This document shows positions 1 to 64,000 of a stretch of 64,000 bases of DNA, in pieces. Each line of letters starts with the position of its first letter. Within the stretch, counting starts at the first letter, position 1. The DNA comes from Oceaniglobus ichthyenteri (lineage in GTDB: Bacteria > Pseudomonadota > Alphaproteobacteria > Rhodobacterales > Rhodobacteraceae). Below the pieces are notes generated by a model. The model searched no databases. It was not told the DNA's origin and was given only the letters and a program-made list of their open reading frames with translations. The stretch lies in NCBI RefSeq assembly GCF_003057885.1, contig NZ_QAGK01000002.1, forward strand, positions 186,001 through 250,000, written 5' to 3'. The position numbers and the translations under genes were made by a program.

Positions 1-11
1 GGTTTAACCTG

Positions 12-407
12 ATGGATTTACCCGATTATTATTTCCGTGTGCGCGATAATGGCGCGTTCGTGTTTCGGGTGGAAAACGATGGCCGACAGCGACGCCTGGA
101 GTTGGATCAGATCGCGGTCGTCAATCTGAACAAGGGCGAAATCAAACCCCACGGTGATCGCGCCCTCACCGCACAAGACAGTGCCGCCATAGCCAAATGG
201 ATGGCCGAGCGCCGCGCGCTTTTGGCGCAGCGCGATCTTGATGATATTCACCGCGCCGTTGATTTTCTGAACACCACAACCCACTGGATTCAAAGCCGCG
301 CGACCGATGAACAGGTGGATCAGGTGACCGACCGCCTGTTGTTGGCGATGCATGATTTACGCACGGTACTGGTGCGCAAACGGGCCGAACGCGGGCTGCC
401 CGGTTAA
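12..407 (+). CDS. Conserved-looking protein of unknown function, 131 aa
   Basis: I do not recognise this protein. It has 131 residues with no signal peptide or membrane segment, so it is probably cytoplasmic. The first 50 residues look strand-rich. Residues 55-125 look helical and highly charged, with alternating Arg/Asp/Glu and hydrophobic positions, as in a helical hairpin or a dimerising helix pair. Only 11 bases lie upstream in this window, so a start further upstream cannot be excluded; the ATG is the first in the open frame. Codon use matches the neighbours. The next 87 bases hold no gene. Confidence 0.7.
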   Translation: MDLPDYYFRVRDNGAFVFRVENDGRQRRLELDQIAVVNLNKGEIKPHGDRALTAQDSAAIAKWMAERRALLAQRDLDDIHRAVDFLNTTTHWIQSRATDEQVDQVTDRLLLAMHDLRTVLVRKRAERGLPG

Positions 408-494
408 GAGCGCCGCGCGTGCAATTTCCCAAATATTCATGGTTCCGTAACAAAACACAGGCAGATTAACCGTAAACCCGCAAAGGAGACGGTT

Positions 495-608
495 ATGAAT
501 CTACCACTCGGCCTTGATGGAATTCTTGTCGCCTGTTTGTCACTTTTTCTGATCGGCGAATTGCGCAGGGCGCTGTGGCACGCCGTTATTGCGGAACGGC
601 GAAGGTAA
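495..608 (+). CDS. Possible 37-residue single-span membrane protein
   Basis: This short frame runs from ATG to TAA and has a near-ideal ribosome binding site, AAAGGAG at 482-488, six bases before the start. The product would carry one hydrophobic stretch (about residues 9-21, GILVACLSLFLIG) followed by a basic C-terminus ending in RRR, which is typical of a small inner-membrane protein with its C-terminus inside. Its last 23 bases overlap the end of the convergent DUF4198 gene. The strong binding site and the hydrophobic/basic pattern are what is seen. That the frame is translated is inference, and no family is recognised. Confidence 0.45.
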   Translation: MNLPLGLDGILVACLSLFLIGELRRALWHAVIAERRR

Positions 609-1398
609 GGTTGGCCCACAGGCTTTCCCAAATCGCACCGTTTTCTTTGGCCACAGGATCAATCGCCAGACGCAGCACAACCGCATCGACCATATAAGTA
701 ACACCGGGCACCACTGGCAGTATCGCGATGCCCTGCTCATCCGTTTTGTGGACTGTTATTTCGACCGTATCGTCGGGTGATTTGGCAAACAGCTCTATCT
801 GTGTGAAACCGTGAACCGCGCCGTCGTAAAACACCTGCACAGGCAGACCCGCAGACATATCATCGGTATACGGGTTCGCCAGCGCGACAATTTCTGTCAA
901 CAGGCCATAATTCTGATCGGCCCCCGCCCCGTTGCCCACCGCAATCAAACTTTTGGTATAGCGTGAATATACTTCGCCAAAATCCGCGTTCGGGTATCCA
1001 GCCTCGGCATGGGCGGCAAGAACCCACTCGGCATCTTTATGGCGCACAAAACTGGCGAACTTTTCCAGCGTTTTATAGGTAAGGTCGTAATTCCGTGTCA
1101 CATGCAGAACCACGTTCAACCCTTCGGCCAGAGGCGCCTGTTGCAACGCCGGGCGGTCGCCAAGCCGCCCCTCGACAGGCACACGGGTGTCACCCTGGGC
1201 GATTTCGAACAGGCGAAAATTGGCCGGTAAATAGGAATACGACGATCCCTTGAATGCCTCGCCCACCCGGATATCGGCCGTGATCGGCTGACCAACATCA
1301 AGAGTAAAATCAACGGGATCAATCCAAGACTCGTGGCCGTGGGCCACTGTCGTGCTAAATGCAACTGCGACAAAGCATAATTTAAGGGAATTGAACAT
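586..1398 (-). CDS. DUF4198-type periplasmic protein
   Basis: A 270-residue exported protein starting MFNSLKLCFVAVAFSTTVAHG, a signal peptide, followed directly by HESWIDP. The mature N-terminus HExW, the segment ADIRVGEAFKG and the later KFASFVRHK and RYTKSLIAVG segments fit the DUF4198 family, whose members are often found beside nickel or cobalt uptake genes. I chose the start at 1398 because it gives a clean signal peptide and is preceded on this strand by GGAG at 8 bases; the open frame runs 74 codons further upstream into the opposite gene. It is divergent from a HupE/UreJ-type protein and their start codons overlap. A role in metal handling is inferred from family and neighbour only. 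Confidence 0.8.
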   Translation of the reverse strand: MFNSLKLCFVAVAFSTTVAHGHESWIDPVDFTLDVGQPITADIRVGEAFKGSSYSYLPANFRLFEIAQGDTRVPVEGRLGDRPALQQAPLAEGLNVVLHVTRNYDLTYKTLEKFASFVRHKDAEWVLAAHAEAGYPNADFGEVYSRYTKSLIAVGNGAGADQNYGLLTEIVALANPYTDDMSAGLPVQVFYDGAVHGFTQIELFAKSPDDTVEITVHKTDEQGIAILPVVPGVTYMVDAVVLRLAIDPVAKENGAIWESLWANLTFAVPQ

Positions 1399-2554
1399 GA
1401 AGATTGCTCCGTTGGCTGCCCCCATTAGGGGGGGCCTGTGGCACCTGGTGTCAAGCATCGTGTTACTCACGTTTCTGTGCGCCGCCCCCCTGCGCGCGCA
1501 CGAGGTACAGCCAGCCGTGTCAGATGTTACAATCATTAGTGATACGTTGAGCTGGGACATCACGCTCAACCTCGAACCGCTGATTGCGGGGGCTGATCTG
1601 GACGGGCTGGAAGATACCAATGCGTCCGATCAGGCCGCCGAAATCGACCGTCTGCGCGCCCTGCCGCCGCAAGAATTGGAACAGGCGTTTCGCAATTACT
1701 GGCCTGAATTCACCCGCAATCTGACATTGAAAAGCGGCGATGCGGACCTGACTGCGCAACTTGAGGGCGTTGAAATTCCCGATGTCGGCGATGTTGACCT
1801 GGGGCGTCAATCCGTTGTGCGGATGTCGGCATCTTTGCCGGCCGGTGATGCGCCGATTATTTTGGGCTGGGTTGCCTCCTATGGTGGTCTGGTGATCCGA
1901 CAGATGGACGGCGGAACCGAAGCCTATTCCGGCTACCTCACTTCAGGCGCGATGAGCGATCCGATCCCCCGGGTTGGCGTGGCAGAACAATCGCGCATGG
2001 ATGTGTTTCTGGAATATATCGTGATCGGTTTTGAACACATCATTCCCAAAGGTCTGGATCATATCCTGTTCGTGCTGGGGTTGTTTTTTCTGTCGTCGGC
2101 ATTGGCGCCCCTGCTGTGGCAAGTGTCGGCGTTTACCCTTGCTCACACGATTACTCTTGCTTTGGCGATCCTGGGATATGTCAGCGTACCTGCCACCATT
2201 GTCGAGCCGTTGATCGCGGCCTCTATTGTGTATGTCGGGGTTGAAAACGTGCTGTCCAAGGGGCTGTCACCGTGGCGCCCTGCGGTGGTTTTCGTGTTTG
2301 GCCTGCTGCATGGATTGGGATTTGCCAGTGTGCTGGGCGATATCGGGTTGAACCCTGCGCAATTCGTCACCGGCCTGATCGGGTTCAACATCGGCGTTGA
2401 ACTGGGCCAGCTGGCCGTGATTGCGATTGCATTTCTTTTGGTTGGCCTGTGGTTTGGCAAAAAGCCGTGGTATCGCGCCTATATCGCCAATCCCGCATCC
2501 ATTGCCATCGCCCTGATCGGCGCGTTCTGGGTGGTGGAACGCACGCTTCTGTGA
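1397..2554 (+). CDS. HupE/UreJ-family membrane protein
   Basis: A 385-residue protein with a signal peptide (residues 1 to about 35, ending AAPLRAHE), a periplasmic domain of about 165 residues and a C-terminal membrane domain with about six hydrophobic spans. The membrane domain opens with GFEHIIPKGLDHILFVLGLF, matching the HupE/UreJ signature with its conserved histidines and aspartate. Members are putative nickel/cobalt permeases or accessory proteins, but the function of the long two-domain type is not settled. An alternative start 15 codons upstream would spoil the signal peptide. AAGGGA at 1384-1389 is a reasonable binding site for the start at 1397. The ATG shares two bases with the start of the opposite DUF4198 gene. 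Confidence 0.85.
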   Translation: MKIAPLAAPIRGGLWHLVSSIVLLTFLCAAPLRAHEVQPAVSDVTIISDTLSWDITLNLEPLIAGADLDGLEDTNASDQAAEIDRLRALPPQELEQAFRNYWPEFTRNLTLKSGDADLTAQLEGVEIPDVGDVDLGRQSVVRMSASLPAGDAPIILGWVASYGGLVIRQMDGGTEAYSGYLTSGAMSDPIPRVGVAEQSRMDVFLEYIVIGFEHIIPKGLDHILFVLGLFFLSSALAPLLWQVSAFTLAHTITLALAILGYVSVPATIVEPLIAASIVYVGVENVLSKGLSPWRPAVVFVFGLLHGLGFASVLGDIGLNPAQFVTGLIGFNIGVELGQLAVIAIAFLLVGLWFGKKPWYRAYIANPASIAIALIGAFWVVERTLL

Positions 2555-2573
2555 ATGTTGGATATTGAATGAA

Positions 2574-2606
2574 AATCGCGGGCTTTGCGCCCCAAAGCCC
2601 GCGATT
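2574..2606. terminator. Bidirectional terminator-type hairpin
   Basis: A perfect 14-bp inverted repeat (AATCGCGGGCTTTG and its complement) with a five-base loop lies between the convergent ends of the HupE/UreJ gene and the polysaccharide export gene. A-rich and T-rich flanks make it usable from both sides. Confidence 0.85.
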
Positions 2607-2630
2607 ATGTCAGATTTTGTAAATTCTAAA

Positions 2631-3755
2631 TCAGTCGTTGCTGTTTGATACCGCGCCGACAAGGCCAAAGCCGGTTCCAATCAGCCCGGCAATTGTCTGA
2701 AAACGGGTGACCGCGCTTTCCGTCGCCAAAACCACATCGCCTGATTGTATCTCAAGGTTTTTGGCGCTGAACAGACCATCGGCAGATGTCATATCGATGG
2801 CAAACACCACCCGCTGGTTGCGGGGGCCCCGGGCGCCCGCAGAAAGGGCCGAGCGTGGGTATTCACGCAGAACCAGAATGCCTTTTGGATCAGCGCGGGT
2901 GTCGGCGATGCCGCCAATCATCGAAATCGCCTCAAGTGCTGTGATGTCTTCTTTATCAAACGGCACGACCGCTTCTTTCCCCGCAGCCCCGAGCGACAGG
3001 AAGAACCGTTCGTCATCTTCGACGATCACCTTGTCGCCCCCGACCAGGATCGCATCCAATCTGGGGTTGGCATACAGGCTGTCGATCGACGTGGCATAGG
3101 TTTTACCGCCACGCTGCACCTTGACCCGCGGATTGCGCATTGTCGGCGGAACGCCGCCACCCTGACTGATCAACGCCAGAACCGACAGGTTGCGATCCTC
3201 CATCGGATAACTGCCGGGGCTGGCCACGCCGCTTACCAGATCAACGGTGTTTTGCCGCCCCGCGGTCAGGGTCAGCTGGGCCTGTGCCGAGGGTGAAATC
3301 ACCGACAGCCGTTCTTGCAATGCCCGGCGGGCCCTGTCCGGCCCCATTCCGGCAATCCGCACATCGCCCACATAGGGCACGAAAACCTGCCCCGAAGGCG
3401 AAACACGCATGTTGCCCAAATCGGCAACCCTCTCACCCACGGCCAAAAGCAGTGAGTTTTCCTGACTGTCCCAAATTCGGATCGTCACAGTATCACCGGC
3501 GGCAATGATCTGGCCGGTTGATCCGCTGTGCGCCGGAAACCAGCCATATGTTTGCTCGGTGTGCGTTCGCGGCCAGGTGGCGACCGTCGGCAAAAGCGCC
3601 CGGGTGACCGGATAAAACGCCACATCGCCGGCAACCGTGTTCGCCCCCTTGGTAATGTCCGAACGAAGGGCGGCACCCTGGGGCAACGTTGTACATCCGG
3701 CGATCAAGGCAAAAGCCGAAAGCGAGGCGGCCATGCAAGCGCGCGATAAGTTCAT
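2631..3755 (-). CDS. Polysaccharide export outer-membrane lipoprotein (Wza/KpsD-like)
   Basis: A 374-residue lipoprotein: signal peptide with lipobox LIAGC near residue 20, then a Poly_export domain (GDTVTIRIWDSQEN through VFVPYVGDVRIAGM) and SLBB-type repeats (about residues 170-300, VSGVASPGSYPME and following). Such proteins form the outer-membrane channel for capsule or exopolysaccharide. I start it at the second Met of the frame because CTGGAG lies five bases upstream and the lipoprotein signal begins there. It is divergent from the SDR and sugar-transferase genes at 3850-5327, so it belongs to the same locus. The C-terminus ends in a short hydrophobic stretch (TIAGLIGTGFGLVGAV), which may be the outer-membrane helix seen in Wza-type proteins. 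Confidence 0.9.
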   Translation of the reverse strand: MNLSRACMAASLSAFALIAGCTTLPQGAALRSDITKGANTVAGDVAFYPVTRALLPTVATWPRTHTEQTYGWFPAHSGSTGQIIAAGDTVTIRIWDSQENSLLLAVGERVADLGNMRVSPSGQVFVPYVGDVRIAGMGPDRARRALQERLSVISPSAQAQLTLTAGRQNTVDLVSGVASPGSYPMEDRNLSVLALISQGGGVPPTMRNPRVKVQRGGKTYATSIDSLYANPRLDAILVGGDKVIVEDDERFFLSLGAAGKEAVVPFDKEDITALEAISMIGGIADTRADPKGILVLREYPRSALSAGARGPRNQRVVFAIDMTSADGLFSAKNLEIQSGDVVLATESAVTRFQTIAGLIGTGFGLVGAVSNSND

Positions 3756-3849
3756 AGAATCTCCAGACACTCAGCTGTGGCGGTGGCTGCCCCACCTTGA
3801 TAGATAGTTCGCAAGATGCACGATATCAGTGCCAAAGTGTTAGCCCATA

Positions 3850-4719
3850 ATGCAAGTCATCAACAGCCGTCACACCAAAAAATGCACTGTTTTTCTTGCC
3901 GCGCGTTCGCGCGTTGCACGGCCTGTGGTGGATGAATGGCCCAAATACGCAGATATCGGCGGAAATTTGCTGACAGTCGGGCGGCAGGCCCATCCGACAA
4001 TTCACACGATTTGGGATATGGCCGACCCCGCGCCAGAGTGGCACTTTGATCAGCCGCCGGTGATTGTCTGTTTTGCCGGAATCACTCCGCGCAGTGGTCA
4101 GAATCTGGATGGTAACACGGATTTGGCCTTGGCCGCACAGAGGGCTGCGGATATTTGGGGGGCGCGCCATGTGTTTCACCTGTCGTCTGCTGCGGTTTAT
4201 GGCGATTGCGGCCCGGCCCCGATTTCAGAGCACCCCGATCCGACACCTCAGGGCGCCTATGGCACTGCGAAACTGGCGATGGAGCGGGCATTGATCGGCT
4301 CACACACCCCACACACGGTTTTGCGCCTTGGCAATGTCGCGGGGGCGGGCCAACCCTTTGATGCGGCGACAAACCCGACCCAGCCAAAGCTGGACCAATT
4401 TGCCGATGGCGCCGGCCCGTCGCGCAGCTATATCGGCCCGCTCAGTTTGGCGCGCGTGTTGGCGCATGTGTGTCAGGCCGCCCATGAAGGCGCGGTTTTG
4501 CCCCGGCTGTTAAACGTTGCCGCGCCGCGCCCCACGGCCATGGCTGATATTTTTTCGGCACTGGGGCGTGATTGGCAATGGATCAAGGCGCCAGACGCGG
4601 CCATTCAGATGGTGCATCTGGATACCACCCGCCTTGATGCGCTATGCCGGCTCGCGCCGGAAACCGGTTTGGCGCAAACCCTGATCAATGAAATAACGCA
4701 GGAGTGCGCGCGCCGATGA
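3850..4719 (+). CDS. NAD-dependent epimerase/dehydratase-family protein (extended SDR)
   Basis: A 289-residue extended-SDR protein. Seen: the strand-4 region VFHLSSAAVYGD (about 110-121), the active-site motif YGTAK (about 137-141), and LRLGNVAGAG, which fits the sugar-nucleotide epimerase pattern. Odd: the N-terminal region that should hold the GxxGxxG dinucleotide loop reads TVFLAARSRVARPVV, with Ala or Arg in place of the glycines, so cofactor binding may be altered or lost. No good ribosome binding site precedes the ATG, but this start is needed to include the first strand. It overlaps the next gene by four bases (ATGA). Presumed to modify a nucleotide or lipid-linked sugar for the exopolysaccharide. 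Confidence 0.75.
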   Translation: MQVINSRHTKKCTVFLAARSRVARPVVDEWPKYADIGGNLLTVGRQAHPTIHTIWDMADPAPEWHFDQPPVIVCFAGITPRSGQNLDGNTDLALAAQRAADIWGARHVFHLSSAAVYGDCGPAPISEHPDPTPQGAYGTAKLAMERALIGSHTPHTVLRLGNVAGAGQPFDAATNPTQPKLDQFADGAGPSRSYIGPLSLARVLAHVCQAAHEGAVLPRLLNVAAPRPTAMADIFSALGRDWQWIKAPDAAIQMVHLDTTRLDALCRLAPETGLAQTLINEITQECARR

Positions 4720-5327
4720 CCCCCCAGAAACGTGTGTTTGACCTGGTGTTGGTCATGCTGTTGTCCGTTGTATTGACTCCGGTTCTGTTGGGTCTGATGG
4801 CTGTGATGGTTTTCACCATGGGGCGTCCGGTTTTCTATAAATCCGAACGGATGCGCGGCGTTGATCAGCCTTTCACCTTGTGGAAATTACGCACCATGCG
4901 CCAAACCACAAATCGCGAAACCGGCGTTTCGGGGGGCGATAAATCAGACCGCATTCCACCATTTGGCCGGTTCCTGCGCAAAACCCGGCTGGATGAGCTG
5001 CCGCAATTGTGGAACATCCTCAGGGGCGACATCAGCTTTGTCGGGCCACGCCCGCCCTTGCGCGAATATGTTGAACGTTTTCCCGATCTTTACGCTCAGG
5101 TCCTGAAATCCCGCCCCGGTGTGACCGGGCTGGCATCGCTCAGGTATCACCGCACCGAAGAACGTCTGTTGGCGCGATGCAGGTCTGCGCAGGAAACCGA
5201 TGCCACCTATGCCCGGCGCTGCGTGCCGCGCAAGGCCGCGCTAGACCTGATATATCAGCGCAATCAGAATATCTGTTATGATGTGGTTCTGATCGTACAG
5301 ACGGTCACTCGACTGATCCCGAAATAA
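4716..5327 (+). CDS. Undecaprenyl-phosphate sugar phosphotransferase (initiating transferase)
   Basis: A 203-residue bacterial sugar transferase (PF02397 type). One N-terminal membrane segment (residues 8-32) is followed by KSERMRGVDQPFTLWKLRTM, then RKTRLDELPQLWNILRGD and FVGPRPPL, the three hallmark blocks of the family. This is the short, one-span form, lacking the multi-span N-terminal domain of WcaJ. It would move a sugar-1-phosphate onto undecaprenyl phosphate, the first step of repeat-unit assembly. Start chosen at the ATG overlapping the upstream stop (ATGA) with GGAG 11 bases before; a start four codons earlier is possible. Its 3' end overlaps the convergent YjbF-like gene by 23 bases. 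Confidence 0.9.
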   Translation: MTPQKRVFDLVLVMLLSVVLTPVLLGLMAVMVFTMGRPVFYKSERMRGVDQPFTLWKLRTMRQTTNRETGVSGGDKSDRIPPFGRFLRKTRLDELPQLWNILRGDISFVGPRPPLREYVERFPDLYAQVLKSRPGVTGLASLRYHRTEERLLARCRSAQETDATYARRCVPRKAALDLIYQRNQNICYDVVLIVQTVTRLIPK

Positions 5328-6075
5328 CCACCACGCCATCGCTGCCCTGAACCGATGTAACGGCCGCGGATGTTGCCGCGACCCGCGTGGTGGACGTGGT
5401 TGTGCGCGGGACAAATTCAATGATCAGCGGGCCGGTTTCGGGACCAACCCATTGGCTGGATTTAACAATCCCGCCGGAATTGTTGAACCAGTACCGGTTT
5501 TCAAATGTGTCTTTTTCGCCCGAACAGGTTTCAACCACCAAAGTGGTTGCCACCGACACCCCCACAAGGTTGATCGTGGGCGCGCCACCGGCCCGAAAAT
5601 CGCAGAAATACGCAAAACGGCGGATCACTTCGTCACCGCCAAGGTAATAATGTTCGCGCAACACGTCGGTTTCGCCAGGCTGCACCGTTGGCACCCGCGC
5701 CGATGAAAGATCGTTGCCAAACCCCTTGGTGGAAATCAGCAAGCCATTGAACAATGTGATTGTCTTGCCATCGGTGGACCGCCAGATCACCGGCGCACCT
5801 TTGTCATCCTGCTTTATCAGGCCTGCCGACACCCCTTGCCGCGCCCGGGTCACTTTAAGAACCGGTTGGCCATAGGCCCGCAACCGCGCGTCGCTCAAGC
5901 TCAGGTTTTGGGCCCCCAAGACCCCCCGATCCGATCCGACACCACGCACAGCGCCCAGTGTTTTTTGGCCGATATTGAACAAACCACCGCGTTCGGCATC
6001 TGTGCCACAGCCCGCCATCAGCGCCAGCGCGCAGCACGCCGCAAGCGCGCGCCGGGGTTTGAGAAACCTGATCAT
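5305..6075 (-). CDS. YjbF/GfcB-family exopolysaccharide lipoprotein
   Basis: A 256-residue lipoprotein: residues 1-22 form a signal peptide with lipobox LMAGC. The remainder resembles the YjbF/GfcB family (group 4 capsule and yjbEFGH exopolysaccharide operons), including VIWRSTDGKTITLFNGLL, where a quoted strand pair follows, and the later DVLREHYYLGGDEVIRRFAYFC segment. The start overlaps the stop of the upstream YjbH-like gene by four bases (ATGA), so the two are translationally coupled and in the order expected for a yjb-type pair. The C-terminal 30 residues are Thr/Ser/Val-rich. Presumed periplasmic-facing outer-membrane lipoprotein working with YjbH in secretion. No YjbG or YjbE gene is seen nearby. 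Confidence 0.8.
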   Translation of the reverse strand: MIRFLKPRRALAACCALALMAGCGTDAERGGLFNIGQKTLGAVRGVGSDRGVLGAQNLSLSDARLRAYGQPVLKVTRARQGVSAGLIKQDDKGAPVIWRSTDGKTITLFNGLLISTKGFGNDLSSARVPTVQPGETDVLREHYYLGGDEVIRRFAYFCDFRAGGAPTINLVGVSVATTLVVETCSGEKDTFENRYWFNNSGGIVKSSQWVGPETGPLIIEFVPRTTTSTTRVAATSAAVTSVQGSDGVVVISGSVE

Positions 6076-8240
6076 TGCCACACCCGACCCCACTGATTTT
6101 CTAACGTGGGCCGCTGATAATGGCGCACCTGGTCATACAAACGCCCACTTACATTCAGGCGCGCGCCGCCATCGCGGGTGATCGGGCGAACCGTCGTTCC
6201 CATTTTATATGTATTCGGCGTTCCCAAGAACCACGACACCGGAATCTCAAGGGTGATCCCCTTGTCAAACGACCCTTCGCCAAAATCTGCGGCTGAAACA
6301 TCAGTCAGCGTGGCAAAGGCACCAATTCTCCAGCCATTGGTGAACTCGCGATCAATCTTCAGGGTTGCCCCCAGATCGCCTGCCAGATACCGCCCCACAT
6401 CCAATTGCGCGTGAAACCCGTTATCCATTTGATAATAGGCCGAAACATGCCCGGTTACGACATCGTAATCCTGAAACCCGAATCTAAGATCGAAATCACG
6501 TTTCTTGGCATAATTCAGCTCTGCACCCAGAGCAAAACGGCTGCCTGCCGGACGCCAAAGAACTTCGCCAGACAGCCCGCCAAACATCCGCTCTAAATAG
6601 CCACCGGTCACCCGGGCATACAGATCTTCGCCGGGTTTGAAATAATATGCCGCTGTCAGGGTTTCCAATGCCGGATCGCCCTGTTTGTCGTACAACACGC
6701 CATCGGTGCGCACATGTGGCAGAACCGAATTTGACAACCGCCTGCTGTTTTCCAGATTGCCAACCGCCGCCTTGGTGATCGATCCGGATAAAATCAAACC
6801 TGGTGTCGGCTCATAGCTGGCCTTCAACCGCGCGCCCGCCTCAAACCGGAACGGATTGTCGGGGTCGAAATAGCTTTGGCGAATATAGGGGCCAAGGCTC
6901 CATTGGAATTTTGGAAAGTAATCGGCGTTGCGCGCCGCCTCGGCGGGAATAGCGGCCGGTGCGTTGGCAAACCCGGTCACGGCCAAAAGGCGCGCAGCCC
7001 CGTTTGGTGAATGCTCCAACGCCTCAACATCCGAGCGGCGCACAGTCACCGTTGATGCCCCCACACCGCTGGCCGACGGGATGACATGAAAGGTTTCCAC
7101 CGAGGCCGGCATGACCGCCGTCAACCCGCGCAATACCCGGCCAATCATCTGCGGCCCATAGTCAAATTGGTTTGTGCGCACGGTCACTTGCACGCTGTCA
7201 CCCGTGGCCGCCAATGTTTCGATGATGATGCCCTGGGGTTCCATCTGTCGGTGCAAGGCCGCCAAAAGCCGGTCATTGGCTGTACTGCCCAACGCCCATT
7301 CTTCGGCCCAGGCGCCGGGGCTTTGGCTGCGCGACGGGCGCAGAACCACCGGTTGCGGCGATACGCCGCCAGTGCCACGTGCAGGCGGCGCGTTGGGGTT
7401 TAACGATATGTTCAGGTTCACACCCAAAGTATCGCCGTACATGTAATACGCGCCCAGGTTCACCGCGCTGTTGATCTTGTAATCGACACCGAAATTCAGC
7501 GGCGATTTACGATCAAACATCGGCGTTGTCGGGACATTGCTTTTGTTGGTTTCCGTCTCATAATTGTCTGAGGAATATTCCGCCAACAGCGTGATTTTAT
7601 CGGTCGCCTTATAGGTGATGCTGGCAAAGGGCGCGACCGGGCCGCGAAACCACTGATCGGTATTGGCCTTGCCACCGGTGCCGACCACGACATTGGGCCG
7701 ATCGCCAAAGGGCGATCCAAGGTCATTATAGCTGGCCAATCGCCCCCAGCCCAAACCACCCGAAACGGTCAGCCGATCCCCGTATGTTTTGGTCGCAACC
7801 ACGTATTCGGCCGCTGACAATCCGGTGCCGATGAAATCCTGCAGCCCAATCTTCAGGGCCGGGAGATAACGGGATTCATCTAGGATACGCAGCGAGATAT
7901 CGAAACTGCGGTCGTAGTAATCGTTGAAGGTCTGAAAGTTCAGATCCGCGAATTTGGTATAGCGAAAGCTGCCCTCGACGCGCGGAAATATCTGAAATGT
8001 CAGAGTGCTGCGGGTGATACCGGCAAAATGCGACACGGTCGTGGACAATTGCCCATCGGGTTGCGACAGCGCGGTGGGCGTGTCAATCGCACCGGTCACA
8101 CCGTAAAAGTTCAACGTGGGGCGGTTTTCTACCGCCTCGCTCATGTCTTGCGAATGGGCGATGCTGGCCATGGCCAGCCACGACACGCCCACCCATGCCA
8201 GTGAAACTTTGCGTTGGGTCTTGTGGGGTGATCCGCGCAT
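6072..8240 (-). CDS. YjbH-family outer-membrane exopolysaccharide protein
   Basis: A 722-residue exported protein with a signal peptide ending near SIAHSQ. It shows the YjbH start block RPTLNFYGVTGAIDTPTA, followed by many alternating aromatic/polar strands typical of a beta-barrel (for example RVEGSFRYTKF, SFDISLRILDES), and a second barrel-like half ending NVSGRLYDQVRHYQR. YjbH proteins are thought to form an outer-membrane component for exopolysaccharide release, with YjbF. I take the start at 8240, giving a basic N-region before the hydrophobic core; the frame remains open 12 codons upstream from a GTG. Coupled to the YjbF-like gene by ATGA overlap. Confidence 0.85.
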   Translation of the reverse strand: MRGSPHKTQRKVSLAWVGVSWLAMASIAHSQDMSEAVENRPTLNFYGVTGAIDTPTALSQPDGQLSTTVSHFAGITRSTLTFQIFPRVEGSFRYTKFADLNFQTFNDYYDRSFDISLRILDESRYLPALKIGLQDFIGTGLSAAEYVVATKTYGDRLTVSGGLGWGRLASYNDLGSPFGDRPNVVVGTGGKANTDQWFRGPVAPFASITYKATDKITLLAEYSSDNYETETNKSNVPTTPMFDRKSPLNFGVDYKINSAVNLGAYYMYGDTLGVNLNISLNPNAPPARGTGGVSPQPVVLRPSRSQSPGAWAEEWALGSTANDRLLAALHRQMEPQGIIIETLAATGDSVQVTVRTNQFDYGPQMIGRVLRGLTAVMPASVETFHVIPSASGVGASTVTVRRSDVEALEHSPNGAARLLAVTGFANAPAAIPAEAARNADYFPKFQWSLGPYIRQSYFDPDNPFRFEAGARLKASYEPTPGLILSGSITKAAVGNLENSRRLSNSVLPHVRTDGVLYDKQGDPALETLTAAYYFKPGEDLYARVTGGYLERMFGGLSGEVLWRPAGSRFALGAELNYAKKRDFDLRFGFQDYDVVTGHVSAYYQMDNGFHAQLDVGRYLAGDLGATLKIDREFTNGWRIGAFATLTDVSAADFGEGSFDKGITLEIPVSWFLGTPNTYKMGTTVRPITRDGGARLNVSGRLYDQVRHYQRPTLENQWGRVWQ

Positions 8241-8371
8241 GTTCTGCCCTGCTTGCCTGTTGGTGGCTGAGCCCACCCTTGGATCACGTTATCTGCATCC
8301 AAGGCGCGCCTGTAAATAGCGGCGGCCCATCTATAAGGAAATGTGACCGATTTCCAACGAAGGCATAGCGA

Positions 8372-10273
8372 TCAATTCGCATTTCCCGCAGCCAAAGCCA
8401 TCGCCGGATGATATCCTTCGACGAACCGTTCGGCCACGGCCAGCGCGGCCTTTTCATTGCCGGTTGCCAATGCTTCGCGCAGCGACCGAATCGCCGATGC
8501 GACCTCAATCTCGGACAGCTTCGCCTCATGCGCGGCAAAGATTTTCTCGTGCGCTGTGGTCACGTGCCCTTCGCCGATCAACAACTCTTCATGCAGTTTC
8601 TCACCGGGTCGCAGGCCGATATCCTTGATTTCGATGTCCCCGTCGGGGTTATTTTCATCCCGCACGGTGTATCCCGCATCTTCGATCACCTGGCGGGCCA
8701 TGTCCCAGATCCGCCGGGTTTTCCCCATATCCAGCACAAAGACTTCACCGCCGCGGGCAAAGGAACCGGCCATCAACACAAGGCTTACGGCCTCTTCGAC
8801 GGTCATGAAAAACCGGGTTACATCGCGGTGGGTCACGGTCACCGGGCCACCGCGCAGGATCTGTTCCTGAAACAATGGCACAACCGACCCGGATGAGCCC
8901 AGAACATTCCCGAACCGCACCATCGTGAACACCGTGTGGGGCGAACGTTCGGCCAAATCCTGTACAACAAATTCGGCCAACCGTTTGGATGCGCCCATCA
9001 CATTGGTCGGGCGCACGGCCTTGTCGGATGAAATAAGTACAAACCGCTCCACCCCGGCCTCGCGCGCTTCGCGCCCCAGGGTCCAGGTACCCAAAACGTT
9101 ATTTGCCAACCCGACCAATGGGTTCTGCTCAACCATCGGCACATGTTTATAGGCGGCGGCATGCAAGACCAAATCAACCTTGTGATCCTGCAGGGCGCGA
9201 CGCACCAATCGCGCCTCGGTGACCGACCCCAGGATCGTCACCAGTTCGGCGCCGACTTCACTGGCCAAAAGCCGCAAACTGCGCTCGGCCTCGTAAAGTG
9301 CGATCTCGCTCAGATCGAACACGACCAGCTTGGCGGGTTTGCACCCCAACACCTGACGGCACAGCTCAGATCCGATCGACCCGCCGCCACCGCTGACCAT
9401 GACCGACCGGCCAACAATATGAGAACAGCCAAAATCAAGCGACCGGTCAAACGCCTTGCGGCCCAAAAATTGCGACGGCATGATCGGCACCAGTTTTTCA
9501 ACCAGAGTTTTCTCTTCGCCGATCAGTTGCGCAAAGCTCGGCAGGGCCTGCACCTCAAGCCCTGATTTTTCCAACCGGCGGGCAATCTGCATCTGTTTCG
9601 GGTGCGATTGTGACGGCATCGCCAACAAGACCCGATCAACCTGTTTTTCTTTCACGATCCTGGAAATTTCGGTGGGGCGCATCACCGGCAATCCCGAAAT
9701 CGTCAAACCCTGCAAGGCCGTGTTATCATCGACAAAGGCCACAGCCTCGATGGTTTCATGGGCAGAAAGGGCCTGTACCAACTGCGTTCCGGTGGTGCCG
9801 GCGCCGTAAATCAACACCCGACAGCGTGGATTGATCCGGCGGTACATCGCGCTCAGCACCTCTAACAGCACCACGCGGCTGGCGGCAGCGATCAGGAAAT
9901 AAACGATGCCGAACATGACATAGCTGCCTGCGGCCAGCCCGGTACCCGCAACCTGATGCAGCGCGGCCGAAACCACCGCAAGCGCGCCAGACATCGCCGC
10001 AATCCGCCCCATACCCGAAATGTCATATGATTTCAGCCGGATATTGGGGATTTTCATCAAAGTGGAAATTGCCGCCGCAACCACCATCAACAGCGCCAAA
10101 ACCAATGGCCCCGGACCAAACGACAGGTAGTCGGCCGGGGCCTCTTGTTGCACAAGCAGAGTAAATCCATAGGCAAGCGGCACAAGTGCGACATCGACGC
10201 CCAACAGGATTGCGCGCTTTTTCTGTCGGGAAAGAGAAGTGAAGTACCGAATGAGTTCTTGCATCTGCCACAT
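8372..10273 (-). CDS. FlaA1/CapD-type nucleoside-diphosphate-sugar 4,6-dehydratase/epimerase
   Basis: A 633-residue membrane-anchored protein of the WbpM/CapD kind. Four N-terminal hydrophobic segments (about residues 20-145) are followed by a first Rossmann-like CoA-binding-type domain (VLIYGAGTTGTQLV, about 153-166) and then the SDR catalytic domain with VSGGGGSIGSELCRQ (about 293-307) and SSDKAVRPTNVMGASKR. The last carries the SxxxxxxMxxxK active site typical of the family, with Met in place of the usual Tyr. It would dehydrate or epimerise a UDP-HexNAc for the exopolysaccharide. An ATG three codons downstream (10264) is an equally possible start; neither has a clear binding site. It lies 131 bases upstream of yjbH on the same strand, and its own promoter should lie in the long AT-rich region upstream. 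Confidence 0.9.
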   Translation of the reverse strand: MWQMQELIRYFTSLSRQKKRAILLGVDVALVPLAYGFTLLVQQEAPADYLSFGPGPLVLALLMVVAAAISTLMKIPNIRLKSYDISGMGRIAAMSGALAVVSAALHQVAGTGLAAGSYVMFGIVYFLIAAASRVVLLEVLSAMYRRINPRCRVLIYGAGTTGTQLVQALSAHETIEAVAFVDDNTALQGLTISGLPVMRPTEISRIVKEKQVDRVLLAMPSQSHPKQMQIARRLEKSGLEVQALPSFAQLIGEEKTLVEKLVPIMPSQFLGRKAFDRSLDFGCSHIVGRSVMVSGGGGSIGSELCRQVLGCKPAKLVVFDLSEIALYEAERSLRLLASEVGAELVTILGSVTEARLVRRALQDHKVDLVLHAAAYKHVPMVEQNPLVGLANNVLGTWTLGREAREAGVERFVLISSDKAVRPTNVMGASKRLAEFVVQDLAERSPHTVFTMVRFGNVLGSSGSVVPLFQEQILRGGPVTVTHRDVTRFFMTVEEAVSLVLMAGSFARGGEVFVLDMGKTRRIWDMARQVIEDAGYTVRDENNPDGDIEIKDIGLRPGEKLHEELLIGEGHVTTAHEKIFAAHEAKLSEIEVASAIRSLREALATGNEKAALAVAERFVEGYHPAMALAAGNAN

Positions 10274-10908
10274 CCAAATTCGGCGTAAAATAAATATACG
10301 TCTTAAAACCGCCCCGAAGGGGCATTAAAATAGCTCGAATACGAGACGTTCAATGGTCACAAGTAAAAAATCTCAGTTCTGCATATAACATAGTCGGCGT
10401 GGTTTTCATCACACAAGTCGTTTTCTCTGCGTGTGCGAAATATCGCCGAATGGGCCACTGCCCGCGCTGACCAAGGCAGATTATCACGCAAAACACCCAA
10501 GTTTTTGAGAAATATGCCCGATTTTTCCTCTGTTCGCCTCGGCCTCGCCCTTTTTTCAATCGTCATGCGGTTGGTCCGGCGGGCCGGGATGAAAGTTGTG
10601 GTTCCCATGGTTTGGGGCGAAACAGCCTGTGTTTGTCCGCTTCGGAACCGATCCGCGCGATTTCAACGAATCAGAATCGCTTGCCAGACGCATGATCACA
10701 CCGGCGCGTCTTACATCCACCAGATACCAACACCAATGATTCGTGCATCTGATTAACGGGCGCAATCTATAGGAGCATTGACAAGCCGAGGTTTCAACCG
10801 CGCCGATCCGCGATACCACAATCGCCGAACGGACAGATGCCATGCCTGCGTTCCGGTCTGGCGCCGGACGGATCGCCGAAAACACCCGCCCTATTGCAAA
10901 ACCGTTTC
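10274..10908. other. Gene-free region between the exopolysaccharide and carbohydrate loci
   Basis: I see no convincing gene in these 635 bases. The left part is AT-rich and should hold the promoter of the dehydratase gene on the minus strand. In its presumed leader are a GCCCC-GAA-GGGGC hairpin (10311-10323), followed on the minus strand by GGTTTT, and a small inverted repeat CTCG-AATA-CGAG (10334-10345) that could be an operator. The right part (10600-10900) is closer to coding composition, but its open frames have no binding site, motif or plausible protein character. Confidence 0.5.
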
Positions 10909-11781
10909 TCAAACTGTTGAAGCATTGACGCCGCGGGAAAATCCGCCCACCTGCTGCACCGCCCGCGCGCCTTGGGCATTGCCAGCGGCCAAACATTCAG
11001 GGATCGCCGCGCCGTTCAGCCAGGAGTTCAAAAACCCGGCGTTAAACGCATCGCCCGCGCCGGTGGTATCCACCACATCAACCCGCTGCGCCGCCACAGA
11101 ATGGCTGCCACAGGGCGCGTGGGCGGTGGCCCCGTTTTGCCCCAATTTTACAACCGTCAGCGGGGCATACGGCGGCGCGAGGCCCAGTTGCTCCAACTGC
11201 GCCACCTCGGCCTCGTTGGGGAAAAACACATCAACCGCACGGATCAGCGGTGCCGCCTTTGCCGTGGTCGCATCATCCCAACTGCAATCAAGCGATACCG
11301 TGGCCCCAACCGCCCGCGCCAAGCCAATCAGGCCGGGCACTTCGATCAATGTGGCCAGTTCGCCAATGTGAATATGCCCGATATTCAGCGCCTTCAATTG
11401 CGCCGGTGTCAGGCGCGGCACCGCCGGGCCAACCCGGCGGGTCAGAAATGCGCGATCCGTTGCCCCTGAAATCGCCACTGTGATTTGTGGCTCATGCCCA
11501 AGGCTGGGTTGGCACAGGCTGTGGCCGATCTGCGCGCCGCTGACATCGGCGGTAATCTTACCCTCAAACGGATCGGCAGGCCAATAGGCGGCCAAATGCG
11601 CCGCCCGGCCCAGCGCCGCCAGATGCGCCGCTGTAATCACCGCGCCCCCACCCGCATGCAGGCTGAGCGCACCGGCATACACCTCTTGCCCCATGGCAGG
11701 CAGGCGCGGCACATCGCCAAACACCAGGTCGCAATACAACCGCCCGATACATAAAATGCCCGCCCCCCGCGCATCACTCAT
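10909..11781 (-). CDS. PfkB-family carbohydrate kinase
   Basis: A 290-residue ribokinase/PfkB-family kinase. The C-terminal signature DTTGAGDAFNAGF (about 236-248) contains the catalytic Asp and the anion hole. The N-terminal LCIGRLYCDLVF and the HAGGGAVITAAHLAALG stretch (about 41-57) correspond to the first signature, where a GG pair contacts the sugar. It is the last gene of a six-gene importer operon and its ATG overlaps the stop of the ATPase gene (TGATG). It should phosphorylate the imported sugar or its derivative. The exact substrate cannot be read from the sequence. Confidence 0.85.
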   Translation of the reverse strand: MSDARGAGILCIGRLYCDLVFGDVPRLPAMGQEVYAGALSLHAGGGAVITAAHLAALGRAAHLAAYWPADPFEGKITADVSGAQIGHSLCQPSLGHEPQITVAISGATDRAFLTRRVGPAVPRLTPAQLKALNIGHIHIGELATLIEVPGLIGLARAVGATVSLDCSWDDATTAKAAPLIRAVDVFFPNEAEVAQLEQLGLAPPYAPLTVVKLGQNGATAHAPCGSHSVAAQRVDVVDTTGAGDAFNAGFLNSWLNGAAIPECLAAGNAQGARAVQQVGGFSRGVNASTV

Positions 11782-12827
11782 CAGATCGCCAGGCCCGTTT
11801 TGGCATCAAACAGATGCAGGTTTTCAGGCGCAGCGCGCAATGTCACCTCGGCCCCGACTTCGGGCGGGGTGCGGCCATCGGCCTTGGCAATCACCTCACC
11901 CCCCGCACCCGTATCGACATAAATCAGGGTTTCTGGCCCCAAAGGTTCGCGCACCGTGACCCGGCCCGCAATGATCGGCACACCGTCGCCGAGGCCCAGA
12001 TCATCAGGGCGCACACCCACGGTTACCGGGCCATCAGTGCTCGCCATCGGCACGCCGAATCCGTTGTCCAACTGTACCGTGCCGTCCTTGGCCGTTGCGG
12101 GCAGCATATTCATCGACGGCGCCCCGATGAACCGCGCCACGAACGTGTTGGCCGGGCTGTGATAGACATCGGACGGTGTGCCAACCTGTTGAATATGGCC
12201 ATCTTTCATGATCACGATCCGGTCGGCCATCGTCATTGCTTCAACCTGATCATGGGTGACAAACACAATCGTGTTGCCCACCCGTTGGTGCAGTTTCTTG
12301 ATCTCAAGCCGCATTTGCGTGCGCAATTGCGCATCAAGGTTTGACAGGGGTTCATCAAACAAGAACACCGCCGGATCACGCACCATCGCCCGGCCAATCG
12401 CCACCCGTTGGCGTTGCCCCCCCGAAAGCTGGTTAGGCTTGCGATCCAACAGCGCGGTCATGTCGAGAATGCCCGCCACTTCATCAATCCGCGCCTCTTT
12501 GTCGGCTTTGCTCATCTTGGCGGTGCGCAGGCCAAAGCCGATGTTTTTACGCACCGACATATGCGGATAAATCGCATAGTTCTGAAACACCATGGCGATG
12601 TCGCGCTCTTTTGGCTCTAGGTTGTTCACCACCCGCCCACCGATTTCGATTGTGCCGCCGGTCACTTCCTCAAGCCCGGCAATCATCCGCAGGGTGGTGG
12701 ATTTTCCGCATCCCGACGGGCCGACAAACACCACAAATTCGCCATCCCCCACGTCCAGGTTGATGCCGTGCAACACCTCGACTTTGCCATAAGCTTTCAC
12801 CAGATCGCGAAGGGTCAGGGTGGCCAA
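11781..12827 (-). CDS. Carbohydrate ABC transporter ATPase (UgpC/MsmK/MalK type)
   Basis: A 348-residue ATPase with Walker A GPSGCGKST (about 36-44), Q-loop MVFQNYAIYPHM, signature LSGGQRQRVAIGRAM, Walker B VFLFDEPLSNLDA and switch His in VFVTHDQVEAM. Residues after about 240 form the OB-fold regulatory domain (TOBE) of CUT1-type sugar importers, including VGVRPDDLGL. It energises the two permeases at 14324-16089. It sits between the lyase-like gene (three-base gap) and the kinase gene (one-base overlap), so expression is likely coupled. Confidence 0.93.
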   Translation of the reverse strand: MATLTLRDLVKAYGKVEVLHGINLDVGDGEFVVFVGPSGCGKSTTLRMIAGLEEVTGGTIEIGGRVVNNLEPKERDIAMVFQNYAIYPHMSVRKNIGFGLRTAKMSKADKEARIDEVAGILDMTALLDRKPNQLSGGQRQRVAIGRAMVRDPAVFLFDEPLSNLDAQLRTQMRLEIKKLHQRVGNTIVFVTHDQVEAMTMADRIVIMKDGHIQQVGTPSDVYHSPANTFVARFIGAPSMNMLPATAKDGTVQLDNGFGVPMASTDGPVTVGVRPDDLGLGDGVPIIAGRVTVREPLGPETLIYVDTGAGGEVIAKADGRTPPEVGAEVTLRAAPENLHLFDAKTGLAI

Positions 12828-12830
12828 GGT

Positions 12831-14318
12831 TTAATCCTCCAACAGGGCGGCAAAGGCCGTATTCAGGGTGTCGGCAGCGGCGGCAACCCGCTCTTGGCGG
12901 TGGGCAACTGCGGGGCGCAGATGATTGGCCAATGTCGCCTCGGCGTCAGACAGGGCCGCGTCCAGCGCCCCAGGGGCCGGGCCGCCGAACCGATCGCGCC
13001 GCGCAACAAAGGTTTCGGGCGCGACCGCATCGCAAAACGCAGCGCGGCCCAACGGTTCCGCCCCACCCTGCCCGGCGCGAAAGGCTGTGGCGAACCCGTC
13101 ATAACCGGCCGACAATGGCACGCCGCGCGCAATCACATCGCGGGCGGTGGCGGCGGCAATTTCGTGGGCTTGGCGAAATGTCAGCCCCGCGTCGCGCACC
13201 AAAGTATCGGCCAATTCGGTGATCGTGATACAGGCCGCATCGGTATTGGCGCGCACGCGATCGCGGTTGATTGACGTGGCAGGCAGGAAGGCGGTCAGCA
13301 GGTCAATCATCCGCCCGCCGCTGTCAAAGGCGGCATATCCGGCCTGCTGCACTTCGCCCTCGCTGTCGTTCATATCGGTGAAGGGCGTGTTATGCATGGT
13401 GTTGATGATGGTATCGCAACGGCCCAATGTCACGCTGGCCAAATGGCGCATATGTTCAATCGGCACCGGATTGCGTTTTTGCGGCATGATGCTGGACACT
13501 TGCACAAAACTGTTGGGCACATACAGTTGCCCGACTTCAAACGCCGACCAGAATTGAAAATCCTGGATCAGCCGGCCAAGGTGCAAAAACACCAGTTTAA
13601 TGGCCGAATATAGCCCGGTAATATAATCGACACTGGCAATGCAGCCATAGGAGTTTTGCAGCGGCGCGCGAAACCCCAACAGATCGGCCATGCGGTGACG
13701 ATCAATCGGAAACCCGCTGGTGGTGATCGCCGCCGCGCCCATCGGGCACATTTCCACCGTTTCCAGCGCACTGATCAAACGCTGGCAATCGCGGCTGGCC
13801 ACCTCAATCGCGGCGGCCAGATAATGACCATAGGTGGTGGGCTGTGCCGGTTGGCCATGGGTATAGGCCACGATCAACGTGTCGGATTCGCGGCGTGCCG
13901 TTTCAATCATCGCGCCAATCAGCGCGACCATCTGATGGGCAAGGGCGGTACCGCGCGCCATCAATTGCAGTTTGAACAGCGTGTGATCCATATCGTTGCG
14001 CGACCGGGCCGTGTGCAGCGCCCCACCCAAATCGCCCAACCGCTGTTTCAACGCGGCCTCGACGAAAAAGAAGTAATCCTCATGTTCGCCGGTATAGTGG
14101 AGGCTGGCGATGTCGGTTTCCGCCTCGATATCGCGCAGGGTGCGGGCGATGGTGCGGGCATCATCGCGCCCCAGAATGCCGGTTTCATGCAGCATCACCA
14201 GATGGGCGCGGTTGATCCGGGCCATATCAGCGGCATGGTGGGTTTTCACGCCTTCAAACAGCGGCGCCAGCACCGTGTCATGATAGGCCGGATCGGGAAA
14301 AACCGAGGTGTCGTTCAT
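12831..14318 (-). CDS. Argininosuccinate-lyase-like enzyme inside a sugar-transport operon
   Basis: A 495-residue member of the fumarase/aspartase/argininosuccinate lyase superfamily. Seen: TARSRNDMDHT (matching the SRND block of ArgH), YTHGQPAQPTTYGHYLAA with the catalytic-type THxQ histidine, and the superfamily signature SSIMPQKRNP with its paired serines (a Val replaces the usual preceding Gly). It is about 30 residues longer than usual ArgH. There are no arginine genes nearby; it lies between the permease and ATPase genes of a carbohydrate importer, which suggests a C-N or C-O lyase acting on the imported compound. Start at 14318 chosen because GAAGGG lies nine bases before it; an ATG three codons earlier overlaps the permease stop as ATGA. 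Being the cell's only ArgH is possible but less likely. Confidence 0.75.
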   Translation of the reverse strand: MNDTSVFPDPAYHDTVLAPLFEGVKTHHAADMARINRAHLVMLHETGILGRDDARTIARTLRDIEAETDIASLHYTGEHEDYFFFVEAALKQRLGDLGGALHTARSRNDMDHTLFKLQLMARGTALAHQMVALIGAMIETARRESDTLIVAYTHGQPAQPTTYGHYLAAAIEVASRDCQRLISALETVEMCPMGAAAITTSGFPIDRHRMADLLGFRAPLQNSYGCIASVDYITGLYSAIKLVFLHLGRLIQDFQFWSAFEVGQLYVPNSFVQVSSIMPQKRNPVPIEHMRHLASVTLGRCDTIINTMHNTPFTDMNDSEGEVQQAGYAAFDSGGRMIDLLTAFLPATSINRDRVRANTDAACITITELADTLVRDAGLTFRQAHEIAAATARDVIARGVPLSAGYDGFATAFRAGQGGAEPLGRAAFCDAVAPETFVARRDRFGGPAPGALDAALSDAEATLANHLRPAVAHRQERVAAAADTLNTAFAALLED

Positions 14319-14323
14319 ATCAT

Positions 14324-15202
14324 TCATCCCTTCAACCCCGCCATCACCACGCCGCGAATGATGAAACGTTGGAAAATCAGGAACACGACAAGCGTGGGAA
14401 TGGTGGAAATCGCCGCCCCTGTCATGATCAATTCCCACGCCACATCGGCCTCGTCCCCGAACGACGACAGGCCCACGGGCAGAGTGTACATTTCAACCGA
14501 ATTGGTCACGATCAGCGGCCAGATGAACGCGGTCCAATTGCCCAGGAATACGAATATCGCCAGCGCCGCCAGCGCGGGTTTGACCAATGGCATCGCCACA
14601 GTCCACCAAATTTGCAGCTCGTTCAGCCCATCAATCCGCGCCGCTTCGATGAAATCATCGGGCACGGTTTCAAAGAATTGCTTCATCAAAAACGTGCCAA
14701 AGGCGGTCATCAGGCCGGGAAACATGATGCCCCAATAACTGTCGAGCCAGCCGAATTGTTGGCTCATCAGATACCACGGAATCACCAGCATTTCGGTAGG
14801 AATCATCAGCGTGCTCAGGATCGCGATGAAAATGATATAGCGGCCTGGAAAGCGGAATTTGCACAGGGTATAGCCAACCAGACTGTCAAACAGCAGATTA
14901 CAGATCGTGGTGATCGTGGCGATGATGATCGAGTTGACGAACCACAGATAAAACCGCCCATCTTCAAGAACATAGGTGTAATTCTCAATCGTTGGCTCAT
15001 CCGGGATCAGGTTGACGTTATACACCTCGTGGGGCCATTTCAGCGATGTCGAGATCATATAGGCAATCGGCATCACCATCAAAACGCCGCCCAGAAACAA
15101 CACCGTCCAACGGATGATCTGCCCCATATTCGCGGGCTTTTTCGGCGCGGTGTTTTTCAACAACGCGTCACTGCTGGGGCGGATGGGTTCGACCACGGCC
15201 AT
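14324..15202 (-). CDS. Carbohydrate ABC transporter permease (MalG/UgpE type)
   Basis: A 292-residue inner-membrane permease with six predicted spans. The cytoplasmic EAA loop reads EAARIDGLNELQIWWTVAMP (about 197-216), the contact site for the ATPase. The first span follows a basic N-terminal tail (residues 1-28). Its ATG overlaps the stop of the upstream permease (TGATG) and it is followed directly by the lyase-like gene. It pairs with the MalF-type permease to form the translocation pore. Confidence 0.92.
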   Translation of the reverse strand: MAVVEPIRPSSDALLKNTAPKKPANMGQIIRWTVLFLGGVLMVMPIAYMISTSLKWPHEVYNVNLIPDEPTIENYTYVLEDGRFYLWFVNSIIIATITTICNLLFDSLVGYTLCKFRFPGRYIIFIAILSTLMIPTEMLVIPWYLMSQQFGWLDSYWGIMFPGLMTAFGTFLMKQFFETVPDDFIEAARIDGLNELQIWWTVAMPLVKPALAALAIFVFLGNWTAFIWPLIVTNSVEMYTLPVGLSSFGDEADVAWELIMTGAAISTIPTLVVFLIFQRFIIRGVVMAGLKG

Positions 15203-16089
15203 CAGCGATCCCTCAGAATACGCAGCTGTAGCAGGCTGACCGTCAGCAAAACCAAAAACAGAACCACGGTTTGCGCCGCCGCATAACCCATATCATAGCC
15301 GGTGAATGCGGTGTCATAAATCATCAGTACCAAAGGTTTGGTCGAATTCAGCGGCCCGCCGGGGTTATTCGTGGTCATGTTGAACACATGATCGAAGATG
15401 CGCAAAAATCCGATGCTGCTGAATACGACGATGAATACGATGGTGGGTTTCAACAGTGGCAGGGTGATTTCCCACAGGATGGTCCACCAGCCGACGCCAT
15501 CAATGCGCGCCGCCTCGTAATATGATTTCGGGATCGCGCGCAGCCCGGCCATGAAGATGATGATCTGAAATCCAAGCCCCGCCCAAACCGCCGGGGCCAA
15601 AACCGCGGGCAAGGCATTGGTGGTTGAGTTCAGGAAATTGATTTGTGAAACGCCCATTTGTGCGAGGAAATTGTTAAACAGCCCCGTCGGCACCGGTTGG
15701 TAAAACCACCGCCAGACCCAGGCCATGGCAACCGCGCTGGTCATGAACGGCAGGAAATACAGCATCCGCAAAAACCCGTGCAGGAAGCGCAATTGATCCA
15801 GGTGGTAGGCAATGATGAACGAGAGCACCAAAGAGATCGGCGTGCCCAGCAGCAGGTAAATAAAGGTGTTGGCGAACACCTTCCAAAATACCGGATCGTT
15901 CCAAAGCTTGATATAGTTTTCCAAACCGGCCCAGGTACGATCTCCCAAAAGATTCCAGTTTTGAAACGAGATCAGGATCGCATTGCCCGTGGGGTAAAAC
16001 CGGATGATCCCGTAAAACAAAAGCGGCAGCGCCAAAAAACCATAGGCCCAGACGATCTGTTTTTGGCGGATGGAAAGAGTGCGATACAT
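15202..16089 (-). CDS. Carbohydrate ABC transporter permease (MalF/UgpA type)
   Basis: A 295-residue inner-membrane permease with six predicted spans and EAA loop EAARIDGVGWWTILWEITLP. It is the short MalF-type form, without the large periplasmic loop of E. coli MalF. I start it at the ATG at 16089; a GTG seven codons upstream is possible, but no binding site supports it. The 69 bases between it and the binding-protein gene hold a stable hairpin. Overlaps the next permease start by one base. Confidence 0.9.
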   Translation of the reverse strand: MYRTLSIRQKQIVWAYGFLALPLLFYGIIRFYPTGNAILISFQNWNLLGDRTWAGLENYIKLWNDPVFWKVFANTFIYLLLGTPISLVLSFIIAYHLDQLRFLHGFLRMLYFLPFMTSAVAMAWVWRWFYQPVPTGLFNNFLAQMGVSQINFLNSTTNALPAVLAPAVWAGLGFQIIIFMAGLRAIPKSYYEAARIDGVGWWTILWEITLPLLKPTIVFIVVFSSIGFLRIFDHVFNMTTNNPGGPLNSTKPLVLMIYDTAFTGYDMGYAAAQTVVLFLVLLTVSLLQLRILRDR

Positions 16090-16105
16090 ACGGCCCCGTT
16101 TCGCG

Positions 16106-16129
16106 CCCACCCCCGGTTTGGGGGGTGGG
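16106..16129 (-). other. Stem-loop between binding-protein and permease genes
   Basis: A perfect 9-bp stem (CCCACCCCC with its complement) and a six-base loop follow the stop of the solute-binding protein gene. No T-run follows it. It probably protects the upstream mRNA or lowers expression of the downstream genes, giving more binding protein than permease. Confidence 0.55.
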
Positions 16130-16158
16130 AGTTGTGTCAGATATGTGCCCCAAACGGG

Positions 16159-17421
16159 TTACTTTTTGTAATACTCATCCAGTATTTTCTGTTCGGCCTC
16201 GGCGGCGATGGTCAGGCTTTCGGCCAGGGGCATGTCTTGCAATGCCATACGTTCCACCGCTTCAACCATAAGTTGGCGCTGTGCGCTTTCGTTGACGAAT
16301 TTGGTGGTGTGGGCATATTCCAGGCCACGAATGAACGGGCCGAACACCGGATCCTGGGCATTCGTCTCGGTCATGCCGACGCTGGGTTTGGCGGGCAATT
16401 CACCAACCACGTCCAGCCAAAGCTGCATCGCCTCATCGCTGGTGATATATTCCATGAATTTCACGGCGGCATCGTATTTTTCGCCCTGCGCCTTGGAGGT
16501 GATCGCATTCACCCAATAAGACGCATAGTTTGAGCGCACACCGTCAATCCCGGCGGGCAGTTCCGTCACCCCCCATTTCAAACCCCGCGTCCCTTCAAGC
16601 GCGCCGATACGGAACGATCCGTCAATATGCAGCCCCGCGCGCCCGGCCTTGAACGCGGCCTGGGGTTCATCCATGAACCCGATGGCCGATACCGCGTCAT
16701 CGCCCGAAAACAGACCCGCATAATATTCAAGTGCGGCCCGTCCGGCATCGGTGTTGTAATTCACCGTCTTGTAGTCATCCAGATAGGGTTCGCCACCGAA
16801 TTGGCGCACCAGACCTTCGCGCCACCAATGGTGGTCTTGCGCGGTCATGCCCGCTGTCATGCCAACCTGGGTGATGTTGCCCGCGCCGTCGCGCTTGGTC
16901 ATGGCGCGGGCGGCTTCCATCAATTCATCCAAGGTTTCGGGCGGGCTGTCCACTCCGGCCTCTTCCATCAGGCGTTCGTTGTAAAACAGCGCCAGCGAAC
17001 GCACGGCCGTGGGCAACGCCCAATACTGATCGCCCTCACGCATGGCGGCAACCATGGGGAAAAACTCGGCCTCAATCTTATCGGCCGGGAATGTTTCGGC
17101 AGGCAGAGGTTGGATCAACTGTGCCTCTTTATAGTCATTCAACCAGCCGTAAAACAGTTGCACCACATCCGGCCCCGCCCCCGCAGGAATGGCGGCTGCC
17201 ACCTTGGTGCGGTAATCGGCATAGGGGAAATGGGTCATCTTGACGGTGATATCGGGATTGGCCGCCTCGAATTTCTCGATCAACTGGCCCATCGCATCGA
17301 CACGGGCATCAAAGAAATACTGCCAATATTCGATTTCAACCGCATAGGCCGCGCTGCCCATCAGGGTGGCAATGCCTGTCACACTGGCCAGGGCAAAACC
17401 CCGGATTGCTTTGATATCCAT
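16159..17421 (-). CDS. Extracellular carbohydrate-binding protein (family 1)
   Basis: A 420-residue periplasmic binding protein with a signal peptide cleaved after SAAYA (about residue 27). It has the family 1 pattern: VEIEYWQYFFDARVD at the mature start, then AQLIEKFEAANPDI-like and TKVAAAIPAGAGPDVVQLF, the ligand-cleft entry block. The C-terminal part (MQLWLDVVGELPAKPSV) is also typical. It is the first gene of the importer operon and delivers the sugar to the permeases. The ligand is unknown; many aromatic residues near the mature N-terminus and cleft fit a carbohydrate. Divergent from the ROK regulator across a 120-base promoter region. Confidence 0.92.
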   Translation of the reverse strand: MDIKAIRGFALASVTGIATLMGSAAYAVEIEYWQYFFDARVDAMGQLIEKFEAANPDITVKMTHFPYADYRTKVAAAIPAGAGPDVVQLFYGWLNDYKEAQLIQPLPAETFPADKIEAEFFPMVAAMREGDQYWALPTAVRSLALFYNERLMEEAGVDSPPETLDELMEAARAMTKRDGAGNITQVGMTAGMTAQDHHWWREGLVRQFGGEPYLDDYKTVNYNTDAGRAALEYYAGLFSGDDAVSAIGFMDEPQAAFKAGRAGLHIDGSFRIGALEGTRGLKWGVTELPAGIDGVRSNYASYWVNAITSKAQGEKYDAAVKFMEYITSDEAMQLWLDVVGELPAKPSVGMTETNAQDPVFGPFIRGLEYAHTTKFVNESAQRQLMVEAVERMALQDMPLAESLTIAAEAEQKILDEYYKK

Positions 17422-17493
17422 AGTATTCTCCCGGTTGGCCCGCTGTTGCGCGGATAGAGTTGAAATGCAGGTCTGTGCCCGACTTATCCCCCA

Positions 17494-17516
17494 TTAACTC
17501 AATTCAGTTGAATTAA
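17494..17516. promoter_or_regulatory. Inverted repeat, candidate ROK operator
   Basis: TTAACTCAA and TTGAATTAA, separated by five bases, form a 9+5+9 inverted repeat with eight of nine pairs matched. It lies 26 bases before the ROK gene and 72 bases before the divergent binding-protein gene, where a repressor could control both. AT-rich palindromes of this size suit NagC/Mlc-type regulators. Binding is inferred. Confidence 0.6.
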
Positions 17517-17541
17517 CAAGGATTTTAGGTTAGGTCAGGCT

Positions 17542-18717
17542 ATGGTTGTGAAATTCGATCAAATAATCGGCGCCAATGCCGAACGTTCGCGCACCCACAA
17601 CCGCCAGCTGGTTCTGGGCCAGGTGCGCCGTGGCGGCACCATGGGGCGGGCCGAAGTGGCGCGCGCCTCGGGGCTGAGCATTCAGGCGGTGTCAAACATC
17701 ATTGCCGATCTTGAACGCGATGGATTGCTTGAAGAGCAGGGAAAATCCAGCGGAGGGCGCGGCCTTCCTGCGATTCAATATGCAATCAACCCGGCAGGTG
17801 GATTTGCCTTTGGCGTTGAAATCCGCCCCGGCGCAGTGTTTGCCATCATGCTGGATCTGGCCGGACGCGCGGTGTTTTCCTGCCGCTGCACGCTTGAGCG
17901 CAGCGATCCGTTGACCGCAACCGCCAGGGTTCTGGCCCTGCGCGACCGGGCCGTGGCCGATTTGGGCATACCGAAAACGCGAATCATGGGGGCGGGCGTG
18001 GTGGTGCCCGGCCCGTTCGGGCCAACCGGGCTGTCCAATTCCGCCACCGAATTGCCCAACTGGGATGGCATCGACCGCGCCGCATGGTTCAGCGAGGCAT
18101 TTGGCGTCCCGACCATGGTTGAAAACGACGCCAACGCCGCCGCCATGGCCGAACACGTATCGGGCCGCGCGCGCGAATTGCAACATTACGCCTTCCTGTA
18201 TTTCGGCACCGGTCTTGGTCTGGGGCTGATTTCAGAAGGTCGGTTGGTGCGGGGGGCCTTTGGCAACGCCGGAGAAATCGGCCACATTGCCGTACCTGGC
18301 CCCGATGGGCCAGTCCTGCTGGAACAGGCGGTCAGCCGGTTATCGGTCGAACATTATCTGACAAAACATGGAATCACCGCCCCCAACAGCAGCGCCCTGG
18401 CCGATCTTTATGCCGCGCAAAATACCGCACTGGGCGATTGGCTGAACGGGTCTCTCGTGCCTCTGGCCCATGCAATCACCCTGATCGAAAATATTTTCGA
18501 TCCACAGGCAATCATTCTGGGCGGTGCAATGCCCGATACGATCATCGACCATCTGATCGCCCATGTGCCGTTGAACCAACGCTCGGTCGCGCACCGGCCC
18601 GACCGCACAGGCCCGCGCCTGATCCGTGGCGCATCGGGGCGGATGACGGCGGCTTTGGGCGCGGCATCCCTTGTCATCAACAACTCATTCACACCGCAAC
18701 TGGCCGTTGTGGTGTAA
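17542..18717 (+). CDS. ROK-family transcriptional regulator without the zinc-cysteine motif
   Basis: A 391-residue NagC/XylR-type regulator: winged helix-turn-helix (about residues 34-62, RAEVARASGLSIQAVSNIIADL), then a ROK sugar-kinase fold with VVPGPFG (about 154-160), ENDANAAAMAE (194-204), FGTGLGLGLI (221-230) and GNAGEIGH (241-248). ROK proteins usually follow the last with a CxCGxxGCxE zinc motif; here it reads IAVPGPDGPVLLEQ with no cysteine, so the zinc site is absent. Likely a ligand-responsive repressor of the divergent importer operon and perhaps of its own operon with the deacetylase and phosphohexomutase. The ATG follows the inverted repeat at 17494-17516. Confidence 0.88.
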   Translation: MVVKFDQIIGANAERSRTHNRQLVLGQVRRGGTMGRAEVARASGLSIQAVSNIIADLERDGLLEEQGKSSGGRGLPAIQYAINPAGGFAFGVEIRPGAVFAIMLDLAGRAVFSCRCTLERSDPLTATARVLALRDRAVADLGIPKTRIMGAGVVVPGPFGPTGLSNSATELPNWDGIDRAAWFSEAFGVPTMVENDANAAAMAEHVSGRARELQHYAFLYFGTGLGLGLISEGRLVRGAFGNAGEIGHIAVPGPDGPVLLEQAVSRLSVEHYLTKHGITAPNSSALADLYAAQNTALGDWLNGSLVPLAHAITLIENIFDPQAIILGGAMPDTIIDHLIAHVPLNQRSVAHRPDRTGPRLIRGASGRMTAALGAASLVINNSFTPQLAVVV

Positions 18718-18728
18718 GGAACCCTGCC

Positions 18729-21092
18729 ATGCCCCTGTCCGATCGCGCCCGCATCGCCGCCCAACACCCCCATATCCTGCAATTGCATACGGCACTTTTG
18801 CCTTTGGGCAGTATTGTCAGTTTCATGAACACCGGCGCGCACCCCGATGACGAAACATCGGCGATGCTGGCCGCGCTGCGCGCACGCGGGCTTGATTTGT
18901 CCTATGCGTGCTCGACCCGGGGCGAAGGCGGGCAAAACGACATCGGAACGGAAAGCGGCGCCGATCTGGGCGCCCTGCGCACCGCCGAGATGGAGCGCGC
19001 GGCACAGGCCCTGTCGCTGCGCCTGTATTGGCTGGGCGACAGTGCCGATGACCCGATTACCGATTTCGGGTTTTCAAAATCCGGCGTCGAAACCCTGGGC
19101 AAATGGGGGCGGGAGCGTACATTGTCACGGTTCGTTCATATCTTGCGGCGCGAGCGGCCCGATATCATTTGTCCCACCTTTTTGGATATTCCCGGTCAAC
19201 ATGGCCATCATCGCGCCATGACCGAGGCGGCGCATCTGGTGATGGATCTGGCCGCCGATCCGGCGTTTTCGGGGTGCGATCTGCCCCCTTGGCAGGTGAA
19301 AAAACTGTTTCTGCCGGCCTGGTCGGGGGCCGGACAGGCGTATGACGATGATCTGCCGCCGCCCCCCGCCACCACGGTGGTGCCCGCAAAAGGCCGCGAT
19401 CCGATCACCGGCTGGAGTTTTGAGCAGATCGGCCAACAGTCGCGCGTCTTTCATGCGACCCAGGCGATGGGGCGATGGGTGCCGCCGGGGGCCGAGCGGG
19501 ATTGGCCGCTGCACCTGGCCGACAGCCGCATTGCCAACGATGATGGGTCGCTCACATATGGGTTGGCGACAACACTGGCCGATCTGGCGGCTTGGGCCGA
19601 TGCGCCCGAACTGACCGTTGATCTGGCCGCGGCCCAGCGCGAAATCACATCGGTTCTGGCCGCATTTCCGGCCACCGATGCCCAGACACCGCACCGTTTG
19701 GCCCGTGCATTGCACCACATCCGGCAGGCGCAGTCCAAATGCCCCGACCCCGCCAAGCCCGAGGTTTTGCACCGTCTGGCGCGCAAGGAACAGCAGTTGG
19801 CGCAGGCGCTCCGCCTTGCCTGTCACGTCACCGCCGAGGGATATCTTGGCGCTGATTTCCTGCGCCCTGGCGACAGGGTGGCGGCCAGTATCGAACATCA
19901 ACAGGGGGCGGCCGACAACCTGATCATCGAATGGGCGCTGCCGGTTGGATGGCACCACAGCGGCGATCACATAACCGTGGCCGCCGATGCACCGCCCCAC
20001 GATCCCTATCGTGATACCTGGCTGGCCGACGCGCCGGATCTGCCGGCATTGCGGGTCACCACCACGGTGGGGGATGTGTCGGGCACGGTGATGTTGCCGC
20101 TGTTGGTGCCGCCGGTTGTTTTGCCGCCGCTGTCTTGTGATCTGACGCCCGACCGGGCCATCATCATCAACCGCCGCATGGCGGGGCGCGACGTGGCGCT
20201 GACCCTGGCCAATACGCACCCCCAGGGCGCGCGGCCCGATCTGACCTTGCCTGATGGTTGGACGGCCCGGCGCACCGATGCCGGGTTTGACGTGACCGCA
20301 CCCCGGGATGTCGCGCCGGGGGCCTATGACATCGCGCTCACCCTAAACGGCGCGTCGGCCATGTCCGTACACCGGATCACCCAGCCCCATATCGCCCCCA
20401 CTGCCCGCGCAACCCCGGCGGCGGCGATGGTGCGGGTTGTCGATGTGGCGCTGCCCGATGTGCGCCTTGGCTATATCGGCGGCGGTCATGACCGGGTTGA
20501 TCATTGGTTGGGCGCGCTGGGTTTTGATGTGGCAACACCCGACCCCGAAACCATATCCGACGCTGAATTGGCCGGGCTTGATACCATCGTGATTGGCATC
20601 TTTGCGTTGAAATTTCGCGCCGGGCTGGCCGCGCTGATGCCACGACTGCATGAATGGGTTGCCCATGGCGGCACATTGCTGACCCTGTATCACCGCCCAT
20701 GGGATGACTGGAATCCGGAACAGACGCCGCCAAGACGGTTGGAAATCGGCCAACCCTCGCTGCGCTGGCGGGTGACCGATGAAACCGCCCGGGTGACGCA
20801 TCTGCATCCCGATCATCCGCTGTTGAACACCCCCAACCGGATCGGGCCTGACACCTGGGCCGATTGGCACAAGGAACGCGGCCTGTATTTTGCCAAAAGC
20901 TGGGATGGCGCATATATTCCGCTACTGGAAATGGCCGATCCGGGCGAGGCCTCGTTGCAAGGCGCCCTTTTGGCCGCCGATATCGGCAAGGGGCGGCACA
21001 TTCACACATCGCTGATCCTGCACCACCAGATGGCCCATCTGACGCCCGGTGCCTTTGCCCTGATGGCCAATCTTTGTGCCAAACGCGGCTGA
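18729..21092 (+). CDS. PIG-L family deacetylase fused to a ThuA/glutamine-amidotransferase-like domain
   Basis: A 787-residue protein. The N-terminal PIG-L (LmbE) domain has the zinc motif AHPDDE (residues 37-42) and GQHGHHR (156-162), so all metal ligands expected for an N-deacetylase of GlcNAc-type substrates are present. A middle part (about 390-600) looks beta-rich. The C-terminal part (about 570-787, with RLGYIGGGHDRVDHWLGALG and GGTLLTLYHRP) resembles a class I amidotransferase/ThuA-like flavodoxin fold without an obvious catalytic Cys. The start at 18729 follows AAGGA by eight bases and sits 11 bases after the ROK stop; the frame is open 97 codons further upstream but only inside the ROK gene. 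No signal peptide, so presumably cytoplasmic, acting on the imported compound. Confidence 0.85.
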   Translation: MPLSDRARIAAQHPHILQLHTALLPLGSIVSFMNTGAHPDDETSAMLAALRARGLDLSYACSTRGEGGQNDIGTESGADLGALRTAEMERAAQALSLRLYWLGDSADDPITDFGFSKSGVETLGKWGRERTLSRFVHILRRERPDIICPTFLDIPGQHGHHRAMTEAAHLVMDLAADPAFSGCDLPPWQVKKLFLPAWSGAGQAYDDDLPPPPATTVVPAKGRDPITGWSFEQIGQQSRVFHATQAMGRWVPPGAERDWPLHLADSRIANDDGSLTYGLATTLADLAAWADAPELTVDLAAAQREITSVLAAFPATDAQTPHRLARALHHIRQAQSKCPDPAKPEVLHRLARKEQQLAQALRLACHVTAEGYLGADFLRPGDRVAASIEHQQGAADNLIIEWALPVGWHHSGDHITVAADAPPHDPYRDTWLADAPDLPALRVTTTVGDVSGTVMLPLLVPPVVLPPLSCDLTPDRAIIINRRMAGRDVALTLANTHPQGARPDLTLPDGWTARRTDAGFDVTAPRDVAPGAYDIALTLNGASAMSVHRITQPHIAPTARATPAAAMVRVVDVALPDVRLGYIGGGHDRVDHWLGALGFDVATPDPETISDAELAGLDTIVIGIFALKFRAGLAALMPRLHEWVAHGGTLLTLYHRPWDDWNPEQTPPRRLEIGQPSLRWRVTDETARVTHLHPDHPLLNTPNRIGPDTWADWHKERGLYFAKSWDGAYIPLLEMADPGEASLQGALLAADIGKGRHIHTSLILHHQMAHLTPGAFALMANLCAKRG

Positions 21093-21282
21093 CCCCTTGC
21101 CGCCTCGCGACGATTCGATGCTTGGCTGTCTTTCGCTGATTTTTCGGGCTGGTCGGGTATTTCGTGTCTGACGAAACGGCGGCGCCCGCCTTTGCGCTTG
21201 GGGCCGCTGTGGTTGTTGCTGCAGCGTTAAGCGTGGGGTACGGTGCACGGCGCCCGCCCACCCCCGCTAAGGAGAATTCGCA

Positions 21283-22671
21283 ATGGCCCCCAAATTCGGC
21301 ACCAGCGGCCTGCGCGGTCTGGTGGCAGAGCTGACCGATACGCTGTGCGCGCGCTATACCTTGGCATTCCTCGGTGGCACCGCCCCTTCCGGCACGGTGT
21401 TGTTAGGCGGCGATCTGCGCCCGTCGACCCGGCAACATCTGCGCGCCGTCGCGGCGGGGGCCCGCGCGGCAGGGGTGACACCGGTTGATTGCGGCGCCGT
21501 TCCCACACCGGCCCTTGCCCTTGAGGCACTGCGCCAGGGCGCACCGGCCATCATGATAACCGGCAGCCACATTCCCGCAGATCGCAACGGTTTGAAATTC
21601 TACACGAAAACCGGAGAGATCACCAAGGCCGATGAAACCGCGATCAATGATCGACTGGCCGACTGGCACGGGCCGCTTGACCTGTCCGAACCTGCGCCGA
21701 TTGACGGTGTGGCCGACAGATACATCGCGCGGTTTACCGATTTTTTCGGCCCGCACGCGTTGCAAGATCGCCGTATTGGTGTGTACGAACATTCGGCCGT
21801 GGGGCGCGATCATCTGGGCACGGTATTGCGCGCCTTGGGGGCAACGGTAACATCGCTGGGCCGGTCCGATCACTTTATTCCCGTCGATACCGAAGCCGTG
21901 GACGATGCCACGCGATGCCAGTTGCGCGCATGGGCAAAGGCCGACGATCTGGACGCCATCGTGTCACTGGATGGCGATTCCGACCGACCCTTGGTAAGTG
22001 ATGCAAATGGCCGGGTGATCGTGGGTGATGTGATCGGCGCGCTGAGCGCGCGATATCTGGGCGCACGGGTGATTGTGACCCCAGTTTCATCGAACACGAT
22101 GATCGAGACGATGGATTTTGACCGGATCATCCGCACGCGCATCGGATCGCCCTTTGTGATCGAAGGGATCGAACAGGCGCTTGCCGATGACGCCGCCACA
22201 CGCGTGGTCGGGTATGAGGCAAATGGCGGGTTTCTGACCGGCACACCGATTGACGGCGCAAATCGCAGGCTGTCGCCCCTGATGACCCGAGATGCATTTT
22301 TGCCAATAATCTGTGCCTTGGCGGGGATTGGCGACCATGGGCCACTGGCCGATCAACTGGTCGCCCTGCCCGCCCGCCGCACCGCCGCCGACCGCCTGGT
22401 CGGGCTGCCCACCGAAACCTCGGCGGCTTTGGTCGCGGGATTGGTTGAAAACCCTGAAAAACGGGCAACCCTTTTCGCGCACTTGGGCGCGGAAACTGAA
22501 CTGGACCTTACCGATGGGGTGCGGGTGCGTTTTGCATCGGGCGATATCGTGCATCTGCGCCCGTCGGGCAATGCCCCCGAACTGCGCTGTTACGCCGAGG
22601 CGACGACCCAGCAGCGCGCCGACGATATCGTGCGCACCATCCTGGGCGATATCGCCGCGCGCTATGCCTGA
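21283..22671 (+). CDS. Phosphohexomutase (phosphomannomutase/phosphoglucosamine mutase family)
   Basis: A 462-residue alpha-D-phosphohexomutase. The four family motifs are visible in order: phosphoserine loop [11 protein letters not shown] (Ser95), metal loop DGDSDRP (230-236), sugar-specificity loop GYEANGG (310-316) and phosphate-binding loop RPSGNAPE (426-433). The specificity loop differs from the GEMSGH of typical ManB/PMM proteins and from the GEQSGH of GlmM, so the sugar is not certain. AAGGAG precedes the ATG at a good distance. A 190-base gap separates it from the deacetylase gene. Its last 10 bases overlap the convergent kdsA. It probably converts the hexose or hexosamine phosphate made by this locus. 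Confidence 0.9.
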
Positions 22672-23495
22672 TCGGGGCCCGATTTGCGCAGATCGTCATA
22701 ACGGCGCAGATCGGCCAGCAGCGCGCCCAATTGCGCAAGGGGAATCATGTTTGGCCCATCGCTGGGCGCTGTATCCGGATCCTCGTGGGTTTCGATGAAC
22801 AAACCGTCAATCCCGACCGCACAGGCGGCACGCGCCAGCGTTGGCACGAACTGACGCTGGCCACCGCTGGTCGCGCCGTGCCCGCCCGGCTGTTGCACCG
22901 AATGGGTGGCGTCAAACACCACCGGATATCCGGTTTGCGCCATCACCGGCAGGCCGCGAAAATCACTGACCAAGGTGTTATATCCAAAGGATGTGCCACG
23001 TTCGCACAGCATGATGTTTTCATTGCCGGTGCTTGCCACTTTTGCGGCCACATGGGCCATATCCCAAGGCGCCAGAAACTGACCCTTCTTTATGTTTATG
23101 GCCCGCCCCGTGGCCCCGGCCGCCAGCAACAAATCAGTCTGTCGGCACAAGAACGCAGGAATCTGCAGCACATCCAACACATCGCCCGCCGCACCCGCCT
23201 GTGCCACATCATGCACATCCGACAACACCGGACAGCCAAATTCACCACGCACCCGCGCCAGAATCTCTAACCCCTCGTGCATCCCCACACCCCGGGCCGA
23301 ACCCAGGGATGACCTGTTGGCCTTGTCAAAACTGGCCTTGAAAATGAAAGGATGTTCACCGCTGGCCCGGGCAATCCCCTGGGCCATGAACAGCGCGTGA
23401 TCCAGCGATTCAAGCTGGCACGGACCCGCGATCAGGGCAAACGGCCCCCCGCCGCCCACCGCCACATCGCCAATCCGGATCATCCGACCGGGCAT
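22662..23495 (-). CDS. kdsA: 3-deoxy-8-phosphooctulonate synthase (KDO-8-phosphate synthase)
   Basis: A 277-residue protein condensing phosphoenolpyruvate with arabinose-5-phosphate to give KDO-8-phosphate. Seen: GPCQLES (24-30), [52 protein letters not shown] and [14 protein letters not shown], the full set for KdsA. Cys26 in the GPC block indicates the metal-dependent class (E. coli KdsA has Asn there). Starts at 23495 or four codons later (23483); the later one overlaps the kdsB stop as ATGA, the earlier gives the family's usual N-terminal length. It forms an operon with kdsB and overlaps the convergent phosphohexomutase gene by ten bases. Confidence 0.95.
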
Positions 23496-24328
23496 GCCAG
23501 CTCTTGCAAAACCTGTTCAACACGCGCCACGTCTTCGGGGTTGTTGACCTCCCAGAATACACGGCCCTTGGCATCGACGATGACACAGCGCACCGCGTGA
23601 CCGTTTTCCAAAAACCGCAACTGTTCCAGTCCCTCCAACCGCTCTAAACGGCCTGTTGGCCAGCGGGTATAAGCCGCCAACGCCGACGGGCGATAGGCAT
23701 AAACCCCCACGTGGTGATACACCGGAACGTCGCGCACAAATGTCTTTTTCGGATCGATATAGGGCAACACCTCTTTGCTGAAATACAGCGCGTGCTGCCG
23801 GGCATCAAATACCGCTGTGGTGCCGCCCACACGCCCCGCCTGCCGATCCGCCATGAAATGCCCATAGGTCAGCGGATCGCACTGAACCACCGGCGTTGCC
23901 ACCTGCGCCGCCGCATCATCCCGCATTGCCGCAATCAGATCTTCGACAAACCATGGCGGCGTGAGCGGGGCATCGCCCTGCACATTCACGATAAGATCGG
24001 CATCAATCCCGTGGCGCGCCACCGCCTCGGCGCAGCGCGCGGTGCCGTTTTCACAGTCATGCGATGTCATCAACACCGACGCGCCAAATTCTGCCGCGGC
24101 ATCCGCGATCCGGGTGTCATCCGTCACCACATGCACAGCATCGACACCGCGCACCTGCATCGCTGCCTCCCATGTCAGATGGATCAGGCTTTTGTGTCCA
24201 CCACCCGGCACCCGGAGCGGCGCCAGAGGTTTGCCAACAAACCGTGTCGACGCATGCCGCGCCGGGATCATCACCACGGTATTCAACTTCTGAGCAGACC
24301 GGGCGCGCACATTGGTGAGGGCATTCAT
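23480..24328 (-). CDS. kdsB: 3-deoxy-manno-octulosonate cytidylyltransferase (CMP-KDO synthetase)
   Basis: A 282-residue nucleotidyltransferase that activates KDO with CTP. Seen: [21 protein letters not shown] (nucleotide-binding start), [33 protein letters not shown] and [12 protein letters not shown], the KdsB set. I start it at 24328, where AAGGA lies eight bases before; upstream ATGs have poorer spacing. About 20 residues precede the catalytic domain, longer than E. coli KdsB, and they are basic. The substrate comes from kdsA downstream (overlapping genes); a KDO-8-phosphate phosphatase and an arabinose-5-phosphate isomerase are not in this window. It may serve LPS or a KDO-containing capsule. 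Confidence 0.95.
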
Positions 24329-24660
24329 TCCAAACATCCTTGCATCAAGATGGGCCCACCACACCAGAAAACCATGCCATTTTTACGGCATTGCGATGAT
24401 TTTGCGGCCCGCGCCCCAAATCTGTCAACCTTATCATCTGGTTTTGATGCCCGCGATCTTTGGGGCCAAGGCACCATTTGCGGCAGATGATTCTCGTATC
24501 TGCGCCCATAGCGGCACTGCTCCAATCGTCGGGGAAGAGCTTATATCCTATTCAAAACAAGGGCTTGAAATAAACCGACGAATGACTGGAATTCATTCAC
24601 ACACTCTTAACCATTCTGCCTGCATCTTGTTGGTGTAAGCAGATGAAGACAGGTTGACCG
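24329..24660. other. Gene-free region between kdsB and dprA
   Basis: These 332 bases separate divergent genes and must hold both promoters. The right half is AT-rich (for example TTGAAA at 24565-24570), but I see no pair of elements with good spacing and no hairpin or gene. Confidence 0.5.
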
Positions 24661-25794
24661 GTGGATCTTTTCCCTTCCCTCACCCCCCTCACCCCACCCC
24701 ACTCCGAGGAAGCTCGGTTAAGCTGGCTTCGTCTCTTACGCTCTCGGCGGGTTGGTGTGGCCACGTTTTTCCGCCTGATGGCCGAACATGGCTGCGCCGA
24801 TGCAGCCCTTGATGAATTGCCAAAAATCGCCGCTGCTGCGGGTGTATCAGATTACAAACCCTGCCCCGTTGGCGTGGCACAGGCGGAACTGAAGGCCGGG
24901 CGTCTTGCGGGCGCAAGATTGATCGCCCATGGTGAACCGGACTATCCGCTGCCACTTTATGATCTGGCCGACGCGCCCCCATTGCTTTGGGTCTTGGGCG
25001 ACATAAAGCTTTTATCGCGGCCGTCGATTGCGATCGTGGGCGCGCGCAATGCCTCATCCCTGGGCACGCGGATGGCGCGCAAACTGGCCGATGATCTGGG
25101 CCAGGCCGGCCATGTGATCGTGTCGGGTCTGGCGCGGGGCATTGATACGGCGGCCCATGTCGCCGCACTTCCCCATGGCACGGTGGCGGTGATGGCCGGG
25201 GGTGTTGATATTGTATATCCCGCCGAAAACGCAGTTTTGGCGCAGGAAATCGGTGAAAAGGGGCTTCGCGTCTCAGAGCAGCCCATGGGTTTGCAACCAC
25301 AGGCGCGCCACTTTCCCCGCCGCAACCGGATCATTTCGGGTTTGGTGCGCGGTGTTGTCGTGGTCGAAGCCGCGGCGCGATCGGGCAGTTTGATCACGGC
25401 GCGCGATGCCTTGGATCAGGGGCGCGATGTGTTGGCGGTGCCGGGCCATCCGTTTGATGCCCGCGCTTCGGGCTGCAACATGTTGTTGCGCGATGGCGCG
25501 ACACTGGTGCGCAATGCCGAAGATGTCATTGCCGCGCTTGGCCCTGCGGTGGAAGACCACGCACCCCCGGACCCCCCCGCGGCACCGGCACCCACATCGC
25601 CAAAACGCGGGTTGCGTGAAACACATACACTTCACCAGCAGATTCTTGATCGTCTGGGGCCAAGCCCTCTGGCCGAAGATCAGTTGATCCGCGATCTTTC
25701 ACTTTCGGCTGGGGAAATCGCGCCACAATTGATCAGCCTGGAACTGGACGGGAGAATCACCCGTCAACCCGGTGGTTTGGTGGCCAAAATCTGA
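24661..25794 (+). CDS. dprA: DNA-processing protein DprA
   Basis: A 377-residue DprA (Smf) protein that binds single-stranded DNA and loads RecA during transformation. Seen: N-terminal SAM-like helical domain (about 15-70), the Rossmann-like domain with IAIVGARNASSLGTRMAR (about 122-139), VSGLARGIDTAAH, GGVDIVYPAEN and FPRRNRIISGL, then a C-terminal winged-helix domain (about 315-377) after a Pro-rich linker. Start codon GTG. Complete DprA fits widespread competence genes in Rhodobacterales but does not show the strain is competent. 108 bases upstream of topA on the same strand, a common alphaproteobacterial order. Confidence 0.93.
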   Translation: MDLFPSLTPLTPPHSEEARLSWLRLLRSRRVGVATFFRLMAEHGCADAALDELPKIAAAAGVSDYKPCPVGVAQAELKAGRLAGARLIAHGEPDYPLPLYDLADAPPLLWVLGDIKLLSRPSIAIVGARNASSLGTRMARKLADDLGQAGHVIVSGLARGIDTAAHVAALPHGTVAVMAGGVDIVYPAENAVLAQEIGEKGLRVSEQPMGLQPQARHFPRRNRIISGLVRGVVVVEAAARSGSLITARDALDQGRDVLAVPGHPFDARASGCNMLLRDGATLVRNAEDVIAALGPAVEDHAPPDPPAAPAPTSPKRGLRETHTLHQQILDRLGPSPLAEDQLIRDLSLSAGEIAPQLISLELDGRITRQPGGLVAKI

Positions 25795-25834
25795 TCCTGG
25801 CCTATATTCGCCCAACCGACTTGGCCGGCCCCGA

Positions 25835-25864
25835 TTGACAAGCCCGCCCGCAACCCCACATCTA
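25835..25864 (+). promoter_or_regulatory. Possible topA promoter
   Basis: TTGACA at 25835-25840 is followed after 18 bases by CATCTA (25859-25864). The -35 is perfect and the -10 poor. It lies 38 bases before topA. Confidence 0.3.
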
Positions 25865-25902
25865 ACGGCGGTGCCGCCAAGGCCCGAGTCGGAAGGAAGC
25901 GT

Positions 25903-28596
25903 ATGCCCGTCGTTGTTGTTGAATCGCCCGCCAAGGCCAAGACAATCAATAAGTATCTTGGTTCAGATTATGTCGTTCTGGCATCTTATGGACATGTGCG
26001 TGATTTGCCCGCCAAGAACGGTTCGGTCGATCCCGACAATGATTTCGACATGTCCTGGGAGGTTGCCAGCGACAGCAAAAAACACGTCAAGGCAATTGCC
26101 GATGCTCTGGCCAAGGACAATGCGCTGATCCTCGCCACTGACCCCGACCGCGAAGGCGAGGCGATTTCATGGCACCTTGAGGAAACCCTGCGCAAACGCA
26201 AATCAATCAAGAAAGACACGCCTGTCAGCCGTGTGGTATTCAACGCGATCACCAAATCCGCCGTCACCGAGGCAATGAAAAATCCCCGTCAGGTGGATGG
26301 CCCGTTGGTTGAGGCCTATCTGGCGCGCCGGGCGTTGGATTATCTGGTTGGTTTCAACCTGTCACCGGTCTTGTGGCGCAAATTGCCCGGGGCGCGGTCG
26401 GCCGGGCGGGTGCAATCGGTCTGCCTGCGCCTGATTGTTGAGCGTGAGATGGAGATCGAAGCGTTTCGCGCCCGGGAATATTGGACGGTCAAGGCCGTAT
26501 TGCAAACGCCGGGCGGCCAGACCTATGAGGCGCGGCTGACGGTTCTGGGCGGTGACAAGCTGGATAAATTCAGCATTGAAAATCAGGCCGCGGCGGATCT
26601 GGCTGTCAAAGCCATCGAAACCCGCGATCTGCATGTCGCATCGGTTGAGGCAAAACCAGGCAGCCGCAACCCCAGCCCGCCCTTCATGACCTCGACATTG
26701 CAGCAAGAGGCCAGTCGCAAATTCGGCATGGGCGCGCGCCAGACCATGAGCAACGCACAGCGTCTGTATGAGGCGGGGCATATTACCTATATGCGGACCG
26801 ACGGCATCGACATGGCGCCCGAGGCAGTAACCGCCGCGCGCGACGCGATCAAAGACCGCTACGGCAGCGAATATGTGCCAAAAAGCCCGCGCATTTATAA
26901 AAACAAGGCGAAAAACGCCCAAGAGGCGCACGAATGTATCCGCCCCACCGAAATGGCGATGGATGCCGCCGCGCTGCGCATCACCGATCCGGATCAGCGC
27001 AAATTATACGATCTGATCTGGAAACGCACCCTGGCCAGCCAGATGGAGGCGGCCCGGCTTGAGCGTACAACCGTGGAAATCGCCAGCAAAGATGGCCAGG
27101 TGGGCTTGCGCGCGACGGGTCAGGTGATGCTGTTTGACGGTTTCATGAAGATATACGAAGAAGGTCGTGATGACGCCGTTGTCGATGAGGACGACAAGCG
27201 TTTGCCACAGATCAGCCAGGGCGAAGCGGCGAAAAAGGATTCTGTCACACCGGAACAGCATTTCACCCAGCCCCCGCCGCGCTATACCGAAGCGACATTG
27301 GTAAAACGGATGGAGGAATTGGGCATCGGGCGCCCCTCGACCTATGCCAGCATCGTCACCACGATTCAGGATCGTGAATATGTGCGCAAAGATGGCAACC
27401 GCCTGTTCCCCGAGGATAAAGGCCGGTTGGTCACCGCATTCCTGACCAATTATTTTCAGCGATATATAGAGTATGATTTCACCGCCGATCTTGAGGGGCA
27501 GTTGGATGATGTGTCGGCCGGTGAGCGGGACTATAAAGAAGTGCTCAGCCGGTTCTGGAAGGATTTTTCCGCCGCCATCGCCGAAACCGCCGATTTGCGG
27601 ATTGGTGAAGTTCTGGACAAGATCAACGAGGTGCTTGAGCCTCATCTGTTTCCAGCCAAGGAAGACGGCAGCGATCCGCGCCTGTGCCCCCATTGTGGCG
27701 CCGGACGGCTTTCGATGCGCACGGCCCGGTCGGGCGGTGCCTTCATTGGCTGTTCGAACTATCCCGATTGTAAATACACCCGCGCGTTTGGCCCCCCTTC
27801 CGAAGATGGCGAAGACCTCAGCGGGATACCGCCCGAGGGCAAAGAACTGGGCCTTGACGCGGGCGACAAGATTTTCGCATTCAAGGGCCGGTTTGGCCCC
27901 TATGTGCAGCGCGGCGAAGTGACCGAAGACAATAAAAAACCGCCGCGCCAATCCATCCCCAAGGAATGGCCCCCCGAAGAGGTGGATCTGCCTCAGGCGT
28001 TGAAATTATTGTCTTTGCCGCGCCAGATTGGCGAACATCCCGAAGATGGGATCATGGTTTGGGCCAATATCGGGCGCTATGGCCCGTATATCAAACACGC
28101 CCCCTCGACCAGTGATCGGGGCGGCACCAACGCCAATCTGGAAAGCATAGATGAGGTGTTCACAGTCGGCATGAACCGCGCGGTGCAATTGCTGGCCGAA
28201 AAGGTGGCCAGCCGGGGCGCGCGGCGCGGCGTCGCCAAAATCCTGCGCGCAGTCGGAGAGCACCCTGATGGCGGCGCAATCGATATCATGGAGGGGAAAT
28301 ATGGCCCCTATGTGAAATGGGAAAAGGTAAACGCCACACTGCCCAAAGACAGCGATGTCGAGCAGGTTACGATTGAGCAGGCACTGGAGCTGATCAACGA
28401 AAAGGCCGCGAAAAAAGGCACGCGTCGCAAAGCCGCGCCCAAAAAGGCAACGACCAAAGCCACGACGGCGAAGAAACCAGCGGCAAAAAAACCGGCAGCG
28501 AAAAAAACCACAGCCAAGAAACCCGCCGCGAAAAAGAAACCGGCGGCAAAGTCGGCGGCAAAAGACACGGATACCGATGGCGACGTGATCGAATGA
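25903..28596 (+). CDS. topA: DNA topoisomerase I with lysine/alanine-rich tail
   Basis: An 897-residue type IA topoisomerase that relaxes negative supercoils. Toprim domain with PVVVVESPAKAKTINKYLG (2-20) and TDPDREGEA (about 83-91, the acidic metal triad); catalytic Tyr296 in YMRTDG; one four-cysteine zinc finger from Cys595 (CPHC, then C-x5-C). Next come three C-terminal repeats with GRFGPYV, GRYGPYI and GKYGPYV, as in Caulobacter/Rhizobium enzymes. The last about 60 residues are a KKPAAKK-type histone-H1-like tail ending DTDTDGDVIE, which should bind DNA without specificity. GGAAGGA lies before the ATG. dprA is upstream, scoA 73 bases downstream. Confidence 0.96.
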   Translation: MPVVVVESPAKAKTINKYLGSDYVVLASYGHVRDLPAKNGSVDPDNDFDMSWEVASDSKKHVKAIADALAKDNALILATDPDREGEAISWHLEETLRKRKSIKKDTPVSRVVFNAITKSAVTEAMKNPRQVDGPLVEAYLARRALDYLVGFNLSPVLWRKLPGARSAGRVQSVCLRLIVEREMEIEAFRAREYWTVKAVLQTPGGQTYEARLTVLGGDKLDKFSIENQAAADLAVKAIETRDLHVASVEAKPGSRNPSPPFMTSTLQQEASRKFGMGARQTMSNAQRLYEAGHITYMRTDGIDMAPEAVTAARDAIKDRYGSEYVPKSPRIYKNKAKNAQEAHECIRPTEMAMDAAALRITDPDQRKLYDLIWKRTLASQMEAARLERTTVEIASKDGQVGLRATGQVMLFDGFMKIYEEGRDDAVVDEDDKRLPQISQGEAAKKDSVTPEQHFTQPPPRYTEATLVKRMEELGIGRPSTYASIVTTIQDREYVRKDGNRLFPEDKGRLVTAFLTNYFQRYIEYDFTADLEGQLDDVSAGERDYKEVLSRFWKDFSAAIAETADLRIGEVLDKINEVLEPHLFPAKEDGSDPRLCPHCGAGRLSMRTARSGGAFIGCSNYPDCKYTRAFGPPSEDGEDLSGIPPEGKELGLDAGDKIFAFKGRFGPYVQRGEVTEDNKKPPRQSIPKEWPPEEVDLPQALKLLSLPRQIGEHPEDGIMVWANIGRYGPYIKHAPSTSDRGGTNANLESIDEVFTVGMNRAVQLLAEKVASRGARRGVAKILRAVGEHPDGGAIDIMEGKYGPYVKWEKVNATLPKDSDVEQVTIEQALELINEKAAKKGTRRKAAPKKATTKATTAKKPAAKKPAAKKTTAKKPAAKKKPAAKSAAKDTDTDGDVIE

Positions 28597-28669
28597 TTGC
28601 GCCACCATCGTTGACACCGCGCACGACGCGGCCCAGAACCAACGTAACGGTAATTGCGGGGACGTACCC

Positions 28670-29374
28670 ATGAAAAAAATCTATGGCTCAGCTGCGGAAG
28701 CGTTGGATGGCCTGTTATTCGACGGAATGTTCATTGCTGCGGGGGGATTTGGCCTGTGCGGGATTCCGGAATTGTTGCTTGAGGCCATCAAGAACGCCGG
28801 CACAAAGGATCTGACCTTTGCGTCCAATAACGCGGGTGTCGATGATTTTGGCATTGGTATCCTTTTGCAAACCCGGCAAGTGAAAAAGATGATCAGCTCA
28901 TATGTGGGCGAAAATGCCGAATTCATGCGCCAATATCTGTCGGGCGAGTTGGAGTTGGAGTTCAACCCCCAAGGCACCTTGGCCGAACGGATGCGCGCCG
29001 GTGGGGCCGGCATTCCCGGATTTTACACCAAAACCGGCGTTGGCACGGTGATTGCCGAGGGCAAGGAGGTGAAGAATTTCGATGGTCAGGATTACATCCT
29101 GGAACGGGGAATTGTTGCCGATCTGGCCATCGTCAAAGCGTGGAAAGCCGATGAAACCGGCAATCTGATGTTCCGCAAAACGGCGCGCAATTTCAATCCG
29201 CCCGCCGCCATGTGTGGCAAGGTTTGCGTTGTCGAAGTAGAAGAAATCGTTCCAACCGGCAGCCTTGATCCCGACGCCATTCACCTGCCCGGTATTTACG
29301 TGCATCGCATCGTGCAAGGCACCCACGAAAAACGCATCGAACAGCGCACGACGCGCAAAAAGGAGGCCGTGTAA
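28670..29374 (+). CDS. scoA: 3-oxoacid CoA-transferase subunit A
   Basis: A 234-residue alpha subunit of a succinyl-CoA:3-oxoacid CoA-transferase-type enzyme, used in ketone-body and polyhydroxybutyrate turnover. The N-terminal GMFIAAGGFGLCGIPELL (about 19-36) is the CoA-transferase 1 signature, followed by SNNAGVDDFGIG and FNPQGTLAERMRAGGAGIPGF-type blocks. The next gene, subunit B, begins inside the stop codon (TAATG), so the two are coupled. A TTGACA 54 bases before the start has no matching -10, so the operon's promoter is not identified. Confidence 0.93.
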   Translation: MKKIYGSAAEALDGLLFDGMFIAAGGFGLCGIPELLLEAIKNAGTKDLTFASNNAGVDDFGIGILLQTRQVKKMISSYVGENAEFMRQYLSGELELEFNPQGTLAERMRAGGAGIPGFYTKTGVGTVIAEGKEVKNFDGQDYILERGIVADLAIVKAWKADETGNLMFRKTARNFNPPAAMCGKVCVVEVEEIVPTGSLDPDAIHLPGIYVHRIVQGTHEKRIEQRTTRKKEAV

Positions 29375-29997
29375 TGCCCTGGGATCGCAATCAGATGGCC
29401 GCACGCGCGGCTGAAGAACTGGAAGACGGCATGTATGTCAACCTCGGCATCGGCATCCCGACGCTTGTGGCGAACTATGTCGGCGACAAGGATATCACGC
29501 TGCAATCGGAAAACGGCATGTTGGGCATGGGCCCTTTCCCGTTTGAGGGCGAAGAAGACCCCGATTTGATCAATGCCGGCAAACAAACCATCACAGAACT
29601 GAAACGCACCGCTTATTTCGATTCGGCCACATCGTTCGGAATGATACGCGGCGGCAAGATTGCCGCAGCGATCCTGGGCGCGATGGAAGTGGCCGAAAAC
29701 GGTGATTTGGCCAACTGGATGATTCCAGGCAAATTGGTCAAAGGCATGGGCGGCGCCATGGATCTGGTGGCCGGGGTGGGCCGCGTGATCGTGGTGATGG
29801 ATCACACCAACAAACATGGTGAATCCAAGGTGTTGAAAGCCTGCACCCTGCCTCTGACCGGCAAAAATGTGGTGGATCGGATTATCACCAACCTGGGTGT
29901 TCTGGATGTGGTCGAGGGCGGCCTGAAGATTGTGGAATGCGCCGACGGCGTCACCGAAGATGAGCTGCGCGCCGCCACGGAAGCAAAAATCGTCTGA
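29374..29997 (+). CDS. scoB: 3-oxoacid CoA-transferase subunit B
   Basis: A 207-residue beta subunit carrying the catalytic glutamate in QSENGMLGMGPFP (Glu about residue 48), which forms the CoA thioester intermediate. YVNLGIGIPTLVANY, the GGKIAAAILGAMEV block and MDHTNKHGESKVLKAC are further family marks. It overlaps scoA by one base and is followed by a terminator five bases after its stop, closing the operon. Confidence 0.94.
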   Translation: MPWDRNQMAARAAEELEDGMYVNLGIGIPTLVANYVGDKDITLQSENGMLGMGPFPFEGEEDPDLINAGKQTITELKRTAYFDSATSFGMIRGGKIAAAILGAMEVAENGDLANWMIPGKLVKGMGGAMDLVAGVGRVIVVMDHTNKHGESKVLKACTLPLTGKNVVDRIITNLGVLDVVEGGLKIVECADGVTEDELRAATEAKIV

Positions 29998-30002
29998 TTT
30001 CG

Positions 30003-30031
30003 AAAGGCGGGCGCCATTGGCCCCGCCTTTT
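30003..30031 (+). terminator. Rho-independent terminator of scoAB
   Basis: AAAGGCGGG and CCCGCCTTT pair in a GC-rich stem (with GCC/GGC above and one bulged base), followed by TTTTC. It lies five bases after the scoB stop. Confidence 0.8.
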
Positions 30032-30073
30032 CATTTCGTTGAAAATTTCATGAATCTGTTCCGAATTGGGAAA

Positions 30074-30089
30074 CAACACCATAGTGTTG
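30074..30089. promoter_or_regulatory. Small inverted repeat before the flippase gene
   Basis: CAACAC-CATA-GTGTTG is a perfect 6+4+6 inverted repeat 28 bases before the presumed start at 30117. It could be an operator or chance. Confidence 0.3.
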
Positions 30090-30116
30090 CCCCATTCCGT
30101 TGCTAATCAGCGGGCA

Positions 30117-31094
30117 ATGAGCATGATCAGCCCCCCCCAAGCGCATCGCGCCCCCCTTACCCGAGATCGCCTGATCTTTGGTGGTTTTCTGGCGCTTCTT
30201 GTTATGGGTCTTGTCGGGCTGGTGGCCGGCACCGGATGGGATGAGATTAAGTCGCAAATCGCCCGTATCGCCGTTTGGCAAATTGCCGTGCTTCTGGCGC
30301 TGAGCTTGGTGAACTATCTGTTTCGCGCTTTGCGCTGGCACATTTTTGCCCGCCGATTGGGGTTGGGCACCACGTTTGATCGCAATATTCTGCATTTTTT
30401 GGGCGGTTTTGCCATGTCGGTCACCCCCGGGCGTGTGGGTGAATTGGTGCGCATGCGGTGGTTGCATCGTGAAACCGGTTGGCAATTTGAACGCACCGCG
30501 CCCTTGGCCCTGATTGACCGCGCCTCGGATCTGGCCGCCATGGGGGTTTTGTTGGCGATTGCCCTGTCCCTGTCCACAACGGGTATTGCCGGGGGGCTGC
30601 CGGTGACGCTTTTGGCCCTGATTGTCGCATTTGTCGCCACGCGCCCAGTGCTTTTGTCGGGTTTTGCCACCTATGTGCACCGCGCGACCGGTCTGTGGCC
30701 CCGTCTGTTTGCACGCATCCGGCGCGCCGCGCGGTCCCTGGCACAGTTTTCAAACCCCACCGTGATCGCCGCTGCCATGGGTCTGGGGCTGATCGGTTGG
30801 GTGGCCGAAGGTGTTTCGTTTCATTTGCTTCTGATCTGGATGGGCCATGACATTGGCCTCGCCACGGCGATCGGGATTTTTCTGTTTTCAACCTTGGCTG
30901 GCGGGCTGACCGGCGCACCGGGCGGGTTGGGCGGCGCCGAGGCGGCGATGATCGCGCTTTTGACATTGGAAGGCGTGCCTTTGGCGGTATCTGTCCCGGC
31001 CACCGCAATCATCCGGTTAACTACCCTTTGGTTTGCCATCGCGCTGGGCCTGATCGCGTTTCCCTTGGCCGAACGCAGATCGCGAAAGGACTGA
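30117..31094 (+). CDS. Lysylphosphatidylglycerol-synthase/flippase-type membrane protein
   Basis: A 325-residue integral membrane protein with about eight spans, of the UPF0104/PF03706 family that includes the flippase half of MprF and AglD-type proteins. Seen: NYLFRALRWHIFARRLG after the second span, GGFAMSVTPGRVGELVRMRWL (the conserved TPGRxGE block) and TLAGGLTGAPGGLGGAEAAM near the C-terminus. Two bases separate it from the DprE1-like gene and the next gap is as short, so it is the first gene of that operon and may flip a lipid-linked pentose. Start at 30117 (or 30123) lacks a strong binding site; a TTG 17 codons upstream is the alternative. Confidence 0.8.
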   Translation: MSMISPPQAHRAPLTRDRLIFGGFLALLVMGLVGLVAGTGWDEIKSQIARIAVWQIAVLLALSLVNYLFRALRWHIFARRLGLGTTFDRNILHFLGGFAMSVTPGRVGELVRMRWLHRETGWQFERTAPLALIDRASDLAAMGVLLAIALSLSTTGIAGGLPVTLLALIVAFVATRPVLLSGFATYVHRATGLWPRLFARIRRAARSLAQFSNPTVIAAAMGLGLIGWVAEGVSFHLLLIWMGHDIGLATAIGIFLFSTLAGGLTGAPGGLGGAEAAMIALLTLEGVPLAVSVPATAIIRLTTLWFAIALGLIAFPLAERRSRKD

Positions 31095-31095
31095 T

Positions 31096-32403
31096 ATGCG
31101 CTGGAAAACCGCGAATTATGCCGGATGGGGCCGGGCATTGCGCGCAACAGGCCAATTGGCCCGCCCCGAGCGTTTGTCGACACTGACCGCGCTTATGGCT
31201 GACGAACCCGCACCCGCCATTGGCAATTGCCGGTCTTATGGCGATGCCTGCCTGAATCATGGGCGGCAGGCGGTGCAAATGCTGCGGATGGATCGGATTG
31301 CGGCGTTTGACCCCACGACCGGGATTGCAACGGTCGAAGCTGGTGTGCAACTGGGCGAACTGGCGCGCGTTTTTGCGCCGCGCGGATGGCTTCCTGCGGT
31401 AATGCCCGGCACCGGATTTGCCACCGTGGGCGGCGCGATTGCCCATGATGTGCACGGCAAAAACCACCATGTGGCCGGATCATTCGGTCAACATGTACGC
31501 GCGATTACCCTGATCGGTATCGATGGCACCAGCCGCCGCATTACCCCCGATGATCCGCTATTTGCCGCCACTGTCGGGGGGCTGGGCCAGACCGGCATCA
31601 TTGCCAGCGCCGAATTGCAGCTTTTGAAATGCAAGGGTGACGTGATTGTCGTTACTGAACGGCGCATTGCCGGCTGGGATGATTTTTTGGCCCATTTCGA
31701 TGCCTCAGACGCAAGTTACAGCGTGGGTTGGATTGATGCCACCGCGCAGGGCGATTCCCTGGGCCGTGGCATATTGGAAGAAGCCGAAACCGGTTCGGGC
31801 CTTGTCACCCAAAAGGGCGGGGCAAAGGCAGTGCCATTTGATGCCCCCGGCTTTGCGCTGTCGCCTGCTGTGGTGCGGCTGTTTAACGCCGCGTATTTTC
31901 GCCGGGTGCCAGACAAGGGGCGCACGGTTGTCAAACCGATTCAGGATTTCTTTTTCCCGCTGGACCGGATCCGTGATTGGAACCGGCTTTATGGCAAAGA
32001 AGGGTTTCATCAATTCCAATGCGTGGTGCCGGTGGCACAGGCCCCCGCCCTGCGCGCGATGCTGGGGCGGATCGCGAAATCCGGCCTCGCCTCGCCCTTG
32101 GCGGTGCTCAAACGCATGGGGCCAGGGCGCGCGGGCCTGATGTCATTCCCGATGGAGGGGTACACATTGGCGATTGATTTCCCGAACCGCGCCAAGGCGA
32201 CCCGCCTGATTGGCGAACTTGAGGCCGACACCCTGGCCGCGGGGGGCCGCATCTATCTGGCCAAGGATTCATTGGCCAAGGGCAGCAGCCTGCGCGCCAT
32301 GTACCCCGAACACGCCACATGGGCCGCTGCGGCCAACGCCGCCGATCCCGATGGCGTTTTGGCCACGGATTTGATCCGCCGCCTTGATCTGAGGACGATT
32401 TGA
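31096..32403 (+). CDS. DprE1-like FAD oxidase (polyprenylphosphoryl-ribose 2'-oxidase)
   Basis: A 435-residue VAO-type flavoprotein. Seen: IGNCRSYGD (42-50, FAD pyrophosphate loop), PGTGFATVGGAIAHDVHGKNHH (104-125; HGKNHH is characteristic of DprE1), a C-terminal ALO-type domain, and IYLAKDS with Lys390 at the site of the catalytic Lys418 of M. tuberculosis DprE1. The residue matching Cys387, the benzothiazinone target, is Ala359. With the DprE2-like reductase next door it should epimerise polyprenylphosphoryl-beta-D-ribose to the arabinose form through a 2-keto intermediate. The lipid carrier and the need for a UbiA-like synthase, not present here, are inference. Confidence 0.85.
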   Translation: MRWKTANYAGWGRALRATGQLARPERLSTLTALMADEPAPAIGNCRSYGDACLNHGRQAVQMLRMDRIAAFDPTTGIATVEAGVQLGELARVFAPRGWLPAVMPGTGFATVGGAIAHDVHGKNHHVAGSFGQHVRAITLIGIDGTSRRITPDDPLFAATVGGLGQTGIIASAELQLLKCKGDVIVVTERRIAGWDDFLAHFDASDASYSVGWIDATAQGDSLGRGILEEAETGSGLVTQKGGAKAVPFDAPGFALSPAVVRLFNAAYFRRVPDKGRTVVKPIQDFFFPLDRIRDWNRLYGKEGFHQFQCVVPVAQAPALRAMLGRIAKSGLASPLAVLKRMGPGRAGLMSFPMEGYTLAIDFPNRAKATRLIGELEADTLAAGGRIYLAKDSLAKGSSLRAMYPEHATWAAAANAADPDGVLATDLIRRLDLRTI

Positions 32404-32404
32404 G

Positions 32405-33136
32405 ATGTCAGAGCTTTGGATTCTCGTCGGGGCAACATCCTCTATGGCGCGGGCGATGGCGCGGATGTTGGCGACGCGCGGCGATGCCCTGATCCTGGCG
32501 GGGCGCGACATGCAAGACATGGCCACCACCGCCGCCGATTGTGAACTGCGCGGCGCGCCCTTCGCCCGGGTGATGGCATTCGACGCGCGCCAGCCTGACA
32601 CATTTCAGCCAATTATCGACGCGCTGGATGATCGCATCGTCAACGCCGCCGTCTTCGTCGGCTCCATGCCGGATCAGGCAGAGATCGACGCCGATCCCGG
32701 TTTGATCGACGGCACGGTGATCGACAGTTTTTCCGGCCCCGCGCGGTTTTTACAACTGCTCGCCCCCGAAATCGAGGCGCGCGGCGCAGGCGTGGTTGTT
32801 GGTGTCGGATCGGTTGCCGGGGATCGGGGCCGCGTGGGCAATTACGTCTACGGCGCCGCGAAGGCCGGATTTCACACCTACCTGTCGGGTCTGCGCAATC
32901 GGCTGACCCGGTCAGGCGGCCATGTGGTAACGGTAAAACCCGGCTTTGCAGACACCGCAATGACCTGGGGGATTGAAGGCATGTTTCTGGTCGCCCCTCC
33001 CGAAAAGGTGGCCGCCGATATCCTGAAAGCCGTCGAAAAAAAGCGCGACGTGATTTATACACCGTTTTTCTGGCGATATATCATGTTGATCATCCGTGCG
33101 ATTCCAGAACGTATATTCAAGAAGATGTCGATCTAG
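32405..33136 (+). CDS. DprE2-like short-chain reductase (2-keto-pentofuranose reductase)
   Basis: A 243-residue classical SDR with ILVGATSSMARAMARMLA (TGxxxGxG region, about 5-22), VGSVAGDR and YVYGAAKAG (YxxxK, about 160-168). The C-terminus RYIMLIIRAIPERIFKKMSI closely parallels the end of M. tuberculosis DprE2 as I recall it (..RHIPRSIFRKLPI), so the protein is complete although an insertion element begins at its TAG stop. It would complete the ribose-to-arabinose epimerisation begun by the upstream oxidase, one base away. Confidence 0.85.
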   Translation: MSELWILVGATSSMARAMARMLATRGDALILAGRDMQDMATTAADCELRGAPFARVMAFDARQPDTFQPIIDALDDRIVNAAVFVGSMPDQAEIDADPGLIDGTVIDSFSGPARFLQLLAPEIEARGAGVVVGVGSVAGDRGRVGNYVYGAAKAGFHTYLSGLRNRLTRSGGHVVTVKPGFADTAMTWGIEGMFLVAPPEKVAADILKAVEKKRDVIYTPFFWRYIMLIIRAIPERIFKKMSI

Positions 33137-33952
33137 GGTCGGGACCCATTGAATTCGAGGTGGTGGCGTGATTCACAGTTTAAAAAAAGCGGTGAACATG
33201 TCTGACCACTGATGCGGAGACGGTGCGTCTTGAGCCCTTTTCCCCAAGTCCCACGGCAAGCCGCGCGTTGATGATAGGCGTGGCCTGAGCGGTGTTATCT
33301 TCGTTAATCGTAACCGCTTACGTTGGCGTGATGCACCCAGAGAATATGGACCTCATAAGACCGTCTACAACCGTTGGAAGCGGTGGAGCGACAAGGGCAT
33401 TTTCCCTCGGATGATGGTTGGCCTAGCCGCCAAACATCGCGAAGAGGAAACCGTGATGATCGACGCGACCTACCTCAAGGCAGACCGTACAGCGATCAGC
33501 TTGGGCGTTGAAAAAGGGGCGCGGACGCCTGATTGGCCGGACCAAAGGCGGAATGAATACCAAACTGCACACATCTGCGACAGCCAAGGCCGACCGCTCA
33601 ACCTGTTCGTCACCGCCGGTCAGGTCAGCGATTACATCGGCGCACGGGCGCTCGTGAGCAGCCTGCCCAAGGTTAACTAGCTGCTCGGTGACCGTGGTTA
33701 TGACGCCGATTGGTTCAGAGAAGCGTTGAAGGACAAAGGGATACGCGCATGTATCCTTGGTCGGAAACCGCGGAAGAAAACAGTGAAGTATGACAAGCGC
33801 CGTTGCAAACACCGAAACCGGATCGAAATCATGTTCGGCAGGCTGAATGATTGGCGACGCGTTGCGACAAGATACGACGGATGCCCAAAGGTATTCTTGT
33901 CTGCAATCGCCCTCGCGGCACTCGTTATTTTATACCTATGAGTTTTGAACCC
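33135..33952 (+). mobile_element. Decayed IS5-family insertion element
   Basis: The left end AGGGTCGGGACCCAT (33135-33149) and the right end ATGAGTTTTGAACCC (33938-33952) are related as inverted repeats at 9 of 15 positions, as expected for worn IS5-type ends. Between them is a transposase remnant. No target-site duplication is seen: the left flank is CTAG within the dprE2 stop codon, the right flank is different. This points to a deletion at the right side or to loss of the original ends. Exact limits are uncertain by several bases. Confidence 0.75.
33198..33941 (+). pseudogene. IS5-family transposase, frameshifted and interrupted
   Basis: The translation follows a DDE transposase of the IS5 (IS427/IS1031-like) group over nearly its full length, but not in one frame. 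It opens MSDH and then hits TGA where Trp is expected, through a one-base loss; it continues in another frame through RLRWRDAPREYGPHK and EETVMIDATYLKAD. A two-base loss after SLGVEKG and a one-base loss near QTAH shift and restore the frame. A TAG replaces the Trp codon after SLPKVN (33678-33680). The tail NRIEIMFGRLNDWRRVATRYD then runs to TGA. The catalytic Asp block MIDATYLK, the LLGDRGYDADW block and the Glu in NRIEIMFG can all be recognised. It cannot make a working enzyme. Confidence 0.88.
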
Positions 33953-35279
33953 ACCGCTGGCGTTTTATCTTACCGCAATCCCGGTATGGATCGCGCGGCT
34001 GACCGGGCTTGCGCCGATGGCAACCTTCAAAGGCTTCGTGCTGGTGCTTGCGGCGGGTTCGCTGATCCTGTCCCAGCGGCTGCTTGCCTGTGAAACACGC
34101 CTTTCCTCGACATCACGGCGCGCCGTGCTTGCGGTGGCGGCGGTTGGGCTATTGCTCTTGCCAATCGGGGATTTCGGACAGCGCGACCACCTGTTCACCA
34201 TCATGTTCCTGCCGTTTCTTGTGATGAACCTGCGCTCCGCACCCGCGTCCGGGCCGATGCGCGCCGGAGTTGCAGTCTGGGCAACCTTCGGAATCGCGCT
34301 CAAGCATTATTTCCTGCTGCTTCCACTCGCGATCCTGATCTGCCAAATGATTGCCGCGCGCAGTCTGCGGCCGGCGCTCAGGGTCGAATACCTGGTGATT
34401 TCGGCCCTGCTGATGCTTTATGTGACAGCCTCGGCAATCCTGCATCCGGCGTATTTCGAAAATGTCGTGCCGCTTACGATGCAGGTTTATGGCGCATTTG
34501 ACGTGCCGCTTCTTTTTACCCTTTCTCGCGCTTGGGTCCTGATCCTGTTGCTTTTCATCGCGCTGGTGCTTCTTGTACTGAACAGGGCGCGGCCTTGGTC
34601 AAACACCGTGGCAGTGGCGACCGGGGCGGCGGCCATTGCGATATTTCTGATCCAGTCGAAAGGCTGGAATTATCACCGGATTCCTGCAAACCTTTATGTG
34701 GTGTTTGCCGTAACATGGGCGGCGGCAACGCTGTCACAAACCCGGGCGCAGTGGTGGCCAATCGCCATTGCCGCCGTGTCTGTCATGCTTCTTGGTGTTC
34801 CGGCAGTGCGCAATGGCCCGTATCAAAGCCCTTTCGCCCACGCCGTCGCGCCTTATTTTACCTGCCCACCGGGCGAGCGCAGCTTTCAGGTATTCAGCGC
34901 GAATGTGTGGACGGGATTCCCATTGGCGAACCTCGTCAATGCCACGTCGGCCAACCGAGCTCCGTCACTTTGGCTCTTTCCCGGGGCAAGTTACCGACTG
35001 AGCCTCACCAAGAATCCGGCTGAGCAGGCCGTCTATCGCGCCACACTGGAAAATGCACGTGCGCGGGTGTTGGCGGATTTTTTCCGCACCGCACCGCAGG
35101 TCGTTATCGTTGATGAAAACCCGCACAAGCAATATTTCAATGGCGCGTCCTTCGATTATCTCGACTACTTCAGCGAAGATACAAAATTCGCCCTGGCCTG
35201 GCGCGACTATGCCCTCAAGGGTCATGTGGGGCCGTTTGCGATCTATGCGCGGGAAGGATGTGACCTGCCGGACAGGTAA
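33945..35279 (+). pseudogene. GT-C-like membrane glycosyltransferase, N-terminus lost at the IS junction
   Basis: The 444 sense codons from a TTG form a hydrophobic protein with about nine membrane spans and a C-terminal soluble part of about 150 residues (from GVPAVRNGPYQ on), the layout of a GT-C lipid-linked glycosyltransferase. It begins abruptly at NPPLAFYLTAIPVW, which in GT-C proteins follows the first catalytic loop; the first span and acidic catalytic loop are missing. No binding site precedes the TTG, which lies inside the IS right end. The rest has no stop or shift, so the loss may be recent. It sits where a pentosyltransferase using the DprE1/E2 product would be expected. The identity as GT-C is from general shape, not a firm family match. 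Confidence 0.65.
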
Positions 35280-35421
35280 GCCTTGATTGCGAAAGACTTT
35301 GGCGTGGCCGCGATGCCATTCTTGTCGCATTGTTTACCGGTGCCACGACGGGTGGTGCCGGGGCCGTTGCAAGTGAAAATGTCGGTTTATTTCTCGCGCC
35401 TGGTCCTGTTATGGCCTTGGC

Positions 35422-36762
35422 ATGGCAAACGACACACAAGATACGACAATGCGGATCGGGCAACAGCGTTTCAAGCTGCGGGTCTGGATCACATCCAGAC
35501 TCTGGGCGCAGGTGATGATCGGGATGGTCTTGGGTTTTGGCCTTGGTTTATTGCTGAGCGAACCAACAGGGCTGATGCCACCGGATACGGCCAAATGGGT
35601 CGGGCATTGGTTGGCGCTGCCGGGGCAGATATTTCTGGCATTGATCGCCATGGTGCTGATCCCGCTGATCTTTTCTTCGATTGTCGGGGGTCTTTCCGGC
35701 GCCGGGTCTGGCAACGAACTGCGTTCGGTCGGATTGCGGTTGGCCGCTTTCATTCTGGCCACCACGACGGCGGCGGCGGCAATCGGTGTGATGCTTGCCC
35801 AATGGCTGAGCCCCGGCAAGGGCCTTGTCGGTTTTTCGCCAGAGCCTGCCGGATCCGGCATGCCGCCCGAAACCGGCGAACTTGCCGATCTGCCCGCCCC
35901 CGACGCCCAGGCAACCGTGCCGGATCTGATTGTCGATATTTTGCCCACAAACCCGACCGCCTCGATCGTGCAGGGGGATATGTTGGCGGTTGTTGTGCTG
36001 GCTCTGCTTGTGGGGGTGTCCGTCACCCAGGTTCAGCCCAAGCGCGCCGCGCCCTTTCTTGCATTGATGGATGCGCTGCTTTCGATTTCGATGAACATTG
36101 TCAAATGGGCGATGTTTCTGGCCCCTTTCGCGGTTTTCGGGCTGATGGCGCAACTGGTGATGCGCATGGGGTTTGAAACCATGGTCGGCATTTCCGGGTA
36201 TGTCGGCACCGTGCTGTTGGGTTTGGTGATGCTGTTTTGCCTTTACCTTGTGATTGCATTTCTGTTCGCACGGATCACCCCGCCGCGATTTATAAAAGCT
36301 GCCGGAAGTAATCTTTTGCTGGCCTTCTCCACGTCCAGCTCTTCTGCGGTGATGCCGGTTACAATCCAATCCGCGCGCCAGCTTGGCGTGCCCGAAAATA
36401 TCGCCAATCTGGTTGTTCCGCTGGGGGCGACGATGAACATGGCAGGCACCGCGCTTTATCAGGCGGTGGCCATTCTGTTTCTGGCACAGCTTGCCGGTGT
36501 TGATCTGACCTTGGGTCAGATCGCCGTGGTGGTTGGAACGCTTGTCGCCTCAAGCATCGGCGCCCCTGGAACGCCGGGCGTCAGCATCGCGATCCTGATC
36601 AATGTCGCAACAAGCATGGGCATCCCTGTTGAGGGAATGGTGATCATTCTGGGCGTTGATCGCCTGCTTGACATGTGCCGCACGGCCGTGAATGTCACCG
36701 GCGATCTGGTGGCGGCGGTGCTTTTGCGCGCGGTCGGGCGCGACGCTGCGCAAACCTTGTAA
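35422..36762 (+). CDS. Dicarboxylate/amino acid:cation symporter (DAACS/GltP family)
   Basis: A 446-residue inner-membrane symporter with about eight spans plus re-entrant loops. The family's transport core is clear: STSSSSAVMPVT (serine-rich HP1 loop), GATMNMAGTALYQ (the NMxGT cation site), SSIGAPGTPGV (HP2) and DRLLDMCRTAVNVTGD (the substrate-binding D..R..N in TM8). Arg in DMCRT favours acidic substrates such as glutamate, aspartate or C4-dicarboxylates. A Pro/Asp-rich extracytoplasmic loop lies near residues 140-170. Starts at 35422 or at a second ATG (35449); neither has a good binding site. Alone on this strand, convergent with the SLC13-type gene. Confidence 0.92.
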   Translation: MANDTQDTTMRIGQQRFKLRVWITSRLWAQVMIGMVLGFGLGLLLSEPTGLMPPDTAKWVGHWLALPGQIFLALIAMVLIPLIFSSIVGGLSGAGSGNELRSVGLRLAAFILATTTAAAAIGVMLAQWLSPGKGLVGFSPEPAGSGMPPETGELADLPAPDAQATVPDLIVDILPTNPTASIVQGDMLAVVVLALLVGVSVTQVQPKRAAPFLALMDALLSISMNIVKWAMFLAPFAVFGLMAQLVMRMGFETMVGISGYVGTVLLGLVMLFCLYLVIAFLFARITPPRFIKAAGSNLLLAFSTSSSSAVMPVTIQSARQLGVPENIANLVVPLGATMNMAGTALYQAVAILFLAQLAGVDLTLGQIAVVVGTLVASSIGAPGTPGVSIAILINVATSMGIPVEGMVIILGVDRLLDMCRTAVNVTGDLVAAVLLRAVGRDAAQTL

Positions 36763-36837
36763 GGCTGCGTGTCGGGGGCCAGTTTCGCCCGCAATCACGC
36801 GGCGATCACACCACATCCCTGTATGCGTTTGCATGTT

Positions 36838-38214
36838 TCAAATCGTGCCCAACAGTTTCCACCACAAGAAATCGATCGGCAACAAAACCAACACGGTGAT
36901 CGCAAAAAGCGACAGCATGATCTTCAGCAGGGGGCGCGTGCTTTCCTTGGCCAGGCCCATGGCCACAATCAACGGCCCCACCTGATAGGGGAAAACCACT
37001 GTGGAAAAACCGATCACCTGCGTCATCAACACCGCGTTCAGCGAAAATCCGGTGGTCTCGGCCAATTCCTGAGCAAGGGGGGTAAGCACCGCAGGCATGC
37101 CCGCAACGGTCGTGAAAATCGATGTTCCCGCCCCCAAAAGCGACAGTGACATGAAGTTCAACAAATCATTTCCCTGCTGAAACGGCAGAACTGTCAAAAC
37201 CTTGCCTGCGATGATCTCGCCCAGCCCGCTTGTATTGACCACAACTCCAAGGCTCAGCGCCCCGGCAACGAACAACAGCATCGAAAAATCCACCGCCGAT
37301 TTGAAAACCGGTGGCGGGACAAAGCCGAACTGTGGGATCATCAGCACCAAAGAAGTGCCAAGCCCGATCCACGCCGCATTGATCCCGTGGATCTGATCGG
37401 TTGACCAAAGGCCCAGCGTGACCAGCAGAATGGCCAGCAATACCGCCTGACGACGGCCCGCCCCGGCACGTTCCGGCGCCGTCGGTTGCGCGATTTCCCT
37501 GACCCGGGCAGGAAAAAGGATCAGCACAAGCGCAACAATCACCGCAGATTTCAACAGCCCCAAAACCGGATAATGCAGCAGCAGATATTTTGTATAGCTG
37601 AATTGAACATTCAACGACTGTTCTGCCAACCCTGCCAGAATGACATTGGGAATGTTCGACGGCAGGATTGCAAAGCTGGGCATGTTGGTTCCGATCGCAA
37701 TGATGACCGCCACGCCGGTGCGCCCCGTTGACCCCTTTTCCAACCCCAAGGCATCGGCCAACGCCATGCCCACAGGCACCAGAACCGCCGCACGCCCCAG
37801 CGACGATGGCATCACGAATCCCAGCACCATTCCGATCAGCATCAGCCCGACAATGAGTGTGCCATAGCTTTTCGAAACATGGGGCCGTGCCACGGCACCC
37901 AGTTGCGCACCCAACCCCGAATGGGTGATCGCCGCGCCAATGACAAAGCCCGCAACCACCAGCCAAATCGCCGAAGATGAAAAGCTCGCGAAAACCTCTT
38001 GCGGTGGGGCCAGCCCACCAAGGATCAGCGCGACAAACAGGAACATCGACGCCACATAGCCCGGCACAAGGCCCGTTCCCCACAACGACAGGGTAATCAC
38101 CATCACCCCAAAGGTAAGCCCCTGCGCGGGCGTCATTCCTGCGGGAAGCGCGATGGCGCTCCATATGGCCAGCATCACTGCCACGGCAAAGATGCTCTCT
38201 TTCATCCGGATCAT
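36838..38214 (-). CDS. SLC13/DASS-family anion transporter
   Basis: A 458-residue membrane protein with about twelve spans, of the divalent anion:sodium symporter or ArsB/CitMHS-like fold. Seen: an inverted repeat of helical hairpins with IIAIGTNMPSFAILPSNIPNVI (about 175-196) and SIFTTVAGMPAVLTPLAQEL near residue 380, both resembling the SNT-type loops of SLC13 proteins, though the canonical motif is not exact. Likely carries a carboxylate. Start at 38214 is set by GGAAAG six bases upstream; the frame is open further. Same strand and just downstream of the 2-hydroxyacid dehydrogenase, separated by 305 bases, so co-function is possible but not shown. Confidence 0.75.
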   Translation of the reverse strand: MIRMKESIFAVAVMLAIWSAIALPAGMTPAQGLTFGVMVITLSLWGTGLVPGYVASMFLFVALILGGLAPPQEVFASFSSSAIWLVVAGFVIGAAITHSGLGAQLGAVARPHVSKSYGTLIVGLMLIGMVLGFVMPSSLGRAAVLVPVGMALADALGLEKGSTGRTGVAVIIAIGTNMPSFAILPSNIPNVILAGLAEQSLNVQFSYTKYLLLHYPVLGLLKSAVIVALVLILFPARVREIAQPTAPERAGAGRRQAVLLAILLVTLGLWSTDQIHGINAAWIGLGTSLVLMIPQFGFVPPPVFKSAVDFSMLLFVAGALSLGVVVNTSGLGEIIAGKVLTVLPFQQGNDLLNFMSLSLLGAGTSIFTTVAGMPAVLTPLAQELAETTGFSLNAVLMTQVIGFSTVVFPYQVGPLIVAMGLAKESTRPLLKIMLSLFAITVLVLLPIDFLWWKLLGTI

Positions 38215-38519
38215 GATTGTCTTTCCAACTGTGTATTCTTGTCTGCTCAAATCTTTCTCTGCCGTTCAATCCACTGATTGCACGGCTTTTCCGGCCGACT
38301 TACAGCACAACATCGCCCCGCTTGGTGACTTTGTTACCAACTTCGCCAGAAGTGGAAAATTTGCGCACAAACGGTTCGCCCTTGCGGCGAAAAATCGGGT
38401 TTTCTGCATGTCCCCGCTCGATAGCAATACCCCAAGGCACGGCCTGCCCGGACTGCGCCACTCACGTCGGCCCGATGGGGTGTGACGTGTTGAATATCGG
38501 CAATTCGATCAGCCAACCA
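38215..38519. other. Gene-free region between the SLC13 and dehydrogenase genes
   Basis: These 305 bases contain no plausible gene. The SLC13-type gene should have its own promoter here. I see no strong hairpin or binding-site repeat. Confidence 0.5.
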
Positions 38520-39443
38520 TCACCGATCCGACAACGCCTTCAGATCGTCGCGCAGCAAGGTGAAACCGGTTGAGAGCAATCGCGCCATGGCTTCGCGGGT
38601 CTTATAGGCCGAATGCGCCGTGAGGGTAACATTTTCCAGCCGCGTCAGCGGATGATCCTTTGGCAACGGCTCTTGTTCAAACACATCCAGCGCGGCATGG
38701 GCGATGCGCCCGTTTTCAAGCACGTCGATCAGGGCGGGTTCGTCAATGACTGCACCCCGCGCCACATTCACCAGAATGGCGTCAGAGCGCAACATCGCCA
38801 ACTTTTCCGCGTTCATCAAATGACGGGTCGCATCCGTCAGCGCCAGATGAAGTGACACCACATGCGCCGTTTTCAGCAGATCATCCAGCGGCACAGACCG
38901 GCACGGCAGGTGATCGGGCACACCGCTGCGGTTCCAGGCGATCACCTCCATCCCGAACCCATGGGCCAAACGGATCAGTTCGCTGCCTATTCCGCCGGTG
39001 CCCACCACCCCAAGCCGCTTACCGGCCAGTTCAACACCCACCGGCATCGTCCAGCGGCCACTGCGGATATCACGATCCATTGCGGCAATGGCGCGCGCCC
39101 CGGCCATGATCAGGGCAAATGCGTGTTCGGCAATGGTGCGATCACCATAATTGCGCACGGTGCGCACCTGGATGCCCAGTTTTTCCGCCGCCGCGGTATC
39201 AATATAGGTCGAGGCGCCCGTGCCCAGAAACACGATGCTGCGCAGGGTCGGATACCGCGCCAGAAAAGCGGCATCCATCTGTGTGCGACCGTTGATCACG
39301 CCCACCGCACCCGACATCAACCTGTCCAGCGTTTCAGGGTCGGGATCGCCGGTGTATATTTCCAGATCCGGCAGTGTCGAAAGCACCTCGGGCGTCAGAA
39401 CAGAATGACCGAATTCGGTGCAGTCGATGTAAACATGTTTCAT
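38520..39443 (-). CDS. NAD-dependent D-2-hydroxyacid dehydrogenase
   Basis: A 307-residue member of the formate/glycerate dehydrogenase family. NAD-binding GVVGTGGIGSEL (about 144-155); NYGDRTIAEHAFALIM region with the substrate-binding loop; LVNVARGAVIDEPAL with catalytic Arg (about 230) and Glu in the FEQEPLP block; catalytic His in LTAHSAYKT, where Ala replaces the more usual Pro before His. It would reduce a 2-keto acid or oxidise a D-2-hydroxy acid; the substrate is unknown. It is the gene after the GntR regulator (27 bases), so probably in one transcription unit with it. Confidence 0.9.
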   Translation of the reverse strand: MKHVYIDCTEFGHSVLTPEVLSTLPDLEIYTGDPDPETLDRLMSGAVGVINGRTQMDAAFLARYPTLRSIVFLGTGASTYIDTAAAEKLGIQVRTVRNYGDRTIAEHAFALIMAGARAIAAMDRDIRSGRWTMPVGVELAGKRLGVVGTGGIGSELIRLAHGFGMEVIAWNRSGVPDHLPCRSVPLDDLLKTAHVVSLHLALTDATRHLMNAEKLAMLRSDAILVNVARGAVIDEPALIDVLENGRIAHAALDVFEQEPLPKDHPLTRLENVTLTAHSAYKTREAMARLLSTGFTLLRDDLKALSDR

Positions 39444-39470
39444 GGCATTTTCCTGTTGAATATCGGCGCG

Positions 39471-40187
39471 TCAGTCCATCGCAAACGGGCGTTGCGGCAA
39501 CCCAAGGTGCAGCCTGACCGCGCTGTTGATGTGGTAACGCATTTCCGCCTCGGCGACGGCGACATTGCGCCGCTCAAGCGCGCTGATGATGCGCAGATGT
39601 TCCACCACAACCTGATCCATCCAACCCGCGCGGCTGCCTTCGCGCCCGCGCACAAGGCGCAGTTTGTCATGAACCTTGGTCAGTTGCGCCAGAAGATAGG
39701 CGTTTTGCGACAGCTCGCCGATACACAGGTGAAACGCGCTATCAAGCCGGAAGAATTCGGCCTGTTCGCCCGCCAAAAGTGCGGCCTTTTGCGCCTCCAG
39801 AATGGTGGAAAGGCCGCTTGTGTCACTGGCTTCGGTGCGCTCGATGCACAACCGCACCGCCATTGTCTCCAGCGCCTCGCGCACTTCGTACAGATCGCGG
39901 ATATCGTTGATCGAAAGCTCGATCACCTGGTAAAATCGGCCACTGCGCTGAACCAACCCTTCATCAAGCAGCTTGCGCAAGGCTTCGCGCACTGGCGTGC
40001 GGCTGACCCCGCAGCGCGCGGCAAGTGTATCTTCCTGAAGGATGGATTTCGGCGCCAGCACGAGGCGCAGAATATCGTCTTTCAATCGCTCATACACCGT
40101 TCCCGACAGTGCCGCGCGATCGCCCTCTTCTGCTGTGGCTTGATTGTCCAAGGTCGCAAACTCCAATTTCAGTATCCTGAAAATCAT
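39471..40187 (-). CDS. GntR-family regulator, FCD (FadR/VanR) type
   Basis: A 238-residue regulator: winged helix-turn-helix (about residues 28-90, with EDTLAARCGVSRTPVREALRKLLDEGLV), then an FCD ligand domain with the metal/ligand residues in DSAFHLCIGE and in EHLRIISALE. The frame is open to 40220, but a perfect palindrome at 40195-40205 lies within that extension, so I prefer the ATG at 40187. A TTG at about 40169, with AGGA before it, is a further option. It is divergent from the oligopeptide-type importer operon and probably controls both sides in response to a small carboxylate. Confidence 0.85.
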   Translation of the reverse strand: MIFRILKLEFATLDNQATAEEGDRAALSGTVYERLKDDILRLVLAPKSILQEDTLAARCGVSRTPVREALRKLLDEGLVQRSGRFYQVIELSINDIRDLYEVREALETMAVRLCIERTEASDTSGLSTILEAQKAALLAGEQAEFFRLDSAFHLCIGELSQNAYLLAQLTKVHDKLRLVRGREGSRAGWMDQVVVEHLRIISALERRNVAVAEAEMRYHINSAVRLHLGLPQRPFAMD

Positions 40188-40194
40188 CACAAAC

Positions 40195-40205
40195 TGCAAA
40201 TTGCA
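40195..40205. promoter_or_regulatory. Perfect palindrome, candidate GntR operator
   Basis: TGCAA-A-TTGCA is an 11-bp perfect palindrome between the GntR gene and the divergent importer operon, 15 bases upstream of a possible -35 box. Size and symmetry suit an FCD-type GntR dimer. Binding is inferred. Confidence 0.5.
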
Positions 40206-40219
40206 AGGGTTATTGTCCA

Positions 40220-40249
40220 TTGACCCAAGGGAAAATGTCGCGTTAGGTA
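40220..40249 (+). promoter_or_regulatory. Possible promoter of the importer operon
   Basis: TTGACC (40220-40225) and TAGGTA (40244-40249) are separated by 18 bases, with a 46-base interval to the start of the binding-protein gene. The match is moderate. Confidence 0.35.
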
Positions 40250-40295
40250 TATCGAACGGGCTTTCCGCTTCGGGGCTCTCAAGGGGGAGAAAGAG

Positions 40296-41867
40296 ATGAC
40301 AGGCATGGGAAATCGTTTGATCACGGCCACAGGCGGCATCAGCCGCCGCAAGTTCGGCCTGATCCTTGGTGCGGGTGCGGGTGCAAGCGCACTGGGGTTG
40401 GGAACGTCGGTTCGCGCGGCAACACCCACACGCGGCGGTGTGTTGCGGATCGGCATTGCATCACAAAGCACGAATGACACGTTCGATTCCGCAAAGGCGC
40501 TGTATCACGGTGATTTCATCCGCTGCACCAGCCTGTACAACCACCTGACCCGCCTTGATGAACAATTAAAGGCACAGCCTGAACTTGCCGTATCCTTTGA
40601 GCCCAGCGCCGATGTCACCGAGTGGACATTCACCCTGCGCAAGGGCGTGGAATTTCACGACGGATCACCCCTGACCGCCGAAGATGTGGCGTTTTCGATC
40701 CTGCGCCACAAGGAAGAGCGCGTGGCGTCAAGCGTGCGTCGGTTGGTACAGAACATCACCGATGTGGTTGTGGATGGCCCCGATACGGTTGTCGTCAAAC
40801 TGGCCGAGCCTGATGGCGATGTGCCGGTGATGTTCGGCATATTTCAATTCGCAATCGTCAAGGCCGGCACCTATGATTTCGCCAAACCAAACGGCACCGG
40901 CCCGTTCACCGTCAGTGAATTTGCGCCGGGCGTGCGCACCATCTGTACCCGAAATGACAATTACTGGAAAAACGGCCAGCCTTATATCGACGGGTTTGAA
41001 ATGTTTTCAATCACCGATCCGGTTGCGCGCGCCAACGCCCTGTTGTCGGGCGATGCCGATGTGGTGGTGGATCTGAAAGGCCCCAGCATTGACGAAGTTG
41101 CAAAATCCGACGTGGCGCAGCCGTTTATCACCAATGCGGCGCGGTTCACGTCATTTCAGGCGGCGGTCGACATTCCGCCCGGTGACAGGGAAAATCTGGG
41201 CCTGGCGCTGTCTTATCTGATTGACCGTGAACGCGTTTTGAAAACCGTTCTGCGCGGCAACGGTGTGATCGCAAATGATGTTCCGGTGATGCCCGGCACG
41301 CCCTATTTCAACGATGCGCTGCCGCAACGCACCCTGGATCATGACAAGGCAAAGTTCCACCTTGCCAAGGCCGGAATCGGCAACAGCCAGATTGATCTGC
41401 ACGTCAGCGATGCTTCGGTGTTCAGCACCGATATCGGACAGCTTTTGCAGCGCGAGGCCGTCAATGCCGGGCTGAACCTTAATCTGCGCCGCGAACCGGC
41501 TGACAGTTATTGGAGCGCGGTGGCCGGAAAACGCGCCCTGTTCGCGACCACGTTCAACCCTTGGGCCACCGTGAACATGTTTCTCAACCTGACATGGAAA
41601 TCCGGCGCGGCATGGAATTTCTCGCATTACAACAACCCCGATCTGGACAAGATGATCGATGCCGCCCGCGCCACGGTCGACGAGGCGCAGCGCGTTGAGA
41701 TTTACGCGGACATCCAGGAGACGCTTCACAATACCGGTGCGCAGGTTCTTCCTGCGTTCATCAGCTATGTGGATGGCGTTTCAACCCGGGTCGAAGGGCT
41801 GACGCCGGTTCCGATTGGCGGTTTGGGCGGGTTCAACTTTACCGATCGCGTTTGGTTCAAAAGTTAA
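40296..41867 (+). CDS. Peptide/opine-type ABC transporter solute-binding protein (family 5)
   Basis: A 523-residue periplasmic binding protein. The N-terminus has a twin-arginine signal (ISRRKFGLILGAGAGASALG, residues 15-34), so it is probably exported folded through Tat. The mature part shows the SBP_bac_5 pattern: LYNHLTRLDEQLKAQPELAVS, EWTFTLRKGVEFHDGSPLTAEDVAFS and NGTGPFTVSEFAPG. GGGGGAGAAAGAG before the ATG is a strong binding site. It heads an operon with two permeases, a double ATPase and two flavin enzymes, so the ligand is probably an amino compound oxidised inside the cell. A hairpin follows the gene. Confidence 0.92.
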   Translation: MTGMGNRLITATGGISRRKFGLILGAGAGASALGLGTSVRAATPTRGGVLRIGIASQSTNDTFDSAKALYHGDFIRCTSLYNHLTRLDEQLKAQPELAVSFEPSADVTEWTFTLRKGVEFHDGSPLTAEDVAFSILRHKEERVASSVRRLVQNITDVVVDGPDTVVVKLAEPDGDVPVMFGIFQFAIVKAGTYDFAKPNGTGPFTVSEFAPGVRTICTRNDNYWKNGQPYIDGFEMFSITDPVARANALLSGDADVVVDLKGPSIDEVAKSDVAQPFITNAARFTSFQAAVDIPPGDRENLGLALSYLIDRERVLKTVLRGNGVIANDVPVMPGTPYFNDALPQRTLDHDKAKFHLAKAGIGNSQIDLHVSDASVFSTDIGQLLQREAVNAGLNLNLRREPADSYWSAVAGKRALFATTFNPWATVNMFLNLTWKSGAAWNFSHYNNPDLDKMIDAARATVDEAQRVEIYADIQETLHNTGAQVLPAFISYVDGVSTRVEGLTPVPIGGLGGFNFTDRVWFKS

Positions 41868-41894
41868 CCTTGAATGGGTCACGGACCTTGCAAT

Positions 41895-41917
41895 CCGCCG
41901 GGGCAACACCCCGGCGG
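41895..41917 (+). other. Stem-loop between binding-protein and permease genes
   Basis: A perfect 9-bp stem (CCGCCGGGG with its complement) closes a five-base loop CAACA, 27 bases after the binding-protein stop and 52 before the permease. No long T-run follows. It probably stabilises the upstream message or lowers read-through. Confidence 0.6.
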
Positions 41918-41969
41918 CGTGTGATTTCAACCGCACCTGCCATTTCATCCATACGGAGCCGCGCCTGAA

Positions 41970-42932
41970 ATGATTGGCTATCTGATCAAACGTCTGTTGT
42001 TGGCGGTACTGGTGTTGTGGCTGGTATCGCTGCTGGTGTTTGTCGGCACCGAAATCCTGCCCGGTGATGTTGCGCAACTGGCGCTGGGTCAGTTCGCAAC
42101 ACCCGAAAGCGTGGCAACCCTGCGCACGGAACTGGGGCTCGATCAACCGGCGGCCCTGCGGTATCTCGATTGGCTGTTTGGCATCCTTCAGGGCGATTGG
42201 GGGCAATCGATCACCACCAAAACCCCGGTGGCCGACATGCTGTCGCAGCGGATCGGAAACACGGTGCTTCTGGCCGGGACAACCACGCTGATTGCAACAC
42301 CGCTCGCCATCTGTATCGGGCTTTTGCTAAGCCTTGGCACCGGCGGTTGGTTGGATCGGTTGGGGTCGATCACCATTCTGGGTTTGTCGGCCACACCCGA
42401 ATTTCTGATCGCGACACTGGCCGTGTTGCTGTTTGCTGTCAAACTGTACTGGTTTCCGGCGGTTGCCTATCTGTCGCCCGGCGCCAGTTGGCAGGACACT
42501 GCGCGCGCGCTGTTTCTGCCGGTGGCCACGCTTGTCATTGTGGTAACGGCACAGATCGCCCGGATGACCCGCGCCATCATCAGCAATCTGTTGGGCCAGC
42601 CATTCGCGGAAATGGCGATGCTGAAAGGTGTGCCGCGCTATAAAATCGTCAGCCAACATGCCCTGATCATGGCGGTTGGCCCCTTGGCCAATGTCGTCGC
42701 CCTGAACGTGGCCTATCTGGTCAGTGGCGTTGTGGTTGTTGAAACCGTCTTTGCCTATCCGGGGTTGGCGCGGCTGATGGTGGATGCCGTACAGGCGCGC
42801 GACATGCCGGTGGTTCAAGCCTGCGCCATGGTGTTTGGCGCGGTCTATGTGATCCTGATCCTGCTGGCCGATACATTGGCCGATCTTTTCGACCCGTTTC
42901 TGACCACATCGCGAAAGGCAACAGGGCAATGA
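41970..42932 (+). CDS. ABC transporter permease (DppB type)
   Basis: A 320-residue inner-membrane permease with six spans. The N-terminal MIGYLIKRLLLAVLVLWLVS and LPGDVAQLALGQFATPE block and the EAA-like loop around LLGQPFAEMAMLKGVPRYKIV are typical of DppB/OppB proteins. The ATPase-contact loop has Leu-Lys-Gly in place of the usual Ala-Arg-Gly. Overlaps the next permease by four bases (ATGA). Confidence 0.93.
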   Translation: MIGYLIKRLLLAVLVLWLVSLLVFVGTEILPGDVAQLALGQFATPESVATLRTELGLDQPAALRYLDWLFGILQGDWGQSITTKTPVADMLSQRIGNTVLLAGTTTLIATPLAICIGLLLSLGTGGWLDRLGSITILGLSATPEFLIATLAVLLFAVKLYWFPAVAYLSPGASWQDTARALFLPVATLVIVVTAQIARMTRAIISNLLGQPFAEMAMLKGVPRYKIVSQHALIMAVGPLANVVALNVAYLVSGVVVVETVFAYPGLARLMVDAVQARDMPVVQACAMVFGAVYVILILLADTLADLFDPFLTTSRKATGQ

Positions 42933-43777
42933 CGACAAAACCCGATCTTGCCCCCCTGCCCCGACAGCGGCCATCACTGACCCTGTGGTTCAGTTTTGGT
43001 GTGCTGGGCGCATTTGTGTTCATCGCGGTGTTCTCACCCTGGCTTGTGCCGTTCGATCCGACCGAATTTGTCACCGATCTGCCGTTTCAGGCCGGCAATG
43101 GCGCAAGCATTCTGGGCAGTGATTATCTGGGCCGCGATCTGTTTTCGCGGCTGATTGCGGGAACATCGCTGACCCTGCTTATGGGGCTTGGGGCGACGTT
43201 GCTGGCGCATCTGGTGGGTGACACGCTGGGCATGCTTGTGGCGCTGCGCGGTGGATGGCTTGACGTGGTGCTGTGCCGGATTGTTGATGTTGCGCTGTCC
43301 TTGCCCAAGATCATCGTCGGTCTGGTGGTGGTTGCCGCGCTGGGATCATCCATCACCACGTTGGTTGTCGTGACCGGCCTGATCTATTCGGCCAGCGTGT
43401 TTCGCGTGGCGCGCGCGCTGGGGCGTGATCTTGTCGGACAGGATTTCATGCGCGTGGCCCGAATGCGCGGTGAGGGGCCGGTGTGGTTGTTATTTGGTGA
43501 AATGCTGCCCCATGTGGTGCGCCCTCTTGCCGCCGATTTCGCAATCAGGATGAGCTTTGCAATCCTGTTCATGAGCAGCCTCAGCTTTCTGGGCTTGGGC
43601 GTACAGCCACCGCTGGCCGACTGGGGCGCATTGGTGCGTGAAAACCTGCAGGGGTTGGGCGGCGGGTCGCTTGCTCCGATATACCCCGCTTTGGCAATCG
43701 CATTGGTATCCATCGCCCTGAACCTGTTTGTCGATGTGTTGGGCGAACGCAATGACGCGGCGGAGCTTTCGAAATGA
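42929..43777 (+). CDS. ABC transporter permease (DppC type)
   Basis: A 282-residue permease with six spans and the DppC features: an N-terminal cytoplasmic segment before the first span, LGSDYLGRDLFSRLIAG (about 68-84, the invariant GTDxxGRD-type block with Ser for Thr) and the ATPase-contact loop FMRVARMRGEGPVWLLFGEML. Overlaps both neighbours by four bases. Confidence 0.93.
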   Translation: MTTKPDLAPLPRQRPSLTLWFSFGVLGAFVFIAVFSPWLVPFDPTEFVTDLPFQAGNGASILGSDYLGRDLFSRLIAGTSLTLLMGLGATLLAHLVGDTLGMLVALRGGWLDVVLCRIVDVALSLPKIIVGLVVVAALGSSITTLVVVTGLIYSASVFRVARALGRDLVGQDFMRVARMRGEGPVWLLFGEMLPHVVRPLAADFAIRMSFAILFMSSLSFLGLGVQPPLADWGALVRENLQGLGGGSLAPIYPALAIALVSIALNLFVDVLGERNDAAELSK

Positions 43778-45408
43778 CACAAAACCCCGTTCTTGAATTT
43801 GACCGGTTGGTCATTGCCCAAACGTCGGGCGGAAAATCCATTCTGAACGACATATCCCTGTCCGTCGCCAAAGGTGAGGTTTTGGCGCTGATCGGAGAAT
43901 CTGGATCGGGCAAAACATCCCTTGCGCTCAGCGCGCTGGGCCGTATCCGCCCGGGCCTGATGGTGCGCCACGGCAATGTGCGTCTGGCGGGCCTTGATAT
44001 GATCCGCGCCACCGAACAGGAATTGCGCCACCGGCGCGGCAAAAGCATCAGCTATATCGCCCAGAGTGCCGCGATGTCGTTCAATCAGCGGATGCGCCTT
44101 GACCGGCAGGTGACAGAACCCGCCGCCGTGCACGGGGCCATGCCGGCCATGGCGGCAATCAAACGGGCCCATGCGCTGTATGCCTCGCTTGGGCTGCCTG
44201 ATCCGGGCCAGATCGGCGCGCGCTTTCCCCACGAAGTGTCGGGTGGGCAATTGCAACGCTTCATGATCGCGATGGGGCTGCTTCTTGATCCTGATCTGGT
44301 GGTCTGTGACGAACCGACCAGTGCATTGGACGTGACCACCCAGATCGAAGTCTTGCGCGCGCTCAAGACCGGCATCCGCGAAAACGGCACTGCGGCGCTG
44401 TTTGTCAGTCACGATCTGGCCGTTGTGGCCCAGGTGGCCGACCGTATCGCGGTGCTGAAACGGGGCGATCTGATCGAATGTGCCAGCACAACCGAGATTC
44501 TTGAAAACCCGCAGCACGACTATACCCGCGAATTGATCAGGGCCTGTCAGCGCTGGCCGGTTACCGCACGTGATCTTGTCGCCAAAAAGCCCCCGGCAGC
44601 CGCCGAAGGCGCGATTGAGGCGCGCGGTATCGTGGCCGGCTATGGCAGCGTGACCAACAACAAACCCAAGATCGAAATCCTCAAGGGCGTGTCGCTGAAT
44701 GTGGCGCGGGGCCGGGTCGTGGCCATCATTGGTGAATCGGGATCAGGCAAAAGCACGCTGGCGCGGGTGATTGCGGGGCTGCACGCCCCGGCGGCGGGCA
44801 CGATCACCCTGTCGGGCAAGACCCTTGCAGATCGCGGCAGCGGGCGCACCCGCGATGAAATGCGCCGCATTCAGATGGTGTTTCAATCGGCCGATACCGC
44901 ACTGAATGCAAAGCACAGTGTCGGGCGGATACTGGGCCGCGTTCTGGATTTCTTTGGCGATAAATCCCCCGGGCGCATTGCCGAGCTTTTGGAAATGGTA
45001 AACCTGCCCGCCGAATATGCGCGCCGCAAACCCAGCCAGCTTTCGGGGGGTGAAAAACAGCGCGTCAATCTGGCCCGTGCTTTGGCCGCCCGGCCCGAGG
45101 TTTTGATCTGTGATGAAATCACCTCGGCGCTTGATACCGTTGTTGCCGCCTCGATCATTCGACTGGTCGAAGATCTGCGCGACCGGCTTGACCTTGCCAT
45201 TCTGTTCATCAGTCACGACATGGCCACCGTTGCCGCGCTGGCCGATCAGGTTGTCGTGCTGAAACAGGGCGTCGTGGTTGAAAACGGCGCCGCACCGGAT
45301 GTTTTGCTGCGCCCTCAGGCCGATTATACGCGGCTCTTGCTGGGGTCGGTGCCTGAATTGCGTATCGGATGGCTTGAGGATACCGCACCGGGTGCGCCTG
45401 CCTTGTGA
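43774..45408 (+). CDS. Fused double ATPase of the oligopeptide-type importer (DppD-DppF)
   Basis: A 544-residue protein with two complete ABC domains. First: Walker A GESGSGKTS (about 46-54), signature VSGGQLQRFMIAM, Walker [13 protein letters not shown], switch VSHDLA. Second: Walker A GESGSGKST (about 320-328), signature LSGGEKQRVNLARAL, Walker B VLICDEITSALD (Ile for Pro after Glu), switch ISHDMA. The usual separate DppD and DppF subunits are thus joined, as in YejF/GsiA-type proteins. It energises the two preceding permeases. The first half lacks the C-terminal cysteine cluster of some OppD proteins. Confidence 0.94.
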   Translation: MTQNPVLEFDRLVIAQTSGGKSILNDISLSVAKGEVLALIGESGSGKTSLALSALGRIRPGLMVRHGNVRLAGLDMIRATEQELRHRRGKSISYIAQSAAMSFNQRMRLDRQVTEPAAVHGAMPAMAAIKRAHALYASLGLPDPGQIGARFPHEVSGGQLQRFMIAMGLLLDPDLVVCDEPTSALDVTTQIEVLRALKTGIRENGTAALFVSHDLAVVAQVADRIAVLKRGDLIECASTTEILENPQHDYTRELIRACQRWPVTARDLVAKKPPAAAEGAIEARGIVAGYGSVTNNKPKIEILKGVSLNVARGRVVAIIGESGSGKSTLARVIAGLHAPAAGTITLSGKTLADRGSGRTRDEMRRIQMVFQSADTALNAKHSVGRILGRVLDFFGDKSPGRIAELLEMVNLPAEYARRKPSQLSGGEKQRVNLARALAARPEVLICDEITSALDTVVAASIIRLVEDLRDRLDLAILFISHDMATVAALADQVVVLKQGVVVENGAAPDVLLRPQADYTRLLLGSVPELRIGWLEDTAPGAPAL

Positions 45409-45446
45409 TCCGAAAACTGCGATGACATATTTTTGGGAGTCCTGCC

Positions 45447-47012
45447 TTGAGTAAAAATCTATCCGCAATCGATGGTCAGACATTCGATGTTGTCGTGATC
45501 GGTGGCGGCGCCACCGGGGCCAGCGCCACACAAAACCTTGCGGCACAGGGATATAACACCCTGCTGGTGGACAAGGGCGATTTCGGCAGCGGCACATCCA
45601 GCCGGTCAAGCCGTCTTTTGTATTGCGGGTTGGCGCATCTTTCCCCGGATTATCCAATCTGGAAATTCCTGATCCATCCCCGCGATCTTTTTCGACGGTT
45701 GTGGATGGCGGGTCTGGCGATGAAATGTCGCGCGCAACTGGTTGAAACCATGCCCGAACGCCTTTTGGCCCATACATTCTTTTTCCCGATCTATCGCGGC
45801 GGGCAATATCCCGGCTGGAAGGTCGATCTGGGATTTCGCGCGCTTGAAACACTGGGCCGGTTTCGGGTCAGCCTGAAATACCGCAGGCTGGGCGTGAAAA
45901 AGGCCGCCGAGCAATACGGCATGGCAAAACTGCTGGCCGCACGCGAAGATCTGACCAGTCTCGCGGTGTATCGCGAATACCAATACAACTGGCCCGAACG
46001 GATCTGCGTTGATACCGTTCTGGATGCCGAACGGATTGGCGCACAGATTCAGAACTATGCCAAGGTGACAAAGCTTGAACAAACCGATGGTGAGGGTTGG
46101 AAAATCCGGCTGGAAGATGCGTTGGTGCCCGGATCAGATGCCACCGTTCAGGCGCGCATGGTCGTCAACAGCGCCGGCCCCTGGGTCGACCGCGTCAACG
46201 CGGTGTCTGGCCATGAAACGCGCAAGCACTTGGTGGGCATCAAAGGCGTGAACATCGTGGTGCGCCTGCCCGACGGGTGCGAGGGGCAAGGATTGGAAAC
46301 GATCAGCAGCATAGATCAGCCGTTTTATTGCATGCCTTGGGGAAAATACCATTTCTTCGGCCCAACCGAAACGGTGTTTGAGGGCGATCCCGATGACGCC
46401 CGCGTTCTGCCCGAAGAGGTGGATTTCATCCTTGATCAGGCAAACCGGCTGTTTCCCACGCTGAAACTGACACAGGCGGATGTGGTCTATTCGTGGTGTG
46501 GCGTACGCCCCCGCACATCCAGCGCCGCCACCGATGGGATCAAGGCCCTGACGATGCACGAAATGTCCGACGAAGGCATGCCCGGTATGGTGGCCCTGAC
46601 CGGTGTGCCGATCATGAACCACCGCCACGCCGGGTCTATCGTGGCGGGCCGCGTCGGCCAGTCATTGAAACCCACCCGCCCGGCCACGCCACTGTCACAT
46701 GCGGCAAAGCTGTTTCCCGACAATCAGAACTCGCCGCCTCTTGATCCGGAAAACCCCCATGTGAAAATGGCCGATCTGCGCCATGCCGCGCGCCATGAAC
46801 GTGTGCGCACCCTGAGCGATCTTTTGTTCCGGCGCACCGATATCGGCTGGACCCCGGCGATGGGACTGGGCGCGGCACGGCGTGCGGCATCCGAAGTGGC
46901 CGATATCCTGGACTGGGATGAGGCGCGCATCAACCGCGAAGTCGCGCAATATGAAACCTTCGTGCGCGACAATTTCAACCCCGTACCCCCATCCGAAAAG
47001 GCCGAGAAATGA
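45447..47012 (+). CDS. FAD-dependent oxidoreductase of the GlpD family
   Basis: A 521-residue flavoprotein resembling aerobic glycerol-3-phosphate dehydrogenase: FAD-binding VVVIGGGATGASATQNLAAQ (about 15-34), then DKGDFGSGTSSRSSRLLYCGL, matching the TSS/GGLRYL block of GlpD, and later VNSAGPWVDRV. Initiates at TTG with GGGAG seven bases before. In GlpD the arginine and tyrosine of the substrate site contact the phosphate; I cannot confirm these, and the operon setting (peptide-type importer, second flavoprotein) makes another substrate quite possible. Membrane association is typical of the family. Overlaps the next oxidoreductase gene by four bases. Confidence 0.8.
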   Translation: MSKNLSAIDGQTFDVVVIGGGATGASATQNLAAQGYNTLLVDKGDFGSGTSSRSSRLLYCGLAHLSPDYPIWKFLIHPRDLFRRLWMAGLAMKCRAQLVETMPERLLAHTFFFPIYRGGQYPGWKVDLGFRALETLGRFRVSLKYRRLGVKKAAEQYGMAKLLAAREDLTSLAVYREYQYNWPERICVDTVLDAERIGAQIQNYAKVTKLEQTDGEGWKIRLEDALVPGSDATVQARMVVNSAGPWVDRVNAVSGHETRKHLVGIKGVNIVVRLPDGCEGQGLETISSIDQPFYCMPWGKYHFFGPTETVFEGDPDDARVLPEEVDFILDQANRLFPTLKLTQADVVYSWCGVRPRTSSAATDGIKALTMHEMSDEGMPGMVALTGVPIMNHRHAGSIVAGRVGQSLKPTRPATPLSHAAKLFPDNQNSPPLDPENPHVKMADLRHAARHERVRTLSDLLFRRTDIGWTPAMGLGAARRAASEVADILDWDEARINREVAQYETFVRDNFNPVPPSEKAEK

Positions 47013-48337
47013 CTGCTGCGCCGCCCGCCCGGACGGGCGATGATATCTTTCATCCTGATTTCCAACAGCGCCCGTTCTGGTGGGATGATGCCCCCCCCGA
47101 TGATGGCAATACGCCATTGCCACCGCGCGTGGATGTGGCGATTGTCGGCAGCGGATATTGCGGCCTTTCGGCGGGGCTGGAATTGGCCCGGGCCGGTCTG
47201 CGGATTGCCGTTCTTGACTCCGGTCAGATCGGCGAAGGCGCCAGCACCCGCAATGGCGGCATGGTCAGCGGCGGTTTGAAACTGCCGGAAAAAATGCGCC
47301 GGAAAATGGGGCCCGAACGGTTTGAGCGTGTCATGCAGGAAGCCGCCAAATCATTCTATTATCTCGAGAATTTCCTTGAGAAGGAAAAATTCGATGCGCA
47401 ATATGTCCGCTGCGGGCGCTTTACCGGTGCGCATTCCCCCGGTGCCTATCACCGGTTAGAGGCCCAGGCCGACAGCATTCATCGCAACACGGGTTTTGCC
47501 ACCAACATGGTGCCCAAACAGGCCCAGCATCAGGAAATCGGCGGTGATTTCTATCACGGCGGCATGGTCGTGGCGGAAAGTGGCGGATTGAACCCAGCCC
47601 GCTATCATCGTGCGCTGCGCCAAGCGTTCATTGATGCAGGTGGCACATTGCATGGCCATTCAGAGGTGAAAAACATCGCCCGTTCCGCTGGCGGGTTCAC
47701 ATTGCAAACCTCAGCCGGAGATATGCAGGCCGATCAGGTTTTTGTTGCGACAAATGGCTATAGCGGGCCGGTTTGGCCGTGGCTTCGCCGCCGGATCATT
47801 CCTATTGCCAGCTATGTCATTGCAACCGAGGAATTGTCACCGGATCTGATCAGCACCCTGAACCCCAAGGCGCGGATGCTGGTCGATACAAAGCGCATTT
47901 TGTATTATTTTCGCCAATCCCCCGATGGGCGCCGCATTATATTTGGCGGACGGGCCAGTTTTCGAAACTCAAGCGAGAAAACATCGGCAAAATCGCTGCA
48001 CCGCTTCATGTGCGATGTCTGGCCACAGTTGGGGCAAACCCGCATTACCCATGCCTGGAAAGGCAATGTCGGGTTTTCCTTTGATATGTTGCCGCATATG
48101 GGCAGCCATGACGGGATACATTTTGCAGGCAGTTACCAAGGCACCGGCGTGGCCATGGCCACCTATCTGGGCCATCAATCCGCGCTGAAAATGCTGGGCC
48201 GTGATCAGGCACCATCGGTTTTTGGCGAATTGCGGTTTCCCGACAATCCGCTTTATCACGGCACGCCGTGGTTTTTGCCAATTGTCGGAAATTATTACCG
48301 CGCGCGCGACCGGTTCGAACGCTGGACCGGGCGCTAA
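47009..48337 (+). CDS. FAD-dependent amine/amino-acid oxidoreductase (DAO family, PuuB-like)
   Basis: A 442-residue protein of the D-amino-acid-oxidase fold. After about 35 residues, rich in Trp and Pro (RPFWWDDAPPDD), comes the dinucleotide motif VDVAIVGSGYCGLSAGLELARAG, then GEGASTRNGGMVSGGLKL, as in gamma-glutamylputrescine oxidase and related enzymes, and a C-terminal HFAGSYQGTGVAMATYLG FAD-binding block. It likely oxidises a secondary amine brought in by the importer. Last gene of the operon; ATGA overlap with the GlpD-like gene. Sixty-six bases beyond lies the end of the convergent carboxynorspermidine dehydrogenase gene. Confidence 0.85.
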   Translation: MTAAPPARTGDDIFHPDFQQRPFWWDDAPPDDGNTPLPPRVDVAIVGSGYCGLSAGLELARAGLRIAVLDSGQIGEGASTRNGGMVSGGLKLPEKMRRKMGPERFERVMQEAAKSFYYLENFLEKEKFDAQYVRCGRFTGAHSPGAYHRLEAQADSIHRNTGFATNMVPKQAQHQEIGGDFYHGGMVVAESGGLNPARYHRALRQAFIDAGGTLHGHSEVKNIARSAGGFTLQTSAGDMQADQVFVATNGYSGPVWPWLRRRIIPIASYVIATEELSPDLISTLNPKARMLVDTKRILYYFRQSPDGRRIIFGGRASFRNSSEKTSAKSLHRFMCDVWPQLGQTRITHAWKGNVGFSFDMLPHMGSHDGIHFAGSYQGTGVAMATYLGHQSALKMLGRDQAPSVFGELRFPDNPLYHGTPWFLPIVGNYYRARDRFERWTGR

Positions 48338-48354
48338 CGGGTCTGTGATTGCCG

Positions 48355-48391
48355 GCGGGCCGCGCGGTGTTTCATCATCGCATCGGCCCGC
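48355..48391. terminator. Weak hairpin between convergent genes
   Basis: GCGGGCCG and CGGCCCGC pair perfectly over 8 bp around a 21-base loop. No T-run follows. It may help end transcripts from either side. Confidence 0.3.
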
Positions 48392-48403
48392 CCCAGAGCG
48401 GGA

Positions 48404-49645
48404 TCAGGCCCGATGCCATTCCCGGTCACCATCAGTGTCTTTCACGCGGGTCGGCAGACCGATAGTGTCCAACACCGTGAACAACGGCTTTGGATCAAGC
48501 TCTTCAACGTTCAGCATTTTTCCGTGATCATAGGTGCCATCGGCAATCAGCAAGGCCACCGCAACCGGCGGCACACCGGCGGTATAGGAAATGCCCTGAC
48601 TTCCCACCTCTTGATACGCGTCCTCATGATCGGCCACGTTATAGACGAACACTTCGACATCCTGTCCGTCTTTTTTGCCTTTCACCAGATCACCGATACA
48701 GGTCTTGCCCGTATAATCCGGCGCCAATGTCGAGGGGTCCGGCAACACCGCTTTCACAACCTTCAATGGCACAACCTCAAGACCTTCGGCAGTGACCACC
48801 GGTTGTTCCGACAACAGACCCAGATTTTGAAGAACGGTAAAGACGTTGATGTAATGATCGCCAAACCCCATCCAGAACCGCACGTCGGCTTCGGGATAGT
48901 TGGCGGCCAGCGAATGCACCTCGTCATGGCCTGACAGATACGCCTTTTGTTTGCCGACCACGGGCAAATCCCATTCCCGGCCCACTTCGAACATCTTGTT
49001 TTCCTGCCACGCCCCCTGCTGCCAACTGTAAACGGTGCCGGTAAATTCGCGAAAGTTGATTTCAGGATCGAAATTGGTCGAGAAATATTTGCCATGGCTG
49101 CCGGCATTGATATCGACGATGTCGATGGATGTGACCTCGTCCATGAATTCATCCACCGCAAAGCGCGCAAACGCGTTGACCATGCCCGGATCAAACCCCG
49201 CCCCCAGAATCGCGGTCACGCCTGCCTTGGCGCAATCATCGCGCCGCTTCCATTCGTAATTCGCGTACCATGGCGGAGTTTCGCAAATCTTGGCCGGATC
49301 TTCGTGAATGGCCGTGTCGATATAGGCGGCACCCGTGCGAATACAGGCCTCAAGCACTGTCATGTTCACAAAGGGTGATCCCACATTGATCACGATTTGC
49401 GCAGCTGTGTCGCGCAACAGCTTTTCAACCGCGTCGCTGTCCATTGCATCAACGCTATGGGCCTTGAATATCCCGTCCTGTTTCATCGCCGCCTTGTCAT
49501 GGACGCTTTGAATGATCGCTTCGCATTTTGAAACCGTGCGGCTGGCGATATGCAGGTCACCCAGCCTGTCATTGTTCTGCGCACATTTATGCGCCACGAC
49601 CTGGGCGACGCCGCCCGCTCCGATGATAAGGACATTGCGTTTCAT
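48404..49645 (-). CDS. Carboxynorspermidine/carboxyspermidine dehydrogenase
   Basis: A 413-residue protein of the saccharopine dehydrogenase fold. NADPH-binding VLIIGAGGVAQVVAHKCAQN (5-24), IASRTVSKCEAI, YIDTAIHEDPAKICETPPWYANYEW and ILGAGFDPGMVNAFARFA are typical of the enzyme that reductively condenses aspartate semialdehyde with putrescine or diaminopropane. The start at 49645 gives the usual N-terminus; the open frame extends 22 codons upstream. Its partner, the decarboxylase, lies 31 bases upstream on the same strand, so both steps of the alternative spermidine route are encoded together. Confidence 0.93.
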   Translation of the reverse strand: MKRNVLIIGAGGVAQVVAHKCAQNNDRLGDLHIASRTVSKCEAIIQSVHDKAAMKQDGIFKAHSVDAMDSDAVEKLLRDTAAQIVINVGSPFVNMTVLEACIRTGAAYIDTAIHEDPAKICETPPWYANYEWKRRDDCAKAGVTAILGAGFDPGMVNAFARFAVDEFMDEVTSIDIVDINAGSHGKYFSTNFDPEINFREFTGTVYSWQQGAWQENKMFEVGREWDLPVVGKQKAYLSGHDEVHSLAANYPEADVRFWMGFGDHYINVFTVLQNLGLLSEQPVVTAEGLEVVPLKVVKAVLPDPSTLAPDYTGKTCIGDLVKGKKDGQDVEVFVYNVADHEDAYQEVGSQGISYTAGVPPVAVALLIADGTYDHGKMLNVEELDPKPLFTVLDTIGLPTRVKDTDGDREWHRA

Positions 49646-49676
49646 GTATTCAAGAGACCTCGTGTGTTTGACAGTG

Positions 49677-50771
49677 TCAGGAAAGCGCGGATTTGAAATC
49701 CGCATAGTCAAATTCGCGCACCTCGGTGATGGTGCCGTCCAGTTCGCGAATGGCGATGCCGGGCATTTTCACCCCGTTGAACCAGTTCTTCTTCACCATG
49801 GTATAGCCGGCCGCGTCCTGAAACGAAATCCGGTCGCCCGATTTTAACGGGGCGTCAAACCTGAACTCGCCAAAGATGTCACCGGCAAGGCAGGATTTGC
49901 CGCAAATCATCCATTCATGCGCACCGGTGTCGGGGGTGATTTTCGCCGGTTCGCGATAAATCAGCAGATCCAGCATATGCGCCTCGATCGAACTGTCGAC
50001 GATGGCCAGATTTTTGCCGTTATAAAGCGTATCCAGAACCGTCACCTCAAGTGTGGCGGCACCGGTGATCGCGGCCTCGCCCGGTTCAAGATATACCTGC
50101 ACGCCGAAATCATCACCAAACCGCCGCAGCCGCGCCGCCAATCGCTCCAACGGATAATCCGCACCGGTAAAGTGGATACCGCCCCCAAGGCTGATCCAGT
50201 TCATTTTATGCAATGTGTCGCCAAACCGGGTTTCGATCATCGTCAGCATTTCATCGAAGCGGTCGAAATCGTCATTTTCGCAGTTGTTGTGAAACATCAG
50301 GCCGGTGATCCGGTCGGCCACGGCGGCAATCTGTTTGGGGTCATGTTCGCCCAGACGGCTGAACGGGCGGGCCGGGTCGGCCAGATCGAACTCTGAGGTT
50401 GAGACACCGGGATTCACCCGCAAGCCGCGCACGTGGCCTTGGGATGCGGCATCAAACCTGTTCAACTGGCCGATAGAGTTGAAGATAACCTTGTCGCAAT
50501 TGGCCAACACTTCGGCAATTTCATGATCGGCATAAGCCACGGAATAGGCATGGGTTTCGCCCCCGAACTTTTCATAGCCCAATTTGACCTCGTAAAGTGA
50601 CGAAGAGGTCGAGCCATCCATATAGTCCGCCATGATGTCAAACACCGACCATGTGGCGAAACATTTCAATGCCAACAGTGATTTGGCCCCCGATGCCGTG
50701 CGCAGCCAGGCAATTTTTTCCAGGTTCACCAGAAGGCGTGACTTGTCGATCAGATAAAAAGGGGTGTGCAA
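49677..50771 (-). CDS. nspC: Carboxynorspermidine decarboxylase
   Basis: A 364-residue PLP enzyme of the alanine-racemase fold group (fold III). PLP Lys in LLALKCFATWSVF (about residue 36); SSSLYEVKLGYEKFGGETHAYSV; HNNCENDDFDRF with the histidine loop; LGGGIHFTGADYP; LEPGEAA; CGKSCLAGDIFGEF, carrying the active-site Cys. It removes the carboxyl group to give spermidine (or norspermidine). I start it at a TTG (50771), where GAGAGGA lies at good distance and the N-terminus HTPFYLIDKSRL matches the family; the ATG 21 codons upstream has no such support. Confidence 0.92.
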   Translation of the reverse strand: MHTPFYLIDKSRLLVNLEKIAWLRTASGAKSLLALKCFATWSVFDIMADYMDGSTSSSLYEVKLGYEKFGGETHAYSVAYADHEIAEVLANCDKVIFNSIGQLNRFDAASQGHVRGLRVNPGVSTSEFDLADPARPFSRLGEHDPKQIAAVADRITGLMFHNNCENDDFDRFDEMLTMIETRFGDTLHKMNWISLGGGIHFTGADYPLERLAARLRRFGDDFGVQVYLEPGEAAITGAATLEVTVLDTLYNGKNLAIVDSSIEAHMLDLLIYREPAKITPDTGAHEWMICGKSCLAGDIFGEFRFDAPLKSGDRISFQDAAGYTMVKKNWFNGVKMPGIAIRELDGTITEVREFDYADFKSALS

Positions 50772-50991
50772 GGAAAAATCCTCTCGGTGGGCCGATGGCG
50801 ATGGTTGGAAAAACTGAAGACCCACTATGACCAATTACCCCGGCCAATGCAATTCATGCACAGCGGCCCAAGCGGCGGAATTGGCAGCACTTTTGGTCAC
50901 ACCCCTTCACGTTAATGCGAAAGGCGCCCGTCCCGTGCGCCCTTGGGCACGGCAACGGGTCCTGTGCGAAATTGCGCTGACCGGTCCCGCC

Positions 50992-52320
50992 TTAGGCGGC
51001 GATGGCCCGGTTTATTGCGCCAGAAAGCTTGCCAACCAGTTCGCCGATCTGATCATCGGTGATGATGAACGGCGGCGCCAGCAGCACGTGATCGCCCTGT
51101 TGCCCGTCAATCGTGCCCGACATCGGATAACAGATCAGACCGGCGGCAAATGCCTCTTTCTTGATCCGCGCGGCGATGCCCCGGCCGGGATCGAACGGCG
51201 CTTTGGTTTCGCGGTCGGCAACCAACTCAACACCCCGAAAAAGACCGCGGCCGCGAATATCCCCGACATGGGCATGTTGGCCAAATTCATCCTGAAGCGC
51301 AGTTTGCAGTTTCAAACCTTGCGCCTGTACCCGGCTTAAAAGATCGCGGTCCAATATTTCGCCAAGCACGGCATTGGCCGCCGTCGCGGCAAGAGCGTGG
51401 CCCATATAGGTATGGCCGTGCTGGAAAAACCCCGATCCGGCCGCGATAGCGTCATAAATTGCGGCGCTGGTCAGCAAGGCGCCAATCGGTTGATACCCGG
51501 CACCCAGCCCCTTTGCGATGGTCACCATATCCGGCGCGACCCCGTCTTCGAGACAGGCAAACATATGGCCCGTCCGCCCCATGCCGCACATCACCTCATC
51601 AAGGATCAGTAAAACGCCGTGCCGGTCACAAATCTCGCGGATCCGGCGCAGATATCCGGGCACGGCGGGCACCGCGCCGCTGGTGGCGCCCACCACCGGT
51701 TCGGCGATGAACGCCATCACGGTTTCAGGCCCCAGACGCAGGATTTCGGTCTCAAGTTCGTTTGCAACCCGCAAACCATAGGTTTCGGGCGATTCACCAT
51801 CGTGGCGATCACGGTATTCGTAACAAGGGCTGATGTGGCTTGTGTCGGCCAACAGCGGCGCAAACTGCGCCCGGCGCCATGCATTGCCCCCGGCCGCAAG
51901 CGCGCCCAAAGTATTGCCATGATAGCTTTGACGCCGCGCGATCACGCGGTGGCGTTCGGGTTGACCGATTTCCAGAAAATACTGCCGCGCCAGTTTCAAT
52001 GACGCCTCAACCGCCTCTGATCCGCCCGACACCAGATAGACCCGGTCAATCCCTTCGGGCGCGTTTTCGATCAAACGATCGGCCAGACGTTCGGCGGGTT
52101 CAGAGGTGAAAAAACCGGTATGGGCGAAGGCAAACTGGTCAATCTGCCCATGCAGCGCGGCGCGCACGGCAGCGTTGGAATGGCCAAGGCACGACACCGC
52201 CGCCCCCCCCGATCCATCCAGATAGCGTTTGCCATCGGCATCGATCAGATAGCACCCATCGCCCGCCACAGCAGTGGGCAACGCCCCCTTGGTCGAGCGT
52301 CCGAAAATATGTCCAGCCAT
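50992..52320 (-). CDS. Class III aminotransferase, possible diaminobutyrate transaminase of ectoine degradation
   Basis: A 442-residue omega-aminotransferase with YLVSGGSEAVEASLKLARQY (PLP phosphate region), RRQSYHGNTLGALA, LILDEVMCGMGRTG with the cofactor Asp, and the PLP lysine in TIAKGLGAGYQPIGA (about 270). It is five bases after the universal stress protein gene, so it is the last gene of the TRAP operon. Ectoine breakdown needs a class III transaminase for 2,4-diaminobutyrate, and doeA/doeB lie 10 kb away; this gene would fit. That role is inferred from context; substrate specificity in class III enzymes is not readable from these motifs. Confidence 0.85.
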   Translation of the reverse strand: MAGHIFGRSTKGALPTAVAGDGCYLIDADGKRYLDGSGGAAVSCLGHSNAAVRAALHGQIDQFAFAHTGFFTSEPAERLADRLIENAPEGIDRVYLVSGGSEAVEASLKLARQYFLEIGQPERHRVIARRQSYHGNTLGALAAGGNAWRRAQFAPLLADTSHISPCYEYRDRHDGESPETYGLRVANELETEILRLGPETVMAFIAEPVVGATSGAVPAVPGYLRRIREICDRHGVLLILDEVMCGMGRTGHMFACLEDGVAPDMVTIAKGLGAGYQPIGALLTSAAIYDAIAAGSGFFQHGHTYMGHALAATAANAVLGEILDRDLLSRVQAQGLKLQTALQDEFGQHAHVGDIRGRGLFRGVELVADRETKAPFDPGRGIAARIKKEAFAAGLICYPMSGTIDGQQGDHVLLAPPFIITDDQIGELVGKLSGAINRAIAA

Positions 52321-52325
52321 GACTT

Positions 52326-52757
52326 TTAAGACCTTATAACAAGCACGGAAACGGGCGAACGACGCACAATACGGTCGGCGTTCGACCCCACCAGAAATTC
52401 GCGCACACGGTCAGGACGGTGTGACGCCATGACCACCAGATCACAACCGGTCTGTTCGATCACTTGCAGAACCTTGCGATGGATTTTGCCAAACGCAAGA
52501 TGCTGTTTGACCTTGATATCGCTTGGAACATGCTCTTCCACCAGTTTATCGAGCGCCTTGCTCGCTGCCTCAACGGCCAGCTTTTCGTAATTGCTGGGGA
52601 AAAAGCCATCAACCAGGGGCGTGCCCATATCCGGCACCACCGACATGACATGCAATCGCCCGCCCGAGGTGCGGATCAGTTCAATCGCCGCTGGCAGCGC
52701 CTTTTCCCAGGATTCCTTGGTGTTCAGATCAAGGGTCAGAAGAACCGTATTGAACAT
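52326..52757 (-). CDS. Universal stress protein (UspA family)
   Basis: A 143-residue USP with the ATP-binding type C-terminal loop VMASHRPDRVREFLVGSNADRIVRRSPVSVLVIR; the G-2x-G-9x-G(S/T)N pattern appears in altered form (ASHRPDRVREFLVGSNA). Strong GGAGAG before the ATG. It is 11 bases after the large TRAP permease gene. Usp genes next to TRAP transporters are known from TeaABC-TeaD of Halomonas, where TeaD binds ATP and tunes transport of ectoine; a similar regulatory job is likely here. Confidence 0.92.
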   Translation of the reverse strand: MFNTVLLTLDLNTKESWEKALPAAIELIRTSGGRLHVMSVVPDMGTPLVDGFFPSNYEKLAVEAASKALDKLVEEHVPSDIKVKQHLAFGKIHRKVLQVIEQTGCDLVVMASHRPDRVREFLVGSNADRIVRRSPVSVLVIRS

Positions 52758-52768
52758 CTTCTCTCTCC

Positions 52769-55540
52769 TCAGGCGAGTGCGGTTTTACGGGGCGCGCGCG
52801 CGTTGCGCCCCCGCTGCAGGAATACGATCAGGCCCAACAGTAACAATGCCGGAATGAACATCCAGTATTTGCTGGGTTGTGGCACAGGTTTCAGAACGCG
52901 CACCACCTCTTGGTCCCAATCCAGCCCCGCCTCGGCGGCGGCGCTGCCATAGGCCACGTCGTCGATGAACATCCTGTCCCCCTCCTCGCGGAAGGTCAGG
53001 CCGGCATTTTCCAGTTTTTCCGCGCCTGTTGCACCTGCGGTGATCGGAACAAGCGCCACAAATTCAATCGGATCGCCGAGATCATTCAACCCCGCCACGC
53101 GCACCCTCAGGGTTTGCCCGATGTCGGTATCGGCCGCGGCCTCGGTGATCGCGGCGGGCGCTTCTTCAAGATAGGGGGCGCTGACCATATCCATCCAGAA
53201 ACCCGGACGGAACAGGGTAAATGCGATCAGCAACAAAACGATGGTTTCATAAAACCGGTTCCTGGCCAGAAACCACCCCTGTGTCGCCGCCGCAAACAGC
53301 AGCATCGCCACGGTTGCCACGATAAACACGAATATACCCTGAATCAGTGTCACATTGATCAACAGCAGTTCGGTATTGAAAATGAACAGAAACGGCAGGG
53401 CCGCCGTGCGCAAACTGTAGAAAAACGCGACAACCCCGGTGCGGATCGGATCACCGCCCGAAACCGCCGCCGCCGCAAAAGAGGCAAGCCCGACAGGCGG
53501 CGTTACATCGGCCATGATGCCGAAATAGAACACAAACAAATGCACGGCAATCAGCGGCACGATCAGTCCGTTCTGTTGACCCAGTGTCACGATGACCGGG
53601 GCCAAAAGCGCGGAAACAACGATATAGTTCGCCGTTGTCGGCAGCCCCATGCCAAGGATCAGAGACAGGATCGCGGTCAGAAACAGGATCGCCAGGATAT
53701 TGCCGCCCGACAGAACCTCGACCACATCGGCAAGGGCCGATCCAACGCCAGTCTGGCTGACCGCGCCGACGATGATACCGGCGGTTGCGGTGGCAATGCC
53801 GATGCCAATCATGTTGCGCGCGCCAACCACCAGACCTTCAAGAAGATCACTCGCCCCTTCTTTGACGCGGGCGCCCATCTGGCCTTCGCCGCGCAGCATC
53901 GCCATCAGCGGGCGCTGTGTGATCAGAATAAAGATCATGTACATCGTCGCCCAGAATGCCGACAGGCCCGGCGACAGACGATCCACCATCAGCGCCCAAA
54001 CCAGAACGACAACCGGCAGGATAAAATGCAGGCCCGACCGCACGGTTGGCCCGGGCATCGGCAATGTGGTCACCGCCGCATTCGGATCATCCAGTTTCAA
54101 TGGTGCCTCTTTCGATGCCACATAAAGCAGCCCGACATAGGCCGCCGTCAGCACCAAAAAGACGATATAGGGTGCCGCAACCGGAAAGGCGGGGCGGATC
54201 CAGCCCATGCCGTAATACACAAGAAACGACAGCGCACAGACAAGCGCGACACCAAACACAAACCCGACCAGCCGCCGAACCAGCGGCTTTGGCTCATAGG
54301 GCCTTGGCAGCCCCTCCATCCCGGCCTTCAACGCCTCAAGATGCACGATGTAAACCAGCGCGATATAGGAAATGACTGCGGGCAGGAACGCATGTTTGAC
54401 CACGTCAAAATACGGAATGCCGACATATTCCACCATCAAGAACGCAGCGGCGCCCATGACCGGTGGCATGATCTGACCGTTGACCGACGAGGCAACCTCG
54501 ACCGCGCCGGCCTTTTCGGAACTGAATCCGACCTTTTTCATCAGCGGAATGGTGAATGTGCCCGTGGTCACAACGTTGGCAATGCTGGACCCCGAAATCA
54601 GACCGGTCATCGCCGATGAAACGACGGCGGCCTTGGCCGGGCCACCCTTCATGTGACCCATCAGCGAAAATGCGACCTGAATGAAATAATTGCCCGCCCC
54701 GGCCCGGTCGAGAAGCGAGCCAAACAAAACGAACAGGAACACGAAACTTGTCGACACACCAAGGGCGATGCCAAACACACCCTCGGTCGTGATCCATTGG
54801 TGGTTCACGATTTCCGACAGGTTGTTGCCCTTGTGGGCAATGATGCTGGGCATCTGTGGCCCAAGAACGGTGTAGAGCAAAAACAGGGTGGCCACGATCA
54901 TCAGGGCCGGACCCAACGCGCGGCGCGTGGCCTCAAGCAGCAGCATGATACCAATGACCGACACCACGAAATCCTGCAGGATCGGCGCACCGACCCGGCC
55001 CGAGATATCGCGGTAATATACAAACAGATACAGTGCCGCGGCCGCCGCAACAATCGCCATCGCCCATTCCCAAAGCGGCACCCGGTCCTTTGGGCTTCCG
55101 GCGACAATCGCGGCGACCAAGGTCAAGCCGACAACCGGAATCCACCAGATCGACGTGCCTTCCTTTGAGCTGACAACAAAAAGATAGGACAGTAAAATTG
55201 GAATAACGACGCCAAGGCCCAGTTGGAATTTCGACCGCGTCGCGGGAAAGGCAGCAAAGGCCAGAAAAATCGCAAAGGCCAGATGAATGGACCGGCTTTC
55301 GGTGTCGTTGAAAACGCCCCAACCGACGATGAACGGGATGGGCGACGCGATCCAAAGCTGAAACAGGGACCACGCCAGCGCGACCAGCATCAGGAATGTT
55401 CCGACCGGGCCGGTTACATTGCGCCCGCCGGTATCGGCAGAGGCGACAAGCGCATCCAATTCCGACTGATCCAGACCGCCGCGCCCGGCCGCCTCGGTTT
55501 CGACGCGCGCAGCCTTATATTGGTTCGGATCGTCGGTCAT
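52769..55540 (-). CDS. TRAP transporter fused permease (4TM/12TM, DUF3394 type)
   Basis: A 923-residue fused small and large TRAP membrane subunit, with about 18 spans. The DctM-type half begins near residue 200, with GLISGSSIANVVTTGTFTIPLMKKVG and LGMGLPTTANYIVVSALLAPV, the conserved glycine-rich cores repeated in the two halves. The C-terminal 170 residues (from about 750) include a soluble segment FREEGDRMFIDDVAYGSAAAEAGLD, which resembles the DUF3394 domain with a PDZ-like turn, and a last span. Start at 55540 has GGGGGGAC before it. Works with the TAXI binding protein upstream; probably sodium driven. Confidence 0.95.
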   Translation of the reverse strand: MTDDPNQYKAARVETEAAGRGGLDQSELDALVASADTGGRNVTGPVGTFLMLVALAWSLFQLWIASPIPFIVGWGVFNDTESRSIHLAFAIFLAFAAFPATRSKFQLGLGVVIPILLSYLFVVSSKEGTSIWWIPVVGLTLVAAIVAGSPKDRVPLWEWAMAIVAAAAALYLFVYYRDISGRVGAPILQDFVVSVIGIMLLLEATRRALGPALMIVATLFLLYTVLGPQMPSIIAHKGNNLSEIVNHQWITTEGVFGIALGVSTSFVFLFVLFGSLLDRAGAGNYFIQVAFSLMGHMKGGPAKAAVVSSAMTGLISGSSIANVVTTGTFTIPLMKKVGFSSEKAGAVEVASSVNGQIMPPVMGAAAFLMVEYVGIPYFDVVKHAFLPAVISYIALVYIVHLEALKAGMEGLPRPYEPKPLVRRLVGFVFGVALVCALSFLVYYGMGWIRPAFPVAAPYIVFLVLTAAYVGLLYVASKEAPLKLDDPNAAVTTLPMPGPTVRSGLHFILPVVVLVWALMVDRLSPGLSAFWATMYMIFILITQRPLMAMLRGEGQMGARVKEGASDLLEGLVVGARNMIGIGIATATAGIIVGAVSQTGVGSALADVVEVLSGGNILAILFLTAILSLILGMGLPTTANYIVVSALLAPVIVTLGQQNGLIVPLIAVHLFVFYFGIMADVTPPVGLASFAAAAVSGGDPIRTGVVAFFYSLRTAALPFLFIFNTELLLINVTLIQGIFVFIVATVAMLLFAAATQGWFLARNRFYETIVLLLIAFTLFRPGFWMDMVSAPYLEEAPAAITEAAADTDIGQTLRVRVAGLNDLGDPIEFVALVPITAGATGAEKLENAGLTFREEGDRMFIDDVAYGSAAAEAGLDWDQEVVRVLKPVPQPSKYWMFIPALLLLGLIVFLQRGRNARAPRKTALA

Positions 55541-55634
55541 ATTTGTCCCCCCGGTCACCCGCTCTGGACGGGCGAGATTTTTTATAACTTTTTTATAACG
55601 ATAATTGGGCCGACTTTGTCAGAAAAATCGTGGT

Positions 55635-55666
55635 GCCGGTGGCCACCCCGAAAGGCGGCCACCGGC
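55635..55666 (-). other. Stem-loop between TAXI binding-protein and TRAP permease genes
   Basis: GCCGGTGGCC and GGCCACCGGC form a perfect 10-bp stem with a 12-base loop. On the transcribed strand it is followed, after seven bases, by TTTTT. It lies 17 bases after the binding-protein stop and could act as a partial terminator. Confidence 0.65.
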
Positions 55667-55682
55667 GTCAGTCAGGCAGAAC

Positions 55683-56639
55683 TTACATCCAGCCTTTTTC
55701 TTTGTAGTAACGCTCGGCACCGGGGTGCAGAGGGGCAGCCAGACCATCCTTGATCATCTGCTCTTCGGTCAGATTGGCAAAGGCGGGGTGCAATTTCTTG
55801 AAGCGGTCAAAGTTGTCGAACACGGCTTTGACCACCTGATATACTGTTTCCTCATCCACATCGGCAGAGGTTACAAATGTTGCCTTCACCCCAAAGGTGA
55901 CGGTGTCATCTGGCGATCCTTCGTACATGCCGCCGGGGATCGTGGCAGTAGCGTAATAAGGATTGTCAGCGATCAGCGCGTCGATTTCGGGGCCGGTAAC
56001 GGAAACAAGAGTGGTTTCCACGGTCGAGGCCGCCTCTTGGATCGAACCGTTGGGGTGGCCAACGGTATAGATGATGGCGTCAACCTTGTTGTCACCCAAT
56101 GCTGCGGCCTGCTCGGCAGGCTTCAGCTCGGATGCCAGGGCGAAATCGTCCATTGTCCAGCCCAAAGCGTCCATCACGACCTGCATCGTGGCATACTGGC
56201 CCGATCCGGGGTTGCCGATATTGACGCGCTTGCCCTTCAGGTCGGCAAATTCCTTGATGCCGGCATCGGCGCGCGCAACGACGGTGAACGGCTCGGAGTG
56301 AACGGAAAAGACGGCCCGCTCCTTGTCGAACTTGTTGCCCTCGAAATCGGATGTGCCGTTAAAGGCGTGGTACTGCCAATCAGACTGGGCAACGCCCATG
56401 GTCATGTCACCGGCCATGATCGCATTGATGTTGGCAATCGATCCACCGGTCGAGGGCGCGGTGCATTTCAGGTTTGTCTCGGCCGTGGTGCGGTTCACCA
56501 GACGGCAGATCGATTGACCGACAACAAAATAAACGCCGGTCTGTCCGCCGGTGCCGATTGTAATGAATTGTTCCTGAGCATGCGCTCCGGTCCCTGCGAT
56601 CATCGCGCCAGCCAGGGCCATTTGCTTTAGTATCTTCAC
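55683..56639 (-). CDS. TAXI-family TRAP transporter solute-binding protein
   Basis: A 318-residue periplasmic protein with a signal peptide ending GTGAHA (about residue 21). The mature start ITIGTGGQTGVYFVVGQSIC is the TAXI signature, followed by GGSIANINAIMAGDMTMGVAQSD and GKRVNIGNPGSGQYATMQVVMDALG. TAXI proteins bind small carboxylates such as glutamate. A near-consensus promoter (56760-56788) should drive it and the genes downstream: the fused permease, Usp and aminotransferase. A stem-loop after the gene may keep it expressed above the permease. Confidence 0.95.
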   Translation of the reverse strand: MKILKQMALAGAMIAGTGAHAQEQFITIGTGGQTGVYFVVGQSICRLVNRTTAETNLKCTAPSTGGSIANINAIMAGDMTMGVAQSDWQYHAFNGTSDFEGNKFDKERAVFSVHSEPFTVVARADAGIKEFADLKGKRVNIGNPGSGQYATMQVVMDALGWTMDDFALASELKPAEQAAALGDNKVDAIIYTVGHPNGSIQEAASTVETTLVSVTGPEIDALIADNPYYATATIPGGMYEGSPDDTVTFGVKATFVTSADVDEETVYQVVKAVFDNFDRFKKLHPAFANLTEEQMIKDGLAAPLHPGAERYYKEKGWM

Positions 56640-56759
56640 TTGTTTCTCCCGTTTTTCAGGGGAACTTTACCATACCTTGCAGCAGGTTGCGCATTCACGC
56701 GCCAGTTTCCCTGTGTTTTACCCGAACGTCAGTGCGCTCGGACCCCAAGTCTCTGACTG

Positions 56760-56788
56760 AGTATGATGGAGCAGAATTTACGTGTCAA
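56760..56788 (-). promoter_or_regulatory. Promoter of the TAXI-TRAP operon
   Basis: On the minus strand TTGACA (56783-56788) and CATACT (56760-56765) are exactly 17 bases apart, close to the housekeeping sigma consensus. Transcription should start near 56753, giving a leader of about 115 bases. Confidence 0.7.
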
Positions 56789-56960
56789 CAGATCAGACCG
56801 GCAGGATGACCGGCCCAAAACGCCATATTTGCCTATCGCGATCAATGCCTTGCCCTTCCGCCACGTAACCCGGGCACCTGCGGATTTCGCTATCCTGTGG
56901 CGGCGCGCCAGAACACCGATCAACATCCGCGCGGGCAGGACACGCTTTCGCCCCATCAAA

Positions 56961-56972
56961 ATTGTTGACAAT
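56961..56972. promoter_or_regulatory. Inverted repeat ATTGT-TG-ACAAT, candidate GntR operator
   Basis: A perfect 5+2+5 inverted repeat, 53 bases before the GntR gene. It contains a TTGACA (56965-56970) that could be a -35 box, so a bound repressor would block it; no good -10 follows at 17 bases. The whole interval 56640-57025 (386 bases) holds no convincing gene. Confidence 0.55.
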
Positions 56973-57025
56973 CTTCAATCGATCATCAACCTTGCACCCA
57001 TATTCACCACACCGAAAGACGCCCC

Positions 57026-57715
57026 TTGATCTCTTCGCCGCTGAAACGTGAAACGATGAGCGCGCAAATCGTGGCGCTTTTACGGCGTGCGATTTTGACG
57101 GGTGAACTGACGCCGGGCGCGCAAGTGGTTGAAACCGCGCTGGCCGTGCGATTGGGCGCCAGCCGTGGGCCCCTGCGCGAAGCGATGCGCCAGTTGATCG
57201 ACGAAGGGCTTTTGGTGAACGTGCCCTATACCGGCACGCGCGTCGTCGATATTTCGGTACAGGATATCAACGATATTTATGCTATGCGCACCTGTCTTGA
57301 ACAGTTCGCCTTTGCGCAGATCTGGCCGCACCGCGACACGGATTTCACCGCCGAACTGGCCGCGCGCAGTGCCGCGCTTCACCATGCCATTGATCAGGCC
57401 GACGATGTGCGCGCCATCGAGGCCGAGCTTGACTTGCACGGTCTGGCTTATGAACGGGCGGGCAACCGTATCCTGCTGACCACCTGGACCGGGCTGCGCG
57501 GGCGATTGCAACTGTATTGGGCGGCGCACCACCGCGCCCACGGCCTGACCGGGCCGAAACGTGACAGCCACGATGCCTATATCCGTCTGGCCAAGGGCAA
57601 CAGCCTTGAGGCGATGCAGGCCGAAATTCACGACCACATGCGCCTTGGGCTGGAAACCACCAAAGCCTTTGTCGAATCCCGCACCCGGGCGCAGACGGAA
57701 CCACAGATTAAATAA
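57026..57715 (+). CDS. GntR-family regulator, FCD type
   Basis: A 229-residue regulator with an N-terminal winged helix (about 10-70, with QVVETALAVRLGASRGPLREAMRQLIDEGLL) and an FCD ligand domain (90-215), containing ELDLHGLAYERAGN and EIHDHMRLGLE with the expected histidines. Starts at TTG in this reading; an ATG ten codons later (57056) is possible but would leave a very short lead to the helix. It is 16 bases upstream of the binding-protein gene, so it lies in the operon it probably controls, and an inverted repeat lies upstream. It may also face the TRAP operon. Confidence 0.88.
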   Translation: MISSPLKRETMSAQIVALLRRAILTGELTPGAQVVETALAVRLGASRGPLREAMRQLIDEGLLVNVPYTGTRVVDISVQDINDIYAMRTCLEQFAFAQIWPHRDTDFTAELAARSAALHHAIDQADDVRAIEAELDLHGLAYERAGNRILLTTWTGLRGRLQLYWAAHHRAHGLTGPKRDSHDAYIRLAKGNSLEAMQAEIHDHMRLGLETTKAFVESRTRAQTEPQIK

Positions 57716-57731
57716 CCAAAGGGAGAAGACG

Positions 57732-58559
57732 ATGAACCGACGCATGATGTTTGCGGCCGCCGTTGCGGCCACGTTGATCGGGATGGGCGCCAGCGCCCAG
57801 GCCCAGGACAGCACGATGGATCAGGTCAAGGAAAACGGCGTGTTGCGCGTGGGCGTGACCCAGGCGCCGCCCTGGTATTCCAAGGATGTGATGAGTGGCG
57901 AGTGGACCGGGGGCCTTGGCATTTCCATGGGTAAGGCAATGGCCGAAAACCTGGGCGTGACGTTCGAACCTGTCGAAGTGACGTGGGGCACCGCCGTTGC
58001 CGCCCTTCAGGCGAACCGGATCGATCTGATGTATGTGCTGGATGCCACCGACGAACGCCGTCAGGCCGTGGCCTTTCCCGAAACGCCGTTGCTGTATTAC
58101 TCGCTTGCCGTTTTGGCGCGCGACGAGTTGGAAATCACCGACTGGGCCGATCTGAACACCCCCGAGATCAGCATTTCAGTACCCCAAGCCACCAGCATGG
58201 ATGCCTTTGTGACCGAACACGCACCCGACGCCGATATTCAGCGGTTCCCGGGCAATGCCGAAGCCATCGCCGCGTTTCAGGCCGGTCGTGTGGATGCGGT
58301 GACGTTGTTTCACCCGCCGCTGATTGCTGCGCGCCAACGCCTTGGCGCAGGTCAGATCGTGGTGCCCAAACCGGTTGAATCGCGCCCCTCGTCGGTTGCC
58401 GTGCGCCAAGAGGCCGATACCGCCTTTGTCGATTGGGTGAACGAACAGATCGATGGATACTATACGTCGGGCCAGACCCAGCAGTGGTACGAGGATTTTC
58501 TGACCGAATTCGGGCTTGATCCGGCCAGCGTGCCCGCAATCATGCGCGAACGGCTCTGA
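57732..58559 (+). CDS. Amino-acid-type ABC transporter solute-binding protein (family 3)
   Basis: A 275-residue periplasmic binding protein with a signal peptide ending ASAQAQ. NGVLRVGVTQAPPWYSKD (about 36-53) is the family 3 opening, then GLGISMGKAMAENLGV and VTWGTAVAALQANRIDLMYVLDATDERR. It lacks the usual Asp-Ile after the GF of polar amino-acid binders (here GGLGISMG), so the ligand contacts may differ. AAAGGGAG precedes the ATG. Ectoine is a reasonable ligand given doeA/doeB downstream, but as I recall it EhuB of Sinorhizobium is not close to this sequence, so this is inference. Confidence 0.9.
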   Translation: MNRRMMFAAAVAATLIGMGASAQAQDSTMDQVKENGVLRVGVTQAPPWYSKDVMSGEWTGGLGISMGKAMAENLGVTFEPVEVTWGTAVAALQANRIDLMYVLDATDERRQAVAFPETPLLYYSLAVLARDELEITDWADLNTPEISISVPQATSMDAFVTEHAPDADIQRFPGNAEAIAAFQAGRVDAVTLFHPPLIAARQRLGAGQIVVPKPVESRPSSVAVRQEADTAFVDWVNEQIDGYYTSGQTQQWYEDFLTEFGLDPASVPAIMRERL

Positions 58560-58583
58560 CCTTGCAGGCAGGGCACAGAACAG

Positions 58584-59261
58584 ATGTATGAGTGGGATTT
58601 CACCCCGGTAATCCAGAATGCCGATCTGCTGTGGCAGGGGCTGGTGGGAACGCTGGCGATCACCGGCACGGCACTGGCCTTTGGGCTGCCGCTGGGTCTG
58701 ATGCTGGCCCTGGCGCGGTTGTCGCCGCGCCGCTGGCTGGCCTGGCCTGCGGGGTTCGTGATTGAATTTTTCCGTACGACACCGCCGCTTGTGCAACTGT
58801 TCTGGTTCTTTTTCGCCCTGCCGATTCTGATCGACATTCGGATGACGCCGTTCCTTGCGGCGGCGATCACCTTTTCAATCCAATCCTCGGCGTTTTTCGC
58901 CGAGGTGTTTCGCGCCGGTATCGTTTCCATCGAGCGGGGCCAATGGGAGGCCGCGCGCGCCATCGGCATGCAACGCAAACAGGCGATGCGCCGCGTGATC
59001 CTGCCCCAGGCGGTGAAACGGATGATCCCCGCCTTTACCGAACGCGCCATCGAGTTGATGAAAACCACAACGCTTGTGGCTACGGTTTCCTATGCCGATC
59101 TTTTGTATCAGGCCAATGAGCTGGCCCAGAAAACCTTTCGCCCGATCGAGGTATTTACCGCCACCGCGCTGATTTATTTCGTGGTGATCTTCGGGCTCAG
59201 CCTCTGTGTGCAGGCGATTGAGCGCCGCCTTGCCGTCAGCGGCGACAGCACGGTGCGATAA
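58584..59261 (+). CDS. Polar amino-acid-type ABC transporter permease 1
   Basis: A 225-residue HisM/GlnP-type permease with about five spans. ATPase-contact loop QWEAARAIGMQRKQAMRRVILPQAVKR-type (about 115-140; Gln-Trp-Glu-Ala-Ala) is complete. FFRTTPPLVQLFWFFFALPI is the conserved TM2 entry. One base separates its stop from the next permease's ATG. The two permeases probably form a heterodimer. Confidence 0.93.
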   Translation: MYEWDFTPVIQNADLLWQGLVGTLAITGTALAFGLPLGLMLALARLSPRRWLAWPAGFVIEFFRTTPPLVQLFWFFFALPILIDIRMTPFLAAAITFSIQSSAFFAEVFRAGIVSIERGQWEAARAIGMQRKQAMRRVILPQAVKRMIPAFTERAIELMKTTTLVATVSYADLLYQANELAQKTFRPIEVFTATALIYFVVIFGLSLCVQAIERRLAVSGDSTVR

Positions 59262-59262
59262 T

Positions 59263-59928
59263 ATGGAATACACTTGGGATTTCGGATCGGTCTGGATGTA
59301 CCGCGAAGCATTGTGGATCGGGCTGCTTAACACTCTGAAGATATTTGTGATCTGTCTGGTTGCCGGCCTGTCCTTGGGCCTGGCGATCGGGCTTGCCCGG
59401 TATTCGCCGCGCCGCTGGCTGCGTTGGCCTGCGGCCTGTTTTATCGAATTTTTCCGCAATACGCCGGTTCTGGTGCAGATCTTCTGGTTCTATTTCGCGT
59501 TTCCGATCCTGGCACCGTTTGAAATCACCTCACTGACTGCCGCCGCCCTTGGGATCACCCTTAATTCTGCCGCCTTTTCTGCCGAAATCTTTCGCGGCGG
59601 CATTCAATCCATCGATCCCGGCCAATGGGAGGCGGGGCGCGCCATCGGTATGCGCCACCGCGATATCATGCGCCGCATCATCCTGCCCCAGGCGGTGCGC
59701 CGGATGCTGCCCGCCCTGACCAATCGTGGCATCGAAATTTTCAAGATGACAACGCTGGCCTCGGCGATTGCCTATGCCGATGTGCTGCATCAGGCGCGGC
59801 TGATCGCCTCGATCAACTATAACCCGATTGAGGCCTATACCGTCGTCGCGCTGGTGTTCTTTGCTATCCTCTATCCCGTCGTGCGCGCCACCTATGCGCT
59901 GGAACGCCACATGGCCAAAGGAGACTGA
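59263..59928 (+). CDS. Polar amino-acid-type ABC transporter permease 2
   Basis: A 221-residue permease, clearly a paralogue of its neighbour: [20 protein letters not shown] and [27 protein letters not shown]-type loop. Both proteins start with M-Y/E-W-D-F segments ([17 protein letters not shown]), indicating tandem duplication. I start it at the ATG one base after the upstream stop; the open frame extends 19 codons into the previous gene. Confidence 0.93.
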
Positions 59929-59932
59929 GCCG

Positions 59933-60709
59933 ATGAGTGATGACCCGATCCTGCGCATCCGCGGGCTGCAAAAGTCGTTTGGCGACAATCACGTGCTGCG
60001 CGGCATGGATCTTGATGTGAAACAGGGCGATTGCATTGCGATCCTGGGCGCATCGGGGTCGGGCAAAAGCACCTTTTTACGCTGCCTGAACTTTATGGAA
60101 ATTCCCAGCGATGGTGAAATCATCCATGCCGGTAAAACCGTCGGCACCGCCCGAAATGGCAAGCCGCGCCTGTACCCCGAAGGCGAATTGACCAAGGTGC
60201 GCCAAAAGGTCGGCATGGTGTTTCAACAGTTCAACCTGTTCCCGCACATGACCGTTCTGGGCAATGTCACCGAAGGGCTGCGCATTGTGCAACGCATGGA
60301 CAAGACAGGCGCCGAAACGCGCGCGCGCGAAGAACTGGCGCGCGTCGGATTGGCCGAAAAGGCCGATGAATATCCCGCGCGTCTGTCGGGTGGTCAGAAA
60401 CAGCGCGTTGCCATCGCCCGCGCGCTGGCGCTTGCCCCCGATCTGATGCTGTTTGACGAACCCACATCCGCCCTTGACCCCGAATTGGTGGGCGAGGTGT
60501 TGAATGTGATCCGCGGTCTGGCCGATGAAGGGCGCACCATGCTTTTGGTCACCCACGAGGTTGGCTTTGCCTATCACGTCGCCAACCGGGTGATTTTCAT
60601 GGCCGCTGGCGTGATTCAGGAAGAAGGACCACCCGAACAGGTGCTGAAAAACCCGAAAAACCCGCGCACGCAGGCGTTTCTTTCGCGCCACAAACAATTC
60701 GAATTCTGA
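59933..60709 (+). CDS. Polar amino-acid-type ABC transporter ATPase
   Basis: A 258-residue ATPase of the GlnQ/HisP group: Walker [10 protein letters not shown] (about 39-47), Q-loop [19 protein letters not shown], signature [15 protein letters not shown], Walker [15 protein letters not shown], switch [17 protein letters not shown] lies upstream of the ATG, four bases after the previous stop. A short insertion ([15 protein letters not shown]) follows the first strands, as in HisP-like proteins for basic amino acids. Confidence 0.94.
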
Positions 60710-60723
60710 ACAGGACCGATCCC

Positions 60724-61638
60724 ATGACCGATGCAACCCAAGCCAGCGCCCAAAGCTATGCCCACGACCCCCGCAACGACCGGGTCGAAGTTTACGTAAA
60801 CGGCCAGTTCTTTCCCCGCGACAAGGCAATGGTGCCGGTGTTTGACAGCGGTTTCGTGCTGGGCGATGGCGTGTGGGAGGGGCTGCGCCTGGTCAAGGGG
60901 CGGCTTCTGGCCATCGACGAACACATGGCCCGGCTCTATGAGGGTGCAAATTCCATCCAGCTGGATATCGGCATGGAACGCGCCGCACTGGTCGAGGAAA
61001 TCTGGAAAACCCTGCGCCATAATGACATGGAGGATGGGGTACATATCCGCCTGATGATTTCACGCGGTCTGAAATCCACGCCCAACCAGGATCCGCGCTT
61101 TATCATTGGCGCTGCAACCATCGTGATCGTGGCCGAATACAAGCAACCCAATGCCGGGCTGAAAGAACGCGGGCTGAAACTTCTGACCTCGACCATTCGC
61201 TGTTCGACGCCTGATGTGTTTGATCTGCGGCTGAATTCCCATTCGCGGCTAAACTATATTCAGGCGTTGATTCAGGCCATCAACATGGGCGCTGACGAAG
61301 CGCTGATGCTGGATGACCGGGGCTTTGTGGCCAGTTGCAATTCCACCAACTTCTTCATTATCCGGGGCGAAGAATTGTGGACATCCACCGCCACCACCTG
61401 TTTCAGCGGCATCACACGGTCCAAGGCGATCAAGCTGTGGCGTGACGCGGGCAAGCCAGTGTTTGAAAAGGATTTCACCCTTGCCGAAACCTACGCCGCC
61501 GATGAATCCTTTGTCACCGGCACCTTGGGCGGTATCACCCCTGTTACCGTGATCGACGGGCGCAAGGTGGGCACCGGTACGCCCGGCCCGGTCACCGGAA
61601 AAATCGCGGATCTGTATCGCGCTTATTGCGGCGAATAA
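60724..61638 (+). CDS. Class IV aminotransferase-fold protein with the PLP lysine replaced
   Basis: A 304-residue protein of the IlvE/D-amino-acid transaminase/PabC fold. Seen: VFDSGFVLGDGVWEGLR (39-55), HMARLYEGANSIQ (phosphate-binding Arg70), DEALMLDDRGFV (191-202) and VTGTLGGITPV. An ungapped alignment from memory to the usual DxxIKSLNYLN...GADEA block puts Asn171 (LRLNSHSRLNY) where the Schiff-base lysine belongs and Ser204 where the conserved Glu of the xEGxxxN block belongs. Asn209 of that block is kept. It may therefore not transaminate; it could use PLP differently or have another reaction. It is the last gene of the GntR/ABC operon, convergent with doeB. Confidence 0.85.
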   Translation: MTDATQASAQSYAHDPRNDRVEVYVNGQFFPRDKAMVPVFDSGFVLGDGVWEGLRLVKGRLLAIDEHMARLYEGANSIQLDIGMERAALVEEIWKTLRHNDMEDGVHIRLMISRGLKSTPNQDPRFIIGAATIVIVAEYKQPNAGLKERGLKLLTSTIRCSTPDVFDLRLNSHSRLNYIQALIQAINMGADEALMLDDRGFVASCNSTNFFIIRGEELWTSTATTCFSGITRSKAIKLWRDAGKPVFEKDFTLAETYAADESFVTGTLGGITPVTVIDGRKVGTGTPGPVTGKIADLYRAYCGE

Positions 61639-61666
61639 CCGGGCTGTTCATGGCGGCGCGTGCGCC

Positions 61667-62659
61667 CTACCCCACCGGCTGGGCGATCACGCCGACGCAA
61701 TCGCCCATGCCGACCAACCCGGAAAAATGCCGCGCCGTCAAAATGCCCGACAGGCGCGCCTCAAGGTGCCGGGGGGCCGCGCCGCTGTGATCGGTTGGCC
61801 ACAGCCGCGCGATGGGCTGCCCCTCGCTCACGCGTCCGCCCAGATCGACCAAAGGTTCCAGCATCCCGGCATGTTCGCTGATCACGAAACAGCGCCCGTC
61901 CGGCATGTCGAGCAGGGTTGATGGGCCTTGCTCCGGCGTTCCGTCCAGAATTCCGGCGTGAATCAACAGATTGCGCGCGCCCTTGCGCGCCACCGCCACG
62001 CTGGCCGCTGTCGATGTGCCACCGCCGCCCAGTTCCGTGGTGACAAACACCTTGCCTTGGCTTTCCACTTCGGTGTCGAACATGCCGACATTGTCGATTT
62101 CCAGCATTTTCATCGAATAGGGCGCGTTGAACGCGGCCATTGCCGCCATGCAGGCGGCCTCCTGCTGTTTGTCAGGCAGGATATGGGCCGCGGCGAACGG
62201 CAGAAAATCCAGCGTGCGCCCGCCGGAATGATAATCAAGTACGATATCGGCCAGCGGCACCAGATGGGTGGCAATGTAATGGGCAATCTTTTGGGTCACG
62301 GTGCCATCGGGGCGGCCCGGAAAGCTGCGGTTCATGTTGCCGCCATCAATCGGCGAACAGCGCCGCCCGACGGAAAAGGCCGGCAGATTCATCATCGGCA
62401 AAATGATGACCCGGCCCTTGATCGTTGCCGGATCAAGGGTCGCGGCAAGGCCCTGCAATGCGATTGGCCCTTCATATTCATCGCCGTGATTGCCGCCGGT
62501 CAACAATGCGGTTGGCCCGTCGCCGCCCGCGATCACGCTGATCGGAATCATCACCGCCCCCCAGGCGCTGTCATCGCGGCTGTGAGGCAGGCGCAGGAAG
62601 CCATGAAATGTGCCGATGGCATCCAGCGGGATTGTGGGGGTGACAGGGCTGTTGGTCAT
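61667..62659 (-). CDS. doeB: N-alpha-acetyl-L-2,4-diaminobutyrate deacetylase (ectoine degradation)
   Basis: A 330-residue zinc hydrolase of the succinylglutamate desuccinylase/aspartoacylase family. GFLRLPHSRDDSAWGAVMIP, GGNHGDEYEGPIAL (zinc His and Glu), SPIDGGNMNRSFPGRPDGTV, DYHSGG (zinc His) and KVFVTTELGGGG closely match DoeB proteins as I recall them. It removes the acetyl group from the ring-opening product of ectoine. The ATG overlaps the doeA stop by four bases. The C-terminal 90 residues form the small beta domain of the family. Confidence 0.92.
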   Translation of the reverse strand: MTNSPVTPTIPLDAIGTFHGFLRLPHSRDDSAWGAVMIPISVIAGGDGPTALLTGGNHGDEYEGPIALQGLAATLDPATIKGRVIILPMMNLPAFSVGRRCSPIDGGNMNRSFPGRPDGTVTQKIAHYIATHLVPLADIVLDYHSGGRTLDFLPFAAAHILPDKQQEAACMAAMAAFNAPYSMKMLEIDNVGMFDTEVESQGKVFVTTELGGGGTSTAASVAVARKGARNLLIHAGILDGTPEQGPSTLLDMPDGRCFVISEHAGMLEPLVDLGGRVSEGQPIARLWPTDHSGAAPRHLEARLSGILTARHFSGLVGMGDCVGVIAQPVG

Positions 62660-63840
62660 GTTTTCACAAACAATTCGCGGGGTGTGGTGCAGAAACACTC
62701 ATACCCGGTTTCGGTGATGCGGATCGGTTCGGTGATTTCCAGCCCGCCATCGTCAAGCCAAAGTGCCGGCATGAAATGAAAGGTCATGTCAGGCTCCAAC
62801 ACGGTTTGATCGCCGCGCCGGAACGAAATCGTGCGTTCGCCCCAATCGGGCGGATAGCTGATGCCGATGGCATAGCCACACCGGCTGTCCTTTTCAAAGC
62901 CGGCCTTGTTGAGGGTGGCGTTGAAGGCATTGGCGATGTCTTCGGCGCGGTTGCCCGGGCGGGCCTGTTCCAATCCGGCTTCAATCGCGTCAAGAACGGC
63001 GGATTCAGCATCGCGGTATTTCTGCGGCACCTCGCCCAGAAACAATGTGCGCGATTGCGGGCACTGATACCGCCGATGCGCGCCGGCAATTTCAAAGAAG
63101 GTGGATTCACCGGTTTCCATCGGCCGGTCATCCCACGTCAGATGCGGCGCGGTGGCATCCAGCCCCGAGGGTGCCATGGGTACGATGGCCGGATAATCGC
63201 CCCAGAACCCATGGGCCCCCCGAATGCCGGCGGCATAGATTTCGGCAACCAGATCGTTCTTGCGCATTCCCGGTTCGGCGACTTCGCGGATGTGTTCGTG
63301 CATCACTTCGACAATCCGTGCCGCGCGCTGCATATATTCAATCTCGCGCTCCGATTTGATCGCGCGCTGCCAATTGACCAGCGCGGTCACATCCGACAAT
63401 TTTGCCTTTGGCAAATCCCGCGCAAGGGTGGCATGGGCGGCGGCGGAGTAATAATAATTGTCCATCTCGACGCCGATCCGCGCCTTTTCCAACCCCAGAT
63501 CTTTCAACACGACGGCCAGATCGGACATTGGGTGCTGTTCGGGGTTCTGGACAAAAATATCGTCATACCCGCGAATGCAGGCGTCATCATCCATGAACAC
63601 CGTGCGCCGGGCCCCTTGGGCATCCATGCCGCGCCCCCACCAGACCGGATCGCCCTCTTGGGTCAGGATCACGGCCTGAAACACATAAAACGACCACCCG
63701 TCATAGCCCGAAAGCCACGACATGTTCGACGGATCGGTAACGACAATCGCATTGAGCCGCCGGTCGGCCATGACCTTGCGGGTTTTGGCGATGCGCCGCC
63801 CGTATTCGCCCTTGGTGAAGTTTGCCTCAAACGTTGTCAT
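62656..63840 (-). CDS. doeA: Ectoine hydrolase
   Basis: A 394-residue M24-family (creatinase/Xaa-Pro peptidase fold) protein that opens the ectoine ring. VVTDPSNMSWLSGYDGWSFYV (about 33-53), the IGVEMDNYYYSAAAHA segment, VNWQRAIKSEREIEYM, GDYPAIVPMAPSG, HLTWDDRPMETGESTFFEI and YPPDWGERT match DoeA of Halomonas and relatives closely from memory. Cofactor metal residues of methionine aminopeptidase are not all kept, as is usual in this group. Coupled to doeB; an unidentified gene lies 38 bases upstream on the same strand. Confidence 0.93.
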   Translation of the reverse strand: MTTFEANFTKGEYGRRIAKTRKVMADRRLNAIVVTDPSNMSWLSGYDGWSFYVFQAVILTQEGDPVWWGRGMDAQGARRTVFMDDDACIRGYDDIFVQNPEQHPMSDLAVVLKDLGLEKARIGVEMDNYYYSAAAHATLARDLPKAKLSDVTALVNWQRAIKSEREIEYMQRAARIVEVMHEHIREVAEPGMRKNDLVAEIYAAGIRGAHGFWGDYPAIVPMAPSGLDATAPHLTWDDRPMETGESTFFEIAGAHRRYQCPQSRTLFLGEVPQKYRDAESAVLDAIEAGLEQARPGNRAEDIANAFNATLNKAGFEKDSRCGYAIGISYPPDWGERTISFRRGDQTVLEPDMTFHFMPALWLDDGGLEITEPIRITETGYECFCTTPRELFVKT

Positions 63841-63878
63841 GCCCTGCCCCCGTCATTGCTGTGAAATTCTGTTGCGCG

Positions 63879-64000
63879 TCACCCGCCGATGCCGTTGGCA
63901 AAGGCCGCAGGCAGGGCAAGGGTGCGCAACCGCCCGTATTGTTCGGGGCGGCCGCGCCCCCCGGCGATCCGGCCAAGCGCCCAGCAGAGCGCCTGATTGG
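63879..64000 (-). CDS. 3' end of an unidentified gene, cut by the window edge
   Basis: The last 40 codons of a frame ending in TGA at 63879, reading ALCWALGRIAGGRGRP then EQYGRLRTLALPAAFANGIGG. The codon use is like the neighbours and it would be the gene before doeA in the operon. The tail is too short for me to name a family; enzymes or regulators of ectoine use are expected at this position. Confidence 0.6.
   Translation of the reverse strand, partial: NQALCWALGRIAGGRGRPEQYGRLRTLALPAAFANGIGG

Follow-up and report, generated by a model that had tools for sequence, protein, structure and literature searches.

A lysine-less class IV aminotransferase-fold protein encoded behind an amino-acid-type ABC importer in Oceaniglobus ichthyenteri

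Annotation routinely labels class IV proteins as aminotransferases. In a 64,000-nucleotide stretch of the Oceaniglobus ichthyenteri genome (contig NZ_QAGK01000002.1, positions 186,001 to 250,000; hereafter the window), one gene encodes such a protein with asparagine at the place of the Schiff-base lysine, and it lies between an ABC importer and two genes of ectoine degradation. What kind of protein is this, and to which of its neighbours does it belong? The gene and its two altered sites are as follows:

60724..61638, + strand: lysine-less class IV aminotransferase-fold protein, 304 aa, with N171 for the Schiff-base Lys and S204 for the cofactor Glu
61234..61248, + strand: five codons of the former Lys site, residues 171-175 (Asn-Ser-His-Ser-Arg); N171, H173 and S174 are invariant in 91/91 aligned members
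61333..61335, + strand: codon of Ser204, the residue found instead of the conserved Glu that contacts the cofactor; Ser in 49 and Thr in 42 of 91 members

Residues at the former lysine site

Pfam recognized a single domain in the protein, PF01063 (Aminotran_4; E 3.3e-42), scoring 145.3 bits against a curated cut-off of 28.5 over residues 49-276, which places it in this family; it also has the family's fold type IV structure. Nineteen NCBIfam models matched the protein and none reached its own cut-off, the best being PRK08320 (246.3 bits, cut-off 363). In the predicted structure, the block around N171 (residues 161-180) has a mean pLDDT of 72-74, a middling confidence.

A phmmer alignment to 5mqz, 5cm0 and 5e25, ungapped over the block, set Asn171 opposite the lysine of the IKSLNYLN block and Ser204 opposite the glutamate of the EGSGDN block. 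Alignment with Lys-bearing relatives gave the same placement, and the solved chain 7z79 carries Asn at the same site. Both assignments made in the first-pass annotation are thereby confirmed. The refuting case named there, another lysine at the Schiff-base position, does not apply, since residues 171-175 of the window protein are Asn-Ser-His-Ser-Arg. The observation of a lysine-less site is correct, and firmer than originally put.

Relatives were collected by similarity and not by their residues at the two sites. The sample comprised 38 loci from genome contigs whose titles name alpha-, beta- and gammaproteobacteria; the matches from a scan of 398 genomes of the phylum, of which 41, the organism's own among them, gave a match, always with the Asn; three further sequences from 198 genomes of the family; 11 of 21 plasmid records, the twelfth record taken (L130) being of the Lys type; and the class IV proteins of the own genome and 12 others, for which 30 of the 48 matches from the other-genome search were used. 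Two broken copies (L037, L038) and two copies of the window (L042, L043) were removed before the final 124-row alignment, and an incomplete sequence that has the Asn and Ser (L031) was dropped before residues were counted. The final count covered 91 Asn-type rows (the window included, and not de-duplicated, L114 being very probably the same as L020, as both contigs measure 1,027,058 bases), 31 Lys-type rows and 1 His-type row. A pattern scan of viral contigs gave 171 matches, none of them a relative.

The two replacements are not due to chance: Asn171 and Ser or Thr204 occur in 91/91 Asn-type rows, against Lys and Glu in 31/31 ordinary class IV rows each. Asn171, His173, Ser174, Arg70, His107, Arg109, Gly229, Thr231, Thr265 and Gly266 are each present in 91/91 rows. 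Of the two residues cited earlier as a retained phosphate site, Arg70 is thus strictly kept, whereas Asn209 is not (Asn in 77, His in 14 of 91). Residue 175, a Tyr in 22 of the 31 Lys-type relatives, is Arg (49) or Lys (42) in the Asn-type members. It was considered as a substitute lysine and rejected; since the window protein and 49 of the 91 members have Arg there, and Lys175 is found in other clades, the Asn type has no common replacement lysine.

In E. coli IlvE, we take the PLP contacts to be Arg59, Ile230-Thr231 and Gly256-Thr257 on the phosphate half, and Lys159, Tyr164 and Glu193 on the ring and aldehyde half. By this assignment, the clade kept the phosphate half, represented in the window protein by R70, I230-T231 and G266-T267, and replaced the other. 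The simplest reading of such a site would be a ligand with a phosphate-like group and no Schiff base to the protein. A functional IlvE, DAT or PabC requires both the Schiff-base Lys and the pyridine-N1 Glu, and the window protein has neither. Because both are missing across a subfamily that keeps the fold, ordinary transamination is unlikely, in agreement with the original proposal of a subfamily that no longer transaminates. The window protein is probably not an ordinary aminotransferase.

For the tree, rows were collapsed at 82% identity to 77 (53 Asn-type, 23 Lys-type and 1 His-type), with columns 171 and 204 excluded. The Asn type occupied one side of one branch (SH-aLRT 100), a single change of state, in what is a quick tree with long branches flagged and an outgroup that does not form one side of a branch. 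The tree itself gives no direction; that Lys was lost rather than gained follows from its general presence in class IV enzymes. The suggestion of two independent losses does not hold, as both replacements travel together across one clade.

The loss of a catalytic lysine, together with the two broken copies among the 38 loci, could also suggest a decaying aminotransferase gene, a probability we put close to nil. The window gene gave dN/dS values of 0.04-0.16 against nine relatives (dS 1.0-2.2, so partly near saturation), and the motif is common to 91/91 members of one clade. Low dN/dS and motif invariance rule out a pseudogene reading for the family.

The single His-type row (L133, also L163:8154-9041, - strand), from one genome of the same genus, is a class IV protein in which His occupies the place of the Schiff-base Lys and the Glu is retained. 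It is encoded between a Pot-type importer ATPase gene and a GntR gene, near a Hydantoinase_B gene. In the tree it was sister to the Asn type with a weak support of 80, and it is possibly a rare intermediate. At E 1e-65, a similar protein was found in 0/398 phylum and 0/295 family genomes, weak negatives as its own genome was outside these draws; a profile search did recover it there.

The importer cassette and the ectoine genes

Upstream of the lysine-less gene, the window carries the following genes:

57026..57715, + strand: GntR/FCD-family transcriptional regulator, which opens the cassette
57732..58559, + strand: family 3 substrate-binding protein of the ABC importer; start taken as ATG 57732, the listed ORF opening at 57561
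58584..59261, + strand: ABC importer permease 1, amino-acid type; best model EhuC, below cut-off
59263..59928, + strand: ABC importer permease 2; start taken as ATG 59263, best model EhuC, below cut-off
59933..60709, + strand: ABC importer ATPase, amino-acid type; start taken as ATG 59933, the listed ORF opening at 59828

Together with the lysine-less gene, which comes last and 14 bases after the end of the ATPase gene, they form a six-gene run on the + strand with spacings of at most 24 bases when the internal ATGs are taken as starts. The proposed operon with an amino-acid-type importer is thus borne out. The nearest solved chains to the binding protein are ancestral cyclohexadienyl-dehydratase constructs.

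On the other side lie doeA and doeB, whose products exceed the cut-offs of TIGR02993 and TIGR02994, respectively. That the protein modifies or senses an ectoine-derived amino compound as part of an ectoine degradation region, as first suggested, now appears very improbable. In its favour, doeB ends just 28 bases from the lysine-less gene, and EhuC was the best NCBIfam model of both permeases, though below cut-off. However, doeA and doeB are on the opposite strand and meet the lysine-less gene head-on, and the minus strand continues past the window end with genes that by eye we named as Asp/Glu-racemase-like (eutA-like), universal-stress, TRAP and GntR/MocR-type (EnuR-like) regulator genes. The ectoine operon would then consist of doeA and doeB with a TRAP importer and an EnuR-like regulator of its own. 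Moreover, DoeA/DoeB adjoin the lysine-less gene in only 1 of 44 loci of its clade, the window itself, although some contigs end early; and the relevant passages of an ectoine review name DoeA, DoeB, DoeD and DoeC and no class IV protein (PMC5924519). With the separate head-on operon and a Doe set without a class IV member, we read the ectoine neighbourhood as accidental. Strand, operon content and the 1/44 adjacency led us to reject membership in the pathway, and the window protein is probably not part of ectoine degradation.

Elsewhere in the window, a saccharopine-dehydrogenase-like gene (by eye) lies beside a carboxynorspermidine-decarboxylase-like gene (NspC, 399 of 409 bits) at 48404-50834 (- strand), possibly a polyamine pair. 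A class III aminotransferase above the PRK07483 cut-off (50992-52320, - strand) has a universal-stress gene and a TAXI-type TRAP importer as neighbours by eye, and this region could be a separate amino-compound cluster.

Partner genes across the clade

We named clades A, B, C, D1 and D2 from the tree and placed loci by their best match to the tree rows. In clade A, to which the window protein belongs, counts rest on flanks of unequal length, with some contigs ending early and L128 duplicating L020; in these flanks, the ATPase gene lay directly upstream in 31/44 loci and a GntR gene within 6 kb in 26/44. Also within 6 kb were ProC (7), CLC (13) and MmgE/PrpD (5 of 44), ProC never together with MmgE; none of the three is found in the window's own cassette. 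The GntR and amino-acid-type ABC cassette has a patchy distribution and is sometimes plasmid-borne. The ATPase gene was not directly upstream in 13/44 loci, including the near relatives L002, L003 and L006 (85-88% identity), whose available flanks lack a window-type importer altogether. Only a short ATPase piece stands beside the gene in L001, and both L001 and L003 have an importer of another type nearby. Since near relatives and 13 of 44 loci do without the ATPase gene directly upstream, the importer is evidently not needed by the protein.

Other clades have another companion. A Sulfotransfer_5 gene (PF19798) lay within 2 kb in 4/5 loci of clade B, 14/14 of clade C, 12/12 of clade D1 and 1/16 of clade D2, against 0/44 in clade A. 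In clades C and D1 (26/26 loci; for example, L033:8891-9622, + strand, and L090) it encodes a protein of about 240 aa, and for that of L033 no solved relative was found by sequence. The tree joins clade B to A (support 90) and clade C to D (support 91), so that, by parsimony on this one tree, pairing with the sulfotransferase may have come first. Plant "branched-chain-amino-acid aminotransferase-like" (BCAL) proteins are probably fusions of Sulfotransfer_5 and class IV domains. In clade D2, no shared partner was seen in the genomes examined, the neighbours being diverse (RND pump, PanE-like, ABC ATPase and others).

Several individual loci are worth recording. In the organism's own genome, a Sulfotransfer_5 gene stands alone between mutS and argG (L125:7543-8265, + strand), a site at which this genome has no lysine-less class IV gene; in 9 of 12 clade-D1 loci, mutS, argG, the Sulfotransfer_5 gene and the lysine-less class IV gene occur together in the retrieved stretch. 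On a Pseudomonas savastanoi plasmid (L117), the order is changed to ATPase, class IV, binding protein and permeases, with short FCD and chloride-channel genes and insertion sequences flanking both sides. The broken copies, an Octadecabacter cassette (L037:5981-8424) and a Rhodospirillales gene (L038:526-1087), contain stops or frame breaks. Plasmid records label the lysine-less proteins "aminotransferase class IV" or "D-amino acid aminotransferase".

A ProC-type imine reductase gene lies within or just behind the importer cassette in L119 (2969-3805), L073, L008, L010, L013, L017 and L018; the two ProC genes examined exceed the TIGR00112 cut-off. On a Yoonia plasmid, the order is MR/MLE-family, binding protein, two permeases, ATPase, "ornithine cyclodeaminase" and the lysine-less gene, and this "cyclodeaminase" is nearest to a pyrroline-2-/piperideine-2-carboxylate reductase model (263, cut-off 322). 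The combination of importer and imine reductase is present in two clades, at 7/44 loci in A and one in D2.

Solved relatives and possible functions

The kind of protein described here is already represented in the PDB. The nearest solved structure is 7z79 (2022), an aminotransferase-like protein of Variovorax paradoxus with Asn at the same place (chain residue 174 for residue 171), of which the depositors made an N174K mutant (9j32, 2025). The window protein showed no difference from it in the compared stretches and fits a 7z79-type clade in its Asn at the Lys site, its Ser/Thr at the Glu site, its N-S/T-H-S motif and its place in one clade, 7z79 having been compared by sequence and structure alignment and kept outside the tree. 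A paper on 7z79, 9j32 or a lysine-less class IV protein was not found in the openly licensed literature, which excludes most subscription journals; nor did our searches, which covered part of the literature, find that the coupling across the family, its single origin and its change of partner had been described before.

Archaeal-type branched-chain aminotransferases (5mqz, 5cm0, 5e25; PRK08320) have a similar fold, with 36-37% identity in the structural alignment, and share the residues that we take to form the phosphate cup; they have Lys and Glu where the window protein has Asn and Ser. According to its title, the D-amino-acid aminotransferase mutant E177S (1g2w) had a Glu engineered to Ser, presumably the cofactor Glu replaced naturally by Ser204; unlike the window protein, it presumably keeps its lysine, Lys145.

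ColD/E1 sugar 3-dehydratases are PMP-dependent PLP-fold enzymes that work without a Schiff-base lysine; they belong to another fold type, with His directly replacing the Lys and the Asp kept. By analogy, the clade might hold PLP or PMP in the phosphate cup with His173 as the base, which we consider unlikely. The positions assumed to form the cup are kept (R70, G229, I/V230, T231, T265, G266, T267), an invariant His follows two residues past the Lys site, and the rare relative L133 has His exactly at that site with the Glu kept. Yet the Glu has become Ser or Thr in 91/91 members and residue 175 is Arg or Lys rather than the Tyr usual in relatives, so the ring-binding half would be lost. ColD, moreover, has its His at the Lys position itself and keeps the Asp, whereas the window protein has Asn there.

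Our best guess, a tentative one, is a lysine-independent cytoplasmic enzyme acting on an imported amino- or imino-acid-like compound. The clade, which has a single origin, gave up the Schiff-base Lys (for Asn) and the pyridine-N1 Glu (for Ser/Thr) together, while keeping what we take to be the phosphate-binding half and fixing an Asn-Ser/Thr-His-Ser-Arg/Lys stretch. An anionic group of the ligand, such as phosphate or sulfate, may then sit in the old phosphate cup, with the N171/H173/S174/R175 cluster standing in for the Lys chemistry. In the window's clade, where the gene mostly follows the ATPase gene of a GntR and amino-acid-type ABC cassette, the step would probably come before, or parallel to, imine reduction or epimerisation, since an imine reductase of the P5C-reductase type or a protein of the MmgE/PrpD family is also encoded in some cassettes. 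Several points count against this reading: ProC, CLC and MmgE are minority companions, the protein can do without the importer, and the block around N171 is modelled at middling confidence.

A pocket so invariant could just as well be kept for binding alone. A non-catalytic ligand-binding or regulatory pseudoenzyme, whose pocket senses or holds the imported compound, or which adjusts the activity of a partner such as the importer (in other clades, of the Sulfotransfer_5 protein), is possible if less favoured. Both catalytic residues are lost, a GntR regulator and an importer are adjacent in many clade-A loci, and the constancy of the Sulfotransfer_5 gene in clades C (14/14) and D1 (12/12) is partner-like. 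However, the polar residues N171, H173, S174, H107 and R109 are invariant in 91/91 members, beyond the usual needs of binding alone, and the companion genes are metabolic. The aminotransferase fold does serve in sensing in MocR/GabR regulators such as EnuR, which the review passages describe as fold type I proteins with the Lys and a DNA-binding domain (PMC5924519). The window protein, with PF01063 as its single Pfam domain, lacks an N-terminal DNA-binding domain of this type.

A wider version of the enzyme reading, which we hold to be rather doubtful, would set the clade apart as a catalytic kind of its own in fold type IV: an old lineage whose Asn-Ser/Thr-His-Ser-Arg/Lys site replaced PLP Schiff-base chemistry, lysine-less and perhaps PLP-less, with anionic amino or imino compounds that bear phosphate or sulfate as its substrates. 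The Sulfotransfer_5 protein would be its old partner by parsimony, with one branch entering importer cassettes later.

Overall, a sample of 398 genomes of the phylum contained 41, that of O. ichthyenteri included, with a clade member that lacks the two best-known residues of the PLP site. A catalytic clade would mean that a PLP fold has taken up other chemistry; a non-catalytic one would be a pseudoenzyme family under strict conservation, with two clear types of partner. The conserved neighbours, either Sulfotransfer_5 or a GntR-ABC cassette that includes an imine reductase or MmgE/PrpD, make the question of function testable.
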